Positions 1-64,000 of a stretch of DNA of 64,000 bases are shown here, one piece after another; position 1 is the stretch's first letter, and every line of letters starts with the position of its first letter. The stretch comes from Streptomyces abyssalis (GTDB lineage: Bacteria > Actinomycetota > Actinomycetes > Streptomycetales > Streptomycetaceae), in contig NZ_LJGT01000040.1 in assembly GCF_001751365.1 (NCBI RefSeq), forward strand, positions 1,221,696 to 1,285,695, given 5' to 3'. The position numbers were made by a program, and so were the translations under genes. Under the pieces are notes generated by a model. That model was not told the origin of the DNA. It saw nothing but the letters and a program-made list of their open reading frames with translations, and made no database searches.

Positions 1-2
1 TC

Positions 3-59
3 AGCGGTCCCGTCATCCAGGGCCGCGACTTCTCCGGGCCGATCACCTTCGGCGGCTAG
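3..59 (+). CDS. C-terminal end of a CDS truncated by the window edge
   Basis: Only the last 18 codons and a TAG stop are present. The tail reads SGPVIQGRDFSGPITFGG in the frame starting at base 3. It contains two similar units (GPVIQGRDF and GPITFGG). From memory, short glycine- and isoleucine-rich tails of the form G-x-V-I-Q-x(5)-G-x-I-x-F occur at the C-termini of diverse Streptomyces multidomain proteins. This is resemblance only, and the protein family cannot be named from 18 residues. The frame choice rests on the motif-like composition and on the convergent hairpin that follows. Confidence 0.4.
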   Translation, partial: SGPVIQGRDFSGPITFGG

Positions 60-153
60 GCCGGTCAGTCCGTGACCGGCCCCGGGCAGCGGGACTGCTG
101 CCTCCGCACCCGGGTGCCAGGCGCCGATCACGGGTGAAGCTGACCTGCCGGCC

Positions 154-188
154 GGCCTGCCGTCGGGCTCGCCGCCCGACGACAGGCC
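154..188. terminator. Hairpin terminator between convergent genes
   Basis: GGCCTG (154-159) pairs with CAGGCC (183-188), then one mismatch (C160/A182), then CGTCGGGC (161-168) pairs with GCCCGACG (174-181) around a 5-nt loop. It lies 8 nt beyond the stop of the minus-strand hydrolase and downstream of the plus-strand partial CDS, so it could serve both. It has no U-tract, which is common in Streptomyces. Confidence 0.6.
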
Positions 189-196
189 GCCGGATA

Positions 197-1828
197 TCAG
201 CCGCGGGTTCCGAGCAGGCGGTGCAGCTCGGCGCCGCGGTCGGCGGTGCCCTCGGAGCCGTACGGTGCCGGAACGGCTGCCTTGGCGTCCTCGGGGCTCA
301 GCGGCTCCGGATCCGGCAGCGCCTCGCAGGTGGCCTCCGCTTCACCGCTGCCCTTGCCCTTCGGGACCTTGCCGGTCGCGAGGTAGTCGGCCAGGTGACC
401 GTCGAGGCACTTGCTGCCGCTCAGGCTGATGCCGTGGTTGCCGCCTCCCTCTTCGACGACGAGGCTCGAACCGCGCAGCTTGCGGTGCATGTTGACGCCG
501 CCCTCGTACGGGGTGGCCGCGTCGTCGGTGGCCTGGAAGAGCAGCAGCGGCGGAAGCTTCTTGTTCGAAACGTCCAGCGGCTTCTGGGACTTCACCGGCC
601 AGAAGGCACAAGGAGCATTGTACCAGGCGTTGTTCCACGTCATGAAGGGTGCCTTCTCGTAGGTCTCCTCCATGTCACGGTGCCAGGTGCCCCAGTCGCG
701 CGGCCAGGACGCGTCACGGCACTGCACCGAGGTGTAGATGGAGTAGCCGTTGTCGCCTTCGGCGTCCACGGTGCCCATCGCCTCGTAGGCGGCGACGACC
801 GGGGCGGTGTCCTTGTCCTTGACGAACGCGGCGAAGGCCGCCGCCAGATCGGGCCAGGAGCCGTTGAAGTACCCGCCCGGGATGAAGGTGTCCTCGAGTT
901 CGGAGGCGCCGACCTTGCCGCCCGCGGGCTTCTTCCGCAGCGCGTCGCGCATCTTGTACCAGGCCTTCTCCACGGCGGCCGGGTCCTTGCCGAGCTTGTA
1001 GTCCGCGTCGTGCTTGGCGACCCACGCCATGAAGGCCTTGTGGCGGGACTCGAAGGCGTGGTCCTGGGCGATGTTGGCGTCGTACCAGACCCCGTCGGGG
1101 TCGACCATGCTGTCCAGCACGGCGCGGCGTACGCGGTCCGGGTACAGCTTGGCGTAGACGGCTCCGAGGTAGGTGCCGTACGAGTAGCCGAAGTAGTTGA
1201 TCTTTTTGCTGCCCAGCGCGGTGCGGATGCGCTCCATGTCCTTGACCGCGTTGACCGTGTTGATGTGGCGCAGCAGCTTGCCGTGCTTCTTGCCGCACGC
1301 CTCGGCGAAGCCCTTGGCGCGCTCGATGTTGGCCAGCTCGTCCTTCTTGCTCCGCGGCACGCTGTCGGGGCGCACCGGGTCGAAGTAGCCGGGCTTGCAG
1401 TCGAGTGCGGGCTCACTCTTGCCGACTCCGCGAGGGTCGAAACCGATCACGTCGTACTGTGACGCGACCTTCTTCGGCAGCGACTTGGCGACGAAGCCCG
1501 CGAGAGTCAGCCCGCTGCCGCCGGGGCCGCCGGGGTTGACCAGCAGCGGACCCTGGGACTTCTCTGCGGTGTGCTGCACACGGGAGAGAGCGATGGTGAT
1601 CTTCTTGCCGTCCGGCTTGCCGTGGTCCAGCGGTACGCGGACCTTGGCGCACTGCAGGTCCGGGTAGTCCTCCGTGGCGCAGTCGGACCACTTGAGTTTG
1701 CCGGCGCCGGCCGACGGCCCGTCGGCGTCGGCGGATCCGGCGTTCGCCGCGACCGGTATGGCCGTGATCAGTCCGGCCAGCACGACCGCCGCGCCGCCGT
1801 AGACGGCCATCACGCGTCTTCTTTTCAT
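197..1828 (-). CDS. Secreted alpha/beta hydrolase, tripeptidyl aminopeptidase (S33, Tap/Slp) family
   Basis: 543 residues, probably a secreted or lipid-free surface exopeptidase that removes N-terminal tripeptides from extracellular proteins. A Sec signal peptide is clear: MKRRR followed by a hydrophobic stretch and an AANA-type cleavage region near residue 30. The fold shows an oxyanion segment NPGGPGGSG (about 98-106), a DPRG motif near 131, nucleophile motif GYSYG (Ser216), an acid at about Asp436 (ATDDAATP) and catalytic His465 (GGGNHG). Four or more cysteines in the mature region fit an exported protein. The ATG at 1828 is preferred over upstream in-frame starts because GGAG lies 7 nt before it and the signal peptide begins there. 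S. lividans Tap and SlpD/E are the family reference. Exact substrate is inferred. Confidence 0.88.
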   Translation of the reverse strand: MKRRRVMAVYGGAAVVLAGLITAIPVAANAGSADADGPSAGAGKLKWSDCATEDYPDLQCAKVRVPLDHGKPDGKKITIALSRVQHTAEKSQGPLLVNPGGPGGSGLTLAGFVAKSLPKKVASQYDVIGFDPRGVGKSEPALDCKPGYFDPVRPDSVPRSKKDELANIERAKGFAEACGKKHGKLLRHINTVNAVKDMERIRTALGSKKINYFGYSYGTYLGAVYAKLYPDRVRRAVLDSMVDPDGVWYDANIAQDHAFESRHKAFMAWVAKHDADYKLGKDPAAVEKAWYKMRDALRKKPAGGKVGASELEDTFIPGGYFNGSWPDLAAAFAAFVKDKDTAPVVAAYEAMGTVDAEGDNGYSIYTSVQCRDASWPRDWGTWHRDMEETYEKAPFMTWNNAWYNAPCAFWPVKSQKPLDVSNKKLPPLLLFQATDDAATPYEGGVNMHRKLRGSSLVVEEGGGNHGISLSGSKCLDGHLADYLATGKVPKGKGSGEAEATCEALPDPEPLSPEDAKAAVPAPYGSEGTADRGAELHRLLGTRG

Positions 1829-2055
1829 CCGAGCTCCAGTGGGAGAGTCAAGGCCGCACCTCGCGGCCATACCGCATCGTGCAGCACTCGCGCACCCCTC
1901 GTGATGCTTCCGGGCAAAATCGGTCCGGTCCTGTGACCTGGGATGTGACGCGCGTTGCGCGCGAGCCGTACGGCCGCCGTGCCGGAGGGCCAGCAACCGG
2001 CAGGCGGCGCAGGGGTGTTGAGCCCGGCCCCGGAGGGCGGCGGCAGGTTTGCGGC

Positions 2056-2928
2056 TTATGCCTGTTCCGGGTCCGAACCCGGGTCCCTGCCCGGCTCCGA
2101 ACGCGTCCCCGGGTGCGAGCCGTTGGCACCGGCGCCGTTCTCCGCGCCGCCCGTGCCTTCGCCGCCCGCCGTGCCCGTACGCGCGAGCGCCGCCTCGCGG
2201 GCAGCCGCCACCAGCCTCTCCAGCCGGTCGCTGTGCGCGCCCCGCCAGTACACGCGGGAGCAGGAGCGGCAACGTACGAAGCTGTCGTACGTACGCCGCG
2301 TGCCCGGCCGGAGCAGCGGCGCGACCTCTGACTTGGCGACCGGTGACAGCGTCCCGTTGCAGGCCATGCAGCGCCTCCACGGCTCCAGCGGAGGTGCGAA
2401 CCGGTCGAGGACGTCGAGGAGTTGGTCGTCGGGACGGTCGCCCCGCACATACGCGCCCAGCCACAGCGACCTGCGAAGCAGCAGCCCCCGGTCCTGAGTG
2501 AGGAGCACCCGGCGCTCGGCGTTGGCCTGGGCGAGCAGCGCGTCGTCGGCGGCGTCGTTGCCGTAGGCGGTGTCGAGCCCCACCAGGCGCAGCCGCCTGG
2601 CCAGCGCACCCAGATGGACGTCCAGTACGAAACGGGGCGGCCCCGGAGCGGGAACCGGTTGCGGACGCGGGACGCCTGCCACGTCGGCGACCTCGGCGTC
2701 GCGCGGGCGGTACGCGGGCGTGACCCGGCGCCCCGCGGACTCACCCGGCCCCCGCACGGTCAGCCCGCCCACCTCCGTGAGCGGCACGCCGAGGGACTGG
2801 ATGACATGGCCCAGCGTCGACGTGCCGTCATGGGACATGCCGGTTCCGCCGGAGCGCCGGTGCCGCGCGGCGAGGAAGAGGCGCAGACCGCCGGCGAAGC
2901 GGAGCCGGATGTGCTGCGCGTGTGTCAC
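2056..2928 (-). CDS. Mut7-C RNase domain protein with N-terminal ubiquitin-like Mut7-C domain
   Basis: 290 residues. The first roughly 85 residues (IRLRFAGGLRLFLAARHRR... to a ...GVPLTEVGGL segment) match the ubiquitin-like Mut7-C-associated domain. The centre is the Mut7-C PIN-like RNase domain: FVLDVHLGALARRLRLVGLDT, D-rich NDAADD, and LTQDRGLLLR. A zinc knuckle follows, with CMAC and CRSC pairs. The tail is a low-complexity Gly/Glu/Asn stretch. The GTG start at 2928 overlaps the acylphosphatase stop as GTGA, indicating translational coupling, and it is needed to include the start of the ubiquitin-like domain. The family is predicted to cleave RNA. Cellular substrate is unknown. Confidence 0.82.
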   Translation of the reverse strand: MTHAQHIRLRFAGGLRLFLAARHRRSGGTGMSHDGTSTLGHVIQSLGVPLTEVGGLTVRGPGESAGRRVTPAYRPRDAEVADVAGVPRPQPVPAPGPPRFVLDVHLGALARRLRLVGLDTAYGNDAADDALLAQANAERRVLLTQDRGLLLRRSLWLGAYVRGDRPDDQLLDVLDRFAPPLEPWRRCMACNGTLSPVAKSEVAPLLRPGTRRTYDSFVRCRSCSRVYWRGAHSDRLERLVAAAREAALARTGTAGGEGTGGAENGAGANGSHPGTRSEPGRDPGSDPEQA

Positions 2929-3233
2929 GTGCCGTCGTCGGGCGGGGGAGAGGAACCGTGCGGCGTCGGACGTACCTCGAAGCCCTTGAGTCCTTGCGGC
3001 TGCTCCTCGTAGACCTCCGCCTTCTCCACAGTGGCCGTCGGCGGGCCCTCGTGCGCCCAGTCGACGAGCTGCTCGACGGCGCCCGTCTCGCCCTCGAAGA
3101 CGGCCTCGACGCCGCCGTCCGGGAGGTTGCGGACCCATCCGTTCACGCCCTGGGCGGTGGCCGTCGCACGGCAGGTGTCGCGGAAGAACACGCCCTGCAC
3201 GGCGCCTGAGACGATCACGCGCTTGCGGTACAT
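2925..3233 (-). CDS. acyP: Acylphosphatase
   Basis: 102 residues, cytosolic. It hydrolyses carboxyl-phosphate anhydrides such as acetyl- and carbamoyl-phosphate. The two signature blocks are intact: VSGAVQGVFFRDT with catalytic Arg18, and GWVRNLPDG with catalytic Asn36. Length is slightly above the usual 90-95 because of a Pro/Asp-rich C-terminal tail. The ATG at 3233 follows a GGAGG ribosome-binding site about 10 nt upstream. The gene is first in a two-gene operon with the Mut7-C protein and overlaps it by 4 nt. Confidence 0.9.
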   Translation of the reverse strand: MYRKRVIVSGAVQGVFFRDTCRATATAQGVNGWVRNLPDGGVEAVFEGETGAVEQLVDWAHEGPPTATVEKAEVYEEQPQGLKGFEVRPTPHGSSPPPDDGT

Positions 3234-3245
3234 CGGCCGGACACC

Positions 3246-3339
3246 TCCGGTGGATCATCCTGTGCCCTGTGCGGTCGGGGCGCTGACTCCGGTGGATCTC
3301 GTCCAGGATAGGGACATCCCGGGCGGGTGATCCACCGGA
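3246..3339. repeat. Triple TCCGGTGGATC repeat in the acyP upstream region
   Basis: TCCGGTGGATCA at 3246-3257 has a direct partial copy at 3288-3298 and a perfect 12-bp inverted copy (TGATCCACCGGA) at 3328-3339. The array lies between acyP and the excalibur gene, where the minus-strand acyP promoter must be. A regulator-binding cluster is one reading, and a terminator-like hairpin is another. Confidence 0.55.
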
Positions 3340-3368
3340 AGCGGCCGCACCGCCGTCTCCGGGGCCGG

Positions 3369-3836
3369 TCAGATGTCGCAGCCGACGCCGTCCCCGTCGC
3401 GGTCCAGATGCCGCCCGTAGCCCGGCTCGCCCCGGTGCACGGGTGCCGCGCCCGCGGACCGTGCCTCGGAGCAGTTGCCGTAGTGAACGGAGCCGGAGTC
3501 TCCCGGGCCCGGGTCTCCGGCGGCGGGCGCCTTCGCCGTGACGGTGACCGTCGTCCTGACCTTCACCTTCTTGGTCTCGGTGACGGTGGGTGCCGGACCG
3601 GCCTCCGGCGTCGCCGTCTCGGTGACGGTCGCCGTGGCCGTCGGGCGGGGTGTCGCGGACGTCCTCCTGCCGTCGTCGGGAGCTGATCCGGCCGCACCGG
3701 TCGTGCCCAGGGCGAAACCGAAGAACCAGGTGAGGAAGAGCGCCGGTATCAGGACGCGTTTGCGCGCCCATCCCGGAGAGCGGGGCGGGCCGGGGTGCGG
3801 CGGGAACGGCCGGGGCTGAGGCTGACCGGGATGCAT
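3369..3836 (-). CDS. Membrane-anchored excalibur calcium-binding domain protein
   Basis: 155 residues. A proline-rich cytoplasmic N-terminus of about 30 residues precedes one transmembrane helix (VLIPALFLTWFFGFALG). An external Thr/Pro/Val-rich linker follows (repeated TATVT and VTVTA units). The C-terminal excalibur domain contains YGNCSEA and the EF-hand-like loop DRDGDGVGCD with its two conserved cysteines. It is likely a calcium-binding cell-surface protein of unknown role. The ATG at 3836 is chosen because GAGGGGAG lies 5-6 nt upstream. The in-frame ATG ten codons earlier lacks a site. It is divergent from the kinase-like gene at 4069. Confidence 0.85.
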   Translation of the reverse strand: MHPGQPQPRPFPPHPGPPRSPGWARKRVLIPALFLTWFFGFALGTTGAAGSAPDDGRRTSATPRPTATATVTETATPEAGPAPTVTETKKVKVRTTVTVTAKAPAAGDPGPGDSGSVHYGNCSEARSAGAAPVHRGEPGYGRHLDRDGDGVGCDI

Positions 3837-4068
3837 GAGGACTCCCCTCGCGAAGTGAGGCCGCAAGTGTGGCCCGTTATGGGGAAGTTGAGGAGAAGTA
3901 GTGATGAAAAAGCGGAGATGTCAACCGAATTGAGACCTGTGTCATGGGCGCCGCCCGCGGCTGCCGTGTCCCACGCCGGAGCCGGCCGCCCTCCGCGCCA
4001 CCGCCTCGCCCCGCTCTCCGGGATGGGCGCGCGTGCGCGTCGCGGCCGGCACACGTCACGATGGACGG

Positions 4069-4737
4069 GTGCGACTCGAACCGGTCACCTGGGAGATCCT
4101 CACCGAACAGCTCGCCGAACACGTCGCCGGGCAGGCATCCGCCTCAGGGGACGGCAGTGCATGGCGGCGCGTCGCCGTCGACGGCGCGCCGCCCGCACCC
4201 ACCGGCGAGCTGGCGGAAGAGCTGGCCGAAGCCCTGCGGCTGCGCGGCAGGCCGGTCCTGGTCGTGGACGCCGACGGGTTCCTGCGCGCGGACTCCCTTC
4301 GCTTCGAGTTCGGCAAGCAGGACCCCGACGCCTACTACGACCTCTGGTACGACACCGGAGCCCTGTGGCGTGAGGTCTTCGGCCCTCTCGACCGCGGCGG
4401 CGACGGCCGCGTCCTGCCCGATCTGCGCGCTCCCTCCGTGGACCGGCCCACCCGCAGCCCGCACGTGCTGCTTCCCCGAGGCGGCGTGATGGTGCTGCAC
4501 GGGCCGTTCCTGCTCGGGCACTGGTTCCCCTTCGACCTGTCGGTACATCTCGGGCTCTCCGCGAAGGCGCTGGAGCGGCAGACCCCGGTGGGCGAACGGT
4601 GGAGACTGCCGGCCTTCGCCCGGTACGCCGAGGAAGTGGCCCCCGAAGAGGCTGCCGACGTGTGCGTCCGCGCCGACAAGCCGCGGCACCCGGCGTGGAA
4701 CGGCCCACCACGGCACGGCAGTCCGCCGCCGCCGTGA
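4069..4737 (+). CDS. Uridine kinase-like protein with degenerate P-loop
   Basis: 222 residues. The scaffold matches actinobacterial proteins annotated as uridine kinases: WRRVAVDG near the N-terminus, RPVLVVDADGFLR, SLRFEFGKQDPDAYYDLWYDTGAL, and a late segment HGPFLLGHWFPFDLSVHLG. The expected Walker A (GxxGxGKS) is replaced by GAPPAPTG with no Lys or Ser, so phosphoryl transfer is doubtful. The GTG at 4069 is preferred over the ATG at 4033 because family members begin close to RLEPVTWE. A weak -10-like CACGAT ends 6 nt upstream, which would make the message leaderless. Function as a kinase is not assured. Confidence 0.7.
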   Translation: MRLEPVTWEILTEQLAEHVAGQASASGDGSAWRRVAVDGAPPAPTGELAEELAEALRLRGRPVLVVDADGFLRADSLRFEFGKQDPDAYYDLWYDTGALWREVFGPLDRGGDGRVLPDLRAPSVDRPTRSPHVLLPRGGVMVLHGPFLLGHWFPFDLSVHLGLSAKALERQTPVGERWRLPAFARYAEEVAPEEAADVCVRADKPRHPAWNGPPRHGSPPPP

Positions 4738-4774
4738 CGGCGGGCCGGGCGCCGCAGGAGGAACGCCCGGCTGT

Positions 4775-5479
4775 TCAGGCGCCGTTCAGAGCGACGGACG
4801 CGAACCGGTCCGCGAATCCCTGCCAGTTCCTGAGGGATTCAGGCTCGTCCCGTTCGGCGGTGCGGACCAGTTCGTCCCGGTCGAAGCCCTGCCGGCGCAG
4901 CGCCTCCGCGTCCCAGCCCCTGATGTGCTGCGGCGTCGCCTCGGGATGGAACTGCACGCCCCACGCGGACTCCCCGACACGGAACGCCTGTACGGGACAG
5001 CGCTCGCTGCTCGCCAGCCAGCGCGCGTTCCGCGGGAGCCTGCTGATCGCGTCGACACGGTGCTCGACCGCCTTCACGCGCGCGGGCAGCCCCTGGAAGA
5101 GCGGATCGTCCAACGCCTCGGGGCGCAGCGTGAGTTCGGTGCTGCCCGACTCCGGCAGCCCGTGTTCCGCCCGTACGGTCCCGCCGGCGACGTACGCAAG
5201 GAGCTGTGCGCCCAGACAGATTCCGAGAACCGGCACTCCCGTACGCAGCGCCTCCTCCGCCAGTGCGCGTACGGGGGCGAGCCACGGGGCGCGGTCGTCG
5301 GCGTCCGGCATGTAGCCGCCGCCGAGCACGATCAGACTCCGGTGGCCCGTCAGGTCCTCCGGCAGCCGCCCGCCGTCCCAGGCGTGGACGACGTCCAGGC
5401 CGAGACCCTGCTGGGCGAGCCGGCTCCCGAACCGGCCCGGACCTCCCGTCGGGGTGTTCTGCACCACGAGAGCACGCAC
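4775..5479 (-). CDS. Type 1 glutamine amidotransferase (GATase1)
   Basis: 234 residues. Class I glutaminase fold with the complete triad: nucleophile Cys88 in GICLGAQLLA, and His178 and Glu180 in WGVQFHPEA. An LGGGYMPDADD segment forms the oxyanion region. No synthetase partner domain is fused or adjacent, so it is a stand-alone amidotransferase of the GuaA-glutaminase-like group often annotated only at family level. It may act on gamma-glutamyl compounds. GTG start with GGCGGGCGGAA upstream. Convergent with the kinase-like gene (37 nt apart). Confidence 0.87.
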   Translation of the reverse strand: MRALVVQNTPTGGPGRFGSRLAQQGLGLDVVHAWDGGRLPEDLTGHRSLIVLGGGYMPDADDRAPWLAPVRALAEEALRTGVPVLGICLGAQLLAYVAGGTVRAEHGLPESGSTELTLRPEALDDPLFQGLPARVKAVEHRVDAISRLPRNARWLASSERCPVQAFRVGESAWGVQFHPEATPQHIRGWDAEALRRQGFDRDELVRTAERDEPESLRNWQGFADRFASVALNGA

Positions 5480-5524
5480 CGTTCCGCCCGCCTTCCGTCG
5501 TCAGCCCCTGCCCCGGGACGGCGA

Positions 5525-5530
5525 TAGGTT
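5525..5530 (+). promoter_or_regulatory. -10 box of a leaderless promoter (pemK-like gene)
   Basis: TAGGTT ends 6 nt before the ATG at 5537 and no Shine-Dalgarno sequence is visible. The transcription start would coincide with the start codon. No good -35 is seen. Confidence 0.5.
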
Positions 5531-5536
5531 CCCGGC

Positions 5537-6001
5537 ATGAGCCATTCAAGCAACGAGCTCCACGACGGTGCACCGGAGTACCCGGGAAGGAGCGGCCATG
5601 CGGCGACGCAGGAAGTGGAACCGGCGGATGTCGGCCGGGTGCGCACCGCCTACGCCCCGGACCCGGACGGCGACCCGGACCCGGGCGAGATCGTCTGGAC
5701 GTGGGTTCCCTACGAGGAGGACGACGGCAGAGGCAAGGACCGTCCCGTGCTGATAGTGGCCCGGGAGGACCGGGGAACGGTGCTCGGCGTCCAGTTGACC
5801 TCCCGGGAACGCGACGGCCAGGCCGGGTGGCTGCCTCTCGGCACGGGCCCGTGGGACCGCAGTGGACGCGACTCCTGGGTGGGCACGGAGCGGGTGCTGC
5901 GTGTCCACCCGGACGGGATGCGGCGTGAGGCGTGCGCGCTCGACAGGGCGCGGTTCAACCGCGTCGTGCACCGCCTGCAGCAGATCTACGCCTGGCGGTG
6001 A
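5537..6001 (+). CDS. PemK/MazF-family (type II toxin-like) protein, no adjacent antitoxin
   Basis: 154 residues. A disordered N-terminus of about 45 residues leads into a PemK/MazF-like SH3-barrel: PGEIVWTWVPYEEDDGRGKDRPVLIVARED, then VLGVQLTSRERD and a C-terminal helix ending RLQQIYAWR. MazF-family proteins are typically mRNA endoribonucleases. The G-x-I-V-W and K-D-R-P-V-L-I motifs are kept. No small antitoxin ORF lies immediately upstream or downstream on the same strand, unlike canonical pemIK/mazEF. The long acidic N-terminal extension could serve an autoinhibitory role, which is inference only. A tandem hairpin repeat follows the gene. Confidence 0.78.
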   Translation: MSHSSNELHDGAPEYPGRSGHAATQEVEPADVGRVRTAYAPDPDGDPDPGEIVWTWVPYEEDDGRGKDRPVLIVAREDRGTVLGVQLTSRERDGQAGWLPLGTGPWDRSGRDSWVGTERVLRVHPDGMRREACALDRARFNRVVHRLQQIYAWR

Positions 6002-6008
6002 GCCATCC

Positions 6009-6098
6009 GGCCCGGGAGCGTCCCGGGCCTCTCCGGTCCGGCGGACCGGGGCCAGGCCCGTCCCGGGCCCCGCCGGTCGGGCGGACCGGGGCAAGGCG
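6009..6098 (+). terminator. Terminator hairpin inside a 40-bp tandem repeat
   Basis: GGCCCGGGA (6009-6017) and TCCCGGGCC (6021-6029) form a perfect 9-bp stem with a 3-nt loop 8 nt after the pemK-like stop. A second dyad, CCGGTCCG-G-CGGACCGG, spans 6033-6049. The block 6020-6058 is repeated at 6060-6098 with exact 40-bp period and a handful of substitutions. Confidence 0.65.
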
Positions 6099-6246
6099 GG
6101 CGAAACACCCCGGGATCGGCTGTGAAGGTCTTGTCCAATGGGGCGCGCGAGGCGGCGCGGGAACCTAACATGAGTCCCCCGCACGTGTGTTGACCATGTG
6201 ACGGTTCTGTGGCCGTTCACGCACCTTCCTGATGGGGTGACGGACG

Positions 6247-7062
6247 ATGCTCCGTACCGCTGCGGCGCAGCCGGAGTTACTCACGTACGGACCTGTCACG
6301 CCGTTATTGGCGTACGCCATGGCCTGCCTGGGCAGTGCCCTCGGGCTGAGGTGCGCCATCCGGACACCGGGCGCGGCACGCCGCAGACGCACGGCATGGC
6401 TTCTCCTCGGCTCCGTCGCCGTGGGCATGGGGATCTTCACCATGCACTTCGTGGCGATGATCGGCTTCCGCGTCGGTCAGGCGCCGATCGAGTACGACAT
6501 GGTGATGACGTACGGGAGCCTCGCCCTCGCCGTCGTCGTCTCCGCCGTAGCGCTGTTCCTGGTCGCCGGCCGTCGCGCCTGGCTGACGGTCCTCGGCGGG
6601 GGCCCGGTCCTCGGGCTCGGCGTATCCGCCACGCACTACCTGGGCATGATGGGCATGCGCGTCCCGGGGACGGTCCGGTACGACGAGCGGATCATGGCGA
6701 TCTCCGTCGCCCTCGCCGTCGTCGTCACGGCCGCGGGACTGTGGTGCGCGACGCGGGTGAGGCACATGGGTGCCTCGCTGGCCGCCGCGCTGATCCTGGG
6801 GCTCGGCTTCATCGGGATGCACTACACCGGCATGGCGGGGATGTCGGTACGCCTCTACAGCGAGGACGGCGCGGTCGGCAGTTCATCGTCGCTGGGCACG
6901 CTCACGCCCGTACTCATCGGGCCCGTGCTTCTGCTGCTGCTGATCACGCTGTTCGTGAGCCTCGATCCGATGATGGAGCGGGACGGCAGGCGGAAGTGGG
7001 GAACACGTCCCGGGGAAGGCACCGGGGAGAAACTGGAATGGATCCCCTTCGAACAGCGCTGA
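6247..7062 (+). CDS. MHYT-domain integral membrane sensor protein
   Basis: 271 residues, with about seven membrane helices and three copies of the MHYT-type motif: MHF at 66-68 (TMHFVAMIGF), THY at 129-131 (ATHYLGMMGM) and the canonical MHYT at 191-194 (GMHYTGMAGM). The family is thought to sense a diatomic gas or bind copper through the paired Met/His residues. No GGDEF, EAL or kinase output domain is fused. The protein ends in a short basic cytoplasmic tail, so it must signal through a partner or act alone. ATG at 6247 has a GGGG run 9 nt upstream. PIG-L follows on the same strand. Confidence 0.88.
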   Translation: MLRTAAAQPELLTYGPVTPLLAYAMACLGSALGLRCAIRTPGAARRRRTAWLLLGSVAVGMGIFTMHFVAMIGFRVGQAPIEYDMVMTYGSLALAVVVSAVALFLVAGRRAWLTVLGGGPVLGLGVSATHYLGMMGMRVPGTVRYDERIMAISVALAVVVTAAGLWCATRVRHMGASLAAALILGLGFIGMHYTGMAGMSVRLYSEDGAVGSSSSLGTLTPVLIGPVLLLLLITLFVSLDPMMERDGRRKWGTRPGEGTGEKLEWIPFEQR

Positions 7063-7125
7063 CCTCGACGGCCCGTACGGCGGCACGCGCGGCGGGACCC
7101 CATGAACCGGAAGGCAGGTGGAACG

Positions 7126-7875
7126 GTGGCTCCGAACACCGCTGACCAGCTGGCGGCGATGCCCGACGACTGGGAGCGTGCCCTCGCGGTCGTGGCGCAC
7201 CCGGACGACATGGAGTACGGGTCGGCCGCGGCGGTCGCCGAATGGACCGCCGCCGGCAAGCAGGTCTCCTACCTCATGGTCACGCGGGGCGAGGCGGGCA
7301 TCGACGGGCTGGAACCCGCGGAGTGCGCCCGGGTGCGCGAGGCCGAGCAGCACGCCAGCGCCCGTACGGTCGGCGTCACCGCGGTCGAGTTCCTCGGCCA
7401 CAGGGACGGCGTGATCGAGGAGGGCGTGCCGCTGCGCCGTGACATCGCCGCCGCCATGCGGAAGTGGCGGCCGGAGCTCGTCGTGACGCTCAATCACAGG
7501 GAGACCTGGGGCGGCACGTCCTGGAACACTCCCGACCACCGCGCCGTGGGCCGGGCCGTACTGGACGCGGCCGGCGACGCGGGGAACCGCTGGATCTTCC
7601 CCGAGCAGCTCGCCTCCGGTGGCGAAGGCGCCTGGGGCGGTGTGCGCTGGGTCGCCGTGGCCGGTTCACCGCAGGCGACGCATGCCGTGCCGGTGGGGAA
7701 GGAAGCGGTCGACCGGGCCGTGGCTTCGCTGTCCGAGCACCGTGCGTACATCACCGCGCTCAGCGACGAGCCCGTGGAGAGCTATGCGCGCTCCTTCACC
7801 GAGTGGGCCGTCGGACTCGGCGCGGATCGGTTCGGCGGCCGGGACTGCGTCACTTTCGAGCTGTATCCGCGGTGA
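7126..7875 (+). CDS. PIG-L family deacetylase
   Basis: About 249 residues. LmbE/PIG-L zinc-dependent N-acetyl-sugar deacetylase fold with the metal motif AHPDD (His25-Pro-Asp-Asp28), TRGEAGIDG, and a conserved NHRETWGG...NTPDHRAVG block that supplies further metal and catalytic residues. Actinobacterial relatives include MshB and Mca of mycothiol metabolism, but this copy is diverged and its substrate is unknown. The GTG at 7126 with AGGTGG upstream is preferred. An in-frame ATG at 7102 adds eight residues. The 3' end overlaps the convergent MFS gene by 26 bp. Confidence 0.85.
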   Translation: MAPNTADQLAAMPDDWERALAVVAHPDDMEYGSAAAVAEWTAAGKQVSYLMVTRGEAGIDGLEPAECARVREAEQHASARTVGVTAVEFLGHRDGVIEEGVPLRRDIAAAMRKWRPELVVTLNHRETWGGTSWNTPDHRAVGRAVLDAAGDAGNRWIFPEQLASGGEGAWGGVRWVAVAGSPQATHAVPVGKEAVDRAVASLSEHRAYITALSDEPVESYARSFTEWAVGLGADRFGGRDCVTFELYPR

Positions 7876-9322
7876 CGGCCGCTGGGGGCAGCATTCCTCG
7901 CAGCGTCAGGACGAGCACCGGCACCAGCAGCGCCGCCGCCAGCGCGCTGAGCCAGCCGTAGCCCGCCTGCGCGACGACGAGCCCGGACAGCGCGCCGCCG
8001 GCGCCCGCTGCCGCGTTCATCGTCAGATCGGACAGGCCTTGTACGGCGGCACGGGCCGGCTGCGGCACCGAGTCGGTCAGCAGCGCCGACCCCGATACGA
8101 GCCCCGCCGACCAGCCCAGGCCGAGAAGGAACAGCCCCACGCCCGACTGGGTGTGGTGGCCGCCCGCGGTGCCCGCGAGCGCGGCGGCACAGGCGAGCAG
8201 CACGACGGAGAACAGGATGACGGCGAGCCGGCCGAAGCGGTCGGCGAGCCAGCCCATCACCGGAGAGAACGCGTACATGCCCACGATGTGCGCGCTGATG
8301 ACGACGCCGATCAGCTCGATGCCGGCACCGTGCCGACCCAGATCGACGGGTGTCATCACCATGATCGAGACCATCGCGGTGTGCGCGACGGCAATCGTCA
8401 CCAGGGCCAGCCGGGCATGCGCGGACGCGGCGACAGCGGCGAAACCGGCGCGCAGCGAACGGTCCGCGCTCCCGGGACGGAGCTTCGCGACCACGGGCGG
8501 CCGCGGGCTCGTGCCGACGGTGCCCGTCTCGCCCGATCCGGCGGCGGAGGCGGCGGCAGCGGCATCGGCGTCCGCCTCGGCGACGGCCTCGGCCTCGGCG
8601 GCGGTCACGGTGCCGTCCGGCTCGTCGGCCTCGGCGAGGGCGCGGGCCGTGAGCAGCGGATCGGGACGCAGCAGCACATGGACCAGGACGGCGGTGAGGA
8701 GGAAGACCGCCGCGCCCCACGCGAACGCGCCTGCCGTAGCGGGGACGCCGAGCCAGGTGACCGTGTCGCCCGCGGGTGCGGCGATGTTCGGACCGAGCAC
8801 GGCCCCGACCGTGGTCGCCCATACGACGAGGGAGATGGCGCGCGCACGCTGCCCCGGCTCGGCAAGGTCCGCGGCTGCGTACCGGGCCTGGAGGTTGGCC
8901 GAACTGGCCGCGCCGAACGCCGTCGTGCCGAGCAGCAGCAGCGGGAAGTTGCCGAGCCCGGCTCCGGCGACGACCACGGCGCCTCCCGCGGCCCCGATGA
9001 CGTACGCGAGAGTCAGCCCGGCGCGGCGGCCGCGCGACGCCATGAGTGACGCGAGGGGCAGCGACACCAGTGCCGTACCGATGACGGCCGAGGTCGAGGC
9101 GAGCCCGGACAGCGCCTCGGAACCGCTGACTTCCTTGGCCAGCACGGCCGCCAGTGTCACGGCGGTGGCCACGCCGAGACCGCCGAGCATCTGACTGACC
9201 ATGAGCACGACCGCGGTACGGCGGCGGAGCCGCGTCAGCTCAGCGCCCCGGGGGAGCGGCGGCAAGCCGGCACGGGTGCCTGACCTGTCAGGTGCGTCCG
9301 CGGCGTTGTTGGTGTCGGTCAC
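7850..9322 (-). CDS. MFS transporter
   Basis: 490 residues with two six-helix halves. The first half runs from about residue 38 (VVLMVSQMLGGLGVATAV) to about 220, and the second from about 300 to 475. Loop motifs such as ASRGRRAG and ADRFGR correspond to the MFS motif A positions after helices 2 and 8. The central cytoplasmic loop (about 228-290) is an unusual Ala/Glu/Asp-rich low-complexity stretch. Substrate is not predictable. GTG start at 9322: CAGACT ends 7 nt upstream and no ribosome-binding site is seen, so it may be leaderless. Its 3' end runs into the PIG-L coding region. Confidence 0.85.
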   Translation of the reverse strand: MTDTNNAADAPDRSGTRAGLPPLPRGAELTRLRRRTAVVLMVSQMLGGLGVATAVTLAAVLAKEVSGSEALSGLASTSAVIGTALVSLPLASLMASRGRRAGLTLAYVIGAAGGAVVVAGAGLGNFPLLLLGTTAFGAASSANLQARYAAADLAEPGQRARAISLVVWATTVGAVLGPNIAAPAGDTVTWLGVPATAGAFAWGAAVFLLTAVLVHVLLRPDPLLTARALAEADEPDGTVTAAEAEAVAEADADAAAAASAAGSGETGTVGTSPRPPVVAKLRPGSADRSLRAGFAAVAASAHARLALVTIAVAHTAMVSIMVMTPVDLGRHGAGIELIGVVISAHIVGMYAFSPVMGWLADRFGRLAVILFSVVLLACAAALAGTAGGHHTQSGVGLFLLGLGWSAGLVSGSALLTDSVPQPARAAVQGLSDLTMNAAAGAGGALSGLVVAQAGYGWLSALAAALLVPVLVLTLRGMLPPAAVTADTARK

Positions 9323-9398
9323 GCCAGGCAGTCTGGCAGGCCCGGGCGCATACGCCTACGGGGTTTCGCGCCTCGCCGGGCCTCCGCAGCCGCCCGCA

Positions 9399-10004
9399 TC
9401 AGAACAGCGGCTCCGGAAGCAGCCCTTCAAGGGCGAGCAGCGTGCGTTTGGTCTCCAGCCCGCCGCCGAAACCGCCCAGGCCGCCGCCGCTCTCGACGAT
9501 CCGGTGACAGGGGACGAGGACTGGGAGCGGATTCGAGCCCATGGCCGTGCCGACGGCCCTGGCGGCTCCCGGTTCGCCCACGCGGTCGGCGAGATCCTGA
9601 TAGCCGGCAGTGGCTCCGTACGGCACTGATGCCAGCAGCTCGCGGAGCACTCTCTCGTTGAAGCCGCCCGAGAGCGACCAGTCGAGCGCCGCGGTGAACT
9701 CGCGGAGCTCACCGCGGAAATAGGAGTCGAGCTCCGCGGCGGCGCCCGCGAGGACGTGGCCCCCGGCGTGATCCGCGGCGCCTGCCACGGATCCCGGATC
9801 CGCGGGCCCGTCCACGCGGACCGGGGGCGAACCCAGCCGGCCGGTGATCCGGGCGAGGGCCCGGTCAGCCGTCGCCGGTCCGGCGTGGAAGACGACATTG
9901 ACCAGACCCTCGTCGGTCGCGGCGAGCAGCAGGGGGCCGACAGGGGTGTCCCGCACCGTCCAGCTGGAGGCGCGGGCTGCCGTACTCGCCGTTCTCTCAC
10001 TCAT
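9399..10004 (-). CDS. ogt: Methylated-DNA--[protein]-cysteine S-methyltransferase
   Basis: 201 residues. Suicide repair of O6-alkylguanine by transfer to an active cysteine. The active site PCHRI (Cys166) sits in the usual VLVPCHRIV context. The preceding helix-turn-helix-like segment (VPYGATAGYQDLADRVG) and the glycine-rich C-terminal GGLGGFGGGLETKRTLLALE are typical of Ogt. The ATG at 10004 is chosen over the one at 10058 because a TACGGT -10 box ends 6 nt before it, which makes the upstream ATG untranscribed. That promoter resembles the actinobacterial DNA-damage promoter. Confidence 0.92.
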   Translation of the reverse strand: MSERTASTAARASSWTVRDTPVGPLLLAATDEGLVNVVFHAGPATADRALARITGRLGSPPVRVDGPADPGSVAGAADHAGGHVLAGAAAELDSYFRGELREFTAALDWSLSGGFNERVLRELLASVPYGATAGYQDLADRVGEPGAARAVGTAMGSNPLPVLVPCHRIVESGGGLGGFGGGLETKRTLLALEGLLPEPLF

Positions 10005-10010
10005 GCGGCA

Positions 10011-10033
10011 ACCGTAGAGGGCTCCTCTGACAG
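10011..10033 (-). promoter_or_regulatory. Candidate DNA-damage (RecA-independent, PafBC-type) promoter of ogt
   Basis: Read on the minus strand: CTGTCAGAG, then exactly 8 nt, then TACGGT, then 6 nt to the ATG. The motif TTGTCRGTG-N8-TANNNT is matched at 7 of 9 upstream positions with correct spacing. Confidence 0.5.
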
Positions 10034-10065
10034 TTGCCGGATGCGTGATGACGATCAAGGAGATG

Positions 10066-10225
10066 CGGGCAGGGGGGAGTGGGGGCCAAGGAAAGGAGGG
10101 GACGGGGAAGCGGAGGGACAGGACAGCGGCGGGTCGGGGAAGTACGGGTCAGGGAGTGGGGCCGAGAAGTGGGGGGTGGGGAACGGAAGCGGCCGTGGGA
10201 CGGGCCGCGGAGCGGAGCGGTCCGG
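10066..10225 (+). other. Extreme G-rich intergenic tract (G-quadruplex-prone)
   Basis: Between ogt and the GDPD gene the plus strand is about 160 nt of almost pure purine-rich sequence. It has at least ten runs of three to six G (for example at 10072-10077, 10081-10085 and 10171-10176). I see no credible ORF with family features. The tract is the 3' flank of the GDPD gene and the upstream flank of ogt. Confidence 0.7.
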
Positions 10226-10252
10226 TGTGGATCCGTCCGCGAACGGTCCGGT

Positions 10253-11143
10253 TCAGCCGCCCGTCGCGTCCCGTACGACGTCGGGGAAGTTGCTGATGAT
10301 GCCGTCGACCCCGGCCTTGTCGACCGTGCGCGCGGTCGATGCGTCGTTCACCGTCCACGTGAAGACCTGCATCTGCTTGCCGAGCGGTCCCTTGCGCGCG
10401 TGCACCGCCTTGACGTAGTCCTTCGTCACGGTCGAGTGCGTCGGGTTGATCTGGTCGGTGAACTGCGCGTACGAGTCCAGCTCGGAGACCTTCGGATTGC
10501 CCAGGAACCCCGTCTTCACGCCCGAGTTCAGGACGTGCGTCGTCCTCACCGAGTTGGCGTTGAAGCTCTGGATGACGAGCTTGCTCTTCAGGTGCGAGCT
10601 GTCCAGCCAACCCTCGCTGCGCAGCTCCCTGAGCGTCTGCGCCTCGACGCCGGGGTACAGCTCAGGGGCCTTGAGCTCCAGCAGCAGCTTCTGGCCGCTC
10701 TTGGTGATGTGCCTCAGATACTGCTCCAGAGTGGGGACCTTCTCACCCGCGTAGTCGTCGCTGAACCAGCTCCCGGCGTCCAGGCGTGAGATCTCCTTGG
10801 CCGTGAAGTCGGAGACCTTCCACGGTGAGCGCTTCGGGTAGAGGGACTCGGCGTTGGTCGTACGGGAGAGCGTGGTGTCGTGCATGACGACGAGCTCGCC
10901 GTCCTTGGTGCGCTGTACATCGTTCTCGACCCAGTCGAAGCCGAGTTTGTCGGCCTTGCTGACCGCCGCGAGCGTGTTCTCCGGCGCATAACCGGAAGCT
11001 CCGCGGTGTGCCACCGTGACCGGTGATTTGTTGCTCTTGGTGTCCTGCCGCGGGGCCGCCTGGGCCGGGGACGCGGTGAGAGTGAGAACGGACATGCCCA
11101 GGAGCACACCGGTGGCGGCGGCTACTGCACGGCGCATCGACAT
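10253..11143 (-). CDS. Secreted glycerophosphodiester phosphodiesterase
   Basis: 296 residues. Hydrolyses glycerophosphodiesters to glycerol-3-phosphate and alcohol outside the cell, scavenging phosphate and glycerol. Signal peptide: MSMRR, a hydrophobic core, and cleavage near SPAQA-A (about 29). GDPD motifs are complete: His46-Arg47 (VAHRGASG), Glu55 (PENT), Glu73-x-Asp75 (WVENDVQ) and His88-Asp89 (VVMHDTTL). ATG with GAGGAG upstream. An inverted repeat GTTCG-TG-CGAAC lies at 11159-11170, just upstream of the ribosome-binding site. No clear PHO box was seen. Confidence 0.92.
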   Translation of the reverse strand: MSMRRAVAAATGVLLGMSVLTLTASPAQAAPRQDTKSNKSPVTVAHRGASGYAPENTLAAVSKADKLGFDWVENDVQRTKDGELVVMHDTTLSRTTNAESLYPKRSPWKVSDFTAKEISRLDAGSWFSDDYAGEKVPTLEQYLRHITKSGQKLLLELKAPELYPGVEAQTLRELRSEGWLDSSHLKSKLVIQSFNANSVRTTHVLNSGVKTGFLGNPKVSELDSYAQFTDQINPTHSTVTKDYVKAVHARKGPLGKQMQVFTWTVNDASTARTVDKAGVDGIISNFPDVVRDATGG

Positions 11144-11272
11144 ACGGGGACTCCTCGCGTTCGTGCGAACACTGTCAGCTAAAGGCTTCCCGTTGTGCGA
11201 TACACGGAAGCAGAAGCGGAGTGTCGTGGGTGTGAACGTGGTGCGACTGTTCCGTCCCGCTGCGTGAGCCGG

Positions 11273-11295
11273 TTGTCAGTGCGGAGTCGTACGGT
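11273..11295 (+). promoter_or_regulatory. Perfect RecA-independent DNA-damage (RecA-NDp/PafBC-type) promoter of uvrB
   Basis: TTGTCAGTG (11273-11281), 8 nt, TACGGT (11290-11295), then 7 nt to the ATG at 11303. This matches the actinobacterial motif TTGTCRGTG-N8-TANNNT at every defined position. It also implies a leaderless uvrB message. Confidence 0.8.
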
Positions 11296-11302
11296 GGTCT
11301 GC

Positions 11303-13432
11303 ATGCGGCCGCAGACCCAGATCGAACGTACGGTGGCGCCTTTCGAGGTCGTCAGCCCCTACCAGCCGAGCGGTGACCAGCCCACCGCCATCAGTGAGCT
11401 GGCGCAGCGCGTCAGCGGGGGCGAGAAGGACGTCGTGCTGCTCGGCGCGACGGGCACCGGCAAGTCGGCCACGACGGCCTGGATGATCGAGAAGCTCCAG
11501 CGGCCGACGCTGGTCATGGCTCCGAACAAGACCCTGGCCGCCCAGTTGGCGAACGAGTTCCGCGAGCTCCTCCCGAACAACGCGGTGGAGTACTTCGTCT
11601 CGTACTACGACTACTACCAGCCGGAGGCGTACGTCCCGCAGACGGACACCTACATCGAGAAGGACTCCTCCATCAACGAGGAGGTCGAGCGCCTGCGGCA
11701 CAGTTCCACGAACTCGCTGCTGACGCGGCGCGACGTGGTCGTCGTAGCCTCCGTCTCCTGCATCTACGGTCTGGGCACCCCCCAGGAGTACGTCGACCGC
11801 ATGGTGCCGCTCAAGGTCGGCCAGGAAACGGACAGGGACGAACTGCTGCGCCGCTTCGTCGAGGTGCAGTACACGCGCAACGACATGTCCTTCACGCGCG
11901 GCACCTTCCGGGTCCGCGGCGACACCATCGAGATCTTCCCCGTCTACGAGGAACTGGCCGTCCGCATCGAGATGTTCGGCGACGAGATCGAGGCCCTCTC
12001 CACGCTCCACCCCCTCACCGGCGAGGTCATCTCGGACGACGAGCAGCTCTATGTCTTCCCCGCGTCGCACTACGTCGCCGGGCCCGAGCGCATGGAGCGT
12101 GCCGTGACGGGCATCGAGGCCGAGCTGGAGGAGCAGCTCGCGTCGCTGGAGAAGCAGGGGAAGCTGCTGGAGGCGCAGCGGCTGCGGATGCGTACCACCT
12201 ACGACATCGAGATGATGCGCCAGATCGGCACCTGCTCGGGCATCGAGAACTACTCCCGCCACATCGACGGCCGTGACCCTGGCACAGCGCCCCACACCCT
12301 GCTCGACTTCTTCCCCGACGACTTCCTTCTCGTCATCGACGAGTCGCACCAGACGGTTCCCCAGATCGGCGCGATGTACGAGGGCGACGCCGCCCGCAAG
12401 CGCACTCTGGTGGAGCACGGCTTCCGGCTGCCCTCAGCGATCGACAACAGGCCGCTGAAGTGGGAGGAGTTCCTGGAGCGCATCGGCCAGACGGTCTATC
12501 TCTCGGCGACACCCGGGCCGTACGAACTCTCGCGCGGCGACGGCTTCGTGGAGCAGGTGATCCGCCCGACCGGGCTCGTCGATCCGGAAGTCGTGGTCAA
12601 GTCCACCGAGGGCCAGATCGACGACCTCGTGCACGAGATCCGTACGCGTGCTGAGAAGGACGAGAGGGTGCTGGTCACCACCCTCACCAAGAAGATGGCG
12701 GAGGACCTGACCGAGTACTTCCTGGAGTTGGGGATCCAGGTCCGCTATCTCCACAGCGACGTCGACACGCTGCGCCGCATCGAGCTGCTGCGGGAGCTGC
12801 GCTCCGGCGAGTTCGACGTGCTGGTGGGCATCAACCTGCTGCGTGAGGGGCTCGACCTGCCGGAGGTCTCGCTGGTCGCGATCCTCGACGCCGACAAGGA
12901 GGGCTTCCTGCGCTCCGGCACTTCCCTGATCCAGACGATCGGCCGCGCCGCGCGCAACGTCTCCGGCCAGGTGCACATGTACGCGGACAAGGCGACGCCC
13001 GCGATGGAGAAGGCGATCGAGGAGACGAACCGCCGCCGCGACAAGCAGATCGCGTACAACAAGGAAAGGGGCATCGATCCCGAGCCGCTGCGCAAGAAGA
13101 TCGGTGACATCGTCGCGGACATCGCCCGCGAGGACATCGACACCGAGCAGCTGCTGGGCTCCGGGTACCGCCAGGAGAAGAAGGCCGGCGGCGACCGTAC
13201 GGGCAAGGGCAAGGCGCCCACTCCGGCGAAGTCGGCTGGCCGCAAGGAACGCGGTGCGGAGGTCCTCACGGACCGGCCCGCGAGTGAACTGGCCGAGACC
13301 ATCGAGCAGATGACCGAGCGGATGCGGGCCGCAGCGGCGGAGCTCCAGTTCGAGGTGGCGGCCCGGCTCCGCGACGAGGTGTCGGAACTGAAGAAGGAGC
13401 TGCGGCAGATGAGGGAGGCAGGGCTCAAGTAG
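11303..13432 (+). CDS. uvrB: Excinuclease ABC subunit UvrB
   Basis: 709 residues. Damage-verifying helicase-like subunit of nucleotide excision repair. Walker A GATGTGKS (Lys54), the beta-hairpin that inserts into DNA ([21 protein letters not shown], about 91-111), helicase motif II DESH, motif VI region TIGRAARN, and a C-terminal UVR domain ([24 protein letters not shown]) that binds UvrC. A charged Lys/Gly-rich linker precedes the UVR domain. The start at 11303 is fixed by the promoter, whose -10 ends 7 nt upstream. The longer in-frame ORF beginning at 11195 includes promoter DNA and is not used. Confidence 0.97.
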
Positions 13433-13436
13433 CCCG

Positions 13437-13500
13437 CTGCGCCCCCGCGCCGCTGCGGGCTGCGGTGCGTGCGGAGCTGTGGGCGGGGGCGGCGGCGCAG
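13437..13500 (+). terminator. Possible uvrB terminator
   Basis: CTGCGC plus CCCCGC at 13437-13448 can pair with GCGGGGGC (13483-13490) and GCGCAG (13495-13500), leaving an interior bulge. It lies immediately after the uvrB stop. Confidence 0.4.
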
Positions 13501-13546
13501 GTGGGACGCGGGGGAGTGTTGCAAGAGCGACACAAAGCCGGAGGCC

Positions 13547-13577
13547 CTGACCGGTGCTTCGTGTGCATGCGTAGGGT
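13547..13577 (+). promoter_or_regulatory. Possible promoter of the terD-like gene
   Basis: TAGGGT at 13572-13577 is a typical Streptomyces vegetative -10. CTGACC at 13547-13552 resembles a -35, but the 19-nt spacer is long. It lies about 60 nt upstream of the GTG start. Confidence 0.35.
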
Positions 13578-13633
13578 CGGAGAGTGACCGCCGTCGCGAG
13601 CGGACGGCGGCGGAAAGTGAGAGGGGTAGTCAC

Positions 13634-14212
13634 GTGTCGGTGAACTTGTCCAAGGGACAGGCCATCAGCCTGCAGAAGGACGACGGGGGCAACCTGTCTG
13701 CAGTGCGTATGGGACTCGGCTGGAAGTCTGCCCCGCGGCGTGGTCTGTTCGGCAAGCGCAGCAAGGAGATCGACCTCGACGCCTCGGCGGTGCTGTTCGC
13801 CGGCACCGAGCCGAAGGACGTGGTCTTCTTCCGTCACCTCGTCAGCGACGACGGCTCAGTGCGGCACACCGGCGACAACCTCGTCGGCGGTGCCGGTCAG
13901 GGCGGCGACGACGAGGCGATCATGGTGGATCTGCAGCGCGTTCCCGTCCACATCGACCAGATCGTCTTCACGGTCAACTCCTTCACGGGACAGACCTTCG
14001 AAGAGGTGGAGAACGCCTTCTGCCGTCTCGTCGACGAGACCAACGGGCAGGAGCTGGCGCGCTACACGCTGACCGGCGGCGGCCAGTACACCGCTCAGAT
14101 CATGGCCAAGGTGCACCGCCAGGGCGGCGGCTGGCAGATGACGGCCGTCGGCGCGCCCGCCAACGGCCGTACGTTCCAGGACTTGATGCCCGCGCTGGTG
14201 CCCCACCTCTGA
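13634..14212 (+). CDS. TerD-family protein
   Basis: 192 residues, a canonical single TerD domain with the calcium-coordinating acidic motifs (EIDLDASAVLF, GGDDEAIMVDL). It also has VNSFTGQTFEEVENAFCRLVD and the C-terminal GGGWQMTAVG strand. TerD proteins are soluble calcium-binding proteins linked to tellurite and general stress resistance and, in Streptomyces, to differentiation. Exact activity is unknown. GTG start with GAGGGG 7 nt upstream. It is followed by a larger TerD-like fusion and by terC, forming a small ter neighbourhood. Confidence 0.92.
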   Translation: MSVNLSKGQAISLQKDDGGNLSAVRMGLGWKSAPRRGLFGKRSKEIDLDASAVLFAGTEPKDVVFFRHLVSDDGSVRHTGDNLVGGAGQGGDDEAIMVDLQRVPVHIDQIVFTVNSFTGQTFEEVENAFCRLVDETNGQELARYTLTGGGQYTAQIMAKVHRQGGGWQMTAVGAPANGRTFQDLMPALVPHL

Positions 14213-14253
14213 TCCGCGGGGGAGCGGCGCAGCTCAGCAGGGAGCACGGAGAG

Positions 14254-14273
14254 ACGGCCGCGGGGGCGGCCGT
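14254..14273 (+). terminator. Intercistronic hairpin between the two TerD-type genes
   Basis: ACGGCCGC and GCGGCCGT form a perfect 8-bp stem around a GGGG loop in the 91-nt spacer. It could attenuate read-through. Confidence 0.4.
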
Positions 14274-14303
14274 CGCCGGACGGTGAGAAGAGGGGGAGTG
14301 AGG

Positions 14304-16322
14304 ATGACGGCCGAGCTGGTACGGGGACAGAACCACCCGTTGCCGCAGTCCCGTCTGGAGATCCGGGTCACCTCGGAGCGTCCGGTCATCGCCGGTGCGA
14401 CGCTCAACGACCAGGACGGCAGGATGCGGGAGGAGGGGTGGATCGCCCACCCCGCGCAGCCGCAGCTGCCCGGGCTGGAGGTGTCCCGGCAGGCGGCGGC
14501 CGAGCACCGCCTGGCGGTCGATCTCGACGCCCTGCCCGAGTCCGTCCACTGCGTCAACGTGCTGCTGGCCCTGCCCGCCGGGGCAGGCGGGCCGGTGCGC
14601 TTCGGGGAGCTGGCACCGCCGTTCGTGACCGTGACCGGGCTCGACGGAGCCGGGGTCGCGAACTGCACGCTCACCGGGCTCGACGCGGAGTCCGCCGTCC
14701 TCGCGCTGGAGCTCTACCGCCGGCAGGGCGGGTGGAAGGTCCGCGCGGTCGGGCAGGGCTACGCGGGCGGGCTCTCCGCGATGCTCGCGGACCAAGGACT
14801 CGGCCGCGCCCAGGAGTTGGCCGCGACGATCAACGAGGCGGTGGCCGCCGGCCGGGACCGTTCCGTGGCTCCGCCTCCGCCCCGTACGGACGGGGAACGT
14901 TCCCGTGAAGCCGCCGTCGGCGCCGCGGGAAGCGTCGCAGCGAGCGCCCCCGACAGCGGCGCGGGCGTGGCCGGCGCCGGAGACGCCCCCATCAGCTACC
15001 GGCATCCAGGCCGCGCCACCACGCCGCCTTCCGGGCCGCCGCCTTCCGTGCCGTCGTCTCCCGGTACGTCCGCCGCACCCGGCCGGACACCGGCGGCCGC
15101 ATCCGCGACACCGGGGTCTCCTGGGTCTCCTGGGTCACCGGAGCCGGGCCCGCACGTACCGGTCGCAGGCGACGCCAATGGCTGGAGCATGGACGAGCGG
15201 CTCTACAACCAGATCTGGGACATGTTCGAGGACTTGGCCCGTACGGTCGCGGCCTACCGCTCCGCGGTCGACTTCGCCGAGTCGCGGATGGAGCAGGAGC
15301 TGGACAAGGTGCTCTCCGATCCGCGCACACGCGTCGGCCCCGCGGCCGACGCGGCGCGCGGCGAGGCGCGCACCAAGCAGGCCCGGCTCGTCGAACAGGC
15401 CCGTGAGGTTCTCGACCGCGACCTGGGGCAGCTGAGCGCGGAGGCCGAGGTCGTCGAGCCGGCGCTGCCGCCCGCCTACGCCCGCTGGGACAACCCGGTC
15501 TGGCACGGATACCGGCCGCCCCTGGAGACGCCGATGGCCATGCGCCTGGGCGACCTCGCCCTTCCCGAGAGCGCCGGCCTCCGCATCCCGATGCTGGTGC
15601 GCCTGCCGCTTGAGCGGGGCCTGTGGATCGACAGCGGCCGCAGCGGCACGTCCGGCTCGTCCTCGCCGGGCCCGGCCGCCGCCTCGGTCGTGAGCTCCGA
15701 CGAACTGCGCCGTCTTGCGGCCGAGACCGCGACAGCCGTCGCCGCACGGCTGGCAGCGGTCCATCCCGCGGGCGACTTCACGCTCCACGTGATCGATCCG
15801 GCGGGCTCCGCCTCGGCCGCGCTCGCGCCGCTCGTGGAGAGCGGTGTGCTGCCCGAGCCGCCCGCCGCGGGCGCCGCCGGTGTGAGCACCGTGCTCGAAC
15901 AGCTCACCCGCCGCGTCGATTTGGTGCAGATGGCGGTCCGCAGCCGCGCCACGGACGCGCTGCCCGCCGATCTCGACACCGCCGAACAGCTCCTCGTCGT
16001 CCACGATTTCCCGCACGGGTTCGACGACCGCGCCGTCACACAGCTGCGCTATCTCGCCGACGAGGGCCCGTCCGTCGGAGTCCATCTGATGATGGTCGCC
16101 GACCTGGAGGACGCCCGCGCCTACGGCCCGGTGCTCTCACCGTTGTGGCGGGCGCTGCTGCGCATCACGCCCGTTCCGGACGATCACCTGGCCGATCCGT
16201 GGGTCGGCCACCACTGGACGTACGAGCCTCCGCTCGTGCCGCCCGGCAGCCAGGTGCTGACGCAGGTGCTGGGCCAGGTCGCGTCGGAGCGCGCACGGCG
16301 CACGCACGAGGCGGAGGGCTGA
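14304..16322 (+). CDS. TerD-like/FtsK-like chimeric protein without Walker A
   Basis: 672 residues. Residues 1-170 form a TerD-like beta-sandwich (VRGQNHPLP..., ...TGLDAESAVLALELYRRQGGWKVRAVGQGYAGGL), but the acidic calcium motifs of the neighbour are missing. A Pro/Ser/Gly-rich linker of about 120 residues follows. The middle region is a predicted coiled coil (ERLYNQIWDMFEDLARTVAAYR to about 400). The last roughly 270 residues look like the core of an FtsK-type ATPase: LRIPMLVRLPLERGLWID, FTLHVIDPAG, LLVVHDFPHGFDDRAVTQLRYLADEG and VGVHLMMVAD resemble Walker B and sensor strands. Where Walker A is expected there is a Gly/Ser-rich segment with no GKS. ATG with GGGGGAG upstream. Function unknown. 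Confidence 0.8.
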   Translation: MTAELVRGQNHPLPQSRLEIRVTSERPVIAGATLNDQDGRMREEGWIAHPAQPQLPGLEVSRQAAAEHRLAVDLDALPESVHCVNVLLALPAGAGGPVRFGELAPPFVTVTGLDGAGVANCTLTGLDAESAVLALELYRRQGGWKVRAVGQGYAGGLSAMLADQGLGRAQELAATINEAVAAGRDRSVAPPPPRTDGERSREAAVGAAGSVAASAPDSGAGVAGAGDAPISYRHPGRATTPPSGPPPSVPSSPGTSAAPGRTPAAASATPGSPGSPGSPEPGPHVPVAGDANGWSMDERLYNQIWDMFEDLARTVAAYRSAVDFAESRMEQELDKVLSDPRTRVGPAADAARGEARTKQARLVEQAREVLDRDLGQLSAEAEVVEPALPPAYARWDNPVWHGYRPPLETPMAMRLGDLALPESAGLRIPMLVRLPLERGLWIDSGRSGTSGSSSPGPAAASVVSSDELRRLAAETATAVAARLAAVHPAGDFTLHVIDPAGSASAALAPLVESGVLPEPPAAGAAGVSTVLEQLTRRVDLVQMAVRSRATDALPADLDTAEQLLVVHDFPHGFDDRAVTQLRYLADEGPSVGVHLMMVADLEDARAYGPVLSPLWRALLRITPVPDDHLADPWVGHHWTYEPPLVPPGSQVLTQVLGQVASERARRTHEAEG

Positions 16323-16519
16323 GCCGGACAGCGGTTCGGGCCGAGCTGCACGCATTCACGGCCACCGTCCTCGCGGCCGGCCCCTCCTGAGCCACGGTCG
16401 GTCCTGCGGCCTGCACTGTGCCGTGACTTGAGCACTGACTTGAGTCACGGTTCTTCTCGGTCTATGCCCTGACCTGGCTCTCTTTACGTTTCTTTGGCAT
16501 TGCTTTACTCTTCCTTGTG

Positions 16520-16635
16520 CGGAGGGGAGTACTCCCGGCACCAGCGGTGTCCCCGTCAGTACGGACCGGATGTGACCGGTCCCGGGGCGCCGGCCCGGCC
16601 ACGCGACGGCGTACGCCAGGTGGAGGAGACCTCCG
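16520..16635 (+). ncRNA. yybP-ykoY family (Mn2+) riboswitch upstream of terC
   Basis: P1 is CGGAGG (16520-16525) with CCTCCG (16630-16635). Directly inside it are the diagnostic GGGGAGTA (16524-16531) and GAGACC (16626-16631), with CGTCAGTACGG (16554-16564) and several GC-rich stems between. This is the layout of yybP-ykoY aptamers, which control Mn2+ efflux genes including TerC-family exporters. CCTCCGGC (16630-16637), which contains the 3' arm of P1, is also perfectly complementary to the terC ribosome-binding region GCCGGAGG (16654-16661). Formation of P1 would therefore release the Shine-Dalgarno. The family assignment is by motif recognition and was not scored with a covariance model. 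Confidence 0.75.
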
Positions 16636-16669
16636 GCCGATGCGCACACGCGAGCCGGAGGATTGATAC

Positions 16670-17644
16670 ATGGATGTCTCCCTGAACGTCTGGGCACTGA
16701 CGATCGTCGGTCTCTGCGCCCTCATCGCCGCCGACTTCTTCATCGGGGGCCGCAAACCGCACGAGGTCTCCCTCAAGGAGGCCGGGGCGTGGACCACAGT
16801 CTGGATCGTCCTGGCCGGACTCTTCGGGGTCGGGCTCTGGCTCTTCGGGACGCCCGAGGCATCGGGTGAGTTCTTCGCGGGGTTCATCACCGAGAAGTCG
16901 CTCAGCGTCGACAACCTCTTCGTCTTCGTGCTGATCATGGGGAAGTTCGCGGTGCCGGCCGCCTATCAGCAGCGGGTGCTGATGGTGGGTGTGCTGATCG
17001 CGCTGGTTCTCCGGGCCGTCTTCATCGCCGCGGGGGCCGCGATGATCTCGGCCTTCTCCTGGATCTTCTTCATCTTCGGGGCCTTCCTCATCTGGACTGC
17101 CTGGAAGCTCATCCAGGACGCCCGCGGAGGCCACGAGGAGGAGTACGAGGAGAACCGCTTCCTGAAGATGGTCGAGCGGCGCTTTCCCTCCACGAAGGAC
17201 TACCACGGCACGAAGCTGTTCGTCGTCGAGAACGGCAAGCGCCTGATGACGCCCATGCTGATCGTGATGCTGGCGATCGGCTCGACCGACGTGCTCTTCG
17301 CGCTGGACTCCATCCCGGCGATCTTCGGCCTCACCCAGGATCCGTACATCGTCTTCACCGCCAACGCCTTCGCCCTGATGGGCCTCCGGCAGCTGTACTT
17401 CCTCATCGGCGGCCTGCTGCAGAAGCTGGTGCACCTGTCCTACGGACTGTCGGTCATCCTCGGCTTCATCGGCGTCAAGCTGGTGCTGCACGCGCTGCAT
17501 GAGGCCGGCGTGCATGTGCCGGAGATCAGCATCCCCGTGTCCCTGGGCGTCATCTGCGCCGTGCTCGTCGTCACCACCCTCACGAGCCTCGCGGCCTCCC
17601 GTAAGAAGGCGGCCTCACCTGACAAGAAGGACGTGGACGCCTGA
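16670..17644 (+). CDS. TerC family integral membrane protein (probable Mn2+ exporter)
   Basis: 324 residues with about eight to nine transmembrane helices. The TerC signatures are present: the acidic intramembrane motif EKSLSVDNLFVF and the second repeat GSTDVLFALDSIPAIFGLT, which carry the metal-coordinating Asp residues, and NAFALMGLRQLYFL. A charged cytoplasmic loop lies near residues 143-178. TerC proteins export manganese, in part to metallate secreted enzymes. The riboswitch in front strongly supports that role over a tellurite-specific one. ATG at 16670 with CCGGAGG 8 nt upstream. Single gene ended by a strong hairpin. Confidence 0.95.
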   Translation: MDVSLNVWALTIVGLCALIAADFFIGGRKPHEVSLKEAGAWTTVWIVLAGLFGVGLWLFGTPEASGEFFAGFITEKSLSVDNLFVFVLIMGKFAVPAAYQQRVLMVGVLIALVLRAVFIAAGAAMISAFSWIFFIFGAFLIWTAWKLIQDARGGHEEEYEENRFLKMVERRFPSTKDYHGTKLFVVENGKRLMTPMLIVMLAIGSTDVLFALDSIPAIFGLTQDPYIVFTANAFALMGLRQLYFLIGGLLQKLVHLSYGLSVILGFIGVKLVLHALHEAGVHVPEISIPVSLGVICAVLVVTTLTSLAASRKKAASPDKKDVDA

Positions 17645-17691
17645 GCGGAGCGGTGCCCGGCCCGGCTAGGCCCGGCCGGGCACCGCTCCGC
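17645..17691. terminator. Bidirectional terminator between terC and the convergent secreted enzyme gene
   Basis: An 18-bp perfect stem, 17645-17662 with 17674-17691 (GCGGAGCGGTGCCCGGCC and its complement), has an 11-nt loop. It starts immediately after the terC stop and 13 nt from the convergent gene's stop. Confidence 0.85.
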
Positions 17692-17704
17692 CCGCCCTCC
17701 GCGA

Positions 17705-20700
17705 TCAGCGGGTGATCGTCACCTGCCGCTCCGTGCGCTCACCCGCCACTTCCACCTCCAGCGTGACGGTCCCCCGCCGGTGCGCGGTGAGCGTGCCGGT
17801 CCCCGGATCGTACGAAGCCGAGCAGCGGACCTGGTCCGCGGCGTTCCGGCCGCCCTTGACGCAGAGGTTGCCGGAGCCGGACCAGTCCGCGCTGAGCGGC
17901 CAGCCGGCCGGCACCTTCCGTGCGGACTCGCCCTCGCCCTGGGTGACGGTGGCCGCCGCCCGGGCCGACTTGCCGACTCGCAGCCGGGCCGGAGCCTCCA
18001 TCGCGAGGCCGTCGACATGTGCCCTGGTCTGAGCCGCGATCCAGTCCCGGGTGTGCCGATGGGCGTCCTGGTCGACGCCGAGCAGCGACCAGCCGGTGAA
18101 GCCGCCACGCTCCGGCGGTGCGGCCGGCGCCTTGCCCGAGTTCCCGTTGACCAGGTACGGCACGCCACGCACCCGGGACGCGTCGAACACGCCCGCGTGC
18201 GCGCCGATGAAGGCGGCCCCCTTGCCGGTACGGGCGCGGAAGTCGCCCAGCCAGTCCTCCAGCAGGTCCGCCTCCATGCGGTCCGTCAGCCGGCTCGCCT
18301 GCTGTCCCGTCGGGTCCCGGGGAGGCACGTGCTGCACGAGCGTCACCGACGAGACGGAGGGGTCATCCGCAGCGGCGTCCAACTGCCTCTGCAGTGCCTG
18401 CAGTTGGGCGTACCCGCCGCCGCGGACGGTGAGAGAGGAGGTGTCGAGGGTGATGAACCGGGTGCCCTTGTGGTCGAACGTGCGCTGTGGTGCGCCGAAT
18501 TCGGCGGTGAAGTTGGCGATGCTGCCTCCCATCACCTCGTGATTGCCCGGCACGTAGTACCACTCGACGGCTTCTCCCAGTTCCTCCTCCAGTACGCGGC
18601 GCGCGAAGCTCAGATCCTCCTTCGACCCTTCGTCGACCAGGTCACCGTTGACGATGACGAAGTCCGGCGCCGCCGCCCGTATCTCCCTCAGAGTGCGGCG
18701 GGCCTGCCGTACGACCGCGCTGTCCGGGTCGCGGGCCACGAACTGCGCGTCGGACATCACGGCGAAGCGCCAGTCGCGTCCCGCGACATCGGCCGCCGTC
18801 GAGATCAGCGGATCGTGCGGACGTGCCGTCTCCGGCAGTTCGACGTCCGGGGGAATGCGGGCCGTCAGCTCGTCGAGAACGACCTCGCCGGTGTACTGCT
18901 CGGCGGGCCTGGTCTCGGCGAGGTAGAAGCGGTGCAGCCTGAGCGGGTAGTTGACTGCTTCCGGGACCTCGAAGGCGATCTGCTGCCAGCCCTCCTCGGT
19001 GAGATGGGTGCCGCGCAGCACATGGTCGGTGCCGCCGGCGTCCTTCAGGTGCAGCGAGGGCCAGGCGCCCTTGCCGTCGCTCTTGATCCACATGGTGAAG
19101 CTCTGCGGCTGCCCCGGTACGGGCACCTCCGCCGGAGGTGTCGCGTACGCGGCGCGGGTGGCGTCGGACCGGCTGAAGTCGTAGGTCATCCTCAGCCCCG
19201 TGCCCTCCCTGCCGCCGGGATCTGCGGCGAGTGAGCCCTCGGCACGTGCAGCGCTGAACTTCCAGTCCGCGGCGTCGTCGAAGCCGGCGGTCCGCTCCTC
19301 GTGCAGCCCGACCGTGACGGCCAGTTTCGTCGTGCGGCCCTGGACCTCGACCGTCACCAGGCCGGACGCCGACTCCTGGCCGGGCCGTGCCGTCACGGTG
19401 AAGCCGCCCCGGGCACTGTCCGGACGGATGGAGAAGAGCGAACGGTCGTACTCCAGGCGCGCGTCGGCCGGGTCCACGGGCGCGCTGGTGCCGCCGGCGT
19501 CGAAACCGACGATGCCGAACGAACCCTCGGCGCCGCCGTCCGCCAGTCCGACACGTTCACGGGTCGGGCTGATGCGGGAGAGACCGCCGATGACCGACAG
19601 ATGCGTGGATCCGCGCGCCTCGCCCCGGTGTGCCATGACCCGGGTCGAGCCGGCGCGGCGGGCATGGAAGACACCGTCGCCGTCGACCCGTCCGACGCCG
19701 GGACGGGCCGCCGACCAGCGCGGACTGCCGTCGGCCGGACCGTAGGACTCGTCGTAGCCCGACGCGGTCAACTTCCTTGTCAGGCCCGGGAAGACGCGCT
19801 CGGGGTGACCTGTCGGCATGTTGTCCGCGGTGGGCGCGGCTGCCGGGTCGGCCGCCGTCTCCACCCAGAAGTCCTTGAGCGCTCCACTGCCCTCGGGAGC
19901 GGTCAGCGCCAGCCCGTTGGGCACCTCGCGCTCCTCCCCGTCGGACGGAGCGTTCTCCAACTGGAGGCGTTCGGTGCCCGGTTCCCGCGCAAGGAGGGTG
20001 GACGAGCCGCCGCCGTCCAGGTTGAGGGCGTTGTAGGCACCCAAGTCCTCCATCATCAGGGCGAGTTCGGTGAGCGTCACACCGCCGGAGGCCGCCTGGC
20101 GTCCGTCCACCGACATCACGTGCATCGTCGTGCCGTCCTTGGAGAAGCCGACCGCGGTACGCGGAGCCGTCGCGTTGTTGGGCCTGCCCTCCCAGTTCTG
20201 CGGCTGCCCGTCCACGACCAGCAGGCCCCGGCCGCCGACCGCGGTGCGCGGTACGGGACTGCCGTCGTCCGTACGGGCGTGGTATTCGAGCGAGACGCGG
20301 TCACCCACCCGCAGCCCGTCCAGTCTCTGCGCGCCGGTGTCCCGGCCGACCAGCACGGTGGTGCCCTCGGCTATCGGGCCGCTGCCGGGCTCGTCGACGA
20401 CCTGGGTCACGCGGCCGTGCCGCAGCCGCACCTCGGTCGATTCGGGATCACTGTCGGTGGTGAGCGCCCGGTCTGCCGTTCCCCAGCGGGAGTTGTAGGC
20501 GCCTATGCCGTTCTCCGGGACGTTGGCCGCGTTGTAGGCGGTCAGCGAGTGCTTGCCCCCGGGGAGGGTGAGGGTGCCCTCGAAGTAGAGCCCCAGTATC
20601 CGGCCGGCCGCGTCCCGGCCGAAGCCGAGGGAGTCGCTGTTGCCGGCGGCGGGGGAGTGCGTCACGTGGCCGTTGCGCACGCCCGGGCCGAGCGGCGCCC

Positions 20701-21202
20701 CCGTCTCGTCGATGTCGAAGAAGTCGGCGTTGAAGGCCGCGACGGTACGGCGGCCCTCGCCCGGATCGTGGGCCTCCGCCTGCTCGCTCAGCGGCCGGCG
20801 GGTGGAGACCTCACCGGAGGAGAGGTAGTCGGCACGGGTGCCGCCGCCACTGTCGCTGTTGCTGTGCCCGTCGGCGCTGCCGCCGTCGCCGAGTTCGACG
20901 CTGAGAGCGTCGGCCCGCAGCCACTTGTCCGGCTCCAGCCGCTGGAACGAGGTGAGCCGGGCGCCGGGTGCCACGGGGCGGCTGGTGCGGGACAGCTCCA
21001 TGCCTTCGCCGCCGGGGACGCCGACGGGGTCGCCCGTCGCCGCCGGCTGCGCTGCGCTGATCCGAGTGGTCGCGGGGAGTACGGGGGCGGCCGCGGCCGC
21101 GTTCGCCGACGGCGGCTGAATCACCGTCAGAAACGAAAAAGCGGTCACTGCGCTGAGCAGTGACCGGGCGAGGACTCTTCTGCGTACGTTTACTCGTATC
21201 AC
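17705..21202 (-). CDS. Large secreted phosphodiester glycosidase / metallophosphoesterase multidomain protein
   Basis: 1165 residues. Twin-basic N-terminus and signal peptide ending near SANA-A (about 35). Domain order: NAGPA-type phosphodiester glycosidase (about 130-425, with AAFNADFFD, RTAVGFSKDG and NALNLDGGGSSTLL), Ig-like beta segments (about 430-640), a carbohydrate-binding-like beta-sandwich (about 650-790), and a calcineurin-like metallophosphoesterase (about 800-1060, with VMSDAQF, VNGDLVDEG, YVPGNHE and IGAHAGVF). A C-terminal Ig-like domain ends the protein. It probably removes phosphodiester-linked sugars or other phosphodiesters in the cell wall or soil polymers. GTG at 21202 is chosen because AGGGGAT lies just upstream and the signal peptide starts there. 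The longer frame begins with non-signal sequence. Confidence 0.88.
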   Translation of the reverse strand: MIRVNVRRRVLARSLLSAVTAFSFLTVIQPPSANAAAAAPVLPATTRISAAQPAATGDPVGVPGGEGMELSRTSRPVAPGARLTSFQRLEPDKWLRADALSVELGDGGSADGHSNSDSGGGTRADYLSSGEVSTRRPLSEQAEAHDPGEGRRTVAAFNADFFDIDETGAPLGPGVRNGHVTHSPAAGNSDSLGFGRDAAGRILGLYFEGTLTLPGGKHSLTAYNAANVPENGIGAYNSRWGTADRALTTDSDPESTEVRLRHGRVTQVVDEPGSGPIAEGTTVLVGRDTGAQRLDGLRVGDRVSLEYHARTDDGSPVPRTAVGGRGLLVVDGQPQNWEGRPNNATAPRTAVGFSKDGTTMHVMSVDGRQAASGGVTLTELALMMEDLGAYNALNLDGGGSSTLLAREPGTERLQLENAPSDGEEREVPNGLALTAPEGSGALKDFWVETAADPAAAPTADNMPTGHPERVFPGLTRKLTASGYDESYGPADGSPRWSAARPGVGRVDGDGVFHARRAGSTRVMAHRGEARGSTHLSVIGGLSRISPTRERVGLADGGAEGSFGIVGFDAGGTSAPVDPADARLEYDRSLFSIRPDSARGGFTVTARPGQESASGLVTVEVQGRTTKLAVTVGLHEERTAGFDDAADWKFSAARAEGSLAADPGGREGTGLRMTYDFSRSDATRAAYATPPAEVPVPGQPQSFTMWIKSDGKGAWPSLHLKDAGGTDHVLRGTHLTEEGWQQIAFEVPEAVNYPLRLHRFYLAETRPAEQYTGEVVLDELTARIPPDVELPETARPHDPLISTAADVAGRDWRFAVMSDAQFVARDPDSAVVRQARRTLREIRAAAPDFVIVNGDLVDEGSKEDLSFARRVLEEELGEAVEWYYVPGNHEVMGGSIANFTAEFGAPQRTFDHKGTRFITLDTSSLTVRGGGYAQLQALQRQLDAAADDPSVSSVTLVQHVPPRDPTGQQASRLTDRMEADLLEDWLGDFRARTGKGAAFIGAHAGVFDASRVRGVPYLVNGNSGKAPAAPPERGGFTGWSLLGVDQDAHRHTRDWIAAQTRAHVDGLAMEAPARLRVGKSARAAATVTQGEGESARKVPAGWPLSADWSGSGNLCVKGGRNAADQVRCSASYDPGTGTLTAHRRGTVTLEVEVAGERTERQVTITR

Positions 21203-21385
21203 AACATCCCCTGTAAACACGGGTGTTCCGTGCGCTATCTGCGCACAGCGCCGCAAAGGGTCTCAGCGGTGACCGGTCCGCACCAGATGTCCGGAAGAAA
21301 ATTCGAAAAGAACCGTGGCCGTCAACTCCCGTGCTGTGCCGTCCAGTTGGAGCACACGGGGGAAACGGGAGCCGAAGACGGAGCA

Positions 21386-21440
21386 CCGCGCGGCGGCGGG
21401 GGAGTCCGGAGATGTTCCCGAATCCCCCGCCGCCGCGCGG
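21386..21440 (-). terminator. Very strong uvrA terminator hairpin
   Basis: CCGCGCGGCGGCGGGGGA (21386-21403) and its exact complement (21423-21440) give an 18-bp perfect GC-only-rich stem with a 19-nt loop, 65 nt beyond the uvrA stop. The rest of 21203-21505 holds no ORF that I can support. It should include the promoter of the secreted enzyme. Confidence 0.85.
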
Positions 21441-21505
21441 CGGATGTGAACTGTGAACGTACGGGACCGGCAACGTGCCCTGCCGGACGGGCCGCGGGCG
21501 GCTAC

Positions 21506-24457
21506 CTACCGCTTGGTCTTCGAGGCCCGCTTCCGCGCCGCGCTCCCGCCGGACGAAGCACCCTTGCGTACCGGGGCCTTGCCGCTGCCGGCCGGCGGCG
21601 GCGCGTCGCTCACCCGGTCGCCCAGCACGTCCCGCAGGAACTTCCCTGTATGACTCGCAGGGATCGCCGCCACCTGCTCCGGGGAGCCCTCGGCGACGAC
21701 GAGGCCACCGGCGTACCCGCCCTCCGGGCCCATGTCGACGACCCAGTCCGCGGTCTTGATGACGTCCAGGTTGTGCTCGATGACGATCACTGTGTTGCCC
21801 TTGTCGACCAGGCCGTCCAGCACCGAGATGAGCTTGCGGATGTCCTCGAAGTGCAGCCCCGTCGTGGGCTCGTCGAGCACGTACACGGTGCGCCCCGTGG
21901 AGCGCTTCTGCAGCTCGCTCGCCAGCTTCACGCGCTGGGCCTCGCCGCCGGAGAGCGTCGGAGCGGGCTGCCCGAGCCGTACGTAACCCAGGCCCACGTC
22001 GTTGAGCGTCCGCAGATGGCGGGCGATGGCGGGCACCGCCTCGAAGAACTCCGTCGCCTGTTCGATGGGCATCTCCAGCACCTCGGAGATGCTCTTGCCC
22101 TTGTAGTGGACCTCCAGTGTCTCCCGGTTGTAGCGCGCGCCGTGGCAGACCTCGCACGGCACGAACACGTCCGGCAGGAAGTTCATCTCGATCTTGATAG
22201 TGCCGTCGCCGGAGCAGTTCTCGCACCGGCCGCCCTTGACGTTGAAGGAGAAGCGCCCCGGCTGATAGCCGCGCACCTTCGCCTCCGTCGTCTCCGCGAA
22301 GAGCCTGCGCACATGGTCGAAGACCCCTGTGTACGTCGCGGGGTTGGAGCGCGGTGTGCGGCCGATCGGCGACTGGTCGACGTGCACGACCTTGTCCACC
22401 AGATCGTCGCCGTCGACCCGGGTGTGCCGCCCGGGCACCGACTTGGCGTTGTTCAGCTCGCGGGCGAGATGGGTGTAGAGGATGTCGTTGACGAGGGTGG
22501 ACTTGCCCGACCCGGAGACGCCGGTCACCGCCGTGAGCACGCCCAGCGGGAAGGAGACGTCGATGTCGCGGAGGTTGTTCTCCCGCGCCCCGCGCACCGT
22601 CAGCTGACGCTCCGGATCGGCCGGCCTGCGCACCTGCGGAAGCGGAATGCTCTTCCTCCCGGCCAGGTAGTCGCCGGTCACCGATTCGGCGGTCTCCAGG
22701 AGTTCCTTCATGGGGCCGCTGTGCACGACCTTGCCGCCATGCTCGCCGGCGCCCGGACCGATGTCCACGACCCAGTCGGACGCCTTGATGGTGTCCTCGT
22801 CGTGCTCGACGACGATCAGCGTGTTGCCCAGATCCCGCAGCCGCACCAGCGTCTCGATCAGACGGTGGTTGTCGCGCTGGTGCAGCCCGATCGAGGGCTC
22901 GTCCAGCACGTACAGCACACCCACCAGGCCCGAACCGATCTGTGTGGCCAGCCGGATGCGCTGCGCCTCGCCGCCGGAGAGCGTCCCGGCGGCGCGGTTG
23001 AGCGTCAGATAGTCCAGGCCGACGTCGACGAGGAAGCGGAGCCGCTCGTTGACCTCCTTCAGGACCCGCTCGGCGATCTTCTTGTCCCTGTCGGTGAGCG
23101 TCATCTCCCGCAGGAAGTCGGCGCATTCGCTGATCGACATCGCCGAGATCTCGGCGATCGACTTCCCCTGCATCGTCACCGCGAGCACGACCGGCTTCAG
23201 CCGGGTGCCGTCGCAGGTGGGGCAGGGCACCTCACGCATGTAGCCCTCGAAGCGCTCCCTGCTGCTGTCGGTCTCCGCCTCCTGATGACGCCGCTTGACG
23301 AAGGGCACGACACCCTCGAAGGCCGTGGTGTAGGCGCGCTCCCGCCCGTACCGGTTGCGGTAGCGCACCTCGATCTGCGTCCTGTGCCCGTGCAGGAGTG
23401 CCTTCTTGGCCCGCTGCGGCAGTCCGGCCCAGGGGATGTCCGTACGGAAGCCGAGCGCGTCGGCGAGCGCGCCGATGAGGCGGCCGAAGTAGTCCCGGGT
23501 GTGCCCGTGCGACCACGGGTGCAGGGCCCCTTCGTCCAGCGACTTCTCCTCGTCCGGGACGATCAGCTCCGGGTCGACCTCCATCCGCGTGCCGATGCCC
23601 GTGCAGTCGGGGCAGGCGCCGAAGGGCGAGTTGAAGGAGAAGGTGCGCGGCTCCAGTTCCTCGAACGAGAGGTCGTCGTACGGGCAGTAGAGGTGCTCCG
23701 AGAACATCCGCTCGCGCTGCGGGTCGTCCTCGTCCAGGTCGACGAAGTCGAGGATCACCATGCCGCCCGAGAGTCCGAGCGCCGTCTCGACGGAGTCCGT
23801 CAGCCGCCGCTTCGCGCTCTCCTTGACGGTGAGACGGTCGACGACGACCTCGATCGTGTGCTTCTCCTGCTTCTTCAGCTTCGGCGGTTCGGACAGCTGG
23901 ACGGTCTGCCCGTCGACGCGCGCCCTGCTGTAGCCCTTCGTCTGCAGCTCGTTGAAGAGGTCGACGTACTCGCCCTTGCGTTCGCGCACCAGCGGCGAGA
24001 GCACCTGGAAGCGGGTGCCCGGCTCCAGGCCGAGCACCCTGTCGACGATGGCCTGCGGCGACTGGCGGGTGATGGGGCGGCCGCACTCCGGGCAGTGCGG
24101 CTTGCCGATGCGTGCGAAGAGCAGCCGGAGGTAGTCGTAGACCTCGGTGATCGTGCCGACCGTCGAGCGCGGGTTGCGCGAGGTCGACTTCTGGTCGATG
24201 GACACCGCGGGCGAGAGACCCTCGATGAAGTCCACATCGGGCTTGTCCATCTGACCGAGGAACTGCCTGGCGTACGCGGACAGCGACTCGACGTAGCGGC
24301 GCTGGCCCTCCGCGAAGATCGTGTCGAAGGCCAGGGAGGACTTGCCCGACCCCGACAGACCGGTGAAGACGATGAGGGAGTCGCGCGGGAGGTCGACCGA
24401 GACATTCCGGAGATTGTGCTCGCGAGCGCCACGGACAAGGAGACGGTCAGAGGCCAC
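21506..24457 (-). CDS. uvrA: Excinuclease ABC subunit UvrA
   Basis: 983 residues. Damage-recognition ATPase of nucleotide excision repair with two ABC modules: first Walker [10 protein letters not shown] near residue 35 and second GVSGSGKST near 645, with [12 protein letters not shown] and [12 protein letters not shown] signatures. Zinc-binding cysteines occur as CPEC, CPDC, CPTC and CENC/CEVC pairs. A Lys-rich tail closes the protein. The GTG at 24457 ([16 protein letters not shown]) has AAGGTG 9 nt upstream and matches the family's start. The GTG four codons earlier has no site. It has no match to the DNA-damage promoter seen at uvrB. Confidence 0.97.
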
Positions 24458-24520
24458 GCCGGTTGGCACCTTTCGTGTGAGAAGCAGGGTGACCCGACTG
24501 CGCAGGAGCCCCCCGGCTCA

Positions 24521-24526
24521 AGACTA
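24521..24526 (-). promoter_or_regulatory. Possible uvrA -10 box
   Basis: TAGTCT on the minus strand, with a weak GACACA 18 nt upstream, would give a leader of about 55 nt that includes the AAGGTG ribosome-binding site. Confidence 0.35.
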
Positions 24527-24571
24527 GAGGCGGTGCCGCCCGAGTGTGTCCCGGACCGTGTCGGTACCGCC

Positions 24572-24605
24572 CTCAGAGCTTATAGCACGTGCATTCGATT
24601 CTGAG
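24572..24605. promoter_or_regulatory. 34-bp dyad in the uvrA / mycothiol-type enzyme divergent region
   Basis: Outer arms CTCAGA (24572-24577) and TCTGAG (24600-24605) and an inner palindrome GCACGTGC (24585-24592) share exactly the same centre. This suggests a two-part operator. Confidence 0.4.
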
Positions 24606-24685
24606 CCTCCCTCGCGCAAGTCCCTCGGCTCGTGCCGCTTTCCCCGTCTTCCACCCGGAGGAGTGCCGGGGCTAGCTTGGAGATC

Positions 24686-25417
24686 ATGACGCAGTCAGCG
24701 AACCCCGCCGCCTCCGCTCCCGACCCCGTCGCCGACGCCGCCGCGCTGCGGGCCGCCACCGGCAGGCTCCTCGCCGAAGTCGAGCAGCTCGACGACGCCA
24801 CCGCCGCCAAGCCCTCGCTGCTGCCCGGCTGGACCCGCGGCCATGTGCTGGCCCACCTCGCGCGTAACGCCGACGCCCTGGTGAACGTCTTCGCCGCCCG
24901 GCCGATGTACGCGAGCGCCGAGAGCCGCGACGGCGACATCGAGCGCGACGCCGGACGCAGCGTGGCCGAGCACCTCGCGGATCTGCGCGAGAGCGCCACC
25001 CGCCTCGACGGCGCCTTCGCCGCCCAGAGCGACGCCGCCTGGGAGCGCACCGTGGAACTGCGTAACGGCGTGACGGACCGCGCTTATTCCCTGCCGTTCC
25101 GGCGCTGGATCGAGGTCGAGCTGCACCACGTCGACCTCGGCATCGGCTACGCCATGGACGACCTGCCCGCCACGTTCATCGAGCGCGAACTGGCCAACAT
25201 GGCGCGGCGCTTCTCCGGTCACCCCGGGATCGCCGCGCCCATCGAGCTCCGTACGGAGGACGGCGTCAGCTGGCGTACGGGCGCGGCCGGCGACGACAGC
25301 GCGAAGACCGTCGTCGTCGCCGGAACTCCCACGGCCCTGGTCGCCTGGCTGACGGGGCGCAGCTCCGGCACCGGGCTCTCCGCGCGCGACCCGCTCCCGG
25401 AACTGCCGGCTCTGTAG
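24686..25417 (+). CDS. Maleylpyruvate isomerase family mycothiol-dependent enzyme
   Basis: 243 residues. DinB-like four-helix bundle typical of the mycothiol-dependent isomerase/transferase family: ALRAATGRLLAEVEQLDDATAAKPSLLPGWTRGHVLAHLARNADAL, then RRWIEVELHHVDLGIGY. The three metal-binding histidines and the LPGWTRGHV motif are visible. It ends with the C-terminal SCP2-like segment (VAGTPTALVAWLTGRSSG). Reference enzymes isomerise maleylpyruvate with mycothiol. Many paralogues have unknown substrates. The ATG at 24686 has TAGCTT ending 7 nt upstream, so it is probably leaderless. It is divergent from uvrA. Confidence 0.87.
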   Translation: MTQSANPAASAPDPVADAAALRAATGRLLAEVEQLDDATAAKPSLLPGWTRGHVLAHLARNADALVNVFAARPMYASAESRDGDIERDAGRSVAEHLADLRESATRLDGAFAAQSDAAWERTVELRNGVTDRAYSLPFRRWIEVELHHVDLGIGYAMDDLPATFIERELANMARRFSGHPGIAAPIELRTEDGVSWRTGAAGDDSAKTVVVAGTPTALVAWLTGRSSGTGLSARDPLPELPAL

Positions 25418-25628
25418 TACGGCCGGGTCCTCCGACGGCGCTCGGACGGCGCACCGGCGGCGCTCCGGGGGCGCTCCGGCGGTGCCCGGCGGCGCCACGG
25501 CCATGCCCGTACGCCCCCATGCCCCCGCCCGCCCGCGCGCATCAACGCCCGCGCCCCACCGCATGTCCGCATATCCGCCACGCCGCCGCTCTGGCGCGGC
25601 CCCGTGGGGCACCGCCTAGGCTGTCGTC

Positions 25629-26285
25629 ATGGCTTACACCGGAGAGGTGCAGGTCGGGGGACCTGCCGACGTGCACGAGCTGACCGACCTGATGATCTCC
25701 AAGGTCGCGGTCGGCCCCATGAACAACAACGCCTACCTGCTGCGCTGCCGCAGGACCGGCGAACAGCTGCTGATCGACGCGGCCAACGAACCGGAGACTC
25801 TGCTCGAACTCATCGGCTCCGACGGCATCGGCTCCGTCGTCACCACCCACCGGCACGGCGACCACTGGCAGGCGCTCGGCCCGGTCGTCGAGGCCACGGG
25901 CGCCCGTACGTGCGCCGGCCGCTTCGACGCCGAGGGGATCCCGGTCGCGACGGACGTACTGGTCGAGGACGGGGACACCGTCCGGGTCGGTGAGAACGAG
26001 CTGACCGCACGGCACCTCGTCGGTCACACTCCCGGCTCCATCGCGCTCGTCTACGACGACCCGCACGGGCATCCGCATCTCTTCACCGGCGACTGCCTGT
26101 TCCCCGGCGGCGTCGGCAACACCCACGACGACCCCGAGGCGTTCGCGAGCCTGCTCCACGACGTCGAGACCAAGCTCTTCGCCCAACTCCCCGACGAGAC
26201 CTGGGTCTACCCCGGCCACGGCGGTGACACGACCCTGGGCGCCGAGCGCCCCAGCCTCGCCGAGTGGCGCGAGCGCGGCTGGTGA
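25629..26285 (+). CDS. MBL-fold metallo-hydrolase (glyoxalase II-like)
   Basis: 218 residues. Metal motif H74-x-H76-x-D78-H79 (THRHGDHW), then VGHTPGSIAL, FTGDCLFPGGVG and PGHGGDTTLG supply the remaining zinc ligands. Size and motifs resemble glyoxalase II-type thioesterases. Given the mycothiol-type neighbour, it may hydrolyse a mycothiol thioester, which is inference from context. TAGGCT ends 6 nt before the ATG, with no ribosome-binding site. The 211-bp region upstream (25418-25628) is a GC-rich stretch of imperfect GGCGCTCCGG-like repeats without an ORF I can support. Confidence 0.87.
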   Translation: MAYTGEVQVGGPADVHELTDLMISKVAVGPMNNNAYLLRCRRTGEQLLIDAANEPETLLELIGSDGIGSVVTTHRHGDHWQALGPVVEATGARTCAGRFDAEGIPVATDVLVEDGDTVRVGENELTARHLVGHTPGSIALVYDDPHGHPHLFTGDCLFPGGVGNTHDDPEAFASLLHDVETKLFAQLPDETWVYPGHGGDTTLGAERPSLAEWRERGW

Positions 26286-26367
26286 CACGGCCGGTCTGAC
26301 GGTGCGGCAGCGCAGGGCCGCCGCACGTCGCCGCTGACAGGCCGGGCACCGGCGGCAGGCAGCGGGG

Positions 26368-26390
26368 CTGTCATCGCACGGACGTAGGCT
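26368..26390 (+). promoter_or_regulatory. Candidate DNA-damage promoter of uvrC (degenerate)
   Basis: CTGTCATCG, exactly 8 nt, TAGGCT (26385-26390), then 7 nt to the ATG. It matches 6 of 9 upstream positions of TTGTCRGTG with the correct spacing. The -10 itself is strong and implies a leaderless message. Confidence 0.45.
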
Positions 26391-26397
26391 GTGCGGC

Positions 26398-28407
26398 ATG
26401 GCAGACCCCTCCACCTACCGTCCCGAACCGGGTGAGATCCCCGACTCACCGGGGGTCTACCGGTTCCGGGACGAGCACCGACGGGTGATCTACGTCGGGA
26501 AGGCCAAGAGCCTGCGCCAGCGGCTCGCGAACTACTTCCAGGACCTGGCCGGGCTCCATGTGCGTACCCGCACCATGGTCACGACCGCCGCCTCGGTGGA
26601 GTGGACGGTGGTCTCCACGGAGGTCGAGGCCCTCCAGCTGGAGTACTCCTGGATCAAGGAGTTCGACCCCCGCTTCAACGTCAAGTACCGCGACGACAAG
26701 AGCTATCCGTCCCTCGCGGTGACCCTCAACGAGGAGTATCCGAGGGTCCAGGTGATGCGCGGCCCGAAGAAGAAGGGCGTGCGCTACTTCGGTCCGTACG
26801 CACACGCGTGGGCGATCCGCGAGACCGTCGACCTGATGCTGCGTGCGTTTCCCGTACGCACATGCTCGGCCGGTGTGTTCAAGCGCTCCGCCCAGATCGG
26901 CCGCCCCTGCCTGCTCGGGTACATCGGCAAGTGCTGCGCACCTTGCGTCGGCCGCGTCACCGCGGAGGAGCACCGCGAACTGGCCGAGGAGTTCTGCGAC
27001 TTCGTCGCCGGGCACACGGGCTCGTACCTGCGCCGCCTGGAACGCGAGATGAAACAGGCGTCCGAGGAGATGGAGTACGAGAAGGCGGCACGCCTGCGCG
27101 ACGACATGGACGCTCTGAAGCGCGCCATGGAGAAGAGCGCCGTGGTCCTCGCGGACGCCACCGACGCCGACCTGATCGCCGTCGCCGAGGACGAGCTGGA
27201 GGCAGCGGTCCAGATCTTCCATGTGCGCGGCGGCCGCGTGCGGGGCCAGCGCGGCTGGGTCACCGACAAGGTCGAGGAGATCGCCACACCGGAACTGGTC
27301 GAGCATGCGCTCCAGCAGCTCTACGGCGAGGAGAGCGGCGAGGGCGTCCCCAAGGAGGTCCTGGTCCCCGCGCTTCCCGAGCCTCCGGAGCCGGCCGCGC
27401 AGTGGCTGGGCGAACGCCGCGGCTCCGCCGTCAGCCTGCGCGTCCCGCAGCGTGGCGACAAGCGGGCCCTGATGGAGACGGTGGAGCGCAACGCACAGCA
27501 GGCACTCGCCCTGCACAAGACCAAGCGCGCGTCCGACCTCACGACCCGCTCGCGTGCGCTGGAGGAGATCGCCGAGGGCCTCGGCCTGGACTCGGCGCCA
27601 CTGCGCATCGAGTGCTTCGACATCTCCCACTTCCAGGGCGACGACGTGGTCGCGTCCATGGTCGTCTTCGAGGACGGCCTCGCCCGCAAGAGCGAGTACC
27701 GCCGCTTCCAGATCAAGTCGGTCGCCGGTCAGGACGACGTACGTTCGATGCACGAGGTCGTCAGCCGCCGCTTCCGTCGCTATCTCCAGGAGAAGCGCCG
27801 CACGGGCGAGTGGGGCGGCGAGGGCGAGGAGCCCGCCGAGGGCGAGGGCCCGGAGCCCGCGGAGGGCTCCGCCGCGGGCGCCGGAGCGCGTGACGAGGAC
27901 GGCAGGCCCAGAAAGTTCGCCTACCCGCCCCAGCTCATCGTTGTGGACGGCGGCCGCCCGCAGGTCGCAGCGGCGCGCAGCGCGATGGACGAGCTGGGCA
28001 TCGACGACGTCGCCGTCTGCGGGCTCGCCAAGCGCCTCGAAGAGGTGTGGCTGCCGGAGGAGGAGGATCCACTCGTGCTGCCCCGCACGAGTGAGGGCCT
28101 GTATCTCCTTCAGCGAGTACGTGACGAGGCGCACCGCTTCGCGATCAGGTATCAGCGCAGCAAACGCTCGAAGTCGCTGAAGGCGAGCCCGCTCGACGCC
28201 GTCCCCGGCCTGGGGGCCTCCCGCAAGCAGGCGCTGCTGAAGCATTTCGGGTCCCTGAAGCGGCTCCGCGCGGCGACCGTCGAGGAGATCTGCGAGGTGC
28301 CGGGAGTGGGCCGCAAGACGGCGGAGACCGTAGCCGCCGCGCTTGTCACGAAGTCTTCCGGGCCGGCCGTGAACACAGCGACCGGTGAGATCGTTGAAGA
28401 AGAGTGA
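26398..28407 (+). CDS. uvrC: Excinuclease ABC subunit UvrC
   Basis: 669 residues. Dual-incision nuclease. N-terminal GIY-YIG-type domain ([31 protein letters not shown]), a cysteine cluster ([17 protein letters not shown]), a UVR domain ([23 protein letters not shown], about 218-240) and an RNase-H-like endonuclease domain ([35 protein letters not shown]). A C-terminal tandem helix-hairpin-helix follows ([34 protein letters not shown]). A Gly/Glu/Pro-rich insertion of about 40 residues (about 470-505) interrupts the endonuclease domain. Its stop is 25 nt before rapZ. Confidence 0.97.
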
Positions 28408-28432
28408 GTCACGAGGACGGGGGGCGGAGAGC

Positions 28433-29461
28433 ATGAGCAGCGAGCAGGAGCAAGAACAGGCCAGAGACGCCGGCCGGGCCGGAGAACCGGCGCAGCCGGT
28501 CCCCGGCACAGGCACGGGCACAGGCGCGGGCAGAGCCACCGGTGCGGACACAGCCACGGGGGCGGACGCGTCCCCGCTCACGGACGCCGCCGGGGAGACC
28601 GTGATCCCGGAACTTGTGATCATCTCCGGCATGTCCGGCGCCGGACGCAGCACCGCCGCCAAGTGCCTGGAGGACCTCGGCTGGTTCGTGGTCGACAACC
28701 TCCCGCCCGAGCTGATCCCCACCATGGTCGACCTGGGGGCGCGCTCGCAGGGCAACGTCGCCCGCATCGCCGTCGTCGTCGACGTCCGGGGGCGGAGCTT
28801 CTTCGACAACCTCAAGGAGTCCCTGGCGGACCTCTCCCAGCGGCAGGTCAAGCGCCGCATCGTCTACCTGGAGGCGAGCGACGAGGCGCTCGTACGCCGC
28901 TTCGAGTCGGTGCGCCGCCCTCACCCGCTGCAGGGCGACGGCCGGATCGTCGACGGCATCGCGGCCGAGCGCGACCTGCTGCGGGAGCTGCGCGGCGACG
29001 CCGACATGGTCATCGACACCTCCGGCCTGAACGTCCACGAGCTGCGGGCCAAGCTCGACGCCCGCTTCGCGGGCGAGGAGGAGCCCGAACTCCGCGCCAC
29101 GGTGATGTCTTTCGGGTACAAGTACGGGCTTCCCGTTGACGCCGATCTCGTCGCCGACTGCCGCTTCCTCCCCAACCCTCACTGGGTCCCGGAGCTGCGC
29201 CCTTACAACGGCACGAGCGAAGAGGTATCCGACTACGTCTTCGACCAGCCGGGCGCGAAGGAGTTCCTGGACCGCTACGCCGAACTGCTCCAGCTCGTCG
29301 CCGCCGGGTACCGCAGGGAGGGCAAGCGCTACGTCACCGTCGCGGTCGGCTGCACGGGCGGAAAGCACCGCAGCGTCGCCGTCTCGGAGAAGCTGGCCCG
29401 CCGGCTCTCCGACGCCGGCGTGGAGACCGTCGTGGTGCACCGCGACATGGGACGTGAATGA
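28433..29461 (+). CDS. rapZ: RNase adapter protein RapZ (RapZ/YvcJ family)
   Basis: 342 residues. A low-complexity Gly/Thr/Ala N-terminal extension of about 57 residues, unusual for the family, leads to a P-loop region GMSGAGRST (66-74). The Lys is replaced by Arg72, as I recall for actinobacterial members. The rest follows the family: WFVVDNLPPELIP, VVVDVRGR, RRFESVRRPHPL, and a C-terminal domain with FGYKYGLP and VGCTGGKHRSVAVSEKLAR. E. coli RapZ controls glmS mRNA through a small RNA. In Actinobacteria the role is unclear. ATG with GGAG 3 nt away. First of rapZ-yvcK-whiA. Confidence 0.93.
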   Translation: MSSEQEQEQARDAGRAGEPAQPVPGTGTGTGAGRATGADTATGADASPLTDAAGETVIPELVIISGMSGAGRSTAAKCLEDLGWFVVDNLPPELIPTMVDLGARSQGNVARIAVVVDVRGRSFFDNLKESLADLSQRQVKRRIVYLEASDEALVRRFESVRRPHPLQGDGRIVDGIAAERDLLRELRGDADMVIDTSGLNVHELRAKLDARFAGEEEPELRATVMSFGYKYGLPVDADLVADCRFLPNPHWVPELRPYNGTSEEVSDYVFDQPGAKEFLDRYAELLQLVAAGYRREGKRYVTVAVGCTGGKHRSVAVSEKLARRLSDAGVETVVVHRDMGRE

Positions 29462-29478
29462 GGACGTGAGAAGCGCGA

Positions 29479-30531
29479 ATGCCTCGTAGGACCATCCGGC
29501 TGCGGCGTCCGGTGAACACACGCACGGCACGGCAGGGCGCCCAGCCGAAGGTCGTGGCACTCGGCGGCGGCGCGGGCCTGTCCGCGTCGCTCACCGCACT
29601 GCGCCGCATCACAGGAGACCTCACCGCCGTCGTGACCGTCGCCGACGACGGCGGCTCCAGCGGCCGGCTCCGCGACGAGCTCGGCGTGCTGCCCCCCGGC
29701 GACCTGCGCAAGGCGCTCGCGGCGCTGTGCGGCGACGACGAGTGGGGCCGCACCTGGGCGGAGGTGGTCCAGCACCGGTTCGTCAGCCGGGGCGACCTGC
29801 ACGACCACGCGGTGGGGAATCTGCTGATCGTCGCGCTCTGGGAGCAGCTCGGCGACCACGTCCAGGCCCTCGACCTGGTGGGCAAGCTGCTCGGGGCGCA
29901 CGGCAGGGTGCTGCCGATGTCCGCGGTCCCGCTGGAGCTCCAGGCACTGGTGCGCGGCCACGACCCGGAGCGCCCCGACGAGGTCTCGACCGTACGGGGC
30001 CAGGCCACGGTCGCCCTGACCCGGGGCGAGGTGCAGCAGGTCCATCTCGTTCCGCACGACCCGCCCGCCGTCACCGAGGCGGTCAAGGCCGTGCTCGACG
30101 CGGACTGGGTCGTACTGGGCCCCGGCTCCTGGTTCTCCTCGGTGATCCCGCACCTGCTCGTCCCTGAACTGCTCGACGCCCTGACGCAGACCAAGGCCCG
30201 CAAGGTGCTCTCGCTGAACCTCGCTCCGCAGCCCGGAGAAACAGAAGGCTTCTCCCCGCAGCGTCATTTGGACGTTTTGGCCCGACACGCCCCTAAACTC
30301 GCCTTCGACGTGGTGCTGGCCGACGAGAACGCCGTTCCCGACCGGGATTCCCTGTGTCAGGCCGCCGAGAGGCTCGGAGCGACGGCTCAGCTGTCACCGG
30401 TCGCGGCGGCCGGAGGTGCCGCCCAGGGCGAAGGCCCCGGGGGAGGTGCAGCCAGGCACGATCCGGAGCTGCTGGCCGCCGCGTACGACCGTATTTTTCG
30501 GATGCATGGAAGGATCGGCCCATGGCGATGA
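29479..30531 (+). CDS. yvcK: Gluconeogenesis factor YvcK (CofD-like)
   Basis: 350 residues. CofD/YvcK Rossmann fold: [59 protein letters not shown] is diagnostic, followed by [11 protein letters not shown] and [20 protein letters not shown]. YvcK binds UDP-sugars and is needed for growth on gluconeogenic carbon and for cell-wall homeostasis in Bacillus and mycobacteria. An Ala/Gly insert precedes the C-terminal helix. It lies 17 nt after rapZ and overlaps whiA by 10 nt, so the three genes are almost certainly co-transcribed. Confidence 0.94.
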
Positions 30532-31499
30532 CGGCTGCAGTGAAGGACGAGATCTCCCGGCTCCCCGTCACCCGGACCTGCTGCCGGAAGTCCGAGGTCT
30601 CGTCGATCCTGCGGTTCGCGGGCGGCCTGCACCTGGTGAGCGGGCGGATCGTGATCGAGGCGGAGCTCGATACGGGCATCGCGGCCCGCCGCCTGCGCAA
30701 GGACGTTCTGGAGATCTTCGGACACAGCTCCGACCTGGTCGTGATGGCGCCGGGCGGCCTCCGCCGCGGCAGCCGCTACGTCGTACGGGTCGTGGCCGGC
30801 GGCGACCAGCTCGCACGCCAGACGGGGCTGGTGGACAGTCGCGGACGCCCGATCCGCGGCCTTCCGCCGCAGGTGGTCTCGGGGGCCACCTGCGACGCCG
30901 AGGCCGCCTGGCGCGGTGCGTTCCTCGCGCACGGATCGCTGACCGAACCGGGCCGCAGCTCGTCGCTGGAGGTCACTTGTCCCGGCCCGGAGGCGGCGCT
31001 GGCACTCGTCGGTGCGGCGCGCAGGCTCCAGATCGCGGCGAAGGCACGCGAGGTGCGCGGCGTGGACCGCGTCGTCGTCCGTGACGGTGACGCCATCGGC
31101 GCCCTCTTGACGCGGCTCGGCGCCCACGAGTCCGTGCTGGCGTGGGAGGAGCGGCGGATGCGCCGCGAGGTCCGCGCCACCGCCAACCGCCTGGCCAACT
31201 TCGACGACGCCAACCTGCGCCGTTCGGCGCGCGCGGCCGTCGCTGCGGGCGCGCGCGTGCAGCGTGCGCTGGAGATCCTCGCCGACGACGTGCCCGAGCA
31301 CCTGGCCGCGGCGGGCCGCCTGCGCATGGACCACAAGCAGGCCTCGCTTGAGGAGCTGGGCGCTCTGGCCGATCCGCCGCTGACGAAGGACGCCGTCGCC
31401 GGCCGTATCCGCCGGCTCCTGGCGATGGCCGACAAGCGCGCTCAGGACCTGGGCATTCCGGGCACGGAGACGAGCCTCACCGAAGAGATGGTGGGCTGA
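30522..31499 (+). CDS. whiA: Sporulation transcription regulator WhiA
   Basis: 325 residues. N-terminal LAGLIDADG-homing-endonuclease-like half ([44 protein letters not shown]). C-terminal helix-turn-helix ([62 protein letters not shown]). WhiA works with WhiB to start sporulation septation in Streptomyces. The ATG at 30522 overlaps the yvcK end. Two codons later, ATG at 30528 forms an ATGA overlap with the yvcK stop and is an alternative. GGAAGG lies upstream of 30522. Confidence 0.97.
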
Positions 31500-31518
31500 C
31501 CTCTCCCCCCAGGTCCTC

Positions 31519-31533
31519 GGGGCCTGGGGCCCC
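31519..31533 (+). terminator. Short hairpin after whiA
   Basis: GGGGCC-TGG-GGCCCC, a 6-bp perfect stem with a 3-nt loop flanked by AGGT and ACCT, starts 20 nt after the whiA stop. Confidence 0.5.
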
Positions 31534-31690
31534 ACCTCGTCCCTCTGGCTCGGGTGCCTCCACCTCCGTTACAGGGGTGCGCCGCGTGCCCCGGGGCGTC
31601 CGCGCTCCCCGGCTGCGCCCCTTCCGGCCGCCCCGCGTCCCGGCCCGTGGACGGCGGGTGGCCGATGTCACCGTAAAGAGTGGAGCGCGG

Positions 31691-32773
<1,083 letters not shown>

Positions 32774-32817
32774 GCACTCCCGAACACGAGGCCGGGCAGC
32801 GCCGGGAGATGGCAGAC

Positions 32818-32867
32818 CGTGGCAGGGCTCGCAGGGCGCGACGACGCGCCCTGCGAGCCCTGCCACG
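32818..32867 (+). terminator. 23-bp perfect hairpin between gap and pgk
   Basis: 32818-32840 and 32845-32867 are exact inverted complements with a 4-nt ACGA loop. It sits in the 149-nt spacer, 44 nt after the gap stop and 55 nt before the pgk start. It may act as a partial terminator or a 3'-end stabiliser that sets gap above pgk-tpiA expression. Confidence 0.8.
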
Positions 32868-32922
32868 TGAGTACGGCCGTGCGACAACGAGGGCCTGAAC
32901 TCCAAGGAGAGCACCAGCAAGC

Positions 32923-34137
32923 ATGAAGACGATCGACGAACTCATCGCCGGGGGAGTGGGCGGCAAGCGGGTCTTCGTCCGCGCCGACCTGAACGTCCCG
33001 CTCGACGGCGAGAACATCACCGACGACGGCCGCATCAGGGCCGCCGTACCCACCATCCGCAAGCTGGCCGACGGCGGTGCGCGCGTCGTCGTCGCCTCGC
33101 ACCTCGGCCGGCCCAAGGGAGCGCCCGACCCGCAGTTCTCGCTCGCGCCCGTCGCGAAGCGGCTCGGTGAACTCCTCGGCAAGGACGTCGAGTTCGCGTC
33201 CGACACGGTCGGCGACAGCGCGAAGGCCGCGGTGGAGGCGAGCGCCGACGGCGGCGTGACGCTCCTTGAGAACCTGCGCTTCAACGCCGGGGAGACCAGC
33301 AAGGACGACGCCGAGCGTGCGGCCTTCGCCGGTGAACTCGCCGCGCTGGCCGACCTCTACGTCGGCGACGGCTTCGGCGCCGTGCACCGCAGGCACGCCT
33401 CCGTCTACGACCTTCCGGCGCGTCTGCCGCACGCCGCCGGCGGCCTCATCGCCACCGAGGTGGGGGTGCTCAAGAAGCTCACCGAGGACGTGGAACGCCC
33501 GTACGCGGTGGTGCTCGGCGGTGCGAAGGTCTCGGACAAGCTGGGCGTCATCGAGCACCTCCTGCACAAGGCCGACCGCATCCTCATCGGCGGCGGCATG
33601 GCGTACACCTTCCTCAAGGCCCAGGGCCACGAGGTCGGCGGTTCGCTGCTGCAGGAGGACCAGATCCCCGCCGTCAAGGGCTACCTGGAGCAGGCGGAGA
33701 AACTGGGCGTCGAGTTCGTGCTGCCCGTTGACGTGCTGGCGGCGGAGAGCTTCCCCGACCTGAAGACGAAGGCGCCGGCCGGGCCCTCCACCGTCCCCGT
33801 CAGCGCGATCCCGGCGGGACTGATGGGCCTGGACATCGGGCCGGAGACCCGGGAGCTGTACGCCGCGAAGCTCGCCGACGCCGCGACCGTCTTCTGGAAC
33901 GGCCCGATGGGTGTCTTCGAGCACCCCGACTACGCCGCCGGCACCAGCGCCGTCGCCCGGGCGCTGCTGGACAGCGGCTCCTTCAACGTCGTCGGCGGTG
34001 GCGACAGCGCCGCCGCCGTACGCCTGCTCGGCTTCGACGAGAACGCATTCGGCCACATCTCGACCGGCGGCGGCGCCAGCCTCGAATACCTCGAAGGCAA
34101 GACATTGCCCGGCCTCGCCGCACTGGAGGATTCGTGA
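32923..34137 (+). CDS. pgk: Phosphoglycerate kinase
   Basis: 404 residues, normal length. Signatures [33 protein letters not shown], the hinge and nucleotide site [26 protein letters not shown] and [10 protein letters not shown]...[13 protein letters not shown]. Makes ATP from 1,3-bisphosphoglycerate. ATG at 32923 has AAGGAGAG about 12 nt upstream, a slightly long spacing. Followed 94 nt later by tpiA. Confidence 0.98.
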
Positions 34138-34231
34138 GCGACGCGCGTGCGGCCGCCCAGCCGCAGGCGGCAACTCTGCCCGCACCTCCGCACCGCAGGG
34201 GCGGAGAAGCGAACAATGGAGGACCGACCCC

Positions 34232-35008
34232 GTGACCACCCGCACCCCGCTGATGGCGGGCAACTGGAAGATGAACCTCAACCACCTCGAGGCCATCGCC
34301 CACGTGCAGAAGCTCGCCTTCGCCCTGACGGACAAGGACCACGCGGCCGTCGAGGTCGCGGTTCTGCCGCCGTTCACCGACCTGCGCTCCGTCCAGACCC
34401 TGGTCGACGGCGACAAGCTGAAGATCAAGTACGGGTCCCAGGACGTGTCCGCGCACGCCTCCGGCGCGTACACCGGAGAGATCTCCGGCGCGATGCTCGC
34501 CAAGCTGAACTGCTCCTACGTCACCGTCGGCCACTCCGAGCGCCGTCAGTACCACGGCGAGGACGAGCCGCTGGTCAACGCGAAGGTGAAGGCGGCCTTC
34601 GAACACGACCTGACGCCGATCCTGTGCGTCGGCGAAGAGCTCCCCGTGCGCGAGGAGGGCAACCACGTCGCGCACACCCTCGCCCAGGTCGACGGCGCGC
34701 TGAAGGACGTGACCGCCGAGCAGGCGGCCACCATCGTGATCGCCTACGAGCCGGTGTGGGCCATCGGCACGGGCAAGACCTGCGGTGCGGAGGACGCACA
34801 GGAGGTCTGCGGCGCCGTCCGCGGCCGCCTCGCCGAGCTGTACGGGCAGCAGACCGCCGACGCCGTCCGCATCCAGTACGGCGGCTCGGTGAAGTCCGGC
34901 AACGTCGCCCAGATCATGGCGCAGCCCGACATCGACGGTGCGCTGGTGGGCGGTGCCTCCCTGGACGCGGAGGAGTTCGTCAAGATCGTGCGTTTCCGCG
35001 ACCAGTGA
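34232..35008 (+). CDS. tpiA: Triose-phosphate isomerase
   Basis: 258 residues. Catalytic residues are visible as Lys13 (AGNWKMN), the His in VGHSERR and the Glu in [11 protein letters not shown]. Phosphate-binding loops [10 protein letters not shown] and GALVGGASL are intact. GTG at 34232 with GGAGG 9 nt upstream. The longer frame from 33911 overlaps pgk and is not used. A hairpin at 35037-35059 probably ends the glycolytic unit. Confidence 0.98.
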
Positions 35009-35036
35009 ACTGACCGGTGCCCCGACCGGTGGCACA

Positions 35037-35059
35037 CCCCGGCACGAGCAGAGCCGGGG
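35037..35059 (+). terminator. Terminator after tpiA
   Basis: CCCCGGC and GCCGGGG form a 7-bp stem with a 9-nt loop, 28 nt after the tpiA stop. Confidence 0.55.
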
Positions 35060-35080
35060 CGTCCCCGAAAGGGCAGCCGT

Positions 35081-35110
35081 ATGACGCCGGGCCCCGGCCC
35101 GTCGTACCCT
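35081..35110 (+). promoter_or_regulatory. Candidate secG promoter
   Basis: -35 ATGACG (35081-35086), 18-nt spacer, -10 TACCCT (35105-35110). It lies about 75 nt upstream of the secG GTG and downstream of the tpiA terminator. Confidence 0.45.
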
Positions 35111-35186
35111 GTCGGGGGCCGGGCCCGCGTCCGGCCCCCCCACATGTGAAGTAGTCCCGCCGAAGTCCGAGAGAGTTGGTCCAGCC

Positions 35187-35423
35187 GTGATCATGGGGTT
35201 CTCTATCGCCCTCATCGTCTTCAGCTTCCTGTTGGCGCTGCTGGTGCTGATGCACAAGGGGAAGGGCGGCGGCCTCTCCGACATGTTCGGCGGAGGCATG
35301 CAGTCGTCCGTCGGCGGTTCCTCGGTCGCCGAGCGCAACCTGGACCGGTTGACCGTGGTGGTCGGGCTGGTCTGGTTCGCGATCATCGTCGTGCTCGGTC
35401 TGCTGATGAAGCTGGAGAGCTGA
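35187..35423 (+). CDS. secG: Preprotein translocase subunit SecG
   Basis: 78 residues. Two transmembrane helices (FSIALIVFSFLLALLVLMH and VVVGLVWFAIIVVLGLLM) flank the conserved cytoplasmic loop KGKGGGLSDMFGGGMQSSVGGSSVAERNLDR. Auxiliary subunit of the SecYEG channel. GTG at 35187 is preferred, and an ATG two codons later is possible. Location after tpiA is conserved in Actinobacteria. The 274-nt region to the next gene holds only the start region of the RbpA-family gene and GC-rich sequence. Confidence 0.96.
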   Translation: MIMGFSIALIVFSFLLALLVLMHKGKGGGLSDMFGGGMQSSVGGSSVAERNLDRLTVVVGLVWFAIIVVLGLLMKLES

Positions 35424-35697
35424 CCGAACCGGAGCCCTGACGCGGGGCGGCGCCCGAGCCGTCCCGCCCTCACCTGCCGCTTGCGCGCCATGGGCGCCGG
35501 CCCGGGCCGCAGCGGGCTTCTCCGCCCTTGCAAGAGCAGCCGCAAGTCGCCTTACCCGGCCTATCATGAGGCTCGCGTCCGGAGCCGACGCAGTAACTCC
35601 GGTCACTGGACGCGCGTTGGGCCCTACGTACACTAGGGCGCCCGCGACGGACTCACCGTCGATGTTCCGCGGCACCGCGAGGCAGGGAGTTACGACC

Positions 35698-36033
35698 GTG
35701 GCAAGTGGCAACGCGATCCGGGGAAGCCGGGTCGGTGCGGGGCCGATGGGAGAGGCCGAGCGAGGCGATTCCGCGCCCCGCCTGCGCATCTCCTTCTGGT
35801 GCTCCAACGGGCACGAGACGCAGCCCAGCTTCGCCAGCGACGCGCAGATCCCCGAGACCTGGGACTGTCCCCGCTGCGGCTTCCCGGCCGGTACGGACGA
35901 GGAGAACCCGCCGGACCCGCCGCGGACCGAGCCGTACAAGACCCACCTCGCCTACGTGCGCGAGCGCCGCAGCGACGAGGACGGCGAGGCGATCCTCGCC
36001 GAGGCCCTCGCCAAGCTCCGCGGCGAGATCTGA
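35698..36033 (+). CDS. RbpA-family RNA polymerase-binding protein (RbpB-like paralogue)
   Basis: 111 residues. N-terminal AIRGSRVG stretch, a zinc-binding core with C-x3-H (WCSNGHE) and C-x2-C (WDCPRCG), then a linker and the sigma-interacting helix ending THLAYVRERRSDEDGEAILAEALAKLRGEI. RbpA binds principal sigma factors and stabilises open complexes. The best-studied S. coelicolor RbpA (SCO1421 as I recall) ends with a RTHWDMLMERR-type motif. Here that becomes KTHLAYVRERR, suggesting the paralogue rather than RbpA itself. GTG at 35698 has GGGAG 8 nt upstream. A TACACT -10-like box lies at 35629-35634. Confidence 0.85.
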   Translation: MASGNAIRGSRVGAGPMGEAERGDSAPRLRISFWCSNGHETQPSFASDAQIPETWDCPRCGFPAGTDEENPPDPPRTEPYKTHLAYVRERRSDEDGEAILAEALAKLRGEI

Positions 36034-36191
36034 CGGCTCCCCGTCGTCCTCCCTTCACCTCCGCGCCGCGGGCGTTCCGTACCGTCCACCGTCACCGCCC
36101 CGGCCGCCCCGTGCGGTGCGCGCGGCCCGCGTTGCCGTCAATTAGGTTGGTGCGCGGCGTATTCAGTACGAGGAGAAGGTGACGACCGCCG

Positions 36192-37841
36192 ATGAACGCA
36201 GCACGCCCCGCCCGGCTCGATCAACTGCCCGAGTGGCACGCGCTGGCCAAGCACCGCGAGGATTTCGGCGGCACACATCTGCGCACGCTCTTCGCCGACG
36301 ACGCGCAGCGCCCCGAGCGGTACGGGCTGCAGGTGGGCGATCTTCACCTGGACTTCTCCAAGCAGCTGATCACCGACGAGACGCTGCGGCTCCTGGGCGA
36401 GCTGGCGGGCGGCACCTCGGTCGCGGCGCTGCGGGACGCCATGTTCCGCGGCGAGAAGATCAACATCACCGAGGACCGGGCGGTCCTGCACACGGCGCTG
36501 CGGGCCCCGGTCTCGTCCGAGATCACGGTGGACGGTGAGAACGTCGTCCGAGATGTGCACGCCGTGCTCGGCAAGATGGCGCTCTTCGCTTCGCGGGTCC
36601 GCGACGGGGAGTGGACAGGCCACACCGGCAGGCGCATCCGTAACATCGTCAACATCGGCATCGGCGGTTCGGACCTGGGGCCGAAGATGGCGTACGAGGC
36701 GCTGCGGCCGTACACGAAGCGCGACATGGACTTCCGCTTCGTCTCCAACGTGGACGGCGCCGACCTGCACGAGGCGGTGCGGGACCTCGACCCGGCCGAG
36801 ACGCTCTTCATCGTGGCGTCGAAGACCTTCACCACCATCGAGACGATCACCAACGCGACCGCGGCCCGCGAGTGGCTCCTCGCGGGCCTCGGCGGCGCGC
36901 AGGAGGCGGTCGCCCGGCACTTCGTGGCGGTCTCCACGAACGCGGGGAAGGTCTCCGAGTTCGGCATCGACACGGAGAACATGTTCGAGTTCTGGGACTG
37001 GGTCGGCGGTCGTTACTCCTACGACTCAGCCATCGGGCTCTCTCTCATGGTCGCCATCGGCGCCGATCACTTCAGCGAGATGCTGAGCGGCTTCCGCCTT
37101 GTCGACGAGCACTTCCGCACGGCGCCCTTCGAGGCCAACGCACCGATGCTGATGGGGCTCCTGGGCATCTGGTACGGCAACTTCTTCGACGCCCAGACCC
37201 ACGCCGTGCTGCCCTACAGCCACTACTTCTCCCAGTTCACGGCCTATCTGCAGCAGTTGGACATGGAGTCCGACGGGAAGTCGACCGACCGCGGGGGCCG
37301 TCCCGTGGGCTGGCAGACGGGCCCCGTCGTCTGGGGCACACCCGGCACCAACGGCCAGCACGCCTACTACCAACTGCTCCACCAGGGCACGAAGATGATC
37401 CCCGCCGACCTGATCGGCTTCGCACGCCCCGCACCCGGCTTGGGCGGCCTTGCCGCGCAGCACGACCTGCTGATGGCGAACCTCTTCGCGCAGGGGCAGG
37501 CGCTCGCTTTCGGCAAGACCGAGGAGGAAGTACGGGCGGAGGGCGTCCCCGAGGCGCAGGTGCCGCACCGGACCTTCCCCGGCAACCGCCCGACGACCAC
37601 GATCCTCGCCGAGGAGCTGTCCCCCTCGGTGCTCGGTCAGCTCGTCGCCCTGTACGAGCACAAGGTCTTCGTCCAGGGCGCGGTGTGGGACATCGACAGC
37701 TTCGACCAGTGGGGCGTCGAGCTGGGCAAGGTCCTCGCCAAGCGGCTGGAGCCGGCCCTGACGGACGGCGCGGACGTCGAGGGGCTCGACAGCTCCACGG
37801 CCGGACTGGTCGCCCGGTACCGCCGGCTGCGGGGCCGCTGA
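36192..37841 (+). CDS. pgi: Glucose-6-phosphate isomerase
   Basis: 549 residues, full length. Motifs [25 protein letters not shown], the GGRYS...GLSLMVAIG block, the active-site region [23 protein letters not shown] and the C-terminal [13 protein letters not shown]. Interconverts glucose-6- and fructose-6-phosphate and links glycolysis to the pentose-phosphate genes downstream. ATG with AGGAGAAGG about 17 nt upstream. Monocistronic by its 13-bp terminator. Confidence 0.98.
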
Positions 37842-37850
37842 GACCCTAAT

Positions 37851-37879
37851 CGGCCCCTCCGGCTGTGCCGGAGGGGCCG
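37851..37879 (+). terminator. pgi terminator
   Basis: A 13-bp perfect stem (37851-37863 with 37867-37879) and a 3-nt TGT loop, 9 nt after the pgi stop. Confidence 0.85.
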
Positions 37880-38409
37880 CCGGACCAAGCCGGTGACCGA
37901 TGGGGGACGCTTTCGCCGCGCGAGGGCGTCCTCTGCCGTCAGGGCCGTACGGGGCTGATTTTCCGTCAGCCCCCTCCCGGGCGGTTCTGCCGACCGCCCT
38001 GAGCTGCATTTTCTTTCCGGTCCGAAAGGGCCGTGCGGAGGGCGAAAACCGGCCCCGGACTCAACCCAAGAGACCGCTTGACAAGGGATGAAGCCCGACC
38101 TCACAGTGGGCGCTACGCACAACGCAACCAGATGCGTTCTCTGCGTATTCCGATGAACCTTTTATTGCGCTCGTGTTGAGGGCTCGCCACAAGTGTGCCC
38201 TGCGAGCGTAATTCGTCCTGCCTGTACGGTCGTCGCTGGTTTCCGAGCGCGCGCAGCGGCTCGATTCAACGCAACAATTCCTGTCTTCAGTTCCCCGGGA
38301 GTAACAAAGCGACTGCCGGTTCTCCGGCCGGGTCGCCGTAAGTCCCACGTGTGAGTAGTCACCACGCGTGAGTAACTGCCTATCAGTAACTAGAAAGGGT
38401 GAGTGCCAA
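37880..38409 (+). promoter_or_regulatory. Long leader region of the dehydrogenase gene, with promoter, hairpin and direct repeats
   Basis: This 530-bp gap is less GC-rich than its surroundings and has no ORF I can support. It contains a hairpin GGGGCTGA/TCAGCCCC (37951-37973) and a consensus -35 TTGACA (38078-38083) with CACAGT (38102-38107) 18 nt on. Near the gene are two near-identical repeats, CACGTGTGAGTA (38346-38357) and CACGCGTGAGTA (38363-38374). If the promoter is right, the transcript has a leader of about 295 nt. Confidence 0.4.
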
Positions 38410-39876
38410 GTGACACAAACAGCTGTCGAGACGCAACTGCAGGTGCTTGAGCATGAGCCCTATCTGCAGATCACGTGGCGTGACAACCAGACCTCGGCTC
38501 GCGGGTTCGTCGTCATCGACCAGTTGGTGACCGGCATCGCCACCGGCGGACTGCGCATGCGGCCGGGGTGCACACTCGGCGAAGTGGCGGAACTGGCCCG
38601 GGAGATGACCCTGAAGATGGGTGCCTTCGGGATTCACGTCGGCGGCGCCAAGGGCGGCATCGACTTCGACTCCGAGGACCCGCGGGCCGAGGAGGTGCGT
38701 GAGCGCTTCCTCCAGGGGGTCCGGCCGCTGCTCGAACGCTTCTGGGTCACCGCCGGCGACCTCGGTACGCAGCAGGAGCAGCTCGACCGGGCATTCTCCC
38801 GGGTCGGCATCGGTGAGACCTCCTTCCACGCCGCCGTGGTCCGTTCACCGGACCAGGCCGAGGTCCGGTCCCGTATCCAGCAGGCGTTCACCACGCGGAC
38901 GGACGGGCTCCTGCTCTCGGAACTCATCGGCGGCTACGGCGTCGCGGAGTCCGCCCTGGCGGCCCTGGAGCACGAGGACATCCCGGCGGAGACGGCGCGC
39001 GCGGTCGTGCAGGGCTTCGGTGCGATGGGCGGATCGACGGCGCTCTACCTCGCACGTGCTGGGGTGAAGATCGTCGGCATCACCGACGCACGGGGCCTGA
39101 TCCTCAACACCTCGCGCGGTCTCGACGTCGAACTCCTGCTGTCCGCACGGACGACGGGCGGTGTCATCGACCGCTCCGTGCTGCGCGAGGACGACATGGA
39201 GGCACCCGGCGACGAGTGGCTGGACATGGACGCTGACGTGCTGGTGCCCGCGGCCGTCGGACACACGATCACCTCGGACAACTGCGACCGCATCCGCGGC
39301 AGGTTCGTGGTGGAGGCGGCGAACGTGCCCACCACCCCCGAGGCCGAGGAGCGTCTGCTGGAGCGCGGGGTGACGGTGATCCCCGATTTCATCGCGAACA
39401 CCGGTGCCGCCGCCGGAGCCTGGTGGGTCATCCTCGGCGAGGTGGTCAGCCCCGCCGGTGCGTGCGCCCGGCTGTCCGAGCAGATGCGTCCGCTCGTACG
39501 GAACCTGCTGAGCAGGGCCGCGGAGAGCGGGACGTCCGTGCGGACCGCGGGAGTGCGTTTCGCGAAGGAGAACTCGCAGCGGATGATCGACGAGATGGGC
39601 GGAGCCGTGGCCTTCCGCGACCTCTTCCCCGAGACGCCGCAGGGGACGCAGATCCCGGACGTGGCCGCAGAAGCGGCCGCCACGCTCTCGCACGCCCCGG
39701 ACATCACCGAGGCCCAGGCGGCCGACCTCGCCGAGGCCGTCATGCACGCCCCGAACGCGGCCTTCCCGGGGTCGGCCGTGGTCGAGAACACCCTGGAGGC
39801 CGGACGGCAACCGGCCGCCGCCTACCCGGCGTACTGGCCGGGCCCCGCCGACGAAGCGGACTCCGCCCAGCCCTGA
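38410..39876 (+). CDS. Glu/Leu/Phe/Val dehydrogenase family protein
   Basis: 488 residues. N-terminal ELFV dimerisation/catalytic domain with TLKMGAFGIHVGGAKGGID (catalytic lysines) and AGDLGTQQEQ, where the Asp corresponds to the catalytic DVGT position. The Rossmann domain has VVQGFGAMGGSTALYLARAGVKIVGITD. Then VPAAVGHTITSDN and the conserved NTGAAAGAWWVILGE. A roughly 70-residue Ala/Pro-rich tail extends past the usual end. It should oxidatively deaminate an amino acid, but specificity for glutamate versus branched-chain substrates is not clear by eye. GTG at 38410 with AAAGGGTGAG upstream. Faces the pentose-phosphate operon. Confidence 0.88.
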   Translation: MTQTAVETQLQVLEHEPYLQITWRDNQTSARGFVVIDQLVTGIATGGLRMRPGCTLGEVAELAREMTLKMGAFGIHVGGAKGGIDFDSEDPRAEEVRERFLQGVRPLLERFWVTAGDLGTQQEQLDRAFSRVGIGETSFHAAVVRSPDQAEVRSRIQQAFTTRTDGLLLSELIGGYGVAESALAALEHEDIPAETARAVVQGFGAMGGSTALYLARAGVKIVGITDARGLILNTSRGLDVELLLSARTTGGVIDRSVLREDDMEAPGDEWLDMDADVLVPAAVGHTITSDNCDRIRGRFVVEAANVPTTPEAEERLLERGVTVIPDFIANTGAAAGAWWVILGEVVSPAGACARLSEQMRPLVRNLLSRAAESGTSVRTAGVRFAKENSQRMIDEMGGAVAFRDLFPETPQGTQIPDVAAEAAATLSHAPDITEAQAADLAEAVMHAPNAAFPGSAVVENTLEAGRQPAAAYPAYWPGPADEADSAQP

Positions 39877-39897
39877 GCCGGGCTGACGCGCAACGGG

Positions 39898-39937
39898 AAG
39901 TGCCCTGCCACCGGTTTCCGCCGGTCGCAGGGCACTT
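39898..39937. terminator. Bidirectional terminator between the dehydrogenase and pgl
   Basis: AAGTGCCCTGC (39898-39908) pairs with GCAGGGCACTT (39927-39937). After a 2-nt mismatch an inner CCGG/CCGG pair encloses a 6-nt loop. It lies between convergent genes and carries A and T runs at the two ends. Confidence 0.75.
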
Positions 39938-40016
39938 GGGTTTCGGGTCGGGGAGGTGTTTCCGGACCGCCGCGGTCCCGCGGAGATCCGGAGATCCGGA
40001 GAACAATCCCCGTGAC

Positions 40017-40808
40017 TCACCCGCCTTGGATCAGGTCGCCCGGCAGCCGTGCCGCGGCGGCCTCGTCCAGCAGCCACAGCGTGCGCTCCGTGCCGTACGC
40101 GCCTGACGCCGGTGCCTGCACCTCGCCGGGGCCCGACATGGCGAGAGCCGCAGCCTGCGCCTTGTCCTCGCCTGCTGCCAGCAGCCACACCTCGCGTGCC
40201 GCGCGGATGGCCGGCAGCGTGAGCGAGATGCGTACGGGCGGCGGCTTGGGGGCGTCCTGAACACCGACGACCATGCGTTCGGTCTCCCGTACGCCCGGGA
40301 GCTCCGGGAAGAGCGACGCCACATGGGTGTCCGGGCCCACGCCCAGCAGCAGCACGTCGAAGGCGGGGACGCGCGCCCGGCCCCCGGGACGGTCCTCGGA
40401 GCGTGCGGCGGCGGCCAGTTCGGTCTCGTACGCCTCGGCCGCGGCCTCCACGTCCCCCGCGTACGGACCGTCGGACGCGGCCATGGCGTGTACGCGCGCA
40501 GGGTCGAGCGGCACCGAGTCCAGAAGGGCCTCGCGGGCCTGTGTGACGTTGCGGTCCGGGTCGCCCTCCGGCAGGAACCGCTCGTCGCCCCACCACAGGT
40601 CCAGCCGGGAGAAGTCGACGGACTCCCGTCCGGCGGAGGAGGCCAGAGCGGAGAGCAGACCGTTGCCGTTGCGCCCGCCCGTCAGCACTACCGAGGCGCT
40701 GCCGCGCGCCGACTGTGCTTCGGCGATGCGGGCGGAGAGGCGCGCGGCGGCCGCCCGGGCCATCTCGTCCTTGTCGCGGTGCACGAAGACCTGGGCGGCT
40801 GCGCTCAC
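40017..40808 (-). CDS. pgl: 6-phosphogluconolactonase
   Basis: 263 residues, DevB/Pgl type. Motifs SVVLTGGRNGNGLL, LWWGDERFLPEGDPDRN, LLLGVGPDTHVASLFP (usually GMGxDGHxASLFP, here VGPDTHVAS) and SLTLPAI. Hydrolyses 6-phosphogluconolactone to 6-phosphogluconate. GTG at 40808 overlaps the opcA stop as GTGA. Last gene of tkt-tal-zwf-opcA-pgl. Confidence 0.95.
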   Translation of the reverse strand: MSAAAQVFVHRDKDEMARAAAARLSARIAEAQSARGSASVVLTGGRNGNGLLSALASSAGRESVDFSRLDLWWGDERFLPEGDPDRNVTQAREALLDSVPLDPARVHAMAASDGPYAGDVEAAAEAYETELAAAARSEDRPGGRARVPAFDVLLLGVGPDTHVASLFPELPGVRETERMVVGVQDAPKPPPVRISLTLPAIRAAREVWLLAAGEDKAQAAALAMSGPGEVQAPASGAYGTERTLWLLDEAAAARLPGDLIQGG

Positions 40809-41836
40809 TTCTTCGTCGCCTTCTTCGCCGGGGTCTTGGCGGTCTTCTTCGCCGCGCCCGGCTGCGGCGGTCCGGCGCTCCGTGCTGCGCCGCCGTTGCC
40901 CTTGCCGCCTGCTTTGGCCAGCTGTTTGATGCCGTACTGCACGGCCGACGCGTAGGCCTCGTCCGGGTCCAGACGGCGCAGCTCCTCCGCGATCAGCTCG
41001 GCCGTGCCGCGCCGGTGCAGTGCCACATGGCGGTCGGGCTGCCCGGGCACGGCCAGCTCGGCGAGCGAGCCGTCCGCACGGTCCAGGCAGATGTCGCCGT
41101 CGGCTGTACCCATCCGTACGGCGGTGATGCCGGGGCCCTCCGTGACCTTGCGCTCCACGGATACGCGCAGGCGCTCGGCCAGCCACAGCGCCAGCAGTTC
41201 CGTCGAGGGGTTGTCGCCCTCGCCCTCGACCACCGCGGAACGCACCTTCAGCGACTGCTGGTCCAGGCCCGCGGCGAGCACGCTGCGCCATGGAGTCAGC
41301 CGGGTCCAGGACAGGTCGGTGTCGCCGGGCGCGTACGTCTCGCCGCGCAGCTTGAGCGCACCGACCGGGTCCTCCGCGGCCGCGGCGTCGGTGATGCGCC
41401 GCTGTGCGAGCGTGCCGAGTTTGTCCTCCGACGGATGCTCGGGGGCGTCCTCCGGCCACCAGACGACGACGGGCGCGTCCGGCAGCAGCAGCGGAAGCAC
41501 GACGCTGTAGGCGTGTGAGGCCAACTCGCCGTGCAGGCGCAGCAGTACGGTCTCCCCGGTGCCCGAGTCGCTGCCCACCCGCACTTCGGCGTCGAGCCTG
41601 GCCGACGCGCGGTCACGGGGAGAGCGGCCGGGCCTGCGGATGACGACGAGGATGCGCGAAGGGTGCTCCTTCGAGGCCTCGCTCGCCGCCTTCAGGGCGT
41701 CGTAGTGATTGCCCTCGTCCGTGACGATCACCAGCGTGAGGACCATGCCGACGGCGGGGGAGCCGATCGAACGGCGCGCCTGTACGAGTGTGGTGTTGAT
41801 CTGGCTCGAAGTGGTGTCCGTGAGGTCGATGTTCAT
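40805..41836 (-). CDS. opcA: Glucose-6-phosphate dehydrogenase assembly protein OpcA
   Basis: 343 residues. OpcA family: MNIDLTDTTSSQINTTLVQARRSIG, TLVIVTDEGNHYDALKAASEASKEHPSRILVVI, and LPLLLPDAPVVVWWPEDAP. It is required for oligomerisation and activation of Zwf in cyanobacteria and Actinobacteria. A Lys/Ala-rich tail (AAKKTAKTPAKKATKK) resembles nucleic-acid- or charge-interaction tails. ATG at 41836 overlaps the zwf stop as ATGA, matching the physical partnership. Confidence 0.95.
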   Translation of the reverse strand: MNIDLTDTTSSQINTTLVQARRSIGSPAVGMVLTLVIVTDEGNHYDALKAASEASKEHPSRILVVIRRPGRSPRDRASARLDAEVRVGSDSGTGETVLLRLHGELASHAYSVVLPLLLPDAPVVVWWPEDAPEHPSEDKLGTLAQRRITDAAAAEDPVGALKLRGETYAPGDTDLSWTRLTPWRSVLAAGLDQQSLKVRSAVVEGEGDNPSTELLALWLAERLRVSVERKVTEGPGITAVRMGTADGDICLDRADGSLAELAVPGQPDRHVALHRRGTAELIAEELRRLDPDEAYASAVQYGIKQLAKAGGKGNGGAARSAGPPQPGAAKKTAKTPAKKATKK

Positions 41837-43359
41837 GGCCGGCGCCAGCTCCGTCCGTCGCGTGCGAGCATCTCGTCGGCGCCCTGAGGGCCCCAGGTGC
41901 CGGCGGCGTACTGCTCGGGCTTGCCGTGCTTGTCCCAGTAGTGCTCGACGGGGTCGAGGATCTCCCAGGACCGCTCGACCTCCTGGTGGCGCGGGAAGAG
42001 GTTCGCGTCACCGAGCAGGACGTCGAGGAGGAGGCGTTCGTACGCCTCGGGGCTGGACTCGGTGAAGGACTCGCCGTAGGCGAAGTCCATGGTCACGTCC
42101 CGGATCTCCATCTGCGTGCCGGGCACCTTCGAGCCGAACCGGATGGTGATGCCCTCGTCCGGCTGTACGCGGATGACCAGGGCGTTCTGGCCCAGTTCCT
42201 GGGTGTCGGTCGCGTCGAAGGGGGAGTGCGGTGCGCGCTGGAAGACGACCGCGATCTCGGTGACGCGGCGGCCCAGGCGCTTGCCCGTGCGGAGGTAGAA
42301 CGGCACCCCGGCCCAGCGGCGGTTGTCGATCTCCAGACGCATCGCGGCGAAGGTGTCGGTGTTCGACTTCGGGTCGATGCCCTCCTCCTGCAGATAGCCG
42401 CGCACTTTCTCGCCGCCCTGCCAGCCGGCCGCGTACTGGCCGCGGACGGTGTGCTTGCCCAGCTCACGCGGCAGACGCACCGCGTTGAGCACCTTCAGCT
42501 TCTCGGTGAGCAGGGCTTTGGCGCCGAAGGAGGCCGGCTCCTCCATCGCCGTGAGGGCGAGGAGCTGGAGCAGGTGGTTCTGGATGACGTCGCGGGCCGA
42601 GCCGATGCCGTCGTAGTAGCCCGCGCGGCCGCCGATGCCGATGTCCTCGGCCATTGTGATCTGTACGTGGTCGACGTAACTGCGGTTCCACAGCGGCTCG
42701 AACATCGTGTTGGCGAACCGCAGCGCCAGGATGTTCTGGACGGTCTCCTTGCCCAGGTAGTGGTCGATGCGGAAGACCTGGTCGGGGTGGAAGACGTCGT
42801 GGACGATCGCGTTGAGCTTCTGGGCGCTGGGCAGATCGTGCCCGAAGGGCTTCTCGATGACCGCGCGGCGCCACGAGCCCTCGGCGCTCTCCGAGAGGCC
42901 GTGCTTCTTCAGCTGGGAGACGACGGTGGGGAAGAACTTCGGCGGCACGGAGAGATAGAAGGCGAAGTTGCCGCCCGTACCACGGGACTTGTCCAGCTCC
43001 TCGATGGTCGACTTCAGCGTGCGGAACGCCTCGTCGTCGTCGAAGACGCCGGGCACGAAGCGCATCCCCTGCGAGAGCTGCTTCCAGACCTCCTCGCGGA
43101 AGGGCGTCCGCGCGTGTTCCTTCACGGAGTCGTGTACGACCTGTGCGAAGTCCTCGTGCTCCCAGTCCCTCCGCGCGAAGCCGACGAGGGAGAAACCCGG
43201 CGGGAGCAGGCCGCGGTTCGCGAGGTCGTATACGGCGGGCATCAGCTTTTTACGTGACAAATCACCCGTGACGCCGAAAATGACCAGCCCCGACGGTCCC
43301 GCGATGCGCGGGAGCCGCCGGTCCAGTGCGTCACGCAGCGGATTGGCTGCGTCGGTCAA
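41833..43359 (-). CDS. zwf: Glucose-6-phosphate 1-dehydrogenase
   Basis: 508 residues. NADP-binding GVTGDLSRKK (29-38) and substrate/catalytic RIDHYLGKE (197-205). First step of the oxidative pentose-phosphate pathway. The start is TTG at 43359, with GGAGGCGTAAGGAAG directly upstream inside the end of tal and only 5 nt between the tal stop and this start. The pair is thus tightly coupled. Overlaps opcA by 4 nt. Confidence 0.97.
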   Translation of the reverse strand: MTDAANPLRDALDRRLPRIAGPSGLVIFGVTGDLSRKKLMPAVYDLANRGLLPPGFSLVGFARRDWEHEDFAQVVHDSVKEHARTPFREEVWKQLSQGMRFVPGVFDDDEAFRTLKSTIEELDKSRGTGGNFAFYLSVPPKFFPTVVSQLKKHGLSESAEGSWRRAVIEKPFGHDLPSAQKLNAIVHDVFHPDQVFRIDHYLGKETVQNILALRFANTMFEPLWNRSYVDHVQITMAEDIGIGGRAGYYDGIGSARDVIQNHLLQLLALTAMEEPASFGAKALLTEKLKVLNAVRLPRELGKHTVRGQYAAGWQGGEKVRGYLQEEGIDPKSNTDTFAAMRLEIDNRRWAGVPFYLRTGKRLGRRVTEIAVVFQRAPHSPFDATDTQELGQNALVIRVQPDEGITIRFGSKVPGTQMEIRDVTMDFAYGESFTESSPEAYERLLLDVLLGDANLFPRHQEVERSWEILDPVEHYWDKHGKPEQYAAGTWGPQGADEMLARDGRSWRRP

Positions 43360-43364
43360 CTTCC

Positions 43365-44507
43365 TTACGCCTCCTTCGGCGTGAGGCGCTTGAGCTCCGC
43401 CTCGGTGGAAGACAGCAGTTCGTTCCAGGACGCCTCGAACTTCTCCACGCCCTCGTCCTCCAGGACCTGGACCACGTCGTCGTAGGAGATGCCCGCGGCG
43501 GCGACGGCGTCGAGCACCGCCTGCGCGTCCGCGTAGCTGCCGCGGACCGTGTCGCCGGTGATCTCACCGTGGTCGTCGGTGGCCTTCAAGGTCGCCTCCG
43601 GCATGGTGTTGACCGTGTTCGGCGCGACCAGCTCCGTCACGTAGAGGGTGTCGGAGAGCGAGGGGTCCTTCACGCCCGTGGAGGCCCACAGCGGGCGCTG
43701 GCTGTTGGCACCGGCGCGCTCCAGGACGCGCCAGCGCTCGGGCGGCTCGGAGGAACCGTCGGCGGGGCCGAAGACCTGCTCGTAAGCCTGGTAGGCGAGG
43801 CGGGCGTTGGCGACGGCCGCCTTGCCCTTCAGCTCCTTCGCCTCGTCGGTGCCCAGCGCGTCGAGCCGCTTGTCGATCTCGGTGTCGACGCGGGAGACGA
43901 AGAAGGACGCCACCGAGTGGATCGCCGAGAGGTCGAGGCCGAGGGCCTTGGCCTTCTCCAGCCCGGCCTGGAAGGCGTCCATGACCTCGCGGTACCGCTC
44001 CAGGGAGAAGATCAGCGTCACGTTGACGCTGATCCCCTTGCCGATGGTCTCGGTGATCGCGGGCAGGCCCGCCCTGGTCGCCGGGATCTTGATGAAGGTG
44101 TTGGGACGGTCCACCAGCCAGGCCAGCTGACGCGCCTCGGCGACGGTCGGCTTGGTCTTGTGCGCCAGCCGGGGATCGACCTCGATGGAGACACGGCCGT
44201 CCTTGCCGCCGGTGGCGTCGAAGACCGGCCGCAGCACGTCCGCGGCGTCCCGCACGTCGGCGGTGGTGATCATGCGGAGCGCCTCCTCGACGGTGACGCC
44301 GCGAGAGGCGAGGTCGGAGACCTGCTGGTCGTACTTGTCGTCGGAAGAGATGGCCTTCTGGAAGATCGTCGGATTCGTGGTGACGCCCACCACGTGCTGC
44401 TCGTCGATGAGTTCGCCGAGGTTGCCCGACGTGATCCGGTGACGGGACAGGTCATCCAGCCAGATCGCGACGCCTTCGTCGGAGAGGCGCTTGAGAGCGT
44501 CTGTCAT
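43365..44507 (-). CDS. tal: Transaldolase
   Basis: 380 residues, the longer actinobacterial/cyanobacterial type. GVTTNPTIF near the N-terminus, Schiff-base Lys140 in [11 protein letters not shown], and [10 protein letters not shown] later. Moves dihydroxyacetone units between sedoheptulose-7-phosphate and glyceraldehyde-3-phosphate. ATG at 44507, 54 nt after tkt. Followed immediately by zwf. Confidence 0.96.
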
Positions 44508-44561
44508 GGGAATTGCATCTCCTGCTTGTCGTAGCTTCGCTGTACGTGCCGGGGCGCGGCG

Positions 44562-46637
44562 TCAGCGGGAGGCGGCATCGAGCGACTCCCGCGCGGCCGA
44601 GACGACCGCCTCGGCAGTGAGCCCGAACTCCCGGTAGAGCGTCTTGTAGTCGGCGGACGCGCCGTAGTGCTCCAGCGAGACGATCCGCCCCGCGTCACCG
44701 ACGTACCGGTACCAGGTCAGACCGACCGCCGCCTCGACCGCCACCCGCGCCCGCACGGTCGGCAGCAGCACGCTGTCCTTGTACGCCTGGTCCTGCTCCT
44801 CGAACCATTCCACGGACGGCATCGACACGACCCGCGTACGCACACCCTCCGCCTGGAGGACGTCTCGCGCCTCGACCGCCAGCTGGACCTCGGAGCCCGT
44901 GCCGATGAGGATCACCTGCGGCTCGCCGCCGTCCGCCTCGAACATCACGTACCCGCCCTTGGCGGCCTCGTGGTTGGGCTCGTAGGTGGGGACGTTCTGC
45001 CTGGTCAGCGCCAGGCCGTGCGGGGCGGGCTTGTCGCCGTGCCGGCGCAGCACCTCGGCCCAGGCGATCGCCGTCTCGTTCGCGTCCGCCGGGCGGACGA
45101 TGTTCAGGCCGGGGATGGCGCGCAGAGCCGGCAGGTGCTCGACCGGCTGGTGCGTGGGGCCGTCCTCGCCGAGACCGATGGAGTCGTGCGTCCACACGTA
45201 CGTGACGGGGGCCTTCATCAGCGCCGCGAGCCGCACGGCTGGACGCATGTAGTCGGAGAAGGTGAGGAACGTGCCGCCGTAGACGCGGGTGTTGCCGTGC
45301 AGCGCGATTCCGTTCATGGTCGCGCCCATCGAGTGCTCGCGGATGCCGAAGTGGACCGTGCGCCCGTAACGGTCCGCACCGGGCAGCGGGTTGCCCTCCG
45401 GCAGGAACGAACTCTCGTCGAACGAGGTGTTGTTGGAGCCGGCGAGGTCGGCCGACCCGCCCCACAGCTCCGGGATCTTCGGACCGAGGGCCTTGAGCAC
45501 TGCCCCGGAGGCCTTGCGGGTGGCCATGTCCTTGCCGGGCTCGAACGAAGGGAGCGCCTTCTCCCAGCCGTCGGGCAGGTCTCCCGCGCGGATGCGGTCG
45601 AACTCGGCCGCACGCTCGGAGTTCGCCGAACGCCACTCCGCGAAGTGCTTCTCCCAGGCGGCACGTGACTCGCGTCCGCGGTCCCACGCCTTGCGGGTGT
45701 GCTCCAGGACGTCCGTGCCGACCTCGAAGTGCCGCTCGGCGTCGAAGCCGAGGACCTTCTTGGTCTTGGCGACCTCCTCCTCGCCGAGCGCCGCCCCGTG
45801 CGCCGCACCGGTGTTCTGCGCGTCGGGCGCGGGCCAGGCGATGATGGAGCGTACGGCGATGAAGGACGGGCGCGAGGTCTCCGCCTTCGCGGCCTTGAAC
45901 GCCTTGTAGAGGGCGTGGGGGTCGAGATCCCCGTTGGGCAGCGGATCGACGCGCTGCACGTGCCAGCCGTAGGACTCGTACCGCTTGACGGAGTCCTCGG
46001 AGAAGGCGGTCTCGGTGTCGCCCTCGATGGAGATGTGATTGTCGTCCCACATCACGACGAGGTTGCCGAGCTTCTGATGACCCGCGAGGGAGGACGCCTC
46101 ACCCGAGACGCCTTCCTGGAGGTCGCCGTCGCTGGCGAACGCCCAGATGGTGTGGTCGAACGGGGACTCGCCGGCGGGGGTGTCCGGGTCGTAGAGGCCG
46201 CGCTCGTAGCGGGCCGCCATCGCCATGCCCACGGCGTTGGCGACGCCCTGGCCCAGCGGGCCGGTCGTCGTCTCCACACCGACCGTGTGGCCGTGTTCCG
46301 GGTGGCCGGGCGTCTTGCTGTCCCACGTGCGGAAGGTCTTGAGATCGTCCAGCTCCAGGCCGTAACCGGCAAGGTAGAGCTGGATGTAGAGCGTCAGGCT
46401 GGAGTGGCCGACGGAGAGGACGAACCGGTCGCGGCCCGGCCAGTCGGGGTCGGCCGGATCGTGGCGCATCAGCTTCTGGAAGATCAGGTAGGCCGCCGGT
46501 GCGAGTGCCATGGCCGTGCCGGGGTGGCCGTTGCCGACCTTCTGCACGGAATCCATGGCCAGAACCCGGACGGTGTCGACAGCCCGTTGGTCCAGATCGG
46601 TCCATTCGAGGTCTGTGGTGGTCGGCTTCGTGCTCAC
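44562..46637 (-). CDS. tkt: Transketolase
   Basis: 691 residues. Thiamine-diphosphate motif ASDGDLQEG...WDDNHIS (Mg2+ binding GDG-x(n)-N type), transketolase signature VGNGHPGTAMALAP, GIREHSMGATMNGIALHG and DSIGLGEDGPTHQPVEHL. Shuttles two-carbon units in the non-oxidative pentose-phosphate branch. GTG at 46637. First gene of the five-gene operon and divergent from ctaB. Confidence 0.97.
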   Translation of the reverse strand: MSTKPTTTDLEWTDLDQRAVDTVRVLAMDSVQKVGNGHPGTAMALAPAAYLIFQKLMRHDPADPDWPGRDRFVLSVGHSSLTLYIQLYLAGYGLELDDLKTFRTWDSKTPGHPEHGHTVGVETTTGPLGQGVANAVGMAMAARYERGLYDPDTPAGESPFDHTIWAFASDGDLQEGVSGEASSLAGHQKLGNLVVMWDDNHISIEGDTETAFSEDSVKRYESYGWHVQRVDPLPNGDLDPHALYKAFKAAKAETSRPSFIAVRSIIAWPAPDAQNTGAAHGAALGEEEVAKTKKVLGFDAERHFEVGTDVLEHTRKAWDRGRESRAAWEKHFAEWRSANSERAAEFDRIRAGDLPDGWEKALPSFEPGKDMATRKASGAVLKALGPKIPELWGGSADLAGSNNTSFDESSFLPEGNPLPGADRYGRTVHFGIREHSMGATMNGIALHGNTRVYGGTFLTFSDYMRPAVRLAALMKAPVTYVWTHDSIGLGEDGPTHQPVEHLPALRAIPGLNIVRPADANETAIAWAEVLRRHGDKPAPHGLALTRQNVPTYEPNHEAAKGGYVMFEADGGEPQVILIGTGSEVQLAVEARDVLQAEGVRTRVVSMPSVEWFEEQDQAYKDSVLLPTVRARVAVEAAVGLTWYRYVGDAGRIVSLEHYGASADYKTLYREFGLTAEAVVSAARESLDAASR

Positions 46638-46999
46638 CCTGGGTCAGGGCTCCTCTCCACAAGTTCGGTGTCCGGTGCGTTGCGCTCACCGGCGGTGTCG
46701 AGCGTACCCCTGTGCTACACGCATCTCTTCCGGGTGCTCACCAACGGCACACCGACACTTACGGCAACAGCGAACCGCCCGGACGGGATTCCCTCCGGGC
46801 GCCATTCAGCACAGCCGTGGCGCACGTGGCACAGCCGGACCGGAGGCCCCGCCCCTGCCCCCCGATGGCGGCTCCGGGAGTGCCGCCGCACCCCCCGCGC
46901 AGGCCGGACACCGGCGCGGTCTAAAGTGGCTTGGTACGCGCGAGCCCTACGGAACGTGGCCCGTTCACGCTCGCATTCATGAAGTCATCAGGGGTGTAA
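46638..46999. promoter_or_regulatory. Divergent tkt / ctaB intergenic region
   Basis: This 362-bp region must hold both promoters. A -10-like TAAAGT occurs at 46922-46927 for ctaB, but I see no convincing -35. No tkt promoter could be chosen with confidence. No ORF or strong hairpin is apparent. Confidence 0.3.
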
Positions 47000-47941
47000 G
47001 TGACGGCCGTCGGATCCCGTCCAGCGGGGGTGCTCGAGACCAGCACCGTGGACCGGTCGTTCGGTGCCCGCCTCAAGGCATACGTCGCTCTGACGAAGCC
47101 CCGCATCATCGAACTGCTGCTCATCACCACGATTCCGGTGATGTTCCTCGCCGCCCAGGGCGTCCCCGACATGTGGCTCGTCGTGACGACCTGTGCCGGC
47201 GGCTATCTCTCCGCGGGCGGCGCCAACGCGCTGAACATGTACGTCGACCGCGACATCGACGCGCTGATGCACCGCACCGAGAAGCGCCCCCTGGTGACCG
47301 GGGTCCTCACTCCGCGCGAGGGCCTCGTCTTCGGGCTGACACTGGCCGTCGGCTCCACTCTGTGGTTCGGACTGCTCGTCAACTGGCTCTCGGCGGCGCT
47401 CTCCCTGGGCGCGCTGCTCTTCTACGTCCTGCTCTACACGATGGTGCTCAAGCGGCGCACCTCACAGAACATCGTGTGGGGCGGCATCGCGGGCTGCATG
47501 CCCGTCCTCATCGGCTGGTCCTCGGTGCGCAACGAGGTCAGCTGGGCCGCCGTCATCCTCTTCCTCGTCATGTTCTTCTGGACGCCGCCGCACTACTGGC
47601 CGCTGTCGATGAAGGTGCGCGAGGACTACGCGCGCGTCGGCGTGCCCATGCTTCCCGTCGTCGCGACGAACTCCGCGGTGGCACGTCAGATCGTGCTGTA
47701 CAGCTGGATGATGGTCGCGGTCTCGCTGCTGCTGTGGCCGCTGGGGTACGTCGGCTGGTTCTACACCAGCGTCGCCCTGGCGTCGGGCGGCTGGTGGCTC
47801 TGGGAGGCCCACGCGCTGCTGTCGCGGGCCAAGTCCGGGGCGACGGGCGCCAAGCTGAAGGAGATGCGGCTCTTCCACTGGTCGATCACTTACGTCTCGC
47901 TGCTGTTCGTAGCGGTCGCGGTCGACCCCTTCCTGCGCTGA
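47000..47941 (+). CDS. ctaB: Protoheme IX farnesyltransferase (haem O synthase)
   Basis: 313 residues, UbiA-superfamily prenyltransferase with about nine transmembrane helices. Prenyl-diphosphate/Mg2+ motif [15 protein letters not shown] and second polar motif [26 protein letters not shown]. Adds a farnesyl group to haem B to make haem O for cytochrome aa3 oxidase. CtaA, encoded nearby, makes haem A from it. GTG at 47000 with AGGGG 6 nt upstream. The 5' part has a roughly 25-residue polar extension. Confidence 0.96.
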
Positions 47942-48017
47942 GGAAGAGCGGCCCGCGCAGGGAGGCGCGGCCTGCGCCGGGAGGCGGCGCCCGTCGCGAC
48001 GTCCCGCCCGTACACAC

Positions 48018-48056
48018 GTGAGGGCCCGGACCAGTGACGGTGGTCCGGGCCCTCAC
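48018..48056. terminator. Bidirectional terminator between ctaB and the convergent small gene
   Basis: GTGAGGGCCCGGACCA (48018-48033) and its exact complement (48041-48056) give a 16-bp stem with a 7-nt loop. Confidence 0.85.
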
Positions 48057-48103
48057 CGCTCCCCCCGGAACGGTTCGTGGTGCGCTGAGTCAGGTGCCGG
48101 GCG

Positions 48104-48517
48104 TCAGGCGTCCGCGGAGCCGGAGGAGCCCGCCGAGCCAGTGGCGCCTGCGGAGCCGGAAGAGCCCGCCGGGCTCGCGGAGCCCTCGCCGGCGGAGCTG
48201 CGGCTGCCGCCGGCCTCCCCGCCGAGCTGGATGCCCGCCATACGGCTCCACTCGTAGGGGCCGGTCTCCATCTTCGCGGCCATCTCGCCGTCGAACGACT
48301 CGTGCACGGTGATGCCCGCCAGCTCCGTGGCCTGGCGGGCCGTCCCGGCCGACGGAGCCATCAGGTCGCCCCAGGTCCCGTCCGCGCCGACGAGGGAGAT
48401 ACGGGCACCGGCCTGACCCACGTAGGCGATCTGTCCGTCCGCGCTGCCGCCGTGCCGCTGCGCGAACGCGGTGATCTCCTTGGCGAGCTTGGCGGCCCGC
48501 TTGCTGCTGTCTGCCAT
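48104..48517 (-). CDS. Conserved small hypothetical protein with Ala/Ser/Gly-rich tail
   Basis: 137 residues. I do not recognise the family. The first about 95 residues look folded (SSKRAAKLAKEITAFAQRHGG, GARISLVGADGTWGDLMAPS, VHESFDGEMAAKMETGPYEWSRMAG). The remaining about 40 are a Ser/Ala/Gly repeat (GSAGxxGSAG) encoded by GCCGGAGGAGCC-like DNA repeats. No signal peptide or membrane helix. TAGCAT ends 6 nt before the ATG, so it is probably leaderless. It lies between the haem O and haem A synthase genes, which suggests but does not prove a respiratory link. Confidence 0.7.
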   Translation of the reverse strand: MADSSKRAAKLAKEITAFAQRHGGSADGQIAYVGQAGARISLVGADGTWGDLMAPSAGTARQATELAGITVHESFDGEMAAKMETGPYEWSRMAGIQLGGEAGGSRSSAGEGSASPAGSSGSAGATGSAGSSGSADA

Positions 48518-48629
48518 GTCTCGATGCTACCGGCGGGTATACGGGGCGGCCACGGGCCCGCGGGACGGGAGACCGATGCCACACGCCGGGAGCACGTCCG
48601 GCAGGGACCGGCGCACGGTCCGGCGGGAG

Positions 48630-49739
48630 CTACTGACCGGACGGCGAGGCCGCGGCGGGCCTGTCCCGGTCAACGTCCGCGGGGGCCGGCACAGCTGCCG
48701 CCGGGGCGGGGCCGCCGGACGCGGACCCGGCGTCGCGAGGCGTTCCGCCGGGTGCCGCCGTGCGGAGCTTCTCCGGGGTGATGCCGACCGGGAGTCCGCG
48801 CTCCCGCAGCGACAGCAGAAGGCGCAGCGTCGCGATCCACACGAGGGCCGCGCCCAGCAGATGCAGTCCGACCAGGACCTCGGGCACGTCCGTGAGGTAC
48901 TGGACGTAGCCGATGACTCCCTGCGCGAGCAGCACGGTCAGCAGTTCGCGGGTGCGGCGCCGCGGGCCCTCGGGCGCGTCGAAGGCGCGCAGGACGAGCC
49001 ACACCGCCAGCGTCAGAGCGACCACGATCCAGGCCAGGGCGGCGTGCACCTGAGCGGCCACCTCGACGTCGACGGGCATGCGAGGCACCTCGCTGCTGTC
49101 GCCCGCGTGCGGCCCGGCCCCGGTCACGACGGTGCCGGCGACCACCAGGGCCGCGGCCACGGAGGTCAGCATGACCGCGAGCTTCTTCACCGGCGGGCCC
49201 GCCAGCGGACGAGGCGGTACGTCGCCCTCACCGGCGCGCAGCCAGGTCAGCGTGGCGACCGTGAGCAGCCCGGTGGCGAGCAGGAAGTGACCGGCGACCG
49301 TGTACGGATTGAGCTCCGTCAGCACGGTGACGCCGCCGATGACGGCGTTGCCCATCACGAGCCAGAACTGCGACCAGGCCAGGCGGCTCAGGCTCCTGCG
49401 GCGCGGCTTGGCGGCCCGGGCGGCGACGATGGTCCAGCCGACGGCGGCACTGAGCACGTACGTCAGCATCCGGTTGCCGAACTCGATCGCCCCGTGCACG
49501 CCCATCTCCGACGTGGCGTAGAGGCTGTCGCTGCTGCACTTGGGCCACGTCTCGCAGCCCAGCCCGGAGCCGGTCAGGCGCACGGCGCCGCCGGTCACGA
49601 TGATGACGACGCTCATCACGAGCGCCGAGAGGGCTGCCCGGCGGACGGTGCCCGGGGCGGGCGTCCAGCGCTTCGCGACGTACGCGACCGGGTTGCGCAG
49701 GAGTTCGAGCAGCTTCGGCGGGTTCGGCAGGTGAGGCAC
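48630..49739 (-). CDS. ctaA: Haem A synthase (COX15/CtaA family)
   Basis: 369 residues from the GTG at 49739. About eight transmembrane helices in two four-helix bundles with paired haem-ligating His: MGVHGAIEFGNR and VAGHFLLATG in the first half, QVHAALAWIVV and VGLHLLGAALVW in the second. The extracytoplasmic CETWPKC cysteine pair typical of CtaA is present. A Pro/Ala-rich cytoplasmic tail follows. The GTG is preferred over the ATG three codons upstream because a TACGAT -10 box ends 7 nt before the GTG and overlaps the ATG itself, so the ATG cannot be on the message. Confidence 0.9.
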   Translation of the reverse strand: MPHLPNPPKLLELLRNPVAYVAKRWTPAPGTVRRAALSALVMSVVIIVTGGAVRLTGSGLGCETWPKCSSDSLYATSEMGVHGAIEFGNRMLTYVLSAAVGWTIVAARAAKPRRRSLSRLAWSQFWLVMGNAVIGGVTVLTELNPYTVAGHFLLATGLLTVATLTWLRAGEGDVPPRPLAGPPVKKLAVMLTSVAAALVVAGTVVTGAGPHAGDSSEVPRMPVDVEVAAQVHAALAWIVVALTLAVWLVLRAFDAPEGPRRRTRELLTVLLAQGVIGYVQYLTDVPEVLVGLHLLGAALVWIATLRLLLSLRERGLPVGITPEKLRTAAPGGTPRDAGSASGGPAPAAAVPAPADVDRDRPAAASPSGQ

Positions 49740-49816
49740 GGGAGACATCGTAGGGGCGAGCTTGTGCGCGCATTCACGAGGGGTCGGGAGAGGGGCGGAC
49801 GGGGCGCGGAACCGTC

Positions 49817-49868
49817 AGCGTGAGCCCCTCACTCCCACTTGAAGCGTGAGCCCCTCACTCCCACTTGA
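49817..49868. repeat. 26-bp perfect tandem duplication at the 3' end of the ABC permease gene
   Basis: 49817-49842 and 49843-49868 are identical. The second copy contains the permease stop and its last codons (KWE-stop on the minus strand). The first copy is a silent duplicate beyond the stop. Confidence 0.85.
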
Positions 49869-50622
49869 AGAAAGCCGCCGCGGCGGCGAGCCCGGCCACC
49901 GCCCACGCGGCCAGCACGCCGAGGCCGCCCCACGGGACACCCGCGCCGTGCTGGAGCACCTCGCGCAGGCCGTCGGAGAGAACCGAAATCGGCAGCAGCC
50001 CGAGCACGCTCTGCACCCCGTCCGGGAAGCGGTCGAGAGGCACGACGACACCGCCGCCCACCAGCAGCAGGACGAAGATCAGGTTCGCCGCGGCGAGGGT
50101 GGCCTCCGCCCGTACCGTCCCCGCCAGCAGCAGCCCCAGACCGGAGAACGCGGCCGTGCCCAGGAGCAGCAGCAGAGCCACGGCCACGGGATCACCGTGC
50201 GGCGACCAGCCGAGCGCGAGCGCGACCACGGTCAGCAGCATCACCTGCAGCGCCTCGACGACCAGCACCGAGCAGGTCTTCGCCGCCATCAGACCCCAGC
50301 GGGGGAGCGGTGAGACGCCGAGCCGCTTCAGTACGCCGTAGCGCCGCTCGAACCCGGTGGCGATGGCCTGGCCCGTGAAGGCGGTGGAGAGCACGGCCAG
50401 CGCCAGGATGCCGGGGGTGAGGAAGTCGACGCGGGCGCCGCCGCCGAGCTCCACGACGTCGACCGAGCTGAAGAGGACCAGCAGCAGCGTCGGGATGACG
50501 ACGGTGAGGAGCAGCTGTTCGCCGTTGCGCAGCAGCATCCGGGTCTCGAGGGCCGCCTGTGTGCCGATCATGCGCCACAGCGGCGCCGCGCCCGGGGCAG
50601 GGGAGTAGGTGCCGGCGCTCAC
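49855..50622 (-). CDS. ABC-2 type transporter permease
   Basis: 255 residues with six transmembrane helices: LLLTVVIPTLLLVLF, ILALAVLSTAFTGQAIATGFERRYGVLKRLG, VLVVEALQVMLLTVVALALGW and so on. ABC2 membrane-protein family, likely an exporter of a drug, lipid or polyketide-like molecule. No substrate can be read out. GTG at 50622 overlaps the ATPase stop as GTGA, so the two are coupled. A tandem duplication covers the stop region. Confidence 0.88.
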   Translation of the reverse strand: MSAGTYSPAPGAAPLWRMIGTQAALETRMLLRNGEQLLLTVVIPTLLLVLFSSVDVVELGGGARVDFLTPGILALAVLSTAFTGQAIATGFERRYGVLKRLGVSPLPRWGLMAAKTCSVLVVEALQVMLLTVVALALGWSPHGDPVAVALLLLLGTAAFSGLGLLLAGTVRAEATLAAANLIFVLLLVGGGVVVPLDRFPDGVQSVLGLLPISVLSDGLREVLQHGAGVPWGGLGVLAAWAVAGLAAAAAFFKWE

Positions 50623-51545
50623 GATCGAAGCTCCTTGCCTGTGAGTTCCAGGAAGACGTCCTCCAGGGTGCGGCGCTCGACCGAGATGCGGTCCGGCATG
50701 ACGCCGTTCTGCGCGCACCAGGAGGTCACCGTGGCCAGCAGCTGCGGGTCGACGGTGCCGGTCACGCGGTAGCCGCCGGGGACGAGTTCGGCGGCGGCGG
50801 AGTTGTCGGGCAGGGCCTTGAGCAGGGACGCCAGATCCAGGCCGGGCCGTCCGGTGAAGCGCAGTGAGTTCTCGGCGCCGCCACGGCACAGCTCGTCGGG
50901 TGAGCCGCCGGCGACGATCCGTCCGTCGTCGATGATGACGACGTCGTCCGCCAGTTCCTCGGCCTCGTCCATGTGGTGCGTCGTCAGTACGACGGTGACT
51001 CCGTCGGAGCGCAGCGCACGTACCAGTTCCCAGGTGGCACGGCGCGCCTGCGGATCGAGGCCGGCGGTCGGCTCGTCGAGGAAGACCAGCTCGGGGCGGC
51101 CGACAACGGCCATGGCGAGCGAGAGCCGCTGCTGCTGGCCGCCGGAGAGCCGCCGGTAGGGCGTACGGCCGCAGCTCTCAAGGCCGAGGGTGCCGACGAG
51201 CGAGTCGACCGGCAGCGGGTTCGCGTACAGGCCGGCCATGTGGGCCAGCATCTCCTCGGCGCGCGCCCCCGAATACACCCCGCCGCTCTGCAGCATGACG
51301 CCGATGCGGGGGCGCAGCCGGGAGGCCTGTGCGACGGGGTCGAGTCCGAGGACGCGGACGGTGCCCGCGTCCGGTCTGCGGTACCCCTCACAGGTCTCGA
51401 CGGTGGTGGTCTTGCCCGCTCCGTTGGGGCCGAGGACCGCCGTGACGGTGCCGTGCGGGACGGACAGGTCGAGCCCGTCGACTGCTGTCCTGCTGCCGTA
51501 CCGCTTCACCAGGCCCGCGACCTCGAGAGCCCCTCCGCTACCCAT
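50619..51545 (-). CDS. ABC transporter ATP-binding protein
   Basis: 308 residues. Walker A GPNGAGKTT, Q-loop LQSGGVY, signature LSGGQQQRLSLA, Walker B LVFLDEPTAGLD, switch His in LTTHHMDEAEELAD. A roughly 80-residue C-terminal domain (LRFTGRPGLDLASLLKAL... to ERRTLEDVFLELTGKELR) is typical of DrrA/NatA-type exporters. ATG at 51545: TAGACT ends 7 nt upstream and no ribosome-binding site is visible, so it is probably leaderless. Divergent from sufR. Confidence 0.92.
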   Translation of the reverse strand: MGSGGALEVAGLVKRYGSRTAVDGLDLSVPHGTVTAVLGPNGAGKTTTVETCEGYRRPDAGTVRVLGLDPVAQASRLRPRIGVMLQSGGVYSGARAEEMLAHMAGLYANPLPVDSLVGTLGLESCGRTPYRRLSGGQQQRLSLAMAVVGRPELVFLDEPTAGLDPQARRATWELVRALRSDGVTVVLTTHHMDEAEELADDVVIIDDGRIVAGGSPDELCRGGAENSLRFTGRPGLDLASLLKALPDNSAAAELVPGGYRVTGTVDPQLLATVTSWCAQNGVMPDRISVERRTLEDVFLELTGKELRS

Positions 51546-51697
51546 ACGGGGGAGTCTAAGGATTCCGAAGTGCCGTCCGTTGCCGGGGGTTGAGATGCGT
51601 GACGGGCCCCGGCACGGGGCGGTCGTGCGGCGGCCGTGAGCGGGAAGTAAGGCTCCCCTTACGTGATGCAGAACATTCCGCCAGGTCAGGAGGCGGC

Positions 51698-51734
51698 TTG
51701 CCGCGTCACGAAGAATTACGCAACAATGACGTTG
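51698..51734 (+). promoter_or_regulatory. suf operon promoter with SufR-type operator CAAC-N6-GTTG
   Basis: CAACAATGACGTTG at 51721-51734 is a CAAC-N6-GTTG palindrome. I recall this as the operator bound by S. avermitilis SufR. It overlaps a weak -10 AACAAT (51722-51727), which has TTGCCG (51698-51703) 18 nt upstream. Its last G is the first base of the sufR GTG, which suggests a leaderless, autorepressed message. Confidence 0.65.
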
Positions 51735-52711
51735 TGAAAAAGACGGCTGAGGGACACGAGACGCGATCGGCGGCCGGTGCGGCCGTCGGCGGTTCGTCCG
51801 TGCCCGGCTCGGCCGGCCAGTCCGGAGGCCCGGGTGGCCAGGACGAGCAGCGCGGCACGCGCAACAGGGTGGCGCGTTCCATCCTGGACCACGGCCCCTC
51901 CACCGCCGCCGAGCTGGCGCTGCGCCTGGAGCTGACGCAGGCCGCCGTCCGCCGCCATCTCGACTCGCTGGTGGGCGACGGCGTCGTCGAACCGCATGAG
52001 AAGCGGGTCTACGGCTCCCGCGGCCGGGGCCGGCCCGCGAAGGTCTTCGCGCTGACCGACTGCGGCCGGGACGCCTTCGACCAGGACTACGACAAGCTGG
52101 CCGCGGACGCCCTTCGCTGGATAGCGCAGAGCGCCGGCGGCGGCGAGAGCGGCGACGCGGCGGTGGCGGACTTCGCCCGCGCCCGTGTGGCCGCACAGGC
52201 GGAGCAGTACAGGCGCGCACTGGAGCGCGTGCCGCCCGAGGAGCGCACCCGGGCTCTGGCGGAGGCACTGACCAAGGACGGGTACGCTGCCACTGCGCGC
52301 AGCGCGCCCGCTTCCGCGGGCGCCCCCGCGGGAGAGCAGCTCTGCCAGCACCACTGCCCGGTGGCGCACACCGCCGAGCAGTTCCCGCAGCTGTGCGAGG
52401 CGGAGACGGAGGTCTTCTCCCGCCTGCTCGGCACCCACGTCCAGCGGCTGGCGACGATCGCCCACGGTGACGGGGTGTGCACCACCTTCGTCCCGCGAAG
52501 CCTTCCCGCGTCCTCCGCGGGGGGACACCGAGGCGGATCCCCGTCACAGCCCCGGAACGTCACAGAGACCAGCAGCACGACCACCGGCAGGCCCGCCGGT
52601 GAGGCCCCGAGCAAGACGAGCAAGAACGCAAGCAAGACCGACAAGAGCAAGACCAAGGCGAGCAACGCCACCACAGCACCTGCGAACACCGCCGGGAGGA
52701 ACCCCGCATGA
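51734..52711 (+). CDS. sufR: SufR-type Fe-S-sensing transcriptional regulator
   Basis: 325 residues. N-terminal winged helix-turn-helix ([39 protein letters not shown], about 47-85). C-terminal Fe-S site with Cys204, Cys208, Cys221 and Cys249 ([23 protein letters not shown]). It should repress the suf operon when cluster-loaded. Residues after about 254 form an unusual Ser/Thr/Lys-rich disordered tail of about 70 residues. The GTG at 51734 is chosen because the promoter/operator abuts it. An ATG at 51726 is in another frame and stops after three codons. Overlaps sufB by 4 nt (ATGA). Confidence 0.9.
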
Positions 52712-54129
52712 CCTCTCCTACGGAGACTGCTCACCCCGAGCTCGAAGGGCTGGGCAAGTACGAGTACGGCTGGTCCGACTCCGACACGGCCGGTGCCACC
52801 GCGAAGCGTGGCCTCTCCGACGAGGTCGTCCGCGACATCTCGGGGAAGAAGAACGAGCCGGACTGGATGCTGAAGCTGCGCTTGAAGGGGCACCGCCTCT
52901 TCGAGAAGAAGCCCATGCCCAACTGGGGCTCGGACCTGTCGGGCATCGACTTCGACAACATCAAGTACTTCGTCCGGTCCACGGAGAAGCAGGCCCAGAC
53001 CTGGGACGACCTGCCTCAGGACATCAAGAACACCTACGACAAGCTCGGCATCCCGGAGGCGGAGAAGCAGCGCCTGGTCGCCGGTGTCGCCGCGCAGTAC
53101 GAGTCGGAGGTCGTCTACCACCAGATCCGTGAGGACCTGGAGCAGCAGGGCGTTCTCTTCCTGGACACCGACACGGCGCTGCGCGAGCACCCGGAGATCT
53201 TCCAGGAGCACTTCGGCACGGTCATCCCGCCCGGTGACAACAAGTTCGCCGCGCTCAACACCGCGGTGTGGTCGGGCGGTTCGTTCATCTACGTGCCGCC
53301 GGGCGTGCACGTCGACATCCCGCTCCAGGCCTACTTCCGCATCAACACCGAGAACATGGGCCAGTTCGAGCGGACGCTGATCATCGTCGACGAGAACGCC
53401 TACGTGCACTACGTCGAGGGCTGCACGGCTCCGATCTACGACTCGGACTCGCTGCACTCCGCCGTCGTCGAGATCATCGTCAAGAAGGGCGGCCGCTGCC
53501 GCTACACGACGATCCAGAACTGGTCGAACAACGTCTACAACCTGGTCACCAAGCGCGCGGTGGCCTACGAGGGCGCGACCATGGAGTGGGTCGACGGCAA
53601 CCTCGGCTCGAAGGTCACGATGAAGTACCCCGCCGTCTACCTGATGGGCGAGCACGCCAAGGGCGAGACGCTCTCGGTCGCCTTCGCGGGCGAGGGCCAG
53701 CACCAGGACGCCGGCGCGAAGATGGTGCACATGGCGCCGCGTACGTCCTCCAACATCGTCTCCAAGTCGGTGGCCCGCAGCGGCGGCCGTACGTCCTACC
53801 GCGGTCTGATCGAGATCGCCGAGGGCGCCGAGGGCTCGAAGTCCAACGTGCTGTGCGACGCACTGCTCGTGGACACGGTCTCCCGCTCCGACACCTATCC
53901 GTACGTCGACGTCCGCGAGGACGACGTGACGATGGGCCACGAGGCCACCGTCTCCAAGGTCAGCGACGACCAGCTCTTCTACCTGATGAGCCGGGGCCTG
54001 TCCGAGGACGAGGCGATGGCGATGATCGTCCGCGGCTTCGTCGAGCCCATCGCGAAGGAGCTCCCGATGGAGTATGCGCTGGAGCTCAACAGGCTGATCG
54101 AGCTGCAGATGGAGGGCGCGGTCGGCTGA
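52708..54129 (+). CDS. sufB: Fe-S cluster assembly protein SufB
   Basis: 473 residues. SufB scaffold of the SufBCD complex: [36 protein letters not shown] at the N-terminus, the beta-helix core with [35 protein letters not shown] (scaffold cysteine) and the C-terminal helix [38 protein letters not shown]. Builds clusters from sulfur delivered by SufS/SufU. ATG at 52708 inside the sufR stop. Confidence 0.97.
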
Positions 54130-54240
54130 CGCCGGTCCGCGCGCGCCGGGCGGCCCGCACCGCAAGCGACTTGACCCGAGGCAGCTTCCGCAGAGCCTCT
54201 GCGAGGCTTCCGATCCCAGAGAGTGAGCAACACGAGCGCC

Positions 54241-55449
54241 ATGGCTGAGGCTCAGAACTCCCCCGAGAACACGGTCCAGGGGGGACCCCCACCGGTCGGT
54301 TCGAACACCACCGGCTCGATCGCGGTGGCAGCTGAGTCCACCGTCGCCACCCGGATGAGCGCACCGCCCTCCTTCGACGTGGCGGACTTCCCCGTGCCGC
54401 ACGGCAGGGAGGAGGAGTGGCGCTTCACACCGATCGAGCGGCTCAAGGGGCTGCACGACGGCACGGCCGAGGCGTCCGGCTCGCTCAAGGCCGAGGTGGA
54501 CGCGCCCGAGGGCGTGACTCTGGAGACCGTGGGGCGGGACGACTCGCGCGTCGGCCGGGCCGGTACGCCGGTCGACCGGGTCGCGGCGCAGGCGTTCTCC
54601 TCCTTCGAGAAGGCCACGGTCGTCACGGTGCCCAAGGAGGCCGTGCTCAAGGAGCCGGTGCGGGTTTCCCTGCACGGTGAAGGCGGCGTCACCTACGGGC
54701 ACACCGTCTTCGAGGTCAAGGACTTCGCGGAAGCCGTCATCGTCATCGACCACACCGGTGACGCGGTGCGCGCCGCCAACGTCGAGTTCGTCCTCGGCGA
54801 CGGCGCCAAGCTGACCGTCGTCTCCGTGCAGGACTGGGACGACACGGCGGTCCACTGCTCACAGCACAACGCGCTGGTGGGCAGGGACGCCTCCTTCAAG
54901 TCCGTCGTCGTCACCTTCGGCGGTGACGTCGTACGTCTCCACCCCCGTGTGAACTACGCGGGCCCGGGCGGCGAGGCGGAGTTCTACGGCCTGTTCTTCA
55001 CCGACAACGGCCAGCACCAGGAGCACCGGCTCTTCGTCGACCACGACACACCCAACTGCCGCAGCAACGTGGTCTACAAGGGCGCTCTGCAGGGTGCGGA
55101 GGCGCACGCGGTCTGGATCGGCGACGTGCTGATCCGTGCCGCCGCCACCGGCACCGAGACCTACGAGCTGAACCGCAACCTCGTCCTGACGGACGGCGCG
55201 CGGGTCGACTCGGTGCCCAACCTCGAGATCGAGACCGGCGAGATCGTCGGGGCGGGCCATGCCTCGGCCACCGGCCGGTTCGACGACGAGCAGCTGTTCT
55301 ACCTGCAGGCCCGGGGCATCCCCGAGCAGGAGGCACGGCGGCTGGTCGTGCGGGGCTTCTTCGCCGAACTCGTCCAGCAGATCGGTCTGCCGGACGTGGA
55401 GAAGCGCCTCATCGAGAAGATCGAGGCGGAGCTGGAGGCGTCCGTATGA
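54241..55449 (+). CDS. sufD: Fe-S cluster assembly protein SufD
   Basis: 402 residues from the ATG at 54241. An in-frame GTG at 54223 is possible and neither has a strong site. The N-terminal RMSAPPSFDVADFPVPHGREEEWRFTPIERL is diagnostic. The beta-helix core contains NALVGRDASFKSVVVTFGGDVVRLHP and DHDTPNCRSNVVYKGAL, and the end ARGIPEQEARRLVVRGFFAELVQQIGLPDVEKRL mirrors SufB. It forms the SufBC2D complex. A small hairpin (54194-54208) lies in the 111-nt spacer after sufB. Confidence 0.96.
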   Translation: MAEAQNSPENTVQGGPPPVGSNTTGSIAVAAESTVATRMSAPPSFDVADFPVPHGREEEWRFTPIERLKGLHDGTAEASGSLKAEVDAPEGVTLETVGRDDSRVGRAGTPVDRVAAQAFSSFEKATVVTVPKEAVLKEPVRVSLHGEGGVTYGHTVFEVKDFAEAVIVIDHTGDAVRAANVEFVLGDGAKLTVVSVQDWDDTAVHCSQHNALVGRDASFKSVVVTFGGDVVRLHPRVNYAGPGGEAEFYGLFFTDNGQHQEHRLFVDHDTPNCRSNVVYKGALQGAEAHAVWIGDVLIRAAATGTETYELNRNLVLTDGARVDSVPNLEIETGEIVGAGHASATGRFDDEQLFYLQARGIPEQEARRLVVRGFFAELVQQIGLPDVEKRLIEKIEAELEASV

Positions 55450-55784
55450 GCGGCGAAGGCTTCGTGCGCGTGGCGTCCCTCGGCGAGCTGGAGGAGGACA
55501 CCCCCAAGCGGGTGGAGCTCGAAGGCGTGCCGGTCGCCCTCGTCCATACGGAGGGAGAGGTGTTCGCGGTCAACGACATCTGCTCGCACGCGAACGTCTC
55601 GCTGTCCGAGGGCGAGGTCGAGGACTGCCAGATCGAGTGCTGGCTGCACGGTTCCAGCTTCGATCTGCGCACGGGCAAGCCCTCGGGTCTGCCCGCGACC
55701 CGCCCCATCCCCGTCTACCCCGTACGAATCGAAGGCGAAGGGCCCGATGCGGCCGTGCTCGTCTCCGTCACACAGGAGTCCTGA
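55446..55784 (+). CDS. Rieske-type [2Fe-2S] ferredoxin of the suf operon
   Basis: 112 residues. Rieske motif C46-x-H48 (ICSHANVSL) and C65-x2-H68 (CWLHGSSFD), the non-haem dioxygenase-ferredoxin type often annotated as a phenylpropionate dioxygenase ferredoxin subunit. In this operon it is more plausibly an electron donor for cluster assembly, which is inference from position. ATG overlaps the sufD stop (ATGA). Confidence 0.92.
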   Translation: MSGEGFVRVASLGELEEDTPKRVELEGVPVALVHTEGEVFAVNDICSHANVSLSEGEVEDCQIECWLHGSSFDLRTGKPSGLPATRPIPVYPVRIEGEGPDAAVLVSVTQES

Positions 55785-55791
55785 AGTCCCC

Positions 55792-56556
55792 ATGGCAACG
55801 CTTGAGATCAACGACCTGCACGTCTCCGTCGAGACCGAGAACGGCCCGAACGAGATCCTGCGCGGCGTCGACCTGACCGTGAAGCAGGGCGAGACGCACG
55901 CGATCATGGGGCCGAACGGTTCCGGCAAGTCCACGCTCGCCTACTCGCTGGCGGGCCACCCCAAGTACGCGATCACCGGCGGTTCGGTGACCCTCGACGG
56001 CGAGGACGTCCTGGAGATGACTCCGGACGAGCGCGCCCGCGCCGGCGTCTTCCTCGCCATGCAGTACCCGGTCGAGGTTCCCGGTGTCTCCGTCTCCAAC
56101 TTCCTGCGTACGTCGGCCACGGCGCTGCGCGGCGAGGCGCCCAAGCTGCGTCTGTGGGTGAAGGAGGTCAAGGAGGCCATGGAGCGTCTCCAGATCGACC
56201 CGTCCTTCGCCGAGCGGAACGTCAACGAGGGCTTCTCCGGCGGTGAGAAGAAGCGCCACGAGATCCTCCAGCTGGAGCTTCTCAAGCCGAAGATCGCGAT
56301 CCTCGACGAGACCGACTCCGGCCTCGACGTGGACGCGCTGCGGGTGGTCTCCGAGGGCGTCAACCGGGTCCGCGAGAGCGGCGAGGTCGGCACCATGCTG
56401 ATCACCCACTACACACGCATCCTGCGCTACATCAAGCCCGACCACGTCCACGTCTTCGCCAAGGGCCGGATCGCCGAGTCCGGCGGTCCGGAGCTGGCCG
56501 ACAAGCTGGAGGAAGAGGGCTACGAGGAGTACGTGAAGGGGGGCGCCGCTTCGTGA
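55792..56556 (+). CDS. sufC: Fe-S cluster assembly ATPase SufC
   Basis: 254 residues. ABC-type ATPase: Walker A GPNGSGKST (Lys46), the SufC-specific signature FSGGEKKRHEI and Walker B IAILDETDSGLDVDALR. Drives conformational change of SufB-SufD. Lies 7 nt after the ferredoxin and overlaps sufS by 4 nt (GTGA). Confidence 0.97.
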   Translation: MATLEINDLHVSVETENGPNEILRGVDLTVKQGETHAIMGPNGSGKSTLAYSLAGHPKYAITGGSVTLDGEDVLEMTPDERARAGVFLAMQYPVEVPGVSVSNFLRTSATALRGEAPKLRLWVKEVKEAMERLQIDPSFAERNVNEGFSGGEKKRHEILQLELLKPKIAILDETDSGLDVDALRVVSEGVNRVRESGEVGTMLITHYTRILRYIKPDHVHVFAKGRIAESGGPELADKLEEEGYEEYVKGGAAS

Positions 56557-57815
56557 GCGACGTGACGCTTCCGGGTCTGCTCGACACCGAGGCGATCCGC
56601 AAGGACTTCCCCATCCTGGACCGCACGGTCCACGACGGGCACAAGCTCGTGTACCTGGACAACGCGGCGACCTCGCAGAAGCCGCGCCAGGTGCTCGACG
56701 CGATGAGCGACTACAACGAGCGCCACAACGCCAACGTCCACCGCGGTGTCCACGTCCTCGCCGAGGAGGCCACGGCGCTGTACGAGGGGGCACGCGACAA
56801 GGTCGCGGGCTTCATCAACGCGCCGAGCCGCGACGAGGTCGTCTTCACCAAGAACGCCTCCGAGTCGCTCAATCTCGTGGCGAACATGCTCGGCTGGGCG
56901 GACGAGCCCTACAAGGTCGAGCACGACACCGAGATCGTCATCACGGAGATGGAGCACCACTCCAACATCGTGCCCTGGCAGCTGCTTTCGCAGCGTACGG
57001 GCGCGAAGCTGAAGTGGTTCGGCCTCACCGACGACGGCCGGCTCGATCTGTCCGCGGTCGACGAGGTCATCACGGAGAAGACCAAGGTCGTCTCCTTCAC
57101 GCTCGTCTCCAACATCATGGGCACCATCAACCCGGTCGACGCCATCGTCCGGCGTGCCCAGGAGGTCGGCGCGCTCGTCGTCGTCGACGCCTCGCAGGCG
57201 GCACCGCACATGGTGCTGGACGTACAGGCGATCCAGGCCGACTTCGTGGCCTTCACCGGGCACAAGATGTGCGGCCCGACGGGCATCGGCGTGCTGTGGG
57301 GCCGGCAGGAGCTCCTCGACGACCTGCCTCCCTTCCTCGGCGGCGGCGAGATGATCGAGACGGTCACCATGCACGCCTCGACGTACGCGCCCGCCCCGCA
57401 CAAGTTCGAGGCCGGCACGCCGCCGATCGCACAGGCCGTGGGTCTCGGTGCGGCCGTCGACTACCTGTCGGCCATCGGCATGGACCGGATCCAGGAGCAC
57501 GAGCACGCGCTGACCGCGTACGCGGTCAGCAAGCTGAGCCAGATCCCGGACCTGCGCTTCATCGGCCCCACCACGGCCGAGGACAGGGGCGCCGCGATCT
57601 CCTTCACGCTCGGGGACATCCACCCGCACGACGTGGGCCAGGTGCTCGACGAACAGGGCATCGCCGTCCGCGTGGGACACCACTGCGCGCGGCCGGTCTG
57701 TCTGCGGTACGGAATTCCTGCGACCACGCGGGCGTCGTTCTATCTGTACTCCACACCGGCCGAGGTGGATGCCCTGGCCGAAGGCGTGGAACACGTACGG
57801 AACTTCTTCGCCTAG
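56553..57815 (+). CDS. sufS: Cysteine desulfurase SufS
   Basis: 420 residues. PLP enzyme with Schiff-base Lys238 (FTGHKMCGPTG) and active-site Cys378 in VGHHCARPVCLRYG, the short-loop type II arrangement of SufS that needs SufU or SufE as acceptor. N-terminal LVYLDNAATSQKPRQVLDAM and HRGVHVLAEEAT are typical. GTG start within the sufC stop. Confidence 0.97.
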   Translation: MSDVTLPGLLDTEAIRKDFPILDRTVHDGHKLVYLDNAATSQKPRQVLDAMSDYNERHNANVHRGVHVLAEEATALYEGARDKVAGFINAPSRDEVVFTKNASESLNLVANMLGWADEPYKVEHDTEIVITEMEHHSNIVPWQLLSQRTGAKLKWFGLTDDGRLDLSAVDEVITEKTKVVSFTLVSNIMGTINPVDAIVRRAQEVGALVVVDASQAAPHMVLDVQAIQADFVAFTGHKMCGPTGIGVLWGRQELLDDLPPFLGGGEMIETVTMHASTYAPAPHKFEAGTPPIAQAVGLGAAVDYLSAIGMDRIQEHEHALTAYAVSKLSQIPDLRFIGPTTAEDRGAAISFTLGDIHPHDVGQVLDEQGIAVRVGHHCARPVCLRYGIPATTRASFYLYSTPAEVDALAEGVEHVRNFFA

Positions 57816-57859
57816 GACGACGGCGTGGGCCGCAGAGGACTGGACGGACGGACTGACTC

Positions 57860-58327
57860 GTGAAGCTGGACTCCATGTACCAGGAAGTGATCCTGGACCA
57901 CTACAAGAACCCCCACGGCAAGGGCCTGCGTGAGGGCGACGCCGAGGTGCACCACGTCAACCCGACGTGCGGTGACGAGATCACGCTGCGTGTGCGCTAC
58001 GACGGCGAGACGATCAGCGACGTCAGCTACGAGGGCCAGGGCTGCTCCATCAGCCAGGCGAGCGCCTCCGTGCTGAACGAGCTGCTGGTCGGCAAGGAGC
58101 TCGGCCAGGCCCGCACGATTCAGGAGACCTTTCTGGAGCTGATGCAGTCCAGGGGGCAGCTGGAGCCGGACGAGGCCATGGAGGACGTGCTGGAGGACGC
58201 CGTCGCTTTCGCCGGGGTCTCGAAGTACCCGGCGCGTGTGAAGTGTGCTCTGCTGAGCTGGATGGCATGGAAGGACGCCACCGCCCAGGCGCTGGGCGAG
58301 GACTCGGTAAAGGAGAGGACCGCATGA
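57860..58327 (+). CDS. sufU: SufU sulfur-transfer protein
   Basis: 155 residues. IscU-like fold with Cys37-Gly-Asp39 (NPTCGDEI), Cys62 (GQGCSISQAS) and Cys129 (VKCALLSW). The insertion between the second and third cysteines (KELGQARTIQETFLELMQSRG) is typical of SufU. A zinc-dependent sulfur acceptor from SufS. GTG at 57860, 44 nt after sufS. Overlaps the next gene by 4 nt. Confidence 0.96.
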   Translation: MKLDSMYQEVILDHYKNPHGKGLREGDAEVHHVNPTCGDEITLRVRYDGETISDVSYEGQGCSISQASASVLNELLVGKELGQARTIQETFLELMQSRGQLEPDEAMEDVLEDAVAFAGVSKYPARVKCALLSWMAWKDATAQALGEDSVKERTA

Positions 58328-58653
58328 CCGAGACCACCGCGAAGCCCGCGAGCGAGGACGAGGTCCGCGAGGCGCTGCTCGACGTGGTCGACCCTGAGCT
58401 GGGCATCGACGTCGTCAACCTGGGCCTGATCTACGGGGTCCACATCGACGAGTCGAACATCGCCACGATCGACATGACGCTCACTTCGGCGGCCTGTCCG
58501 CTGACGGACGTCATCGAGGACCAGGCGAAGTCCGCGACCGAGGGCATCGTCGACGAACTGAAGATCAACTGGGTCTGGATGCCCCCGTGGGGTCCGGACA
58601 AGATCACCGACGACGGCCGCGAGCAGCTGCGGGCGCTGGGCTTCAACGTCTGA
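58324..58653 (+). CDS. DUF59/MIP18-family metal-sulfur cluster assembly factor (SufT-like)
   Basis: 109 residues. MIP18/PaaD-like domain: EVREALLDVVDPELGIDVVNLGLIYGV, MTLTSAACPLTDVIEDQ with the conserved reactive Cys, and VWMPPWGPDKITDDGREQLRALG. It acts late in cluster delivery in relatives. ATG overlaps the sufU stop (ATGA), and it is the last gene before the operon terminator. Confidence 0.93.
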   Translation: MTETTAKPASEDEVREALLDVVDPELGIDVVNLGLIYGVHIDESNIATIDMTLTSAACPLTDVIEDQAKSATEGIVDELKINWVWMPPWGPDKITDDGREQLRALGFNV

Positions 58654-58715
58654 CGCCGCCGCTCACACGGCCTCGGCCGCCCCAGGTCCCCGTACCTGTG
58701 CGCAGGTCACGCATC

Positions 58716-58753
58716 AACGGCCATGCCGCCGGAATCCCGGCGGCATGGCCGTT
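58716..58753 (+). terminator. suf operon terminator
   Basis: 17-bp perfect stem (58716-58732 with 58737-58753), 4-nt AATC loop and a short TTT at the 3' end, 62 nt after the last suf stop. Confidence 0.9.
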
Positions 58754-58792
58754 TCGCGTGCCGGTAAGCGCGACGCGCCGGGCCGCCGGGTA

Positions 58793-58822
58793 TGTACACC
58801 CGTACACAACGTTGTGTACGCT
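58793..58822 (+). promoter_or_regulatory. SMR/TetR promoter with 20-bp perfect palindromic operator
   Basis: CGTACACAACGTTGTGTACG (58801-58820) is a perfect palindrome. It lies between a -35 TGTACA (58793-58798) and overlaps a -10 TACGCT (58817-58822, spacer 18). The ATG is 7 nt after the -10. A TetR dimer bound here would block RNA polymerase. Confidence 0.75.
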
Positions 58823-58829
58823 CGTACGC

Positions 58830-59150
58830 ATGGTCTACCTGACGCTCGCCGGCGCGATCCTGGCCGAGGTAGTGGGCACCACCGCGATGAAGTACAGCAA
58901 CGGCTTCAGCAAGCTGGTGCCGTCCCTGATCACGGGCTTCAGCTATGCCGTGGCCTTCATACTGCTCGCCCAGACGCTCAAGACGATGGCCGTCGGCACC
59001 GCCTATGCCATCTGGGCGGGGGTGGGGACCGCGGCCATCGCCGCGATCGGCATCGTCTTCATCGGGGAGTCGGTCACCGTGGCGAAGATCATCGGCATCG
59101 TGCTCGTCATCGGGGGAGTCGTCGTGCTCAACCTCGGCGGGATCCACTGA
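58830..59150 (+). CDS. SMR family multidrug efflux transporter
   Basis: 106 residues with four transmembrane helices. The essential membrane Glu13 is in LAEVVGTTAMKYSNGF, and GTAYAIWAGVGTAAIAAIG is the helix 3 signature. Exports cationic lipophilic compounds in exchange for protons. It ends in TGATG, sharing one base with the tetR start, so the pair is coupled. It is probably leaderless. Confidence 0.93.
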   Translation: MVYLTLAGAILAEVVGTTAMKYSNGFSKLVPSLITGFSYAVAFILLAQTLKTMAVGTAYAIWAGVGTAAIAAIGIVFIGESVTVAKIIGIVLVIGGVVVLNLGGIH

Positions 59151-59716
59151 TGGCACGCCGTTACGATCCGGAGCGCCGCGAGCGCATCATCGACGCCGCC
59201 ATCCGGATCGTCGAACTCAAGGGAATCGGAGGGCTGAGCCACCGCAGCGTCGCCGCCGAGGCGGGTGTGCCGCTCGGGTCGACCACGTACCACTTCGCCG
59301 GTCTCGACGACCTGCTCGTCGCCGCGCTGGAGCGGGTCTGCAGCGGGCCGAGCAGCGGCATGAAGGACTGGGCGGAGGCGCTGTCCGGGACGGACGCCCG
59401 GCCCGGCGGCGGACCGCCGCTCGCCGATGTGCTCACCCGGCTTCTGGAGGAGTACGCGCGTGGAGGCAGCGGCCGCATCCGCCTCGAGTACGAGCTCTAC
59501 CTCGCCGCCCTCCGGCGTCCGGCACTGCAGCCCGTGGCCGCGGCCTGGCTGGACGAGATGGCCGGAGTCATCGGCCGGCACACCGCGGACGCCGCCACCG
59601 CGCGGGTCCTCGTCGCGCTGATCGACGGGCTGCTGCTGCAACTGCTGCTGACCGACCGGCCGTTCGACCGTGCGGCGGTGCGGTCCGCGCTGGGCCGCGT
59701 CACGGGCGAGAGCTGA
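59150..59716 (+). CDS. TetR family transcriptional regulator
   Basis: 188 residues. N-terminal helix-turn-helix (RRERIIDAAIRIVELKGIGGLSHRSVAAEAGVPLGSTTYHFAGLDDLL, about 8-56), then an all-helical ligand domain. Directly coupled to the SMR pump gene and almost certainly represses it and itself through the palindrome at 58801-58820. The inducer is unknown. Confidence 0.93.
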   Translation: MARRYDPERRERIIDAAIRIVELKGIGGLSHRSVAAEAGVPLGSTTYHFAGLDDLLVAALERVCSGPSSGMKDWAEALSGTDARPGGGPPLADVLTRLLEEYARGGSGRIRLEYELYLAALRRPALQPVAAAWLDEMAGVIGRHTADAATARVLVALIDGLLLQLLLTDRPFDRAAVRSALGRVTGES

Positions 59717-59890
59717 GAGCCCGGCGGGATGCGTGGCCTGTGCGCCGCCGCCCCGCCCCGGCCCGCTTGCCGCCCGGCCTACGGCCCGCGTCCGTGCCGC
59801 CTCCGCCCCGTCCCTTCGCCCCGACCCGGTGTCTTCCGACCGCTGAGACCGGTTGGCCTCGCCCGCGGGAGGGCCGATAACGTGCGCGGC

Positions 59891-60898
59891 ATGACCCAAG
59901 CAGCCACCCCATCCCGTACGACCGGCGCCGTCGCCGCCGGGCTCGCCACCGTCTCCCGCGGAAGCGACGGCGAGGAGACCGTCCTCGACACCTGGTTCCC
60001 CGCCCCCGAGCTCGTCGAGGCTCCCGAGGGCCCCGTCGGGAGCGAGCGCCTGAGCCCGGAGCAGGCCGCCGAGGCACTGGGCGAGACCGCCCGGGGGGCG
60101 CTTGGTTCCGACGCCGTGCGCGACGTCGAGATCGTGGCCGTGCGTACGGTCATCGGCTCGCTGGAGGACAAGCCGGCGGACACGCACGACGCGTACCTGC
60201 GGCTGCATCTGCTCAGCCACCGCCTCGTACGGCCGCACGGGCTGAACCTGGAGGGCCAGTTCGCACTGCTCGCCAACGTCGCCTGGACGAGCCTCGGGCC
60301 CGTCGCCGTCGAGCGGCTGGAGCAGGTGCGGATGGCGGCGCGCGCCGCGGGCAGGCATCTGAGCGTCACCAGCGTGGACAAGTTCCCGCGCATGACCGAC
60401 TACGTCGCGCCGAAGGGCGTGCGTATCGCCGACGCCGACCGTGCACGCCTCGGAGCGCACCTGGCCGAGGGCACCACCGTCATGCACGAGGGCTTCGTCA
60501 ACTTCAACGCCGGCACCCTCGGCACGTCCATGGTGGAGGGCCGCATCAGCGCGGGCGTCGTCGTCGGCGACGGCTCCGACGTGGGCGGCGGCGCCTCGAT
60601 CATGGGCACGCTCTCCGGCGGCGGCAAGCAGCGGATCTCCATCGGGGAGCGCTGCCTGCTGGGTGCCGAGGCCGGTATCGGCATCTCGCTCGGAGACGAC
60701 TGCATCGTCGAGGCCGGGCTGTACGTCACGGCCGGCACGCGCGTATCGCTGCCGGACGGGCAGATCGTCAAGGCGCTGGAGCTCTCCGGCGCGGACAATC
60801 TGCTCTTCCGCCGCAACTCCACGACCGGCAGGGTCGAGGTCCTCCAGCGCAGCGGCTCCTGGGGCGGACTGAACGAGGCGCTCCACAGCAACAACTGA
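59891..60898 (+). CDS. dapD: 2,3,4,5-tetrahydropyridine-2,6-dicarboxylate N-succinyltransferase
   Basis: 335 residues, the actinobacterial DapD type. N-terminal helical domain, then left-handed beta-helix hexapeptide repeats ([54 protein letters not shown]) and a C-terminal strand domain. Uses succinyl-CoA in the lysine/meso-diaminopimelate pathway. TAACGT (59878-59883) ends 7 nt before the ATG with no ribosome-binding site, so it is probably leaderless. Confidence 0.95.
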
Positions 60899-61011
60899 CC
60901 GCGGGGCGGGCACCGTTCACCGGCTGCCCGCCTAGTCCGGCCGCTCATCCGGGCCGCTGCGCGCCCGACCGCCTTGCTCCTCGCATGCCCGTAGGCCATA
61001 GGCTTACGGGC

Positions 61012-61917
61012 ATGCGTGATCTCGCCGCGGGGATGCGGTACTTGGGGCGTGGGCAGCGGTGGGCGCTGGGCCACGGACGGTGGTTCGGTTTCGGGCTGCT
61101 GCCCGCGCTGCTGGCTCTCGTGCTCTATGCGGCGGCGCTCACCGCGCTCGCCTTCTACGCGGGGGACGTCGCCGCCTGGGCCACACCCTTCGCGGACGGC
61201 TGGGACGAGCTGTGGCGGGACTCCCTGCGCGGGCTCTTCGCGGTGCTCCTCTGGGTCGGTGCGCTGCTGCTGTCGGTGGTCACCTTCACCGCTGTCACGC
61301 TCGTGATCGGCGACCCCTTCTACGAGAAGCTTTCGGAGCAGGTCGAGGAGTCGGAGGGCGGCGCACCGCCCGGCCAGGACCGTCCCCTGTGGCGGGAGGT
61401 GTGGATCTCGCTGTGCGACAGCCTCTTCGTGCTGTGGCGCATGCTCCTCTTCACCGTCCCGCTCTTCTTCCTCGGCTTCCTGCCGGCGGTCGGCCAGACC
61501 GTCGTCCCGGCGCTCGGCTTCTGCGTCTCGGGCTTCTTCCTCACCCTCGAACTGGTCTCCGTGGCCATGCAGCGCCGCGGCATTCCCGTACGGGAGAGGC
61601 TGCGGATGCTGCGTACGCGCAGGGCGCTGGCGCTGGGCTTCGGCGTCCCGCTGGTGCTGCTGTTCCTGGTCCCGCTGGTCGCGGTCGTGCTGATGCCCGG
61701 CGCTGTCGCGGGCGCTGCGCTGCTCGTACGGGATCTGACCGGCGAGAACGAGCGGCGCGAGAGCCGGTACGGCGACGAGGGCGGGCAGTTCGGACCGCCT
61801 CCGGGCCCGGGCCCGGCGCAGGCACAGGCACCCGCACGGGCACAGGCACCCGGAATCAGCGCTCCGAAGACGCCGGGGTCCCAGGACCCGTGGCCTCACG
61901 GGGGAAGCCCCCGGTAG
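61012..61917 (+). CDS. EI24 domain-containing membrane protein (CysZ-like)
   Basis: 301 residues. Four to six transmembrane helices (FGLLPALLALVLYAAALTALAFYAG, LLWVGALLLSVVTFTAVTLVIG, LLFTVPLFFLGFLPAVGQTVVPALGF, LGFGVPLVLLFLVPLVAVVL), with GDPFYEKLSEQVE in the loop typical of EI24/CysZ proteins. CysZ transports sulfate in proteobacteria. Actinobacterial function is not established. A Pro/Gln/Ala-rich tail (PGPGPAQAQAPARAQ) follows. TAGGCT ends 7 nt before the ATG at 61012, favouring it over an in-frame ATG at 60985. Confidence 0.85.
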   Translation: MRDLAAGMRYLGRGQRWALGHGRWFGFGLLPALLALVLYAAALTALAFYAGDVAAWATPFADGWDELWRDSLRGLFAVLLWVGALLLSVVTFTAVTLVIGDPFYEKLSEQVEESEGGAPPGQDRPLWREVWISLCDSLFVLWRMLLFTVPLFFLGFLPAVGQTVVPALGFCVSGFFLTLELVSVAMQRRGIPVRERLRMLRTRRALALGFGVPLVLLFLVPLVAVVLMPGAVAGAALLVRDLTGENERRESRYGDEGGQFGPPPGPGPAQAQAPARAQAPGISAPKTPGSQDPWPHGGSPR

Positions 61918-61991
61918 GCCGCCGGCAGGCGGGGACCCCCTTGAAGGTGCCCGCCGGCGGGACGGGCCGTGTGCAGCCCGTATGAGCCGGC

Positions 61992-63830
61992 TTACGGCTT
62001 CATCCGGACGACCGACGGGTCGTGGTCGCTGGCCTGGTCGTGGAACTCGGCGTTGATGTGCACGATGTCGTACTTGACCGGGCCGACGCCCGGGCTGGTG
62101 ACCGCGTGGTCGAGCACCTGCGAGTTGCCGTTGAAGACGTAGCCGTAGCGCTCGTCCGCGGGCAGCTCGTCCATGGGGCTGGTGAGGACTCCGCCTTCGC
62201 GAATGGCGTCGAGGCTGGGGGAGAAGGGAAAGTCGTTGAAGTCCCCGGCGGCGATGACTGCGGCGTCCTTGTCGATCGCCTCGACCTTCTTGGCGAAGGA
62301 GTTGACGAGCTTCGCCTGCGCGGTGCGCTGCTTCTCGGACTCGCGCACAGGCGGCTGGAAGCGGCCTTCCATCGGCTGGTCGCCGCCCTTGGAGCTGAAG
62401 TGGTTCGCGACGACGAAGACCTGGCGGCCCTTGAAGGTGAACTCGCCGGCGAGCGGCTTGCGGCTCTCCTTCCACGCCTCTTCCTGCGGCTCGATGCGGC
62501 CCGGGTTGGCCGACAGCTTCGGCTTGCCGCCGTCGTCGCCGACCTTCACGGGCGTGGTCGCGTCGCCGCCCTTGCGGTCGGTGAAGTCGACCCGGTCCGG
62601 GTTGTAGAGGAACGCGACGCGTATGTTGCCGCCGGGCTGACCGCCGTCGGCGTTGTCCTCGGGGTCGATCTGGCGCGACTCGTACGCCGGGCCGCCCGCC
62701 TTCTCGATCGCGTCGGTGAGCGTCTTGAGGGTCTTGCCCGCGGCGACGGTGCCGTCGTCCTGCGGGCCGGAGTCGTCCTGCACCTCTTCCAGGGCGACGA
62801 TGTCGGGGGAGGCGAGGTTCTTCACCAGGGCCTCGGAGAGCCGCTCGAACTTCGCCGGCTCGCTCTCGGGGGAGAGGTTCTCGACGTTGTAGGTGGCGAC
62901 GGAGAGTTCGTCCTTGCTCTGCTTGCGGGTTCTCTCCCGCTTCAGCTTGTTGTCCTTCAACTCGCCCATGGCCGTGGCCCGTACGGTGTAGCCGCCGAAG
63001 TTGTCGTAGTCGAGGGGCCCGGTGGTCGCTCCGCGCAGTTCGTCGCCCACGTCAGCCTTCGGGAAGTGGTTCTCCTCGCGCGGCAGCAGCGAACTCACCT
63101 TCATGCGGGCGCCGTTGTGCTGGTCGTAGGCACCGTAAAGGGTGCCGCCGCGGGGGGTGGGGTTCTCGCCGGGGTCGGCCGTGACCCACAGCTCGCCGAA
63201 CTCGGTGCTCGGGCCGGTCACGGGGGCGTTCCTGAGGCCGGCGCGCATGCCTTCGAGAGACTCGTAGAGGTCCAGGGCGAACTTGCGCGGCTGCAGCTTC
63301 AGCGACTCGATGTTGCCTTCGTCGCCCTTGCCTTCGGGCGCGTACGCGTCCGGGACGCGGTCCGCGCCGAGGCCGACGGCCTTGGGCAGCTTCGCCTTCT
63401 TCTTCGAGGCCGCCTTCCACTCGGCGCCCGTCAGCTGGGTGACGGACTGGCCGCCCGCCTCCTCGCCGCCGGGGTAGAACTCGGCGACCTCGCCGGATAT
63501 CCGTATGGAGTCACCCGCCTCGACGTCGGGCGTCTTCTCGCCCGTGAAGACGAAGATGCCCTCGCTGGTGGCGGGATCGTCGTCCGGCTTCGGGTCCTGG
63601 AGCCAGAAGCCCCGCGCCTTGCCGAATCCGCGCACCGCCGTGACGACGCCCGGCACATCCGTGACCTGCTTGCCGGCGAACGGCGAAATCCGGGTCTTGC
63701 CCTGGATGTCGTGGAGACGCGGCTCCTCGGCCGTGTTCCCGGACGCGGATACGGCGGTCATGACGAGCAGTGCTGATCCGCACACCGCCGCGACGGTGAG
63801 TGCGGAGGTACGGGCGAGACGGGACGACAA
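61992..63830 (-). CDS. Secreted endonuclease/exonuclease/phosphatase family protein
   Basis: 612 residues. Signal peptide (MSSRLARTSALTVAAVCGSALLVMTAVSASG). An N-terminal OB-fold-like segment of about 250 residues (ISPFAGKQVTDVPGVVTAV, RGFWLQDPKPDDDPATSEGIFVF, ISGEVAEF) precedes the EEP catalytic domain: VATYNVENL, VALEEVQDD, VVANHFSSKGGD, AAGDFNDFPFS, SDHDPSVV. This matches the ExeM/extracellular nuclease-like architecture, so a secreted nuclease or phosphodiesterase is likely. TTG start with GGAGG 5 nt upstream. Confidence 0.9.
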   Translation of the reverse strand: MSSRLARTSALTVAAVCGSALLVMTAVSASGNTAEEPRLHDIQGKTRISPFAGKQVTDVPGVVTAVRGFGKARGFWLQDPKPDDDPATSEGIFVFTGEKTPDVEAGDSIRISGEVAEFYPGGEEAGGQSVTQLTGAEWKAASKKKAKLPKAVGLGADRVPDAYAPEGKGDEGNIESLKLQPRKFALDLYESLEGMRAGLRNAPVTGPSTEFGELWVTADPGENPTPRGGTLYGAYDQHNGARMKVSSLLPREENHFPKADVGDELRGATTGPLDYDNFGGYTVRATAMGELKDNKLKRERTRKQSKDELSVATYNVENLSPESEPAKFERLSEALVKNLASPDIVALEEVQDDSGPQDDGTVAAGKTLKTLTDAIEKAGGPAYESRQIDPEDNADGGQPGGNIRVAFLYNPDRVDFTDRKGGDATTPVKVGDDGGKPKLSANPGRIEPQEEAWKESRKPLAGEFTFKGRQVFVVANHFSSKGGDQPMEGRFQPPVRESEKQRTAQAKLVNSFAKKVEAIDKDAAVIAAGDFNDFPFSPSLDAIREGGVLTSPMDELPADERYGYVFNGNSQVLDHAVTSPGVGPVKYDIVHINAEFHDQASDHDPSVVRMKP

Positions 63831-63911
63831 CGGTGCCTCCGGGGGGTGGCGGATTACGAACTTTCCAGGTCCGTGCGGTCATTACGGACGGGTAATCTCT
63901 ACGCGCGTAAA

Positions 63912-63939
63912 AGTCTGTCGTGCTCATCTCACTTGTCAA
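63912..63939 (-). promoter_or_regulatory. Promoter of the secreted endonuclease gene
   Basis: Minus-strand TTGACA (63934-63939), 16-nt spacer, CAGACT (63912-63917), about 80 nt before the TTG start. Confidence 0.5.
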
Positions 63940-63977
63940 GCAGATGCGGACCATTGAGCACGTGTGCCACACAACTC

Positions 63978-63996
63978 CCGGGCGGCCGCCGCCCGG
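63978..63996. terminator. Hairpin at the window edge
   Basis: CCGGGCG-GCCGC-CGCCCGG, 7-bp stem. It may terminate a gene beyond the window. No CDS is visible in 63831-64000. Confidence 0.3.
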
Positions 63997-64000
63997 TGCC

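Follow-up and report, generated by a model that had tools for sequence, protein, structure and literature searches.

A predicted PafBC-type promoter placed directly before the uvrB start codon in Streptomyces abyssalis and its relatives

The window, the whole 64 kb stretch of S. abyssalis DNA analysed here, carries uvrB on the forward strand and, divergent from it on the reverse strand, a predicted leaderless ogt-type gene for an O6-methylguanine-DNA methyltransferase (9399–10004; PF01035, TIGR00589). The uvrB coding sequence, taken from its predicted leaderless ATG, spans 11303–13432 (709 aa plus stop) and was recognised by TIGR00631 (1061.5 bits) and by Pfam. Directly before it on the same strand lie a PafBC-type 9-mer, TTGTCAGTG (11273–11281), an 8-nt spacer, CGGAGTCG (11282–11289), a -10 element, TACGGT (11290–11295), and the 7-nt stretch GGTCTGC (11296–11302), which reaches the ATG and is too short for a leader or a Shine-Dalgarno (SD) sequence. 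The 9-mer and the spacer were read directly; the former is conserved in the genus and the 3' part of the latter (G.CG) is nearly invariant there.

The RecA-NDp/PafBC promoter class has the consensus TTGTCRGTG-N8-TANNNT. The first-pass annotation had claimed a perfect match to this class at 11273–11295 with an ATG at 11303, 7 nt past the -10 element, and direct reading confirmed both points. The match, TTGTCAGTG-N8-TACGGT, is the sole exact one in the 64 kb window, and the exact motif appeared in none of 100 dinucleotide-preserving shuffles of it. When up to two mismatches were allowed, the window held 2 matches against a shuffle mean of 1.37; a site must thus be exact to stand out by itself.

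The position of the uvrB start was checked by comparing upstream DNA from 50 genomes of the genus, our own included, and 80 from other genera of the class. The mechanically called ORF begins at a GTG at 11195, whilst the homologous start is the ATG at 11303, and an ATG occupies the equivalent position in all 50 genus genomes. Homology thereby backs the proposed move of the start, and uvrB is predicted to begin at 11303. A longer UvrB from the GTG at 11195 was considered and dropped, as the upstream DNA is not conserved: columns -79 to -24 averaged 0.43 bits in the genus, against 1.18–2.00 bits for the 9-mer and 1.32–2.00 for the -10 element. In every genus genome TANNNT ends 6 nt (20 genomes) or 7 nt (30 genomes) before the uvrB ATG, and at no other distance within 0–30 nt. 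The 9-mer with its N8 spacing had no mismatch in 40 of the 50, one in 8 and two in 1; the remaining genome has N7.

With the -10 element 7 nt from the ATG, the uvrB transcript would begin at or next to the start codon and the mRNA would be leaderless. In line with this layout, none of the 50 genus genomes had an SD-like sequence 4–13 nt before the uvrB ATG, nor did any of the 121 uvrB genes that show the promoter geometry, whilst such a sequence was present in 5 of the 9 uvrB genes that do not. Short -10 spacing and a missing SD together mark uvrB as a predicted leaderless gene. Transcription could instead begin further upstream, giving uvrB a leader and leaving the motif near the ATG as something other than the main promoter. 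The GGTG before the ATG could, by eye, pair weakly with the anti-SD, but the SD counts just given speak against such a start and we regard it as highly improbable. If transcription does begin at 11303, the 9-mer would span -30 to -22 with its centre at -26, which is where PafB holds its motif in the initiation complex of M. smegmatis, according to the accessible part of that report (PMC11804915). Among the papers covered, which included few subscription ones, none was found that links PafBC promoters to leaderless repair genes, and no literature match combined leaderless, Streptomyces and uvrB.

Scoring the motif over the whole genome, as had been proposed, gave 14 exact sites in S. abyssalis (6.6 Mb, 41 contigs) against 0 for the reversed pattern. 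In eight other single-contig genomes of the genus the exact motif occurred 173 times, with 9 to 35 sites per genome, whilst its reversed form occurred twice. We read the downstream genes of 104 of these 187 exact sites (the 173 and our own 14). Choosing the longest ORF was abandoned, wrong frames being common in GC-rich DNA; ORFs were chosen by codon-position GC score, which errs too, as at the TnpB-like locus described below. The downstream proteins formed 58 clusters, 29 of which hold a site with an in-frame start 4–9 nt past the -10 element. In a profile scan of 29 representatives from outside the window, 28 of them from exact sites, matches were found to UDG, UvrD helicase, RecD2, MgsA/RarA, DnaX, O6-methylguanine methyltransferase, RuvC and UvrA, and further to DNA polymerase III beta, a PD-(D/E)XK nuclease, PhoH, ribosomal protein S6 and a SigX5-type sigma factor; several of the 29 had no profile match. 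DinG, RadA and DnaE, also downstream of boxes, were named by eye on weaker domain matches. The uvrB promoter thus appears to be a member of a genome-wide set that lies before repair genes.

Start codons in this set cluster close to the promoter. In-frame ATG, GTG or TTG codons peaked at 7 nt past the -10 element (29 sites), with 8 sites at 6 nt and 7 at 9 nt, whilst each distance from 10 to 60 nt accounted for 0 to 9 sites. A start 4–9 nt past the -10 element was present at 52 of the 104 sites, which is an upper estimate because five recA sites have a homologous ATG 33–36 nt further on; leaving these out gives 47 of 99. At all five recA sites (L012, L192, L214, L222 and L238) an in-frame GTG lies 7 nt past the -10 element and 33–36 nt before the homologous ATG, with a similar short peptide, VKRS.., at each. 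A leaderless start that lengthens RecA is possible there.

Outside the genus, TANNNT stood 6–8 nt before the nearest uvrB start in 58 of 80 genomes, whilst the remaining distances within 0–30 nt totalled 4. If other in-frame start codons were admitted and the -10 element was permitted a single deviation, the geometry was found in 71 of the 80. The box itself is often CTGTCGG there, with a looser 3' end. At four loci (L070, L073, L077 and L079) the box is missing, yet TANNNT stands 6 nt before the start of uvrB, which indicates that a leaderless -10 element can outlive the box. It follows that the -10 alone can serve, as it would if the uvrB promoter were an ordinary constitutive leaderless one, read by the housekeeping sigma factor with little added by the 9-mer. 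Within the genus, however, the 9-mer and the -10 element are equally conserved, and copies of the 9-mer before further repair genes greatly outnumber the reversed-pattern control; we therefore consider constitutive expression very unlikely. It is somewhat more probable than an even bet that the PafBC-type regulon of Streptomyces is large, the nine genomes searched holding 9–35 exact sites apiece, and that nearly half of its genes are leaderless by fusion of promoter and start codon, with a -10 element that outlives the box at uvrB. If so, leaderless translation would belong inherently to the RecA-independent damage response. The fusion also offers a clean route to asking whether damage favours leaderless translation.

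PafB and PafC, the proteins that would read the box, are encoded in the genome. On contig C41, pafA is followed on the same strand by an FKBP-like gene, pafB, pafC and a tatC-like gene (locus L047), the FKBP-like and tatC-like neighbours being named by eye. The best PDB matches of the pafB and pafC products were the PafB and PafC chains of 7p5x and 9fnd, together with 6sj9. Across the 80 genomes of other genera, we scored the box core (TGTCRG in its set position, with one mismatch tolerated) against the strength of PafC, called strong where the best match was below 1e-40. Of the 57 genomes with strong PafC, 51 had the core, as did 6 of the 23 with weak or no PafC (Fisher 5.6e-8, for related genomes and with cut-offs set after seeing the data). 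Counting families rather than genomes weakened the association, to 20 of 23 versus 5 of 9 (p = 0.076). The leaderless -10 element was found in 53 of the 57 and 18 of the 23, respectively. The box was retained though no PafC was detected in G157 (78% complete), G176 (98%) and G324 (100%, 4 mismatches); G176 and G324 are among the six box-bearing exceptions of the weak or no PafC group. Weak matches may represent diverged PafC or different WYL proteins. In family f17, 3 of 5 genomes (L118, L120 and L126) have a strong PafC match, yet their uvrB lacks the leaderless geometry. We had considered PafC presence as proof of PafBC dependence and set this aside, as the family-level result is suggestive only. 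Short of proof, the co-occurrence of box and PafC supports PafBC as the reader of the box.

We also checked for LexA control. The first-pass annotation had noted no LexA box near uvrB, and this holds in the window: GAACNNNNGTTC was absent between 9413 and 13340 at 0 or 1 mismatch, and no palindrome of the GAACNNNNGTTC type lies near the promoter. Within 250 nt upstream of uvrB, the closest SOS-like 14-mer differed at 3 of 10 positions, compared with 1 for the recA control. LexA control of uvrB in the window was accordingly rejected for want of a near palindrome. Relatives qualify the picture. Of the 50 genus genomes, 17 carry a one-mismatch GAACN4GTTC-like site in the 250 nt before uvrB (Markov control approximately 6%), so that some members of the genus may have dual control; an exact GAACN4GTTC was not seen in that interval in any of the 50. 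In 12 of the 17 the palindrome, GAACC..TGRTC, sits 49–60 nt before the uvrB ATG (L018, L025, L030, L035, L036, L039, L043, L046, L139, L146, L019 and L021), and it is a possible degenerate LexA site. These 12 carriers speak in favour of LexA acting on uvrB from upstream of the PafBC box. Dual control also has a precedent in mycobacterial recA, as stated in the accessible part of PMC8223512, and our own recA locus carries both elements. The palindrome is however absent from the window, and the uvrB sites of relatives are one-mismatch ones throughout. We thus judge dual control of uvrB to be very unlikely.

Our preferred reading, to which we assign a probability of about 0.8, is that 11273–11295 is a PafBC-dependent (RecA-NDp) promoter of uvrB that gives rise to a leaderless mRNA. 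It rests on the exact motif and its excess across genomes, the promoter geometry, its conservation, the presence of pafB and pafC, the missing SD and the lack of a near LexA box in the window; from these we infer PafBC binding, induction by damage, RecA independence, the transcription start site and leaderless translation of uvrB. DNA damage would generate single-stranded DNA and activate a PafB-PafC heterodimer. PafB would read TTGTCAGTG at -26 whilst PafC would touch the housekeeping sigma factor at its domain 4; RNA polymerase would then initiate from TACGGT, at the ATG or immediately beside it. For this activation mechanism we rely on M. smegmatis, as set out in the accessible part of PMC11804915.

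The comparative evidence provides good support for a PafBC-type leaderless promoter at uvrB, as first proposed, and makes it a well-supported addition to a known promoter class. That class was reportedly described in mycobacteria by Gamulin in 2004 and by Mueller in 2018 and 2021, and the 2004 work may already list uvrB. The S. abyssalis site is like the mycobacterial ones in its consensus, in the presence of PafB and PafC and in having a repair gene downstream; it differs in genus and in the fusion of promoter to the uvrB start codon. The available portions of the mycobacterial papers place UvrABC within the M. smegmatis PafBC regulon (PMC8223512) and give a 37% fall in uvrB mRNA in a pafBC mutant (PMC5656591). 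RecA-NDp promoters have been described in Streptomyces at recA of S. rimosus and at SCO6735, the latter UV-inducible (PMC5087735). These share the motif and the genus with our site, but the accessible text of that report does not name uvrB and makes no leaderless claim. In Deinococcus, the IrrE/DdrO system likewise forms a non-SOS damage regulon with uvrA, uvrB and recA, but it acts through a repressor released at the RDRM motif and, as far as the available text of the source goes, involves no PafBC (PMC5552922).

A 2022 study of S. venezuelae recorded, in its accessible part, that PafBC homologues are present, that the M. smegmatis motif, by the study's own search, seemed not to be conserved and that a RecA/LexA-independent response in Streptomyces was still to be demonstrated (PMC9380542); the outcome of that motif search counts against our reading. 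The abundance of the motif in the genus and its strong conservation at uvrB bear on that question and make it testable. The uvrB promoter layout recurs in the sampled relatives, which also bears on it. Among the matches listed for the same uvrB promoter, 75 of 80 were Streptomyces and the rest Kitasatospora, Mobilicoccus and three-word MAG titles; S. venezuelae was not among these 80.

The first-pass annotation had further placed nucleotide excision repair as a whole under the RecA-independent branch. The evidence sustains this for uvrB but the claim is too wide for the pathway. An uvrA box occurs in two relatives (L181 and L200), with the start 43–44 nt downstream; in S. venezuelae, however, uvrA has a LexA ChIP peak, and the available part of that paper names uvrA, and not uvrB, as a LexA target (PMC9380542). 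uvrC did not turn up at any of the 104 exact sites read.

On the other side of the intergenic region, a degenerate box, CTGTCAGAG-N8-TACGGT (10011–10033, reverse strand), lies 6 nt before the ogt ATG at 10004; with 2 mismatches, this site is not significant alone. Exact boxes stand 6–7 nt before ogt in three relatives (L182, L201 and L231). An ogt-like gene was found upstream in 44 of 80 named loci, picked by their uvrB promoter, and was not found in 36. An exact box preceded a start codon in 30 of the 44 and a relaxed one in 11, whilst 3 had none.

Several other box-associated genes were recorded. Three families recur under the box without an obvious function; two of them (L166/L179/L218 and L157/L164/L195) had no Pfam match in their scanned representatives. 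At L002 (1501–1523; G000:C37:265225-265247) an exact box is followed by an ATG 7 nt past the -10 element and by a shortened TnpB-like ORF of 215 aa, named by eye; a damage-type promoter would here drive a gene of transposon type. Near a chromosome end, an exact box at L156 (G058:C1:8964-8986) lies upstream of a protein with a SMODS nucleotidyltransferase domain (PF18144, E 9.4e-10), possibly an anti-phage signalling gene tied to DNA damage. In the third recurrent family, of SWIM zinc-finger type (L009, L189, L210, L227 and L236), the ATG lies 7 nt past the -10 element in all five members.
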